28,207 nt of DNA, taken from the IMG/VR virus record IMGVR_UViG_3300022602_000321, positions 1 through 28,207 of that record. The stretch is one strand, 5' to 3'. Positions within the stretch are counted from its first letter, which is position 1. Every line of letters begins with the position of its first letter. Positions 1-28,207 of the stretch are shown in pieces. This DNA comes from a virus. The notes beneath the pieces are model-generated. The model did not search any database. It worked only from the letters and a program-made list of their open reading frames with translations, and was not told where the DNA came from. The position numbers were made by a program, and so were the translations under genes.

Positions 1-266
1 CCGGCTTCTTCTTTCAAATTAGCCCATTCATTGCTATCAACTACCTTCCAAAGAGTACTATAATAAAGACCCCATTCTTTAAGTTCTTCCTTAGATTGAC
101 ATTGTTTTATTATTTCGGTAGTATAATTATAACCGTGTTTATTAAGATGATTTAACCATCTAGTACCTGAACCAGAATACTTATGCGGATCTTGTGAAGT
201 TGTAAAACCTAAGTACCTCAATCCAGTTACGATATGAGTCTTTACATAAAGGGTGTAAATAGACAT
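1..266 (-). CDS. GIY-YIG-like homing endonuclease, N-terminal part (cut by window edge)
   Basis: Reading the minus strand from ATG at 266 gives an open frame to the window edge (88 complete codons, no stop). The protein begins MSIYTLYVKTH, continues with TGLRYLG at about residues 14-20 and KYSGSGTRWLNHLNKHG at about 29-45, and later has EWGLYYSTLW. This layout (a 'YVKTH..TGL.YLG' strand pair followed by 'KY.GSG..W..H...HG') is what I know from GIY-YIG-type endonuclease-like proteins scattered through T4-like phages. The family is inferred from memory of that pattern; catalytic residues further downstream are not visible. An AAGGA Shine-Dalgarno lies about 9 nt before the ATG, and a GATAAATA late-promoter-like site is at 329-336. 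It could be free-standing or a fragment, since the 3' part is missing. Confidence 0.6.
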   Translation of the reverse strand, partial: MSIYTLYVKTHIVTGLRYLGFTTSQDPHKYSGSGTRWLNHLNKHGYNYTTEIIKQCQSKEELKEWGLYYSTLWKVVDSNEWANLKEEA

Positions 267-380
267 GCTGATAGTTCCTTATAAACTGTTAGAGCGGGTG
301 GATATTGGCGTATCGCGATCCGCACTTTTATTTATCATAGCAACCTAAACGGTTACTAATATCGGGTTATTTTATCAAAA
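267..380. other. Intergenic leader with possible structure
   Basis: This 114-nt gap lies between the 168-aa gene (stop at 381) and the partial endonuclease. On the minus strand it holds GATAAATA (329-336), then about 60 nt of leader with a GC-richer stretch (GTGGAT and ATCCGC can pair, 295-324) before an AAGGA ribosome binding site. I see no tRNA cloverleaf. The hairpin is short, includes a G-T pair and is only a suggestion. Confidence 0.35.
329..336 (-). promoter_or_regulatory. Late-promoter-like GATAAATA
   Basis: The minus-strand octamer GATAAATA matches the T4 late consensus TATAAATA at seven of eight positions. It sits 62 nt before the partial endonuclease ATG. Confidence 0.5.
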
Positions 381-887
381 TCAAACGTCACTGCCGCTAT
401 GGCCCAGATTATATGAATCTGATGCTGTAAACGATGCGATAAAAAGTGCTATTAGACCAATCACTCCTACTACGCCACCACCAAATATTGCGGCTACACC
501 ACCACCAACTAATCCTAAAGTAGTTGCCGCTGCCTTTAGTTTTTGTACAAGTGGAGTATCGTTTGCGCCTTCGCTCATTGCAGGTTGTTGTCCCATTTGT
601 GCTGGGGCTGCAGGTTTTGCCTGGGGTTGTTGGGCACCGCCACCCATTAAGGCAGCTCCTACTTTTTTAGCATTGGCTATTGATAATTTTGTGTCACCGC
701 CTGTGGCTTGTTTAACCATGCTAGCGATCTGTTGTTGATCTTGTGGAGAAAACATCTGCATTAGTTTGGCTTTTCCACGTTGAAGAAAATCCATAACTCC
801 TTCATCTATTCTCGATTCCTCAAGTGGAATACCCTTTTCTGCGGCTTCAACTATGTCTGAATATTTTCTGAAAAACTTTGAGTCCAT
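381..887 (-). CDS. Small Gly-rich membrane-type protein, unknown function
   Basis: This 168-aa protein is not recognised. Residues 1-50 are charged and probably helical (start MDSKFFRKYSDIVEAAEKG). Residues 80-108 are an Ala/Gln/Pro/Met-rich linker. Residues about 118-152 form a long hydrophobic, glycine-dense segment (with GGGV and GGGVVG motifs), enough for two short membrane helices in a hairpin or one long one. There is no signal peptide. It is the last complete gene of the minus-strand block and follows the 638-aa gene by 17 nt. An AAAAGGA ribosome binding site lies about 9 nt before the ATG. Its position next to packaging and head genes suggests a minor virion or membrane-interacting protein; that is inference only. 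Confidence 0.7.
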   Translation of the reverse strand: MDSKFFRKYSDIVEAAEKGIPLEESRIDEGVMDFLQRGKAKLMQMFSPQDQQQIASMVKQATGGDTKLSIANAKKVGAALMGGGAQQPQAKPAAPAQMGQQPAMSEGANDTPLVQKLKAAATTLGLVGGGVAAIFGGGVVGVIGLIALFIASFTASDSYNLGHSGSDV

Positions 888-904
888 TTTAAAAATCCTT
901 TTTT

Positions 905-2821
905 TTATTTATTTGCCAATCCTGAAAGACGTAAAATATCCTCAAAGGTTTTATCTTCCATCCATCCTGTTTTTTGTCCTTTACGTAGTGCAGATGCCAT
1001 TTTAGGTTCATTGCTTCTGTTAATGATGCTTTCACTTTCTTCGGTTTCTTGTCTACGTTCGTGGCTACGACGTGCGGCACGTTCTAGTTTGGTTTCGCCG
1101 CCTTTCATGCTCATCAGTTCTTTAACCAAATGACTATGATGTGGTCCAAACTCTTTATCAGCCATAATACCTAATTCGGTAGGGCCTTTTCTCCAAGGAC
1201 TTTCAAAGCCTTCTTCTTTATAGTTAGCATTGTAATGTCCACCTAGCCATTGCGCTAGTTCACGCATATTGACTGTTTTACTTTTTTCTTTTTTACCGTG
1301 CATCTCATCTTCGTCTTGCTCATCATCTTCGCTTTCCGCAGTAGGTTGAGGAGCAGATTGGGCAGGTTGTTGTTGAACAGGTTGTTGCTGAACAGGTTGT
1401 TGTTGAACAGGTTGTTGCTGAACAGGTTGTTGAGTCTGTGGTTGCTGACCCGCTTGCTCAAGTTCTGCGGCGGCCTGTGGATCTATTTTTTCTAACCATG
1501 CCATAATGGTATGCAGTGGATTTCCTGAACCTTCTGTTTTTTTGGCTAGCTCTTCTAAATCATTTTCTAGATCATCGTCGTCGATGCCGATACCATTGAG
1601 TGCTTCAATAGCACTAGTAGCATCAACTCCAACTGTAGGAATACTGTTACTGGTCAATAACTCTGCCAGTTGTGCTATCGTATCAGGCTCTAATCCACCC
1701 TCTGCAACTGATTCTGTCCATTTTTGGAAGATATCAAAATCGTCTTCTTTTATGGTATCGTTGTCACAGATACAGGGATCATGATCACAATCACTGCATA
1801 CGTCATTATTTTCTTTTACGTATTCTGATAGATCAACTTCACCGGTTTCCTGCATGATACTGTGTATTAATGGAAAGTATTGTGCTAGGTCTTCTTTAAA
1901 ACTACTGACAGTAAACTTGGATTTGTAATCTTCCATAGTGGCCTGATCCATCTCTGTTGTCCCAGAGGCTGTAGTAGGTTGAAAACTCTCACTCCATGCT
2001 TCATATCCACGCTGTCCGTGTAAAGAATTTAATGTGTTACGGAGATTTTCTAACTTGGCGCCAGTACGACCTGCTATTTCATTTACTTCACTATTCATTT
2101 GATCATGGCGGCCCATATGTCTATGGAAAGCACTTAACTGTGCTATTTTACTGCTCATGTCAATAATAGCATTGCCTTTTTCATCATAAGGACGTCCACC
2201 GTTGGCCACGTGACGTTGCATGGCTTTAGCACCTGCTACATGGATGAATGGATATTTAAAACGCTCACCTTCCTCATTTTCAACAAACAAAGCAGATATG
2301 TTTGAGCTTCTACTACGTGCACCAAAGCTTTCATCTTCGATACCCTTTTTGTGTTTAACTATTAATTTTGTTCTTTCCAACACACGATGGCTGGTCATCT
2401 TGGAGCCTTGAAACCTGGCTGATTCTGTCATATTCTCTTCCTTACTGCCATTAGTGGCTAGATATTGAAAATCGTCTTTGTTTAAATTAGATTTGGTAAT
2501 ATCGCGTGTGTCAAATCTCAATAATCTACGCATTGCAAAACTGCGCATTTCACGTAGGAAATCGTACCAATAGTCTTTACCTACGGGATCTATGCCTTCT
2601 AATATGCTTTTACCATAGAACATCTTTAATGTTCCTAGTTCATTGATACTGATACTTACACGACCTAGATTACGCTCTTCGATAGTAAAATCAAAATCGT
2701 AAAATCTGGCTTTTCTAGGGTCCATAGTAACCCCACCTTGTTCGTCACCCATCTCTAGATTAGTGAAGCGACTGCGTATTTTGTCGAATAAATCCTGACT
2801 GATTATTTCAATAGTTTTCAT
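905..2821 (-). CDS. Conserved phage protein with Cys cluster and Gln/Pro repeats
   Basis: This 638-aa protein lies directly downstream of gp17. Residues 1-120 are compact (FYDFDFTIEERNLGRVSISI and, later, KDYWYDFLREMRSFAMRRLL), a block I associate with uncharacterised proteins of T4-like phages of aquatic bacteria, without a known function. Residues 342-352 carry CSDCDHDPCIC, a possible metal-binding knot. Residues 365-450 are acidic and helical. Residues about 458-491 are a QQPVQ repeat, followed by an Asp/Glu-rich linker and a basic C-terminus. The start has no Shine-Dalgarno; AATAAATA lies 5 nt before the ATG. Gene position suggests a virion or head-assembly role, which is not proven. Low-complexity and charged parts suggest a flexible scaffold-like protein. 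Confidence 0.8.
   Translation of the reverse strand: MKTIEIISQDLFDKIRSRFTNLEMGDEQGGVTMDPRKARFYDFDFTIEERNLGRVSISINELGTLKMFYGKSILEGIDPVGKDYWYDFLREMRSFAMRRLLRFDTRDITKSNLNKDDFQYLATNGSKEENMTESARFQGSKMTSHRVLERTKLIVKHKKGIEDESFGARSRSSNISALFVENEEGERFKYPFIHVAGAKAMQRHVANGGRPYDEKGNAIIDMSSKIAQLSAFHRHMGRHDQMNSEVNEIAGRTGAKLENLRNTLNSLHGQRGYEAWSESFQPTTASGTTEMDQATMEDYKSKFTVSSFKEDLAQYFPLIHSIMQETGEVDLSEYVKENNDVCSDCDHDPCICDNDTIKEDDFDIFQKWTESVAEGGLEPDTIAQLAELLTSNSIPTVGVDATSAIEALNGIGIDDDDLENDLEELAKKTEGSGNPLHTIMAWLEKIDPQAAAELEQAGQQPQTQQPVQQQPVQQQPVQQQPVQQQPAQSAPQPTAESEDDEQDEDEMHGKKEKSKTVNMRELAQWLGGHYNANYKEEGFESPWRKGPTELGIMADKEFGPHHSHLVKELMSMKGGETKLERAARRSHERRQETEESESIINRSNEPKMASALRKGQKTGWMEDKTFEDILRLSGLANK
906..913 (-). 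promoter_or_regulatory. Late-promoter-like AATAAATA
   Basis: The minus-strand AATAAATA overlaps the last codons of the 638-aa gene (its TAA is at 905-907) and lies 18 nt before the 168-aa gene, which has its own AAGGA site. Confidence 0.5.
1363..1433 (-). repeat. 15-nt tandem repeat coding for QQPVQ
   Basis: The 15-nt unit CAGGTTGTTGYTGAA (plus-strand view) occurs four full times plus a partial copy. The Y alternates T, C, T, C, so the array is a doubled 30-nt unit. It encodes Gln/Pro/Val repeats in the 638-aa protein and is a likely site of slippage-driven length variation. Confidence 0.9.
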
Positions 2822-2826
2822 AGCTA

Positions 2827-2834
2827 TATTTATT
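2827..2834 (-). promoter_or_regulatory. Late-promoter-like AATAAATA, 5 nt from ATG
   Basis: The minus-strand AATAAATA runs over the gp17 stop codon (2833-2835) and ends exactly 5 nt before the ATG of the 638-aa gene. No Shine-Dalgarno is present. By T4 geometry (octamer at -13 to -6) the transcript would start at the A of the ATG. Confidence 0.55.
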
Positions 2835-4422
2835 AATAACTGTTGATGTAGATGGGCATGGGCATTTCGTAGTCATCCATCTTAGCATCTTCGATCATTT
2901 TGCTGTAAATGATAGGATCCCAATCTCCTAGCAATACGATCATACGTACTGCGAGTAAAAGTGCCGAAACTAGATCATCATATTGTTGATCTTTGGCTTT
3001 AAATGTTATGCCCGCCGCGACAAAAGTTTTAAGTTCTGATATTAAACTTTTACTGTTAATCTTCATTTTCTTCTGTTCTATCAGCTGTTTTGCTTTTGAA
3101 CAGGCTGAAATCTTACTGTTATGTGTAGTGTTGAACCCTCTACGGAACCTGCGTACATGCCCTTTCTTCAAGGGTTCTGACAGGAACATTCCCGGAATGC
3201 TTTCTTCCCCCATTTCATTGATAGCAATCAATGCGGCTTCGCCTACAGTATTATTTTCTACGCTGTAATAAATGTTGGCATTTTTTCCTGATTCCAAACA
3301 CTTATTATCAATGTACTTGCAGATTTCTCTAAGTATTTTAACCTGCGCCTGCACGGGTGTAAGATTATGTTGCCATTCTCCGACCTGTTCTAGACTGGGC
3401 AGTTCAAATACTTCTATACCCGCATAGTTGCCACCTGTTCCTAAACTAGGGTCATGAGCGACTACATAAGTGGAGTTAGGATCTATCGGTTTGTACCAGC
3501 GTACTTGTCCCATTTTGATTAATGGTTCAACTCCTTCAAGTTCTGCTAGACAAATACTACTAACCAGTGTTTCGTCAAATACTAAGAACTCACAATCATG
3601 TTCACGACGGAAACGTTCTTCGCCGATACGACTGCGTTCTTCTTCAGCCCACTTATCATCTCTATCTGGATGCTCTCTCCAATGCGCTTTAAACGGAAAG
3701 AATCCGTTACGTCCAACTTCTTGTGTATTACCAAATTCATCTAAACGCTTGTTGGCTTCTTTCCAGATAGTGGCAAACTGATCTTCATCACTGTTGGGAG
3801 TTGATGTAATAATGGCTTTACCGCCAGTTGCCAGTGTCGGTGATATTGAAGTCCAAAACTCCGTAGCCACGTTAGGCGGTACGAACGCAAACTCATCAGC
3901 ATATAGTAATGATAGTGATAAACCCCTTCCTGTTGTTTCAGTAGTCGTCTGTGCGATAATACGGCTGCCATTATCAAACTCTATGCTCTGTTTGTTATAG
4001 CTGGTTACACCGCAACGTATATGATCGGGACATAACTCGTAGGCAAAACGTATACGACTCATAATCTCTTGAGCACCTGTATACTTGTGTGCGGCGATCA
4101 ATATCGTAGCATCCGGTACGAACATAGCATACCATAACAAATATCCTGCCGCTGTAGTTGTCTTGCCAGTTTGGCGGGGTAGCAGGTTTACATTAAATCT
4201 ATGATTGTGATAACTGTCTATTAACCTACGTTGATATTCAAATGCGTCGTATCGTAAACGTCCTTTAGTAGGATGTTGTATGTAAAAAAAGTTATCAAGG
4301 AAATGATGTGGACCAGTAATAGGATCCATACAAGCGCCTAGATCAATTATATCCTGCTCGGTATATTTTTGCTTACTGTGAGCAGTTTTAACTAGGTTAC
4401 CATCAAATCTATTAGTTGTCAT
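2833..4422 (-). CDS. 17: Terminase large subunit, T4 gp17-like
   Basis: This 529-aa ATPase-nuclease drives DNA into the prohead and cuts concatemers. Visible ATPase motifs are the Walker A region LLPRQTGKTTT at residues 80-90, Walker B LSLLYADEFAF at 170-180 (Asp176, Glu177), and the coupling motif TSTPN at 206-210. The nuclease domain shows VVAHDPSLG (Asp324), YYSVENNTVG (Glu389) and YDDLVSALL (Asp482/Asp483), the three acidic clusters expected of an RNase H-fold terminase nuclease. Length is slightly below T4 gp17 (610 aa). It is separated from gp16 by two genes, unlike T4, where 16 and 17 are adjacent. AGTAAATA stands 5 nt before the ATG and a terminator precedes that, so gp17 appears to be its own transcription unit. 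Confidence 0.97.
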   Translation of the reverse strand: MTTNRFDGNLVKTAHSKQKYTEQDIIDLGACMDPITGPHHFLDNFFYIQHPTKGRLRYDAFEYQRRLIDSYHNHRFNVNLLPRQTGKTTTAAGYLLWYAMFVPDATILIAAHKYTGAQEIMSRIRFAYELCPDHIRCGVTSYNKQSIEFDNGSRIIAQTTTETTGRGLSLSLLYADEFAFVPPNVATEFWTSISPTLATGGKAIITSTPNSDEDQFATIWKEANKRLDEFGNTQEVGRNGFFPFKAHWREHPDRDDKWAEEERSRIGEERFRREHDCEFLVFDETLVSSICLAELEGVEPLIKMGQVRWYKPIDPNSTYVVAHDPSLGTGGNYAGIEVFELPSLEQVGEWQHNLTPVQAQVKILREICKYIDNKCLESGKNANIYYSVENNTVGEAALIAINEMGEESIPGMFLSEPLKKGHVRRFRRGFNTTHNSKISACSKAKQLIEQKKMKINSKSLISELKTFVAAGITFKAKDQQYDDLVSALLLAVRMIVLLGDWDPIIYSKMIEDAKMDDYEMPMPIYINSY

Positions 4423-4427
4423 ATTTT

Positions 4428-4435
4428 TATTTACT
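4428..4435 (-). promoter_or_regulatory. Late-promoter-like AGTAAATA, 5 nt from the gp17 ATG
   Basis: The minus-strand AGTAAATA lies between the terminator at 4442-4463 and the gp17 ATG at 4422, leaving exactly 5 nt. There is no Shine-Dalgarno. Confidence 0.55.
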
Positions 4436-4441
4436 GAAAAA

Positions 4442-4463
4442 AATAGCCCCCTAAGGGGCTATT
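4442..4463 (-). terminator. Rho-independent terminator after the 523-aa gene
   Basis: A perfect 9-bp stem, AATAGCCCC paired with GGGGCTATT around a 4-nt loop, is followed on the minus strand by seven T (plus-strand A run 4437-4443, overlapping the stem foot). It lies 13 nt past the stop of the 523-aa gene and separates it from gp17. Confidence 0.88.
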
Positions 4464-4475
4464 GGGTCATACTGC

Positions 4476-6047
4476 TTATTTTTTACCCTTGCCCTGTATA
4501 TTAAGGGCAAAGTTAGCACGTTTCTTTTCTAAAGGTGTGCCGCTTTTCTTTAGACTTTTCAGTTTAGCTGTTCCAATCTTTTTGTCTTGTGGAATACCTT
4601 CTTGTTTGTGTAGGGCACCTTTCTTGACGGTCTTGGCAGCTTTACTTAGACTTTTGTCAACAGCTTCGTCATACTTGTTATATTTGTCTCTAACTTTGTC
4701 TAAGTCCTTACCTTCACGACCTGCTTTGGCAAGCGCCTGCATACCTTTCTTGCCATACTTTTCATTACCTTTAGCTGCCTGGCTCATGGTCTTCTTGCCT
4801 TCTGGTAAAACACCTACACCAGCAACACCACTAGCACCTGGTTCTAGTTGTTCTGGCATTCCAATACCGTGTTTTTTGGAATAGTGATCACAACAGGCTT
4901 GATGGAAATCTTCCCAGCACTCATTGTATTTGTGTGTGATATGTTTATGGAACTTGGGAAATGCACTCATGCAGTCCATCACACATCCGGTATCTTCGTG
5001 CATCAAGGGAACGCCGGTGTGATGTGCGCATTTGCATACGGCATCTACATCGGCGTGTTCGATCTTAGGTCCAGCTGATCTGTGATTTAAACCTTCATTA
5101 GCTTTTTTTTTACCGTGTACGGGACAGGCTTTTTTGCCCTTTTCTTCGCAACAGCAACTGGCTTTAGCTTCGTTTACAAATCTTTTATATTCTGAATACA
5201 GTTGATCTTCTAATGTAGCTGATGGCATGTTAGTCATACCTTTGTTCATTCCACCTGCATTAGGATTGTAAGCAAAGTTATTGGTATTGCCTAGCGGAAC
5301 ATTTGTAGGATCAGCAGGAGTATTGTCATATGCTTCGTCTGCCTTTTCTTCTTCACTACCGCCATCTACACCTGGTAGTTCATCGATGTCATCGATTTGA
5401 CTCAGTTTGTCTGCCATGCCACGGATTTCGTCTGCCATACTCTGCATCTCTGGACTACCGCCGCCCATACCAGCAGGTGTTGCTCCCATACCTATTTGCG
5501 GCTCACTGCCCACTGCTGGTTCAGCTGTTAAAGGCATTTCTTCTTCGTCTGTCACGCCGAAGTCTGACATGTCATGTCCTTCGTCTTCTGGTGGCTCATT
5601 CATCGCGTCTAGCGCAGATCTCATAGCATCTTTCTCGCCGCCCATTTCTGGTGACGCAGGATGAACCATTGATGTTTGAGGACTACTAACAGCAGGCATA
5701 TGCTCTTGGCCAACTTTGTGTACACCTGCTAGATTTAGAATATCGCCTAGCATGGCACTAACTTCTGCGCCATCAGCCGCCGTAGCATTGATGCTGAAGC
5801 TTGCTGGAGGACGTGGATGGCCCATTGGAGACATTTCGCCTTCCATTGGCATACCAAATGGGGCACATTCTGCTACTGGTTTTAGTCCACTCAGAGCTCT
5901 TAGTTCGTTGACTGTTTTTAATTCTGGTAGTTGAGCAATCTGGTCAGCTTCCACGACCTTTTTTTGACCAGCCGCTAATGGATTAGAAACATTAGGATTG
6001 TTTGCATCTAGCTGGGCTAGTTTTTGTAATACGTTAATCATTTGCAT
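4476..6047 (-). CDS. Three-part acidic / Cys-His-rich / basic protein, unknown function
   Basis: This 523-aa protein is not recognised by name. Residues 1-290 are acidic and rich in Met, Gly and Pro, probably disordered. Residues 298-388 hold a dense Cys/His region: CCC at 298-300, CPVH at 308-311, CKCAHH at 338-343, Cys355 and Cys359, Cys377, and CC at 385-386, which looks like several metal sites. Residues 410-523 are strongly basic with Lys/Ala helices (a 'YGKKGMQALAKAGREGKDLD' stretch I recall as a recurrent tail in uncultured phage proteins). The start ATG at 6047 follows the upstream stop by 1 nt and has AAGGA about 9 nt before it; ATG at 6041 is an alternative. Its place beside the terminase genes suggests a DNA-binding virion or core protein, which is inference. 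Confidence 0.75.
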   Translation of the reverse strand: MQMINVLQKLAQLDANNPNVSNPLAAGQKKVVEADQIAQLPELKTVNELRALSGLKPVAECAPFGMPMEGEMSPMGHPRPPASFSINATAADGAEVSAMLGDILNLAGVHKVGQEHMPAVSSPQTSMVHPASPEMGGEKDAMRSALDAMNEPPEDEGHDMSDFGVTDEEEMPLTAEPAVGSEPQIGMGATPAGMGGGSPEMQSMADEIRGMADKLSQIDDIDELPGVDGGSEEEKADEAYDNTPADPTNVPLGNTNNFAYNPNAGGMNKGMTNMPSATLEDQLYSEYKRFVNEAKASCCCEEKGKKACPVHGKKKANEGLNHRSAGPKIEHADVDAVCKCAHHTGVPLMHEDTGCVMDCMSAFPKFHKHITHKYNECWEDFHQACCDHYSKKHGIGMPEQLEPGASGVAGVGVLPEGKKTMSQAAKGNEKYGKKGMQALAKAGREGKDLDKVRDKYNKYDEAVDKSLSKAAKTVKKGALHKQEGIPQDKKIGTAKLKSLKKSGTPLEKKRANFALNIQGKGKK

Positions 6048-6048
6048 A

Positions 6049-6636
6049 TTATTTTTTCCTTGGATCGGGTGCTTGTTTAAGAATGCTGTGAGATGCTTGT
6101 TCTTTGTTGTTCATCTCTGTTTGTGTTCCATCGGGGATCACTTCGCCTCTTTCTTTTCTTTGTAACTTCAATACATCATTCAACTCTTTTACAAAGCTGG
6201 CATTGTATTTGTCACCATAATAATCCTCAAACTTTGCGTTTGGTGATTCTTTATAATCTTTATCAGTCAACAATGCTTCTGTTCTTTTTTCAGTAGGTTG
6301 TTGATATTCTTCTCCTGGCTCTCCTGGATTACGAACTACTAGATTCTTTTTAGCAATCTTTATATTGCTGGCAATATATTCTGTTAGTTCAAATGGAGTT
6401 GTTGGATAGTCTAATGTTACTTCGTATATAGTTACATTTTCGTTTCTTAAATCTGGAAAATCTAAAGGAAAACTTTGTACCGGAGTAGTAGATGTTTTCT
6501 TGAAAGAAGAAACTTTAAACTTCTCTAATAGAGAATGTAGTTTTGTTTCTTGCTCTTGTTCAAAAGTGCCTGCGACTTTAACTTTAAAATCGTACTTGCG
6601 AGCGCTTTCAGCCAATATTTGTTTGAATGAAGTCAT
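6049..6636 (-). CDS. Conserved phage protein, unknown function
   Basis: This 195-aa soluble protein has no signal or membrane segment. A central block at about residues 55-95 (FPLDFPDLRNENVTIYEVTL, then YPTTPFELTEYIASNIKIAK) looks like an ordered alpha/beta domain, while the last 60 residues are charged and Gln/Lys-rich. I recall similar proteins beside packaging genes in T4-like aquatic phages but no assigned role. AGGA precedes the ATG by about 8 nt, and AATAAATA at 6654-6661 overlaps the gp16 stop codon. Translation probably continues into the 523-aa gene, which starts 1 nt after this stop. Confidence 0.78.
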   Translation of the reverse strand: MTSFKQILAESARKYDFKVKVAGTFEQEQETKLHSLLEKFKVSSFKKTSTTPVQSFPLDFPDLRNENVTIYEVTLDYPTTPFELTEYIASNIKIAKKNLVVRNPGEPGEEYQQPTEKRTEALLTDKDYKESPNAKFEDYYGDKYNASFVKELNDVLKLQRKERGEVIPDGTQTEMNNKEQASHSILKQAPDPRKK

Positions 6637-6652
6637 GTCAGTATCCTATGCT

Positions 6653-7126
6653 TTATTTATTAAGATTTTTAAGTTTTTCCAGTATGCTGTTGCGATCTGT
6701 CATGATGAATCCCTCACCTTCGATTTCCTCGCCCTTACCGTTTTTCTTATCGATAGCCAGTTTTTTCAACTGTAAATCTACCATCTTTAGCTTTTTGTCT
6801 ATCTTGTTTGTTTTAGCTGTTATAGCGGCATTTAGCATGCCTGTAGCCACTTCAAACATACGTGCACTATATCTGGGTTCCACCTGCATTCCTAAACTCA
6901 TTAGATCATCGTAGGCTTCTTCTGCTTTTTTAGCTAGGGTATCTAACTCTAAGTCCGATACATCTCCTAGCCCACGTACACGAGGTAATGCGGCTGCGAT
7001 TTTATCAAACTCTTCTAGCTTTTCTTCTAGGCTGATTATCGGGTTGTTTGGTACAGCTTCTGGGGGAGGAACTGATTCTTCCTTAAGAGGATTTATTTCT
7101 AATATTTCTTCTAATTTCTTTGTCAT
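6653..7126 (-). CDS. 16: Terminase small subunit, T4 gp16-like
   Basis: This 157-aa protein is predicted to form the DNA-recognition oligomer that loads and regulates gp17. The diagnostic block is at about residues 75-125: LMSLGMQVEPRYSARMFEVA, then GMLNAAITAKTNKIDKKLKM, then VDLQLKKL, matching the helical core of the T4 gp16 family as I know it in cyanophages. The N-terminus is acidic and Pro-rich. A longer reading from a TTG at 7132 is possible, but ATG at 7126 (MTKKLEEILE) is preferred; neither has a clear Shine-Dalgarno. The gene starts 13 nt after gp4 ends and is probably co-transcribed with it. Confidence 0.88.
   Translation of the reverse strand: MTKKLEEILEINPLKEESVPPPEAVPNNPIISLEEKLEEFDKIAAALPRVRGLGDVSDLELDTLAKKAEEAYDDLMSLGMQVEPRYSARMFEVATGMLNAAITAKTNKIDKKLKMVDLQLKKLAIDKKNGKGEEIEGEGFIMTDRNSILEKLKNLNK
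6654..6661 (-). promoter_or_regulatory. Late-promoter-like AATAAATA
   Basis: The minus-strand AATAAATA overlaps the gp16 stop (6653-6655) and leaves a 17-nt leader containing AGGA before the 195-aa gene. Confidence 0.5.
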
Positions 7127-7139
7127 AGTCAACTACTTA

Positions 7140-7580
7140 TCACATCTTTTTGCCACTATGGTATAAATCGTGTTCAGTGATAATCCTAAACTTCATTCCA
7201 TTTTGCTGACAGTATGCTTTGGCTGCGGCCCATTTTACCATGTTTTTAACATACTGGGCCTGATTGTAGGGATTCTTACCTACATGTTCTTTTAATGTTT
7301 GATTAAGAGGTTTAACTTCCCAGACTTCGGCACGCTTTTTCTTTTTATTGTCTACGAACACAACTAAAAAATCTGGAACATAGATAGTGGGTTTACCTGT
7401 AAGTGGATCCCTATAGGGTATCTTAATACTTTCGCTAGCCCACTGCTGTATAGCTTCGTTTTCGTCACACATTTTCATCACGCTTAGTTCCCAGCTACTT
7501 CTAAAACGTGGAGAACTAGTTCCAATGTATTTTTCAGGATTTGTTAACTTATATATTCCCTGATTGAACTTCATACTCAT
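7140..7580 (-). CDS. 4: Head completion nuclease, T4 gp4-like
   Basis: This 146-aa protein has the length of T4 gp4 (150 aa), which is added to filled heads before tail joining. It shows a PD-(D/E)xK nuclease pattern: SSWELSVMKMCD with Glu31, VPDFLVVF with Pro69-Asp70, and EVWEVKP with Glu88-Val-Lys90. The 'FRSSWEL...W.SE.I.IPYR.P..GK...Y.PDF' layout is typical of the family. The ATG at 7580 overlaps the TGA of the upstream 124-aa gene (ATGA), indicating translational coupling; a second in-frame ATG is at 7574. Only the fold and family are inferred, not activity. Confidence 0.9.
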   Translation of the reverse strand: MSMKFNQGIYKLTNPEKYIGTSSPRFRSSWELSVMKMCDENEAIQQWASESIKIPYRDPLTGKPTIYVPDFLVVFVDNKKKKRAEVWEVKPLNQTLKEHVGKNPYNQAQYVKNMVKWAAAKAYCQQNGMKFRIITEHDLYHSGKKM

Positions 7581-7951
7581 GCTAGTATATTTCTTTCCAC
7601 TTCATCGGCGGGAACGATTGTTGTTGAAATACCTAGTGTACTGGTTTTAAATCTATTATAATTTAATATCTGTCCAACAAGCTGACTTAGTTCAATACCG
7701 TTAAGAGTTTTTAACGTATCTAATATTTGAAAGGCATTTAGATTGTTTGCCTTGGCCTGACTTAAAATAATCATTGCTACACTATCGGCAGCTTCGGCAG
7801 TAAATCCACGACTTTCAAAAAATCCAGTAACTGCTATAATATCAGTACCGTTTAAATCTATCGGTGATTGATAGAATGTACTAAAAAACTTTACAGTACT
7901 GTTAGAACTTGACGGTATTGTTTTTTGAGGAATGTTATTATATAATGACAT
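7577..7951 (-). CDS. Small conserved structural-cluster protein
   Basis: This 124-aa protein has a disordered Ser/Asn-rich start and a helical centre: GTDIIAVTGFFESRGFTAEA, AADSVAMIILSQAKANNLNA, then LDTLKTLNGIELSQLVGQIL and NYNRFKTSTLG. I recall small proteins with this helical pattern ending in 'LNYNR.K.S.LG' beside tail genes of T4-like cyanophages; their role is not known to me. AGGA lies about 9 nt before the ATG at 7951. It is 3 nt after the 363-aa gene and is coupled to gp4 by ATGA, so the three form one operon. It may be a baseplate or assembly factor. Confidence 0.75.
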   Translation of the reverse strand: MSLYNNIPQKTIPSSSNSTVKFFSTFYQSPIDLNGTDIIAVTGFFESRGFTAEAADSVAMIILSQAKANNLNAFQILDTLKTLNGIELSQLVGQILNYNRFKTSTLGISTTIVPADEVERNILA

Positions 7952-7954
7952 GAT

Positions 7955-9046
7955 TTACTTCCTAGTTACTGATGCCTGTTGTGCCACAGGTCCGGTTGGT
8001 GTGTTAGGAGTAAACAACTGTACTCCGTTTACCGCTCCAGAGTTAAACACAGTAGGTCCGCCCTGTGCCGCATTCTGTACCTGTCCCAATGCTACTCCGG
8101 TTAACTCATTAATAGATGCTTTTTTGTTTAAACTGCTAACATTCTTAGCAAGGTTAGCAGTCTGTATAGCTATGTTTAAATAATCCTGAGGACTACTTGC
8201 GTTGGCAATACTACCATTTGCTCCGAATATAGAACTGGCTCCTGCTATTACTCCACCGGCACCAAACAGGCTCTTGCTACCACCACCTCCTATAGATAAA
8301 GGACTAGGTGTTTTGTCATAATGATTTTTATTAAATCCTACGACGCCTGCATCTCCTCTATTATAAAGTACATTTTCATAAGTAAGAACCATTTTGTTTT
8401 CTAGAAACTTATTGCCCTGTGTCTGGTCAACTTCTCCGTGGCGCCATTCTTTGATTATAGGGTTTACCAATGTTACACTGAGAAACTTTTGTTTATTCAA
8501 AAGGTATACTGTTACGCTATTAAAAAACTGATAGTTTTGTTCGTTGTTTAGACCGTAGTGGTAGAATTTATTTTTGTATTTTGTATCAGTCCATGCTTCA
8601 ATATTAGAATTATTTGCCGCTAGTGTATTACTATATCGACCGTCGCCATAGTAATAACTGTAATAACTGGTCCATAAATCTGTAGATATATTTGCCTGAT
8701 CATCATGGAAAGAAATACTAACTGGTGTATAATCTAATTTTTTCTGTACGATCGTTTTTCTGTTGTATTGATTAAGAACTTCAGTCTCAACAGTAAATTT
8801 AGGTAACTCAACCATCTTGGCCAATAATCCTACATTCATTGAATACTTTTGTGTCCATCCAGGATTTTGTCTATTAAGGAATTTTTGTACGGCAGGATTA
8901 ATATTTAAAGTTACATAATAAATCCAACCATTCTTAGGTGCGTAGTCGTAAAATCCATCAGCTCTATATAACTTACTAGCGTGCTGTGAATCTCGTAACC
9001 AACCTTGAGATAGTACATTGGAAAGGAAAGGAGTTAGATCGCTCAT
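7955..9046 (-). CDS. Tail-tube-fold structural protein (baseplate or tube-associated)
   Basis: In this 363-aa protein, residues about 60-245 look like a beta-barrel of the tail-tube type: FTVETEVLNQYNRKTIVQKK, then PVSISFHDDQANISTDLWTS, then YYSYYYGDGRY, and later VTLVNPIIKEWRHGEVDQTQ followed by GNKFLENKMVLTYENVLY. The 'PV.I.FHDD....T.LW..YY.YYY' pattern recurs in cyanophage structural proteins as I remember them. The C-terminal 110 residues are Gly/Ser/Ala-rich and probably flexible. It sits between gp19 and gp4 after a terminator, in its own unit with CATAAATA 5 nt before the ATG. T4 gp48 or gp54 equivalence is possible but I cannot show it. Confidence 0.75.
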   Translation of the reverse strand: MSDLTPFLSNVLSQGWLRDSQHASKLYRADGFYDYAPKNGWIYYVTLNINPAVQKFLNRQNPGWTQKYSMNVGLLAKMVELPKFTVETEVLNQYNRKTIVQKKLDYTPVSISFHDDQANISTDLWTSYYSYYYGDGRYSNTLAANNSNIEAWTDTKYKNKFYHYGLNNEQNYQFFNSVTVYLLNKQKFLSVTLVNPIIKEWRHGEVDQTQGNKFLENKMVLTYENVLYNRGDAGVVGFNKNHYDKTPSPLSIGGGGSKSLFGAGGVIAGASSIFGANGSIANASSPQDYLNIAIQTANLAKNVSSLNKKASINELTGVALGQVQNAAQGGPTVFNSGAVNGVQLFTPNTPTGPVAQQASVTRK

Positions 9047-9051
9047 GTTAA

Positions 9052-9059
9052 TATTTATG
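9052..9059 (-). promoter_or_regulatory. Late promoter CATAAATA, 5 nt from ATG
   Basis: The minus-strand CATAAATA differs from the T4 consensus only at the first base. It lies between the 9064-9090 terminator and the ATG at 9046 with exactly 5 nt between, and no Shine-Dalgarno. Confidence 0.65.
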
Positions 9060-9063
9060 TCAT

Positions 9064-9090
9064 AAAAAAAGGCCCGTTTGGGCCTTTTTT
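9064..9090 (-). terminator. Terminator downstream of gp19 (symmetrical)
   Basis: GGCCC paired with GGGCC around a short GTTT loop is flanked by A7 on the left and T6 on the right, so it can act in both directions. It lies 13 nt beyond the gp19 stop (9104) and is followed by a new promoter. Confidence 0.88.
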
Positions 9091-9103
9091 ACTACTGGAA
9101 ATA

Positions 9104-9733
9104 TTAGCTAGTTGCTAATGATCCAAGTGTTCTAGCAACAGCAACACCAACACCTGATAAGTTACCTGCGGCGTCTGTTTGTAGAGCGTTATCGAATTTT
9201 AATGTCAATGTAATATCCATTGCATCACTTGATTTGTAATCGCCCTGTTGATAATCGGCTTTTTGTATATAGCAACCGTAAAGTTCGTATGTTTCAAGAA
9301 CTGTTGGAGCATTAGCACCCATGCCACCATCTAAAATATCGATGTTACATTGGAATTTATAATCGCTACCAGAAGCCGCTGAACTTTGTTCAAAGAAATC
9401 AAACTGTTTCTGAATCTGTTGTCCAACAAGTTTTGTAACAGCACTGCTAACATCGTCACGTAGAACGATCTGTAGTTCTGCCCATGTGTATTTTCCAGCA
9501 TAGTTGATCTTGCTGTTGTAAACGTTGAGTTCAACGTTTTCAAATGATACACTTGGACGTCCTGCTGTGATAACCTGTTTGGTTAATTCGAACGTTTGAT
9601 TATCAACACCAAACCCAATGAAACTCACTCTGAAGCGATATTTCAGTTTGGGCATTAAGAGGCCCTGACTGGTAGAACTCTGTCCACCACCGCTCAACGG
9701 TACTGAATAATTTAATAAACTAGATATTGCCAT
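9104..9733 (-). CDS. 19: Tail tube protein, T4 gp19-like
   Basis: This 209-aa protein is predicted to polymerise into the inner tube through which DNA passes. It carries a strongly family-like sequence: PKLKYRFRVSFIGFG, FELTKQVITAGRPSVSFENV, YNSKINYAGKYTWAELQIVL, DDVSSAVTKLVGQQIQKQFD, FFEQSSAASGSDYKF and VLETYELYGCYIQKADYQ, then a final beta-strand block with TLTLKFDNALQ. Length is somewhat above T4 gp19 (163 aa); the N-terminal 25 residues are Ser/Gly-rich. TAAGGAG lies 7 nt before the ATG. CATAAATA at 9756-9763 gives a 22-nt leader, and a strong terminator follows, so gp19 has its own transcript, expected for a major virion protein. Confidence 0.97.
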   Translation of the reverse strand: MAISSLLNYSVPLSGGGQSSTSQGLLMPKLKYRFRVSFIGFGVDNQTFELTKQVITAGRPSVSFENVELNVYNSKINYAGKYTWAELQIVLRDDVSSAVTKLVGQQIQKQFDFFEQSSAASGSDYKFQCNIDILDGGMGANAPTVLETYELYGCYIQKADYQQGDYKSSDAMDITLTLKFDNALQTDAAGNLSGVGVAVARTLGSLATS

Positions 9734-9755
9734 CTAAATGCTCCTTAATCTTTAA

Positions 9756-9763
9756 TATTTATG
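9756..9763 (-). promoter_or_regulatory. Late promoter CATAAATA overlapping the gp18 stop
   Basis: The minus-strand CATAAATA contains the gp18 stop codon TAA (9759-9761). It drives gp19 with a 22-nt leader that holds AAGGAG. Confidence 0.65.
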
Positions 9764-12700
9764 AACCTTTTGACATAGATCCTAAGTTGCCTGAGGCAAT
9801 AGCACCTGTGTTCAACAGTCTCATTGGAATGTATATAAACTCGACTGCTTTAACTGGTTCGATAGCGATATCCATCCATAGTTCGGATCTATCGATCCTT
9901 GATGGTGTATTATTGCTCTCATCACAGACTACGATATAGTCATAAATCGCACGCTGTCCTACTAGTTCAATGAATAAACTTTCAGCGGCATTTTTAATCG
10001 CCTGTCTTGTTATACTGTCATTAGGTTCGAACAAATATGGTTGAGCTAGAATGCCTAACTGTCTACGTAGATAAGCTACTAAACGAGCTACGTTAATTCT
10101 ATCTAATGCGCTGGCTACATGTGATCTTGTATAGTTACCAAAGTTAACTAGACCAACACCATTGATTGTAGATATAGGATTAACTTTGACTCCGGCTAAT
10201 ACATCACGTATACTTTGTGGTATAGATGTTGTGATAAAATCACCTGCCGCATCAACATATCCTGCTGATGTTGCGTTATCTACTGTACCTCTGTTAATAC
10301 CACTTGGAGCAAACCATTGATAACTCTTAGAATCACTATTAGTGATAGTACGTAGCATCATGTGGCTTGGTGGAACAACAATATAGTTTCCTGTATTGTC
10401 ATTTGTATATCCACTTGGATAGAACATAGCCATGTAATCGTCGTAACTTACAGCGCCGATTTCACCATTGTCTGCCGCTAGTTTTGTATTAGCACCCCAG
10501 TTGGCCAACGTTGTTCCAGTTGGTTGTAAACGGAATGGTGTATCACCTACAACAAATCCTGTGTAACCTCTATCACTGTTTAACGCAATCATGTTCTGTA
10601 TAGCCTCTGGATATCCAGGACATGCTATCAAGTTGAATACATAGTTATCAGTGTCTCTTAGAGCTACGTTAGCATCTATCTCACCTTTTAACGCTTCTAT
10701 AACAAAACTACGTTGCGCAAAACGGCCAAACTGTCCAACACCTAAATGATCATTAGGACTTACTGTTACCCAACGAGCTGTGTTATAATAACCAGCCTCT
10801 AAGTTGTCCATTGGATCGTTCTGATAACGAATATTAAAACCGTTGTTATCATAAATGTTGATGTAGTTTGCTTCGTATTTCTTAACATTAAATCCACTAC
10901 GACGTAGATTCCATAAGCGTGTACCTTCTGGATATAGTGCTGGATCTGGAGCATCTGGATCTAGGTAGTTGCTAGTCAACAATTCTTTGATCGTGCTAGG
11001 CATTGTTGCCTGACCGCTAGTTGCCCAACGTGCGTCATGGAATAACCAACCGTTAGGTGTAACATGATCTGTTACATCTTGTTGGACCCAAGTTAATGAA
11101 TCACCATTGTAAACATATACGGTTTGACCATAAATGTCAGTAGCTGAACTATCAATCCAAATATCACCATTCTCTAATGCTGTACCATCGCTCTGAGTAG
11201 TTGGCTGACTGGCAGCAACTATAGGACCGTTTGGATCACTGTTAGGGAATGCAGGTGTAGTACCCTGTGTAGGATGTCCTGTTCCATCGTATTGATAACC
11301 TACCCATGTAGTACCGTTGTGATATAGAATATCTACTTCTTCTAAGTTACTACCGTACCATAGGCTTCCGTTAGCTGGAGTTGTAGTTGGTTCAATCGAA
11401 CTAGCTTCAAATACCAATGGTGCCCAGTTACTGGCTTTAACTGTATAACTGTCGTACATTCCTGCTTCGTATAGGTTAGCTGTTGGGCTATTACCTGCCG
11501 CTGTAAATCCTAGATCTGATAGAACTGGAATAGTTCCGCTATCAGTAATCTGTATATCTCCACCTAGAGCGTGTGTTATTGTTAGATAACCTGCGCTAGA
11601 TACACTTGCTGAAACATTTTGGAATCCTGCGGCACTTATTGCTGTAACTATATCACTGCCATTTACTGTAACGTGACTTGTTGCTGTGCTTGCTGGAATC
11701 GTAGTAACAACAATGGTTGCTGTGTTTGTAACACCTGCCATTCCTGGTACTGTTTCTGCTATAGTTAATTCGTATGTTGCTGTAGATCCTGCTGATTTTG
11801 TAATAACTAATGAGTTTACATTTACAGAACCAACTATTGTAGTAGGCTTAACTGCTGTTCTTCTTAAGATTTCAAACTCAGCTAGTTGCGGGCTACCATC
11901 AGCGCCTGTACCACCGTTGAAGTTGCTTTCAACCATTAGTGTACCAACAGCAATATTCGAACCACCACCTACTGGATCTAGTGCCGCGATACCTGCGTCT
12001 GTTGAACTGTATATAGGAGCATTTACCACACTCCATGCTCCTGTTGTAGCATTGTATAGTTTAACAACCCAAATAGCACCAACACTGGCCGCTGTAGTTT
12101 TAATGTAAACGCTTCCGCTAGGAACACCAGCTGCCGCGTACTTAGGTACTTGTGTATGTGGCGCTATTGTTAATGCCACTGGAGCAAATGTTGATGTAGT
12201 TAGACCCAAGCTATTAACAGCATTACCAGTAATAGTGATCTTACCATCCATTGTTGAACCATTGCTGGCTGCACTAGCATCAGCATATAGTTCTAAATAA
12301 CCTTCGCTATTAACTTTAGCACCAACACCGTATGTTGGTAATAGTGTGTTAATAGTTGTCGCTACTTGTGCTGTACTTGTAGAACCAATAGTAACAGCAT
12401 GACCATTGATAGAGAATGTGCTACCAGGAACAACATTACTAAACCCAGCGCTTGTTACTAGCGGGTAACTTGTTTCCCAACTGTATGATTTGAATGTGCT
12501 ACCAGATATAGGTGTGCCAAACTCTTGTTCAGCATTGCTACCTACTTCTACCCAGTTGTTGTTCATGTTTTTATACCATACAGCTCCCATGTTTCCTGAA
12601 GTAGCTACGACTGCATAAGCACCCAATGTTCCAAAACTAGAGCTCGGTGTCATTCCGTCTGTAGTAGCAGAAGCACTGTTGCTGTCGTCGATGATTAATG

Positions 12701-13190
12701 GTGATTGTAATACAAATACTTTATTAACACTATCCCACTCATAAATTCCAAACTGTGTATTACCTGTATCTAACCAGTATGTTCCATTAACTGGTAATCC
12801 TGTAGGAACGCTTGATTGTGCTGTTAGTTCACTCAAATCAATGTTAGCACGGACCACATAGGCTTTGCTACTAACACCTAGTAAACTGTAAGCGGCTTGT
12901 AAACCGTATTCGTTTTGCTCTCCGCCGTTAATACTGTTTCCTTGGCTGTCTGTTGGAAACAATGGAGTACCGAATGTGCTAGCTAAATCCATCTGGCTAG
13001 TGATGGTGTATATTGGAGCCTCTCCAGTTGCTGCCGGTACTGTACCTATTGCTGTAACTCCGGAGCTGTTAGTCTTGTTCGCTGCCGATGCTACGAATAT
13101 TAAAGGTACTGTTCCAGGTGCTGCCGGTGTGTAAAAACTTTCATCGATTACACTTACGCTAACGCCTGGTGATTGTAGTGTGTTTGCCAT
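9759..13190 (-). CDS. 18: Tail sheath protein, T4 gp18-like, enlarged by insertions
   Basis: This 1143-aa contractile sheath subunit is far longer than T4 gp18 (659 aa). The N-terminus (ANTLQSPGVSVSVIDESFYT, then VPLIFVASA) and C-terminal domain at about 848-1143 (FNLIACPGYPEAIQNMI, RSHVASALDRINVARLVAYL, RRQLGILAQPYLFEPNDSIT, QRAIYDYIVVCDESNNTPSR, VEFIYIPMRLLNTG) are typical sheath. Residues about 125-720 are extra beta-rich material: two flagellin-IN-like units at 255-330 and 503-564, and five short W-containing modules near 129-162, 186-217, 356-390, 602-635 and 669-704. ATG at 13190 is chosen over TTG at 13196 because AGGAG (13199-13203) is 8 nt away from the ATG. The promoter GCTAAATA at 13223-13230 fits. 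The insertions probably face outward on the sheath. Confidence 0.96.
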   Translation of the reverse strand: MANTLQSPGVSVSVIDESFYTPAAPGTVPLIFVASAANKTNSSGVTAIGTVPAATGEAPIYTITSQMDLASTFGTPLFPTDSQGNSINGGEQNEYGLQAAYSLLGVSSKAYVVRANIDLSELTAQSSVPTGLPVNGTYWLDTGNTQFGIYEWDSVNKVFVLQSPLIIDDSNSASATTDGMTPSSSFGTLGAYAVVATSGNMGAVWYKNMNNNWVEVGSNAEQEFGTPISGSTFKSYSWETSYPLVTSAGFSNVVPGSTFSINGHAVTIGSTSTAQVATTINTLLPTYGVGAKVNSEGYLELYADASAASNGSTMDGKITITGNAVNSLGLTTSTFAPVALTIAPHTQVPKYAAAGVPSGSVYIKTTAASVGAIWVVKLYNATTGAWSVVNAPIYSSTDAGIAALDPVGGGSNIAVGTLMVESNFNGGTGADGSPQLAEFEILRRTAVKPTTIVGSVNVNSLVITKSAGSTATYELTIAETVPGMAGVTNTATIVVTTIPASTATSHVTVNGSDIVTAISAAGFQNVSASVSSAGYLTITHALGGDIQITDSGTIPVLSDLGFTAAGNSPTANLYEAGMYDSYTVKASNWAPLVFEASSIEPTTTPANGSLWYGSNLEEVDILYHNGTTWVGYQYDGTGHPTQGTTPAFPNSDPNGPIVAASQPTTQSDGTALENGDIWIDSSATDIYGQTVYVYNGDSLTWVQQDVTDHVTPNGWLFHDARWATSGQATMPSTIKELLTSNYLDPDAPDPALYPEGTRLWNLRRSGFNVKKYEANYINIYDNNGFNIRYQNDPMDNLEAGYYNTARWVTVSPNDHLGVGQFGRFAQRSFVIEALKGEIDANVALRDTDNYVFNLIACPGYPEAIQNMIALNSDRGYTGFVVGDTPFRLQPTGTTLANWGANTKLAADNGEIGAVSYDDYMAMFYPSGYTNDNTGNYIVVPPSHMMLRTITNSDSKSYQWFAPSGINRGTVDNATSAGYVDAAGDFITTSIPQSIRDVLAGVKVNPISTINGVGLVNFGNYTRSHVASALDRINVARLVAYLRRQLGILAQPYLFEPNDSITRQAIKNAAESLFIELVGQRAIYDYIVVCDESNNTPSRIDRSELWMDIAIEPVKAVEFIYIPMRLLNTGAIASGNLGSMSKGS

Positions 13191-13222
13191 TGTCAAATCT
13201 CCTAGTTTGGATCACTTTGTTT

Positions 13223-13230
13223 TATTTAGC
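13223..13230 (-). promoter_or_regulatory. Late-promoter-like GCTAAATA for gp18
   Basis: The minus-strand GCTAAATA leaves a 32-nt leader with AGGAG before the gp18 ATG. It diverges from a plus-strand site at 13254-13261. Confidence 0.5.
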
Positions 13231-13253
13231 GATACAGAGAGATTTTTTACCCT

Positions 13254-13261
13254 ATTAAATA
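13254..13261 (+). promoter_or_regulatory. Late-promoter-like ATTAAATA for the zinc-ribbon gene
   Basis: The plus-strand ATTAAATA gives a 28-nt gap to the ATG at 13290, with AGGG 5 nt before that ATG. It is divergent with the gp18 promoter. Confidence 0.42.
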
Positions 13262-13289
13262 CACTGTAAAGGGCAACTAAAGGGCGCGA

Positions 13290-13628
13290 ATGACTAGATT
13301 ATTATGCAAAAAATGCGGAACTAGGCCGTGTGCGGTCAACTATCATAAAGAAGGTGTCACACACTACAGGAGTCAATGTGACCATTGTGCTAGGGGAAGA
13401 AAAGAAGGCATAGCCAGATGGGCCAAGGCCGGCTACAAGTTAAAATTAAAATGTGATAAGTGCGGGTTTGCTAGCAAATATAGCAAACAGTTTAACGTCT
13501 ATCACATAGACGGAGACCTAAATAACTGTCGTCACTCTAATCTAAAATCAGTGTGTGCAAACTGCCAACGTCTGTTACAAGATCTTGGCCTTCCTTGGCG
13601 GCAAGGCGATCTAACACCAGATTTTTAA
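13290..13628 (+). CDS. Zinc-ribbon / HNH-like protein
   Basis: This 112-aa basic protein has four Cys pairs: Cys6-Cys9, Cys30-Cys33, Cys55-Cys58 and Cys89-Cys92. The C-terminal half resembles an HNH (beta-beta-alpha-metal) core: VYHIDGDLNNCRHSNLKSVC, then ANCQ, with His72, Asp74 and Asn84 in the usual places. The closing WRQGDLTPDF is a signature I remember from small proteins of T4-like cyanophages. It may be a nuclease or only a DNA/RNA-binding zinc protein, since the first catalytic His is preceded by Tyr rather than the usual His/Asp. It is the only plus-strand gene in this part and its last 92 nt overlap the 3' end of the convergent dNMP kinase gene. Confidence 0.85.
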   Translation: MTRLLCKKCGTRPCAVNYHKEGVTHYRSQCDHCARGRKEGIARWAKAGYKLKLKCDKCGFASKYSKQFNVYHIDGDLNNCRHSNLKSVCANCQRLLQDLGLPWRQGDLTPDF

Positions 13629-14241
13629 TCTGCTTGAACAGATCATCTATTGTTGTGTCATTACTAATTGTGTAATCTATATCTCCGCCGACCCAACTGT
13701 ATTCGCTGGCATGTACATTAGCTTTATCTAATCGGGTCTTGCTTAATGCCCAGTTTATATTACCGTCGGGGCCTTGATTGTAGTGCTCGGCATCTTTAAA
13801 CCATTTAGGATCTTTGCCTCTTTTAATACGTATGACTATTCCACCGCTGTTATGAATAGCTTTGATTTCATTTGGAAATCGAACATCGCTGATTACAATA
13901 TTATCAGCAGTTTTACGCATTTTATTTTCTAAACTGGCAATCCACATATCATCATGGAATCCGTCTCTGATAACTTCTGTACCCCAGTATTGTAGTATCC
14001 AGCGAGGAGTTAAATGTGGTATGTTTAAACGTTTGGCCCACCAAGGATCAACTTCTTCACGCCATTTACGTGCTTCTGCTGTACGTCCTTCTAGTAGTGT
14101 TCGATCCCAACCAAACACGTTGGCTACGGCATCTTTAAGTGTATTGGCAAAACTATCTCGCCTAAATTCGTGAAAGTTAACCAAATAGTCTGCGGCTGTA
14201 TCTTTGCCGCTACCTATCAAACCTACAAAACCTATTATCAT
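13537..14241 (-). CDS. 1: Deoxynucleoside monophosphate kinase, T4 gp1-like
   Basis: This 234-aa P-loop kinase is predicted to phosphorylate dNMPs to dNDPs for phage DNA synthesis. The P-loop is GLIGSGKDT at residues 7-15. Residues 80-100 contain RWILQYWGTEVIRDGFHDDM, which fits the 'QxxGTE..R......W' block of the family, and residues 117-125 ISDVRFPNE form the Walker B-like strand, followed by GGIVIRIKR. Length is close to T4 gp1 (241 aa). AGGGG stands about 7 nt before the ATG. The last about 30 residues are read across the end of the convergent zinc-ribbon gene and look unconserved, so the stop codon may have drifted into the neighbour. Confidence 0.9.
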   Translation of the reverse strand: MIIGFVGLIGSGKDTAADYLVNFHEFRRDSFANTLKDAVANVFGWDRTLLEGRTAEARKWREEVDPWWAKRLNIPHLTPRWILQYWGTEVIRDGFHDDMWIASLENKMRKTADNIVISDVRFPNEIKAIHNSGGIVIRIKRGKDPKWFKDAEHYNQGPDGNINWALSKTRLDKANVHASEYSWVGGDIDYTISNDTTIDDLFKQIKNLVLDRLAAKEGQDLVTDVGSLHTLILD

Positions 14242-14276
14242 AGTGTCCCCTGAGATAACAAAGTTTATTACATTTT

Positions 14277-14284
14277 TATTTAAC
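14277..14284 (-). promoter_or_regulatory. Late-promoter-like GTTAAATA for the dNMP kinase
   Basis: The minus-strand GTTAAATA lies just after the gp13 stop (14287) and leaves a 35-nt leader containing AGGGG. Confidence 0.45.
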
Positions 14285-14286
14285 TG

Positions 14287-15087
14287 TCAACCTCTAGTAA
14301 ACCACATTGGGTTTTGATTGTCTTCATTATTAATCAAGGCCTGTTCTAATTTTTCAATCATCTCTTTACCTTCAGCTTTTAGTGCCGCACCATTAAGCTG
14401 TGTTCCGCCTTGCGGACTGGCAATAGTGGCGAACTTTTCACGTGCTTCACCTAATATGATTTTACAGTTTGCTAGTGCGTAGTCCTTTAACCATATGCCA
14501 GAATAGGGGTCTGAGAACAACTGAAAATCTGGACGTTGATTGTACATCCATAATAACACACTTTCTTGTCCTCTTGGTCGCTGTGTAATACGTAGCTTTT
14601 TAGTAACTGGATTAAAATCAAACAGTATATAACTACCAAATAACTTACCAACTTCTTTCTGGTATGATGCAAACATGTAATAAGTTGCGATACCGCCCAT
14701 ATTACTGGTACTCAACAAGTAGGTGTTAGAATACGCCAAGTTGAATGGTTCGAATAAACTTCCGCCGTCTCCGCCACCTGTTCTAGATCCAATACTACGA
14801 CGAAATATTTCTCTAACACTGGTAACTTCTCTAGGCAGTATATATTCGTTTTGATCTATTTCTAGAGTTAAAAATCCATAGCTTTCCTCAACAGCATTGC
14901 TACTGCGTTGGCGATATTTTGCTAGTGCTCTATCAATAGCTACATTATAATGTTTAGGATCTAACTCAACATCAACGATGCCGTCAGCTAAGAAATTACG
15001 GATATAATTTACTACATCTTGTCGTGCGACTTCCAGCTCTTTTAGATAGTCTTCGTATTCTTTAGTGGGTTTATTGTTTAGGTCCAT
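14287..15087 (-). CDS. 13: Neck protein, T4 gp13-like
   Basis: This 266-aa protein is predicted to join the portal vertex to the tail. Family-like stretches are: residues 20-65 with VVNYIRNFLADGIVDVELDP and YNVAIDRALAKYRQRSSNAV, TLEIDQNEYILPREVTSVRE, IFRRSIGS, then LFDFNPVTKKLRITQRPRGQ, WLKDYALANCKIILGEAREK and GAALKAEGKEMIEKLEQAL. Length fits (T4 gp13 is 309 aa). It is divergent from gp14, whereas in T4 genes 13, 14 and 15 run in one direction. GGTAAATA ends 5 nt before the ATG; an AAGG exists 12 nt upstream but is inside the octamer region, too far for a normal ribosome site. Confidence 0.88.
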   Translation of the reverse strand: MDLNNKPTKEYEDYLKELEVARQDVVNYIRNFLADGIVDVELDPKHYNVAIDRALAKYRQRSSNAVEESYGFLTLEIDQNEYILPREVTSVREIFRRSIGSRTGGGDGGSLFEPFNLAYSNTYLLSTSNMGGIATYYMFASYQKEVGKLFGSYILFDFNPVTKKLRITQRPRGQESVLLWMYNQRPDFQLFSDPYSGIWLKDYALANCKIILGEAREKFATIASPQGGTQLNGAALKAEGKEMIEKLEQALINNEDNQNPMWFTRG

Positions 15088-15092
15088 ACCAT

Positions 15093-15100
15093 TATTTACC
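15093..15100 (-). promoter_or_regulatory. Late-promoter-like GGTAAATA, 5 nt from the gp13 ATG
   Basis: The minus-strand GGTAAATA is back to back with the plus-strand TATAAATA at 15102-15109, one base apart. Together they form a near-palindromic divergent promoter, with TATTTA at 15093-15098 and TAAATA at 15104-15109. Confidence 0.55.
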
Positions 15101-15101
15101 T

Positions 15102-15109
15102 TATAAATA
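15102..15109 (+). promoter_or_regulatory. Consensus late promoter TATAAATA for the gp14-gp15-Nudix operon
   Basis: This is an exact match to the T4 late promoter consensus. By T4 geometry transcription starts near 15115, giving a leader of about 142 nt before the gp14 GTG. Confidence 0.75.
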
Positions 15110-15116
15110 TACTACT

Positions 15117-15269
15117 ATGCCGGATACATTTCAATTCTTAAAAAACAAATATACTAGATGGTACTATAGTATTATCAATAATGCTCAAAATAGAGAAATT
15201 AATGACTATGTAGAATCTCATCATATTATTCCTAAAAGTTATCTTAGGAGTTTAAAGTGCCAAGGTTGA
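15117..15269 (+). pseudogene. Remnant of an HNH homing endonuclease (first 50 residues)
   Basis: A 50-codon frame from ATG 15117 to TGA 15267-15269 starts MPDTFQFLKNKYTRWYYSII, continues NNAQNREINDYVESHHIIPK and ends SYLRSLKCQG. 'KYTRWYYSIINNA', 10-20 residues, then 'ESHHIIPKS' is the N-terminus of HNH homing endonucleases of T4-like phages. In intact members a Gly-Gly-Asn and 'L..LT.REH..' region follows; here it is absent and the frame runs into gp14. The ATG is only 2 nt past the predicted transcription start and has no ribosome site. It overlaps the gp14 start by 13 nt, and its last codons contain the gp14 Shine-Dalgarno. It is read as a deletion remnant retained as leader. Confidence 0.75.
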
Positions 15270-16474
15270 GTTTATACAAACCCGAAAAAGGCCCCGATTT
15301 CCGATTTCTAGATCGTGTTATCAACGAACAATTCCAAGTGGGCGGAACTGATATATTTGTTCACAAATATCTAGGGCCTGTTGATCCTATTACTGGTTCT
15401 AGTACTCCGGAAATACCTGTAAACACTAACCCTATACCGGAACTAGGCATACAGGATCTGCTGTTTATGGAAAACAGAGATAGGCATTACGATCCCGATG
15501 TTTATCATTTGCGTGGCATTTATACGATGCAGGATATAGATTTTAATCTAAGCCAGTTTGGATTATTTCTACAAAATGATAACATTATGATTAACTTTCA
15601 TTTGCGTACTACTTTTGAAGCGATAGGACGTAAACTTATGGCTGGAGATGTGTTAGAGTTACCCCATTTAAAAGATGAATACGCATTAGATGACAGTATG
15701 GTAGCACTAAAGAGATTCTATGTGATTACAGATATAACTCGTGTCAGCAGTGGATTCAGTCAAACCTGGTATCCACATTTACTAAGAGCAAAATGCCAAC
15801 CTTTAGTCGATAGTCAAGAGTTTAAAGAAATATTAGATAGCCCATCCGGTGACGGTAATAAAACCCTACGTGATGTTCTCAGTACATACAATCAAAATAT
15901 CGCAATCAATCAGGCGATTATACAAGAAGCAGAACTTAATGTTCCTAAGAGTGGTTACGATACCAGCCCCTATTATGTATTGCCGTTAAAGGACGATGGA
16001 TTGTTAAATCCGGTTGATACAACAGCCGGAGATGCCGATGCCAGTACAGATCATAATGTATTAGATGCCAGTTTTATTTTGCGTTCCGACACACAGGGCC
16101 CTAATCAACAGTATGCGGGCTATCTTACAGAAAATGCTATTCCACCAAACGGGTCGCCATATACATTTGGCATCACTTATCCCAGTAGCCCAGTAATAGG
16201 ACAGTTCCATTTACGTACAGATTTCTTTCCTAATAGACTGTTCAAGTGGGATGGAAAATATTGGATCAAGGTACAAGATTCAGTGCGCATGACAGAAGAT
16301 AACTTTGGTTATCAAGACACTGCACCAGGTAAATTGAACGCAGGTAAAGATGTTGAGCTAAATCAGAAAGCTAGTTTTGTGAATAACAATAATACAGCCA
16401 CTATCAATGGTGTAGTGATACAGGAAAAACAAAGTCTAAGTAAAGCACTTAGACCAAAGGCAGATAATCTATGA
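15257..16474 (+). CDS. 14: Neck protein, T4 gp14-like
   Basis: This 405-aa protein is predicted to work with gp13 at the head-tail junction. Typical stretches are PRLSLYKPEKGPDFRFLDR, INEQFQVGGTDIFVHKYLGP, IQDLLFMENRDRHYDPDVYH, LRGIYTMQDIDFNLSQFGLF, EAIGRKLMAGDVLELPHL and FSQTWYPHLLRAKCQPLVDS, all within residues 1-187. The C-terminal 210 residues go beyond T4 gp14 (256 aa) and include a W-DG-x-W module at 307-342 (PSSPVIGQFHLRTD, LFKWDGKYWIKVQD). The start is GTG at 15257, set by AGGAG 6 nt upstream. Its stop overlaps the gp15 start (ATGA). It is on the strand opposite to gp13 and most tail genes. Confidence 0.93.
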   Translation: MPRLSLYKPEKGPDFRFLDRVINEQFQVGGTDIFVHKYLGPVDPITGSSTPEIPVNTNPIPELGIQDLLFMENRDRHYDPDVYHLRGIYTMQDIDFNLSQFGLFLQNDNIMINFHLRTTFEAIGRKLMAGDVLELPHLKDEYALDDSMVALKRFYVITDITRVSSGFSQTWYPHLLRAKCQPLVDSQEFKEILDSPSGDGNKTLRDVLSTYNQNIAINQAIIQEAELNVPKSGYDTSPYYVLPLKDDGLLNPVDTTAGDADASTDHNVLDASFILRSDTQGPNQQYAGYLTENAIPPNGSPYTFGITYPSSPVIGQFHLRTDFFPNRLFKWDGKYWIKVQDSVRMTEDNFGYQDTAPGKLNAGKDVELNQKASFVNNNNTATINGVVIQEKQSLSKALRPKADNL

Positions 16475-17853
16475 GCGATTTTTTCTATGATGGTCAAGTA
16501 AGGCGATTTGTTACACAGTTTATACGTGTAATGAGTAACTTTAGCTATAAAGATGCTAGAGGTAATCTTACACAGGTACCTGTTCGCTACGGGGATATGA
16601 ATAGACAGGTAGCACAGATACTGAGCAAGAATACTGAAAATGTTGTGCAGAGTGCTCCTTTTATTGCCTGTTATATCAAAGACATACAGTTTGATAGAGA
16701 ACGTGTACAAGATCCATATTTTGTAGAAAAAGTGCAGGTAAGAGAAAGAGATACCAATGCCGACGGCAGTCAATATCTAAACACGCAGGGCAGTAACTAC
16801 ACAGTAGAACGTATCATGCCTAGTCCTTACAAGGTAACATTCAACGCCGATCTATGGACAACAAACACAGAACAAAAACTACAGTTATGGGAACAGATAG
16901 CTATCCTGTTTAATCCAGCATTAGAAATACAAAGTACAGACAACTATCTAGATTGGACCAGTTTGAGTTATCTAGAACTGTCTACTATGGTTTGGGAAAG
17001 TCGTAGTATACCACAAGGATTAGAAAGCGATATCAGTATTTGTAACATGAGTTTTACCAGTCCGATATGGATTACTCCTCCTGCCAAAGTCAAACAGATG
17101 GGTATTATAACTAAGATTATTACCAATGTGTTTGTTGATCCAACTGGCACGCTAGAAGGTGCTCCATATACTACAGAATTAGGATTAACTGATCTATTTG
17201 ATGGTCAAACTCCCAGTGCCAGAGTTATTGTTACTCCTGGAAACTTTGATCTGCTGGTTTTAGATAATACAGCGACTCTATTGCCCTTTAAAGATTCTGC
17301 TATATTTGACCCGTTAACTGATCCAGCATCAGCAGAAAAAGTACAATGGCAACAACTGTTAGATTTATATCCCGGACAGTTCAGGGCGGGACTTAGTCAA
17401 GTTAGATTGGCCACTGCCTCGGGCAACGAAATAGTAGCATACGCATCATTAAATCCGTTGAATGATTTTGCATTATCTTTAAACTTTGATGCCGATACTA
17501 TTCCATCTAACACTATTATAGATGGCAGAGGCACAGTTGACGCTATTATCAATCCAGTGACTTACAATCCTAAAGGTGTAGTTGCGGGAACTAGATATTT
17601 GATTTTGGAAGATATATCTCAAGATGTAACTGCGTGGACAAACGCAGACGGCAGTTATTTCTTTGCCAGTGCCAATGATGTTATATCATGGGACGGTGTT
17701 AACTGGAACATCTTACTCGATCCTAATACTTCAAGTGACCCTGTTTACATAACTAATACATATACAGGGATACAGTACAGATGGGATGGTTCCCAATGGA
17801 ACAAATCATTTGAAGGTGTCTATGACAAAGGATCGTGGCGTTTGATATTATGA
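16471..17853 (+). CDS. 15: Tail completion / sheath-stabilising protein, T4 gp15-like, with C-terminal extension
   Basis: This 460-aa protein is predicted to cap the tail and bind the neck. Residues 1-205 match the gp15 pattern: FFYDGQVRRFVTQFIRVMSN, LTQVPVRYGDMNRQVAQIL, APFIACYIKDIQFDRERVQD, IMPSPYKVTFNADLWTTNTE, LWEQIAILFNPALEIQSTDN and TSPIWITPP, comparable with the 'FYN.SFRRY...PSP.KM.YEL.IFT....FQIVEQILPYF.P' layout of T4 gp15 (272 aa). Residues 250-350 resemble an added beta domain (FDLLVLDNTATLLPFKDSAI), and 370-456 hold two W-DG-x-W modules (ISWDGVNWNILLDP, YRWDGSQWNKSFEG). It starts with ATGA overlapping gp14 and ends with ATGA into the Nudix gene. Confidence 0.9.
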   Translation: MSDFFYDGQVRRFVTQFIRVMSNFSYKDARGNLTQVPVRYGDMNRQVAQILSKNTENVVQSAPFIACYIKDIQFDRERVQDPYFVEKVQVRERDTNADGSQYLNTQGSNYTVERIMPSPYKVTFNADLWTTNTEQKLQLWEQIAILFNPALEIQSTDNYLDWTSLSYLELSTMVWESRSIPQGLESDISICNMSFTSPIWITPPAKVKQMGIITKIITNVFVDPTGTLEGAPYTTELGLTDLFDGQTPSARVIVTPGNFDLLVLDNTATLLPFKDSAIFDPLTDPASAEKVQWQQLLDLYPGQFRAGLSQVRLATASGNEIVAYASLNPLNDFALSLNFDADTIPSNTIIDGRGTVDAIINPVTYNPKGVVAGTRYLILEDISQDVTAWTNADGSYFFASANDVISWDGVNWNILLDPNTSSDPVYITNTYTGIQYRWDGSQWNKSFEGVYDKGSWRLIL

Positions 17854-18275
17854 CAGAAATAGTTTGTAGTGGTGGACTTTTCTTAGCTAAAGATACTAAA
17901 AGATTTTTATTCCTATTAAGAAGTCAGGGAAAAACAGCAGGCACATGGGGGTTAGTCGGTGGTAAAAAAGAACCTAGCGACCATACTCCGTACGACACAT
18001 TAAAAAGAGAAGTAGATGAAGAAGTTGGAAAAACTCCATCTATTAAAAAAATAATACCGCTTGAACTGTTTACTAGCAACGATCAACAGTTTCAATATAA
18101 TACCTATATACTGGTTGTAGAAAAAGAGTTTATGCCCACTCTAAATAACGAGCATGAAGGTTACGCATGGTGCAACTTTAACAGTTGGCCAAAGCCCTTA
18201 CATCAGGGCGTAAAGACCAGTTTAAACAACAAAAGTATAAAAACTAAAATAGAGATATTGCTAGAATTAATCTAG
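17850..18275 (+). CDS. Nudix hydrolase
   Basis: This 141-aa enzyme is predicted to hydrolyse a nucleoside diphosphate linked to another group; the substrate is unknown. The Nudix box is at about residues 37-60, GGKKEPSDHTPYDTLKREVD then EEVG. The catalytic REVDEEVG end is intact, but the front is one residue longer than the usual G-x5-E-x7-REU pattern and lacks the first Glu (Asp44 or His45 is there). The upstream GTWGLVGG strand is typical. ATG at 17850 overlaps the gp15 stop (ATGA), so it is preferred to the GTG at 17835. The last 9 nt overlap the end of the convergent HAD gene. Possible roles are nucleotide-pool cleaning, RNA decapping or nucleotide-sugar turnover; none can be chosen from sequence. 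Confidence 0.9.
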   Translation: MTEIVCSGGLFLAKDTKRFLFLLRSQGKTAGTWGLVGGKKEPSDHTPYDTLKREVDEEVGKTPSIKKIIPLELFTSNDQQFQYNTYILVVEKEFMPTLNNEHEGYAWCNFNSWPKPLHQGVKTSLNNKSIKTKIEILLELI

Positions 18276-18896
18276 ACTTTCAGCAAATGCCATTAGATTG
18301 TCAAATACTTTGACTTTGGCTTTGAGTTGTTTGTAAGCGTGATTTTCTAGTTTTTGCTGTGTTTTCTTTCCGTTTCCTGTTAATACTAGAATAGGAGTAG
18401 CACCCGCTTTATCCGCCATCTGTAGATCTTCTAGACTATCACCCACATATGCTCCGCCCTTGATTTCTAATCTAGGATCTGTTTCTAGAGCACGTTTAAA
18501 CATACCGGTATTAGGTTTAGCAAACGGATCATCCTTTTTGTCTGACACATTGTACCATAGGCCATCTATACTGGTACAACCGGCATTTCCAAATAAGTTT
18601 AACATATGTTGATTTACGATATCAACATCCTGCATGGAGAGTTTATTTTTGTTGATAGAGGGTTGATCAAATATAATAGCCAGTTTATGACCTTTGCTAC
18701 GTATCTTGGCAATGGCATTTATTGAATCTTCAATAGGTGTAAAGTCTTCAGCTTTTTTAATCACATCTGCTATTTCGCACAGTACTCCGTCTCTATCTAC
18801 TGCTATAAAATATTTGTCAAAAGTTCCAGGCATAGATGGCTTGTTGGCCTGTACAGCCTGTGCTATCTGATTTTTTGCTACATTGAATCTTCCCAT
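18267..18896 (-). CDS. HAD-family phosphatase, GmhB-like (D,D-heptose 1,7-bisphosphate phosphatase-like)
   Basis: In this 209-aa protein, HAD motif I is VDRDGVL at residues 33-39, followed by a helix and IIFDQPSIN at 74-82. Lys127 sits in FAKPNTGMFKRA and motif IV is GDSLEDLQMADKAGA at 152-166, then ILVLTGNG. The order and the LVLTG.G end fit the HAD-IIIA/GmhB group. Two departures are visible. The motif II segment, normally VTNQ with a Thr, reads IFDQ, and the Cys-rich zinc loop of GmhB is absent (YNVSDKKDDPF in its place). Activity on heptose bisphosphate is therefore uncertain. It starts 2 nt after the GT9 gene with AAGGTG 7 nt before the ATG, so the two are one unit and probably work on the same sugar. 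Confidence 0.82.
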   Translation of the reverse strand: MGRFNVAKNQIAQAVQANKPSMPGTFDKYFIAVDRDGVLCEIADVIKKAEDFTPIEDSINAIAKIRSKGHKLAIIFDQPSINKNKLSMQDVDIVNQHMLNLFGNAGCTSIDGLWYNVSDKKDDPFAKPNTGMFKRALETDPRLEIKGGAYVGDSLEDLQMADKAGATPILVLTGNGKKTQQKLENHAYKQLKAKVKVFDNLMAFAESLD

Positions 18897-18898
18897 GA

Positions 18899-19831
18899 TT
18901 ACACCTTAGATTCTATATCTTTGACTATCTGTTCATAAATTTTATCAAGTTCTTCAATAGAATAGTCCATCATTTTTTCATTCAATCTGTCAACTAGTGC
19001 TGTGTCTAATCCTGTTATACGTATAGGACTATATTTCTTTTCTCCCTGTTTTTCAATAATTTGAAACCAATCTGGGTAACTGGTATTGATAGGAAATGTT
19101 GATCCAAATATAACTGTACCAGGTTTATTAAGAGCTCGGGCCATGTGCTGTCCCACACTGTCAACACCTATAAAATAATCACAGTATTCAATTATTGCTC
19201 CCCAAGCACGTAAATCAGTATTTGGTTGTAGTTTTACAGTATAAGTATCTGCGGCTAGATTAAACTGCTGTTCTCCAAAAAACATCAAGTTATAGTTTTC
19301 GGATAATCTTTTTGCCAAATGTAAGTAAGCATCAGGAGTTAGACTACGGCTTCCATAATCTACAATGTCAGCTCTATCTAGTGTAGCACCTCGACCAAAA
19401 GGTTGTATGACAATAGTTTTATCTTTTTTCTGTTGTGTTTTGGTATCAGCAACTGTATTAGCGGCCCATTTTTCTTCAGCAAGGCTGAACTTCATTATGG
19501 GAGGACCTAGATCACTGTGATCAGTTGTATTATTAATCTCTTGATCAAATGCTTCTGCTAAACTTAATGTTTGATTGAAATAACCGGGAACCCTGTAAGG
19601 TTCCGGAGTTATATATCTATCAGCTTTACTGGCTATTTGACTCCACAAGCCCTTGGTATCTACTCCGTATGTTCGATCCTGTAGTTCTGGAATACTCCAA
19701 TAAAGTGCGTCCCAAGCTGGAATAAAAACATTCCAGTCTGTATTGGGATTTAATCTGTGATATTTGAGTAATGCTGGCATGGCAGCGATTACGCGGCCTG
19801 CTCCGCCGTCTATGTAAAAAATGGTTTTCAT
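18899..19831 (-). CDS. Glycosyltransferase family 9 (heptosyltransferase-like)
   Basis: This 310-aa protein is predicted to transfer a sugar from a nucleotide-linked donor. The N-terminal Rossmann half begins TIFYIDGGAGRVIAAMPALL (the 'G.G.vi...P.l' turn of GT9/ADP-heptose transferases, residues 4-22), with KTIVIQPFGRGATLDRADIV at 138-157 and SRSLTPDAYLHLAKRL at 161-176. The donor half has CDYFIGVDSVGQHMARALNK at 217-236 and PGTVIFGSTFPIN at 237-249, which is the best family signature. There is no membrane segment. It is transcribed leftward with the GmhB-like gene just downstream, next to the fibre array. Target could be host LPS, a phage structural protein or DNA; the sequence does not say. 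Confidence 0.85.
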   Translation of the reverse strand: MKTIFYIDGGAGRVIAAMPALLKYHRLNPNTDWNVFIPAWDALYWSIPELQDRTYGVDTKGLWSQIASKADRYITPEPYRVPGYFNQTLSLAEAFDQEINNTTDHSDLGPPIMKFSLAEEKWAANTVADTKTQQKKDKTIVIQPFGRGATLDRADIVDYGSRSLTPDAYLHLAKRLSENYNLMFFGEQQFNLAADTYTVKLQPNTDLRAWGAIIEYCDYFIGVDSVGQHMARALNKPGTVIFGSTFPINTSYPDWFQIIEKQGEKKYSPIRITGLDTALVDRLNEKMMDYSIEELDKIYEQIVKDIESKV

Positions 19832-19833
19832 AT

Positions 19834-19864
19834 GTTCTTATTATATAACTTAATTTATAAGAAC
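19834..19864 (-). promoter_or_regulatory. Inverted repeat holding a TATAAATT promoter-like site
   Basis: Perfect 8-bp arms GTTCTTAT (19834-19841) and ATAAGAAC (19857-19864) flank 15 nt. The minus-strand TATAAATT (19852-19859), one mismatch from the T4 late consensus, overlaps the right arm. The GT9 ATG is 2 nt beyond the left arm, so the hairpin could also affect translation or the end of the fibre transcript. Confidence 0.5.
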
Positions 19865-19884
19865 ACAACCCCAGTGATAAAATT

Positions 19885-22197
19885 TTATGCGAAGGTAGAG
19901 TATTGAGCAACTACGTTAAATGTACCAGCAAGATTGAGTACACCGTAAGACACTACATCTGTATGGTTGGCATTGCCTGACCAAGGAGTACCATTGGCCC
20001 ATTTTGGAGTTACAGCACTACCATTTATAGTGATTGAAGTGGCGGTATAAGCTGTAGATCCTTGGTTCACTACTACTGTAAGAATAGTACTGTAGTTAGA
20101 AGGATTGGTAGGAACATTGGTAAAAGCTATACTCCATGTCGCACTAGGAGTTACATAATAGGTTTGTCCAGATGTATAACTTAGAGTAGTTGCTCCGGAA
20201 ACAGATCCTACATTACTAAGTATTTCCAATGTGTTTGTTAATGTCGATAATCCAGTTGATATTATTCCTGCAAAAGAAGATACACCACTAACTGATAAGT
20301 TACTGCTAATCGAGAACGACGAAGTTGTTCCAGTACTAGCACTACCGCCTCCTCCTCCGGTATACGCTGTAGTTTGAACGGTGTTATCTGGGAATGTTAA
20401 TCCACCAGTTACACCAAATGTCCAAGTAGATGCTGATCCCGTTGCCGGAGATGCTATAATGGTAACACTGCCTGTTCCTGTATTGCTGACCAACTGGTTA
20501 GGTATACTAAAGGCACCATTGACACTGCTTAATGAAGCGGAATATGTACCAGCAAATAGTGTATTGCTAGTGGCTAAAGATCCTGTTGATATCCATGTTG
20601 CAGTAGTACCATTGCTAGATAATATATAACCAGCAGTACCGATTGGTATAAACGCTGTTTGTCCTGTAGCACTTTGTATAGGTATACTACCGCTAGCGCC
20701 TCCTGCTAAGTTTGTAGCTGTAGTAGCTGTGCTAGCAGATGCGGCTGATCCGCCCGATGTCGAAGTACTAACTGGCCATATGCCCACATAAACATTAGTA
20801 GCTGTTATTACACCATTTGCGTATATTCCACCACCTACTCCAACTCCACCAGATACTACCAATGCGCCAGTAGTTGTACTAGTTGTAGGAGTTGTATTTG
20901 TGATTAAAAATGAGTTATTGGTACCTGTTATATTACTACCACCAGATGTTGTGCCTGTACTAACTGGCCATATGCCCACATAAACATTAGTAGCTGTTAT
21001 TATACCACCGGCATATAGTCCACCACCTACTCCGACTCCACCATTGACAACTAATGCGCCAGTAGTTGTACTAGTTGTAGGAGTTGTGTTTGTAATAGTG
21101 AATATATCTGGACTAGTTATTAAACTTTGTGTAATAGTTGTGTAGGCTATAGTTAACTGAGTGGCTGTTATACCTCCATACACATAAAGATTTCCAGAAA
21201 TGCCAACACCGCCCGCTACAACCAATGCTCCTGTTGTAGTTGATGTTGCCTGTGTAGTATTTGTTATCAAGAAACTGCTGGTAGTACCGGTGCTTGATGC
21301 TGAACCACCAGATACTGATGTAGTACTTGTACCTGTACTAACTGGCCAAATACCAATGTACATACTGTTAGCAGTTACTGTGTTATAAAAGAATGTACCT
21401 GTAGTGCCAAATGAAGCCTGTCTAGTAATATTAGTAACACTACTTCCTCTTGGAGTAATCCAAAGGTCAATACGACTACCTTGTGCATTAGCTGTTTGAG
21501 TTTCGTCAGCGACCATGTCCCAACGAACTGTACTAATTGCAGGCCATCCACTGGTATTATAAGGTGTTCCACCTAGCCTAAATATAATATCGTTAAAGTT
21601 TAAACCAGCCGGAGCGGCTGTTGTTCCATTGTAGTGGCGTCCAATAATAGCGGAATAATTACCAGTTCCTTGTCCATCTATGTAGACACGAGCAGGGTTA
21701 CTGACCTGTCCGGTCATCTGTAATATTACACCGTTATTCTGTGGTGCTATATAGTTTCCGCCCAAATTTCCGATAAAGTTTACCAAAGCACCTGTGCTAG
21801 TTGTAGCCGAGCCGTTACCTGATACTGTTAAAAAACTGGAAATATAAGCATTACCGTTTGCCGCGATACCTCCTGCAACTACCAACGCTCCTGTTGTAGT
21901 TGATGTTGACAGTGTGTTATTAGTGATTAGGAAAGAACTATTTGTACCTGTGATGCTACTACCACCAGACGTTGTGCCTGTGCTAACTGGCCAAACACCA
22001 ACATACATGTTGGTAGCTGTTATTACACCACCTGCGTATATTCCTCCGCCGAGTCCTATCCCTCCTGCAACTACCAATGCTCCCGTGACTGTCGAAGTAG
22101 ATGCCACTGTGCTGGTGTTGATTTCACCGCCTACAGTTAGGGCCCCTTGTACTGTTCCAGTACCATAAATTGTTGTTCCGCCTTGTAATAATGCCAT
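19885..22197 (-). CDS. Repeat-rich tail fibre protein
   Basis: This 770-aa Ser/Thr/Gly-rich protein has five copies of a GALVV-x-GG unit at about residues 39, 103, 323, 380 and 444. Most are followed about 20 residues later by ITATNVYVGIWPVSTGT-type sequence, a beta-helical or triple-stranded repeat well known in phage fibres. Residues 130-275 are a non-repeat insert with YNGTTAAPAGLNFNDIIFRL and SRIDLWITPRGS, like trimeric fibre knobs. Residues 500-640 carry SNGTTATWIST and GGLTFPDNTVQTTAY, typical of fibre shafts, and the last 100 residues are a beta-rich tip. There is no signal peptide. The GGTAAATA octamer lies 7 nt before the ATG. Receptor binding at the tail end is the likely role. Confidence 0.88.
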   Translation of the reverse strand: MALLQGGTTIYGTGTVQGALTVGGEINTSTVASTSTVTGALVVAGGIGLGGGIYAGGVITATNMYVGVWPVSTGTTSGGSSITGTNSSFLITNNTLSTSTTTGALVVAGGIAANGNAYISSFLTVSGNGSATTSTGALVNFIGNLGGNYIAPQNNGVILQMTGQVSNPARVYIDGQGTGNYSAIIGRHYNGTTAAPAGLNFNDIIFRLGGTPYNTSGWPAISTVRWDMVADETQTANAQGSRIDLWITPRGSSVTNITRQASFGTTGTFFYNTVTANSMYIGIWPVSTGTSTTSVSGGSASSTGTTSSFLITNTTQATSTTTGALVVAGGVGISGNLYVYGGITATQLTIAYTTITQSLITSPDIFTITNTTPTTSTTTGALVVNGGVGVGGGLYAGGIITATNVYVGIWPVSTGTTSGGSNITGTNNSFLITNTTPTTSTTTGALVVSGGVGVGGGIYANGVITATNVYVGIWPVSTSTSGGSAASASTATTATNLAGGASGSIPIQSATGQTAFIPIGTAGYILSSNGTTATWISTGSLATSNTLFAGTYSASLSSVNGAFSIPNQLVSNTGTGSVTIIASPATGSASTWTFGVTGGLTFPDNTVQTTAYTGGGGGSASTGTTSSFSISSNLSVSGVSSFAGIISTGLSTLTNTLEILSNVGSVSGATTLSYTSGQTYYVTPSATWSIAFTNVPTNPSNYSTILTVVVNQGSTAYTATSITINGSAVTPKWANGTPWSGNANHTDVVSYGVLNLAGTFNVVAQYSTFA
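20765..21087 (-). repeat. 192-bp direct repeat inside the fibre gene
   Basis: Two exact matches recur with the same 192-bp offset: 46 nt (20765-20810 and 20957-21002) and 35 nt (20861-20895 and 21053-21087). They encode the last two 64-residue units of the 770-aa fibre. Neighbouring units at 21.2-21.4, 21.9 and 22.0 kb are more diverged. Confidence 0.9.
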
Positions 22198-22204
22198 AGT
22201 ATGT

Positions 22205-22212
22205 TATTTACC
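22205..22212 (-). promoter_or_regulatory. Late-promoter-like GGTAAATA for the repeat fibre
   Basis: The minus-strand GGTAAATA lies just past the stop of the LamG gene and 7 nt before the ATG at 22197. The same octamer precedes gp13. Confidence 0.45.
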
Positions 22213-22213
22213 T

Positions 22214-23752
22214 TTAAGTCAGCGTAGCGTTTTCTTGTATCTGTCCGTAGACTTGTAAATTACCTGTACTAGTTATACGTTTGGCAGGGTAAGTAGCAAA
22301 CACATTAGTTAGAGCACTGAAAGTTACAGATCCTGTAGGGGTTACAGTAAAGTTATTGGTACTGGCATCTTTAAATACCGTAGATGCGTTAAGACACTGC
22401 ATTAATAATACCGTGTTAGACGTAGCAGTCAGTATGCCCCTTGGCGGTATAAATTGGCTGGTATATACTGCTGTGCCGTTCATGATACGTAGATTGGTAA
22501 TATTTCCAGTCATGTAGTTGCCTGCCGCTGGGGTATAAGAACTACCTATAGTTGTGCTAGTAGATGCTATTCCGTAGTTTGTGGGGTCTGATCCTGAGAC
22601 TACAGCTATACCGTTTCTATAGAGTGTTCCGACCCCCGCATTGCGCACGTAGGCCACATGATTCCATGTATTAACACTGAGATCGCTGGTACTGGGATCT
22701 TGTAAAATCAGTGTACTACCATTGTACCAACTGAATTCACCGGGAGTTAACACGCTAAAAGCAAAGTTCCATCCGCCTGTTTGTCCGCTATTTCTAGTAT
22801 CGATAACATACTGTTTGTTTTGAGCCGATGTCAAATAGATCCAAGCTTCTACGGTAAAGTTGTTTGAGCCAAACTGGACTGAACTGCCGGGGCTGTAGGT
22901 TAGATAACCTGTTGTTCCGTCAAACTGCAGACTGCCTGTAGCGGGTGTATTACGGATGGTAGTTTCGTCATATATACCTGTTATTAGATAATGTCCGTTT
23001 TGATAACTTTCAGGAGGATGTAATCCCTTATAGGCAGTAAATGGAGTTAGACTGCTATAAGATGCAGTTGATCCTACCTGTATAAAACTATAACTGCTGG
23101 TACTACTGTCCTGCAGATAACCGGTATTTGATAAGTTTCTCATACTCAGTGTACTGCTAGATAACGCCACCAAGGGCTGTGCGCTAGGAGTAAATGATGT
23201 AGGATATAGTGCCGCATTCTGTGTCAGTCTTAAGTTAGTGGTATATCCAACAAAGTTAGTAAGATTATTTTGTCCTATAACTAAAAGATTATCTGTACCT
23301 ATCCTATTTGCCAATGTAGTGCTACCTGATAGTGTCTGCGATACACCATTGACATAGAGACTGATAGTATTGTTATTAACCGAAGCCGCTATGTGTGTCC
23401 ATGTGTTTAATGAGATAGTTTGATTGCCGTAACAGTTTCCTGTTCCCCAATACATTGATAAGTTACCCCCTGCTATAGGACCAAAACTAAAATAGTCAGC
23501 GCTGGTACTGGTAGTCATGTCGCCCACTAGATTGGGCAATGAGTTAGTGGGATTTTGTGTGAGATAGATCCAACTTTCAATAGTAAAAGTTGTTAGGTTG
23601 GTAGGTATAAGTTGAGTAGATGTGAATAGGTAGTTGCCCAATCCGCCTAGATAAAGACTGCCGCCAACCGGAGTTAATGTGTTAGTAACTTCGTCAATGG
23701 TTCCATTTACAGCAAATAAGTTTGATGTCAGTCTAGATACTATAGTGGCCAT
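22214..23752 (-). CDS. Fibre/adhesin with two LamG-like lectin domains
   Basis: This 512-aa protein has two concanavalin A/LamG jelly-roll domains. Domain 1 (about 34-205) has FTIESWIYLT, NTWTHIAASVNNNTISLYVN and LVIGQNNLTNFVGYTTNLRL. Domain 2 (about 273-470) has GSLQFDGTTGYLTYSPGSSV, FTVEAWIYLT, NTWNHVAYVRNAGVGTLYRN and MTGNITNLRIMNGTAVY. The W-x-H-I/V-A and L-Y-x-N-G strands are diagnostic. LamG folds commonly bind carbohydrate, so surface glycan binding is likely. The C-terminus ends GNLQVYGQI, like the start of the repeats in the next fibre. GGGTGA, which includes the stop of the upstream gene, is the ribosome site. It belongs to the same operon as the flanking fibre genes. Confidence 0.9.
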   Translation of the reverse strand: MATIVSRLTSNLFAVNGTIDEVTNTLTPVGGSLYLGGLGNYLFTSTQLIPTNLTTFTIESWIYLTQNPTNSLPNLVGDMTTSTSADYFSFGPIAGGNLSMYWGTGNCYGNQTISLNTWTHIAASVNNNTISLYVNGVSQTLSGSTTLANRIGTDNLLVIGQNNLTNFVGYTTNLRLTQNAALYPTSFTPSAQPLVALSSSTLSMRNLSNTGYLQDSSTSSYSFIQVGSTASYSSLTPFTAYKGLHPPESYQNGHYLITGIYDETTIRNTPATGSLQFDGTTGYLTYSPGSSVQFGSNNFTVEAWIYLTSAQNKQYVIDTRNSGQTGGWNFAFSVLTPGEFSWYNGSTLILQDPSTSDLSVNTWNHVAYVRNAGVGTLYRNGIAVVSGSDPTNYGIASTSTTIGSSYTPAAGNYMTGNITNLRIMNGTAVYTSQFIPPRGILTATSNTVLLMQCLNASTVFKDASTNNFTVTPTGSVTFSALTNVFATYPAKRITSTGNLQVYGQIQENATLT

Positions 23753-23755
23753 ATA

Positions 23756-24121
23756 TCACCCAAATATAGTATCTAGGCTGTTTGTTAGTGTGTTGTATAC
23801 TTGATAAACGGCTCTAACACCTGTTTGACTGTTGACCCATTGTACGGCTCCGCCTACTGTTACATTACCACCTATGCCTGCTCCACCCCAAACTTGTAGC
23901 GCACCTGTTTGTGTAGTGCTAGACTGTGTCATATTCTGTATGACAAAGGTTGTGGTTGTTCCTGTTCCTGATGCTGTAGTAGTACCGCCACTGCTACCAG
24001 AACTGGTAGAATACACTCTAGTCCAGTATCCTACTCCTGTGCCAGCTGATATAGCATAGATGTAGTTTATGTTGTTTGTTGTTGTAGTTGCGCCTGCTAT
24101 GGGACTTAATGGAAATGGCAT
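23756..24121 (-). CDS. Short fibre with the shared N-terminal module and one shaft unit
   Basis: This 121-aa protein begins PFPLSPIAGATTTTNNINYI and continues through YWTRVYSTSS, the same N-terminal module as the 494-, 317- and 428-aa fibres. A Ser/Thr/Gly linker then leads to TGALQVWGGAGIGGNVTVGG, one copy of the GALVV-type shaft unit of the 770-aa fibre, and a short VYQVYNTLTNSLDTIFG tail. No tip domain is present. It may be a linker, a fibre base, or the shortened remains of a longer fibre. AAGGA lies 7 nt before the ATG. Confidence 0.85.
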   Translation of the reverse strand: MPFPLSPIAGATTTTNNINYIYAISAGTGVGYWTRVYSTSSGSSGGTTTASGTGTTTTFVIQNMTQSSTTQTGALQVWGGAGIGGNVTVGGAVQWVNSQTGVRAVYQVYNTLTNSLDTIFG

Positions 24122-24130
24122 TTTGTTTCC

Positions 24131-25615
24131 TTATGCTGTAAAAACGCTAGATGTAGTGAATGCATGTACCCAATACTGTGTGCTTCCTGTCACAAAAGTA
24201 GTGACTAGTCCGCCACTAGCACGCTGTGATGCTCCAGTGTAGGTAATAATTACTGCTCCGCTTCCGCCACTAGATGCACTTGTTGGGTGAGCAGGAGTTC
24301 CGCCAGCACCGCCCCCACCACCAGTATTTTGAGTTCCTGGATATGATGTTGTTGCTGGAGCGGCAGATGCACTGTTTCCTCCTCCTCCTAATCCGCCGAA
24401 TCCTGCTGGTGCAGGATTATTAGGGCCGCCTGAACCTCCTCCACCTCCACTAAAGTAAACTACTCCACCACTAGATTGGCCTACAGCTAAGGTAACTGCC
24501 GCTGTCGTACTGATAAGTGCGGTAAATGTTCCTATTCCACCTACTCCAGAACCGCCCGAGTTTGAGTTTGAACCGGGTCCGCCAGCTCCACCACCACCGC
24601 CTCCATTTCTATAGGTAGTTCCGTCAGTATTACCGTTTCCGCCATTATATCCTTGCCCTGTCGTTCCTGCACCGCCGCCGCCTGCCGCACTTGCTCCGCC
24701 GCCACCGCCACCGCCACTTCCGCCACTTGTTCCGCCGTTGTAGGCACCGCTCGGAGTATAGCTATCAGATAATCCACCGCATCCACCGCCTAATGCTGTA
24801 GCCAGTGATCCAAAAGAACTGTTACCGCCGTTGTACTGTACGTTAGTTGTAGCACCCGTGCCGCCGGCGCCTACGATGACAACAAACTGTTGTCCCGATA
24901 GTACAGAAGTAGCGCCTTGAACATATCCACCGCCACCGCCACCACCACCTGCACTGATACCGCCGCTACCACCACCTGCTACTACTATATAGTTAATGGT
25001 GTAGATTGGTGATACAATACTAGTCCAGTTTCCTTGATAGATACTGCTTAATGTTGCTGTGCTTGTACTAATGCTGTTTTGAATAAAAACTTCTAAACCT
25101 ATCGTACCTGAAGTGTTATACCTAATCATCCCCACCTGTGGATTTGCTGGCCTCTGTGCGGTTGTTCCTATAGGTACTGCTATCGCATCTGTAGTTCCTA
25201 CTATCAAGCCTACTTGAGTGGCTGTAGTAGTTATAGTTCCTACTAGTACTGTAGTAGCTACAGACAAACTACTCTGTATCTGTACACTAGCTGGTACAGT
25301 TCCGCCAGTAAAACTACCCCCACCGCCGCCACCACTACTTGTAGGACCAGTTATGTCAATCCAGGTGCTAGTTGTTCCATCATATTCAAATCTGTAGACG
25401 GCATCAGTACCTTGATAATACCAAATATCTCCCACAGTGGCATTAGCTGGTGCGCTTGATGTTGTAGTAGATTTTGTACCTCCGCTACTAGTGCTTGTAC
25501 CTGTAGATAATACTCTAGTCCAATAGCCAACAAAGTTACTGGCCGTACTATAGATGTAGGTTATATTGTTTGTTACTGTAGTTTGACCAACTGTAGGGCT
25601 TACTGGAAATGGCAT
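24131..25615 (-). CDS. Glycine-rich tail fibre / adhesin
   Basis: In this 494-aa protein, residues 1-40 are the shared N-module (MPFPVSPTVGQTTVTNNITY ... YWTRVLSTGT). Residues 60-90 are the W module (VGDIWYYQGTDAVYRFEYDG ... WIDITGP). Residues 148-200 are a fibre shaft piece (TTAQRPANPQVGMIRYNTSG). Residues 212-453 are a glycine-dominated domain with many GGGG runs, and residues 465-494 close with FVTGSTQYWVHAFTTSSVFT. Glycine domains of this type occur in phage tail tips and can pack as polyglycine-II helices, as in the Salmonella phage S16 adhesin. The link to that structure is inference. An AAGAG ribosome site precedes the ATG. It follows the 103-aa gene by 10 nt. Confidence 0.88.
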   Translation of the reverse strand: MPFPVSPTVGQTTVTNNITYIYSTASNFVGYWTRVLSTGTSTSSGGTKSTTTSSAPANATVGDIWYYQGTDAVYRFEYDGTTSTWIDITGPTSSGGGGGGSFTGGTVPASVQIQSSLSVATTVLVGTITTTATQVGLIVGTTDAIAVPIGTTAQRPANPQVGMIRYNTSGTIGLEVFIQNSISTSTATLSSIYQGNWTSIVSPIYTINYIVVAGGGSGGISAGGGGGGGGYVQGATSVLSGQQFVVIVGAGGTGATTNVQYNGGNSSFGSLATALGGGCGGLSDSYTPSGAYNGGTSGGSGGGGGGGASAAGGGGAGTTGQGYNGGNGNTDGTTYRNGGGGGGAGGPGSNSNSGGSGVGGIGTFTALISTTAAVTLAVGQSSGGVVYFSGGGGGSGGPNNPAPAGFGGLGGGGNSASAAPATTSYPGTQNTGGGGGAGGTPAHPTSASSGGSGAVIITYTGASQRASGGLVTTFVTGSTQYWVHAFTTSSVFTA

Positions 25616-25625
25616 TTAAAATCTC

Positions 25626-25937
25626 TTATTGTTTAGGGTATTTACTCTTTACGCTATCCACGGCTGTGATCCATGCTGTCATTTTTGTATTATCACCCTT
25701 TTGTGCCCAATAATACGCATCAGCAAAATCTTTTAAGTCGGGATATTCTCTAACGCGATCTCGTTGATATTGTAAATTATCAAACGCAGATCTTAAATTA
25801 GTCTCTTCTGTGTCAACTGCTGTTAAATCTAACTCAACTGGATTTCCATCTGCATCCCATGCTTCAACATGATCATCACCTGTAGTGAGAATGTTAACAA
25901 CTGAAGGGTGAGTATTTCTAATAGCTTGGTGTTTCAT
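25626..25937 (-). CDS. Small fibre-assembly-type protein
   Basis: This 103-aa protein has an N-terminal beta part (VVNILTTGDDHVEAWDADGN). The helical C-terminal part reads LRSAFDNLQYQRDRVREYPD, LKDFADAYYWAQKGDNTKMT and ends VKSKYPKQ. 'YQR.R..EYP...D..DA.Y....GD......I..V..KYP' is a pattern I know from small proteins next to tail fibre genes in many tailed phages, where fibre assembly or chaperone roles are suspected. ATGA overlap with the 317-aa fibre gene implies coupling. The sandwich between two fibre genes supports the inference; function is not shown. Confidence 0.8.
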   Translation of the reverse strand: MKHQAIRNTHPSVVNILTTGDDHVEAWDADGNPVELDLTAVDTEETNLRSAFDNLQYQRDRVREYPDLKDFADAYYWAQKGDNTKMTAWITAVDSVKSKYPKQ

Positions 25938-26887
25938 TGTGCCACCTCCATTAATACTATATTGCTTGCGGCCAGACTTGAATAAACCTGTCCACTGGCA
26001 TTTGATCCTAATGCGTTTATGTAGACTAGCACTGATTGTAATGAATTTATAAAAACCTGATAAGTCACTGCTGTAGTTGTTGAAGGACTATCGAGATAAG
26101 TTATAGTAAACCCTTTATTATTATTTGCGTCACTAGAACCGTTATATAAACTGTTAGCAGACCCGCTGAAATAACCAGTTGTGTTTGTTGCACTACTGAT
26201 AAAAAGACCATTTCGTTGAATACTTACAATTGCTGAAACAGAACCACTAACTCCACCTACTCCCGCTACTGTTACTAACACTTTACTAGTAGAACTAGTG
26301 GGTGTTATGGTGCAGTTGTATCCTGTGATTGCTGTCCATGAAGGTGCTGATGTAGAAAATATACTGGTATAAAAAGTTGAAGTAACTTGTAAAATAGCAC
26401 CAGCTGGCATAGAACTAGAACTAATACCCCGGTTACCTGTTACTAGTGCTCCGGATACAGCGATCGACGAAGCGGATGTCCCTGTGCTAATGACTGCCGA
26501 TCCGATAATAATACTGCTACCGGTTGTTATAGTTACGGTATTTTGGAATATTGTAAGATTGGCTACTGTGCCACCGGTGAATGTAGTTCCACTACCTCCG
26601 CCGCCTGTGCCAGTTGGACCATTAAAATCAATCCAATAACGACTTGTTCCATCAAACTCATATCTATAAACTACATCAGTACCTAACTGATACCATATAT
26701 CGCCCACTGTAGCTGTAGTAGGAGGTAGTAATGAAGTCGTTGATGTATTGTTGTTTGTTCCACCGCCGCTTGTTGTACCAGTAGATAATACTCTAGTCCA
26801 ATAACCTATACCAGAACTATTGTAAACATAAGTTATGTTATTAGTTACTGTGGTTTGGCCGTTTATGGGTGAACTTGGAAATGACAT
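25934..26887 (-). CDS. Tail fibre with beta-sandwich tip
   Basis: In this 317-aa protein, residues 1-38 are the shared N-module (SFPSSPINGQTTVTNNITYV ... YWTRVLSTGT). Residues 60-92 are the W module (VGDIWYQLGTDVVYRYEFDG ... WIDFNGP). After a Thr/Ser linker, residues about 160-317 form a C-terminal beta domain with AGAILQVTSTFYTSIFST, CTITPTSSTSKVLVTVAGVG and VSIQRNGLFISSA, typical of phage fibre tips of the 'TPSS.SSKILV..RNG' kind. It lacks the glycine domain of its neighbours. An AAGGA site lies about 7 nt before the ATG. It is translationally coupled to the downstream 103-aa gene. Confidence 0.88.
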   Translation of the reverse strand: MSFPSSPINGQTTVTNNITYVYNSSGIGYWTRVLSTGTTSGGGTNNNTSTTSLLPPTTATVGDIWYQLGTDVVYRYEFDGTSRYWIDFNGPTGTGGGGSGTTFTGGTVANLTIFQNTVTITTGSSIIIGSAVISTGTSASSIAVSGALVTGNRGISSSSMPAGAILQVTSTFYTSIFSTSAPSWTAITGYNCTITPTSSTSKVLVTVAGVGGVSGSVSAIVSIQRNGLFISSATNTTGYFSGSANSLYNGSSDANNNKGFTITYLDSPSTTTAVTYQVFINSLQSVLVYINALGSNASGQVYSSLAASNIVLMEVAQ

Positions 26888-26896
26888 TTCTTATCC

Positions 26897-28183
26897 TTAT
26901 GCTATATAGTTGCTAGAAGTTGTAAAGGTATGCACCCAATATGTATTAGGACCGCTAACATAAGAAGTTACAGTTCCACCGGTTCCTTTTTGTGTAAAGT
27001 TTTGATATGACAAGATAACAATACCGTTTCCACCAGCACCGGCAGGGAATCCATACGGAGCACTAGGAGTAAATGCTCCGCCTCCGCCTCCTCCTCCAGT
27101 ACCTGCTGTTCCAGCAACACCTGCAGATGTCGTTCCAGCTCCACCACCTCCCAATCCACCGGCTGCTCCACTATGAGATCCTCTACTGTCACCAGCTCCG
27201 CCACCACCGCCTGCGTAATATACAGGAGTTCCTGTTATACTGTATGCTGTTCCAGTTCCACCTGCACCTCCATTACCACCAGATGCGGCTGTTCCTGCGG
27301 CACCTGCTCCGCCACCGCCACCACCAACTCCATAAGTTGATCCATCTGATTGACCTACTGCACCGTTATTTCCTTGGCCAGGAACACCGATACCAACAGG
27401 AAGGCTTGCTCCAGCACCACCGCCAGATCCACCATAACCGCCAGTGCCGGCGCCATATCCACCACCGACAGCAGTTACACCGATAAACGAACTAAATGTA
27501 CCCGATGTTCCTGCACCGCCGTTTCCGCCAGCACCACCACCACCTACAGTGATAGTATAAGTTTGTCCTGGTGTTAATGCTGAACTTCCGTAGACCAATC
27601 CGCCGGCACCACCACCACCTGCTGAGTTACTACCACCACCACCACCACCTGCCACTATTAGGTAGTTAATACTATATTGTGAATAGGCAAATGTAACCCA
27701 GTTACCACCTAAATATATTTCTGCAGTTGTAGATGAACTGTTAAATCTCATCATCCCGTTTGCCGGAGTTGAAGGACGTTGACCTGTTGTACCTCCAGGT
27801 ATTAATATAGCATCAGTGGTCGCTACTACTAAACCAACAGTATATGTACTGACCGATCCAATGCTAACAGAATTAGGAATGTTTCCACCTGTAAAAGTAG
27901 TTCCACCTCCACCGCTACTTGTTGGACCTGTGATATCGATCCAATAACTGTTACCTGCGCCATCTAGTTCATATCTGTAGACTGCGTCAGTTAAGCTATT
28001 ATACCAAATATCTCCAATGTTAGGATTCGTAGGAGTAGTTGATGTCGTAGTAGATTTAATACTGCTACTACTAGAACTTGTAGATAATACTCTAGTCCAC
28101 GCATAGTTAGTACTACTAAAAACATAGGTAATGTTATTAGTGGTTGTTGTTTGACCATTTGTTGGATTACTTGGAAATGCCAT
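26897..28183 (-). CDS. Glycine-rich tail fibre / adhesin, second copy
   Basis: This 428-aa protein is a paralogue of the 494-aa fibre. It has the N-module at 1-36 (AFPSNPTNGQTTTTNNITYV ... WTRVLSTSS), the W module at 55-90 (IGDIWYNSLTDAVYRYELDG ... WIDITGP) and a TTGQRPSTPANGMMRFNSSS shaft piece. The glycine-rich domain is at about 177-385 and the end is NTYWVHTFTTSSNYIA. The two glycine domains share layout but their loops differ, as expected for receptor-contact loops under selection. TAAATA at 28202-28207 lies 18 nt before the ATG, with a weak AAAGAG site. Confidence 0.88.
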   Translation of the reverse strand: MAFPSNPTNGQTTTTNNITYVFSSTNYAWTRVLSTSSSSSSIKSTTTSTTPTNPNIGDIWYNSLTDAVYRYELDGAGNSYWIDITGPTSSGGGGTTFTGGNIPNSVSIGSVSTYTVGLVVATTDAILIPGGTTGQRPSTPANGMMRFNSSSTTAEIYLGGNWVTFAYSQYSINYLIVAGGGGGGSNSAGGGGAGGLVYGSSALTPGQTYTITVGGGGAGGNGGAGTSGTFSSFIGVTAVGGGYGAGTGGYGGSGGGAGASLPVGIGVPGQGNNGAVGQSDGSTYGVGGGGGGAGAAGTAASGGNGGAGGTGTAYSITGTPVYYAGGGGGAGDSRGSHSGAAGGLGGGGAGTTSAGVAGTAGTGGGGGGGAFTPSAPYGFPAGAGGNGIVILSYQNFTQKGTGGTVTSYVSGPNTYWVHTFTTSSNYIA

Positions 28184-28201
28184 TTTTTATTCTCTTTACT
28201 A

Positions 28202-28207
28202 TATTTA
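28202..28207 (-). promoter_or_regulatory. Late-promoter-like TAAATA at the window edge
   Basis: The last six bases of the window read TAAATA on the minus strand, upstream of the 428-aa fibre gene. The first two bases of the octamer are outside the window. Confidence 0.38.

Follow-up and report, generated by a model that had tools for sequence, protein, structure and literature searches.

The window analysed here (the whole stretch of 28,207 nucleotides, covering positions 1 to 28,207 of IMG/VR virus record IMGVR_UViG_3300022602_000321) contains a gp13-like gene and a gp14 gene that diverge from a short intergenic junction (Table 1). The name gp14 is based on PHROG 11591 together with the neighbouring gp13 (phrog_211) and tail sheath stabiliser (phrog_227) genes. 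On the gp14 side, the junction opens with the box TATAAATA, of which a scan of both strands found no other exact copy in the window. Both this box and its spacing have T4-type late-promoter features and are conserved across relatives. The T4 late box spans –13 to –6, as deduced from how PMC2988020 numbers the positions, and the RNA is expected to start near 15115, approximately 2 nt ahead of the ATG of a 50-codon frame (MPDTFQFLKNKYTRWYYSIINNAQNREINDYVESHHIIPKSYLRSLKCQG). This frame was confirmed to open at 15117 and to end with a stop codon at 15267–15269, while an AGGAG motif is found 6 nt ahead of the GTG start codon of gp14. The original prediction that a promoter and a ribosome site bracket a dead selfish element is therefore borne out as to the location of both signals, and their use is predicted from the letters.

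Table 1. Features at the gp13/gp14 junction of the window.
Feature	Position	Strand	Basis or remark
gp13-like head-tail adaptor, divergent, junction marker	14287..15087	-	phrog_211
T4-type late promoter box TATAAATA	15102..15109	+	sequence; conserved in relatives, ahead of either gp14 or the endonuclease insert
Remnant frame, 50 codons	15117..15269	+	stop 13 nt within gp14
Homing endonuclease codons 1–41, to HHIIPKS (first part of HNH motif)	15117..15239	+	PHROG 655; 73% aa identity to L018
Predicted hairpin, 8 bp, SD in 3′ arm, made by the deletion	15228..15251	+	–7.0 kcal/mol
AAAGTT direct repeat, 6 nt, deletion junction	15235..15240	+	overlap of 5′ and 3′ matches with L018, L252, L085
Retained 3′ end of endonuclease gene, out of frame in remnant	15235..15256	+	3′ ends of L018, L252/L085
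Shine-Dalgarno (SD) AGGAG for gp14	15246..15250	+	sequence; similar spacing in 30 distinct junctions
gp14, virion structural protein, GTG start	15257..16474	+	phrog_11591

Database searches supported the earlier reading of the 50-codon frame as the front of an HNH homing endonuclease. In a profile search, residues 7–41 matched PHROG 655 (homing endonuclease, HNH type) with E=2.6e-11, and tblastn retrieved matching homing endonucleases of cultured phages, the best being the MobE-annotated homing endonucleases of Sinorhizobium phages (E 4e-6). An intact copy in a relative, L018, was compared over the first 41 codons (7 synonymous and 11 non-synonymous codon differences, which are uninformative on selection). 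The H-N-H motif is incomplete, as the remnant stops at HHIIPKS and the downstream N and H of intact copies (NLV..REHFICH) have been deleted, making it a remnant rather than a working member of PHROG 655. Pfam searches of the 50 residues reached no HNH model and did not find NUMOD3, the DNA-binding part that is present in intact relatives. With its HNH motif reduced to the first histidines and NUMOD3 missing, the remnant cannot be an active nuclease, judging from knowledge of the family and from domain and sequence comparison. A second endonuclease copy was looked for within the same record and not found.

Comparison with intact relatives revealed how the frame is built. The L018 locus matches the window from the promoter to CCTAAAAGTT, and its similarity resumes at AAAGTTAT and continues almost to the gene end, with both matches overlapping in AAAGTT. 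From endonuclease start to gp14 start, L018 measures 731 nt and the window 140 nt, corresponding to an internal deletion of ~590 nt with out-of-frame joining at the 6-nt repeat. The last 22 nt ahead of gp14 constitute the original 3′ end of the endonuclease gene, and the 3′ tail of the window, including the GTG start of gp14, agrees with that of L252/L086 at 27 of 30 nt. The original stop codon of the endonuclease (TAA) is located at 15253–15255; with the frame shifted at the joint, the remnant reads on past it, and its final nine codons correspond to the endonuclease 3′ end read out of frame. The original prediction had considered the rest of the gene to be missing and its frame to close inside gp14. 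The latter holds, but the former is not quite right, since the gene retains its 3′ end, which holds the ribosome site. Likewise, the AGGAG was properly assigned to the last codons of the remnant, with the correction that it stems from the endonuclease's own 3′ end. Compared with its relatives, the scar is an endonuclease gene that appears to have lost its middle while keeping both ends, and we consider it very probable that the leader of gp14 originated as such a deletion scar. L018 and L252 are relatives only, and the true intact ancestor of the scar was not found among the collected loci.

The relatives of gp14 were gathered from viral contigs; the close ones were all metagenomic, and the collections may leave out the records nearest to the window. 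Inspection of the gp13/gp14 junction in these relatives, which had been proposed along with the original prediction, revealed clean divergent junctions in most of them and intact endonucleases of ~210–245 aa, occupying precisely the interval from the late box to gp14, in others (L018, L073/L075, L074, L083/L084, L085, L086, L087, L088–L091, L092, L100, L373, L421/L422). Four intact copies were tested, and each matched PHROG 655 across almost its full length (E 1e-46 to 4e-54). NUMOD3 exceeded the Pfam cut-off in three of these four, and HNH (PF01844) did so in one while coming near the cut-off in the remaining three. The junction is a fixed site with occupied and empty alleles: 144 distinct late-box junctions are free of any insert, a further 14 junctions hold an intact endonuclease, and scars come in five kinds. 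Among cultured phages, gp14 homologues reached at most ~35% identity over full length (jumbo phages Atu_ph07 and PA5oct), and no endonuclease was annotated directly ahead of gp14 in the four that were checked; a search of the genome collection yielded one short match only.

Other inserts were also observed at this junction. Five loci (L042, L046, L050, L063 and L065) carry a different insert of ~480 nt that opens with ATGCC, reads MPTIVQFRRGTSSQ.. and appears fibre-like by eye, with gp14 following directly from an ATG start, while L067 (688 nt) and L025 (1890 nt) have further distinct inserts ahead of gp14. These various inserts indicate that the site accepts several kinds of insertion. One further locus, L522 (CAILLA010000018.1), is on a contig binned as a Schlesneria MAG whose edge encodes a 60-aa piece with 92% identity to gp14, and is probably a mis-binned phage contig.

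At least four further scars of differing lengths were present at the same site, being 25 codons in L402/L413, 21 in L348, 51 in L395/L398/L399/L400 and 11 in L272, the latter retaining the promoter, ATG and last codons only. Three of them have near-identical intact or empty counterparts among the relatives. Relative to intact L396, L395 has a 587-nt deletion with a 2-nt overlap, and the flanks of the joint (169 and 48 nt) are 100% identical; with the empty locus L401, these two form a trio of intact, scarred and empty alleles. The identity between L395 and L396 is highest at the element (100% within 200 nt upstream) and drops to either side, reaching 80–88%, a peak as would be expected from homing or other recombination. 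The same two phages, otherwise similar, differ by a second small indel (L395:3720–3775), ~55 nt long and with TATAAATTTAAAGGAGG, in the gap that separates gp14 from the next gene. L272 and intact L085 share a 6-nt overlap, ATAATT, whereas L272 and clean L273 differ by one swapped block of ~86 nt, comprising the leader and 12 nt of gp14, between long near-identical flanks. Similarly, L348 carries 53 nt that clean L473 lacks, inserted exactly behind the ATG, with flanks of 96–97% identity and with differences clustered in the first gp14 codons after the insert. The swapped first codons of gp14 in both pairs are compatible with homing co-conversion as well as with ordinary recombination. A gp14 tree obtained by a short search placed four N-terminal scars in four places and required at least 11 changes in endonuclease presence and at least 19 in leader state, with gain and loss being indistinguishable. 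These patterns indicate that invasion and collapse were repeated several times in related lake phages.

The final count of start sites covered 356 loci with 183 distinct junctions. An insert-free late box followed by ATG accounted for 144 of these, a late box within an intact endonuclease followed by ATG for 3, an SD-led gp14 for 30, and neither type of lead for 6. All 147 late-box-led junctions thus start gp14 with ATG, whereas 29 of the 30 SD-led ones use ATT, GTG or TTG, the sole ATG being that of L018. The gp14 tree offers 14 independent pairs with contrasting leader states, and in 13 to 14 of these the start codon changes too, always in the same direction (sign test p=0.0001). The occurrence of three distinct non-ATG codons would argue for repeated change. 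Start-codon baselines (mechanically chosen ORFs, and gp15 located by tblastn) were too noisy and were dropped. Among 123 clean junctions analysed earlier, TAAATA preceded the ATG by 4–8 nt, mostly 7. With the T4 late box at –13 to –6, such a short gap implies that insert-free gp14 mRNAs should be near leaderless, and they are probably almost so if the T4-consensus spacing applies. The earlier suggestion that the remnant may explain the GTG start of gp14 gained support from comparison, as intact elements sharing the 3′ tail of the window (L086/L252, L085) already precede a GTG-started gp14 and insert-free relatives use ATG.

An apparent ATT start behind a strong SD (AAGGAGAAYTAAA-ATT-CC) was found at L017:5001, L027:5001, L057:5001, L076:5001, L250:1653, L326:1963, L087:3696 and L476. 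For 13 of the 16 ATT-started gp14 genes, no other in-frame start occurs between the upstream stop and the ATT, and the next downstream start usually lies 17–71 codons into the conserved protein. AUU starts would be unusual for phage structural genes. A short hairpin is possible between AGGAG and ATTCCT in these leaders. SD-led leaders without endonuclease pieces (e.g. L250, L326) need not be scars and could predate the element.

A history that accommodates these data would start in an ancestor with the insertion of a free-standing, MobE-like homing endonuclease gene (HNH type, PHROG 655) at the gp14 start codon. The element would have captured the late promoter and ATG-CC start of gp14, while its own 3′ end would have set an SD and GTG start ahead of that gene. 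An internal deletion between the AAAGTT repeats would then have removed the remainder of the nuclease domain along with the DNA-binding part. We propose that both element ends were retained by selection because gp14 has come to depend on them, taking its late promoter from the 5′ end and its SD and start codon from the 3′ end. The deletion joined ATTCCTAA to TTAGGAGT, which is predicted to yield the 8-bp hairpin over the SD. As its folding energy was modestly below that of shuffled sequences (z=–2.1; 10 of 200 shuffles equally low), and the whole-leader fold showed no excess over shuffles (z=–0.3), this hairpin is only a modest clue. After initiation by the late RNA polymerase just ahead of the remnant, ribosomes may enter at the remnant ATG without a Shine-Dalgarno sequence, translate the 50 codons, unfold the hairpin masking the gp14 SD, terminate within gp14 and re-initiate at its GTG. 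We lean slightly towards such coupled re-initiation through the remnant as the mechanism.

It is also quite conceivable, if a little less than evenly probable, that the scar is passive, with ribosomes loading directly at the gp14 SD behind a 140-nt untranslated leader and the 50-codon reading being irrelevant. The good spacing of the AGGAG, a whole-leader fold no stronger than that of shuffles and the wide range of scar lengths (11 to 51 codons) would agree with this. However, in four of the five scars (including that of the window) the mini-frame stops 13 nt within gp14, and in the fifth just ahead of it, an arrangement typical of coupling, and the window has the local hairpin over its SD. 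As for how the scar arrived, recombination could have imported it as a ready-made short leader rather than forming it in the lineage of the window. The ~86-nt block that distinguishes L272 from L273, and the similar case of L348 and L473, suggest that such exchange can happen, but no near-identical empty relative of the window was found among the collected loci (L002 comes closest, with 78.3% identity in gp14 DNA), and we regard import as rather unlikely.

Two further readings were rejected. That the frame encodes a small functional protein under selection, such as a regulator, might be suggested by an open frame starting right behind a late promoter box, yet it is confined to near-identical contigs rather than being conserved as a stand-alone protein in relatives, other scars differ from it in length and C-terminus, and its last nine codons are out-of-frame endonuclease 3′ end, making this very improbable; the remnant copies, being identical to one another, are uninformative for a selection test. 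An assembly artefact or chance frame has to be considered for any metagenome contig such as the window. However, the identical 50 residues recur in contigs 3300013093_001130 and 3300021139_000492 of two metagenome records, both with zero nucleotide differences across 15088–15269, even though 29 positions in 5.7 kb, all outside that interval, distinguish one of them from the window. Together with the PHROG 655 match, this reduces artefact or chance to a negligible probability.

Free-standing HNH homing endonucleases located between essential genes and driven by upstream phage promoters are known from T4 (mobA–mobE) and Aeh1 (MobE), with the start/stop overlap of mobE being suggestive of translational coupling (PMC2988022). 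The window element belongs to the same HNH family, with a Sinorhizobium phage MobE as its best cultured match, but it lacks the nuclease body and gives the downstream gene a ribosome site and start codon instead of an embedded promoter. In the T4 segG/gene 32 type, promoters of an essential gene are embedded in the endonuclease, which is said to favour its retention (PMC2988022). Here too, an essential downstream gene would depend on sequence within a homing gene, so that imprecise loss of the latter must spare the embedded signal, although the signal kept in the window is translational (SD and weak start codon). An embedded late box takes the place of the SD and weak start in L074 and L421/L422. 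The cycle in which homing genes invade, decay, are lost and invade again (restated in PMC13405050) is recognisable in the coexisting intact, decayed and empty alleles at the gp14 site, but decay here appears to proceed by internal deletions from which a working gene leader remains, repeatedly at one site. While decay of homing genes is known, the new element would be that start-site replacement locks the scar in place.

More tentatively, the element might act as a portable start-site module that converts an essential neck gene from a near-leaderless AUG to an SD-led, coupled start at a weak codon, namely AUU, GUG or UUG. Its nuclease could then be deleted and its leader could not, barring recombination with an empty allele, and the module might spread or persist alone, leaving AUU-started structural genes behind. 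The natural empty, intact and deleted alleles in close phages offer a case in which a selfish gene would alter the translation of an essential gene, with the change outliving it, and a system for testing why SD-led gp14 nearly always has weak starts, AUU included, and late-box-led gp14 has AUG. Annotation restricted to ATG, GTG and TTG will misplace gp14 starts of the AUU type.

Elsewhere in the window, the genes at 905–2821, 2833–4422, 7955–9046, 14287–15087 and 19885–22197 have TAAATA 5–7 nt ahead of their ATG and no clear SD, resembling gp14 of empty-site relatives, and late mRNAs with almost no leader may be widespread in this group of phages. The window also encodes, at 9759–13196, a very long tail sheath protein of 1145 aa, which matched PHROG 10581 (profile of 915 positions) with E=7.7e-196.
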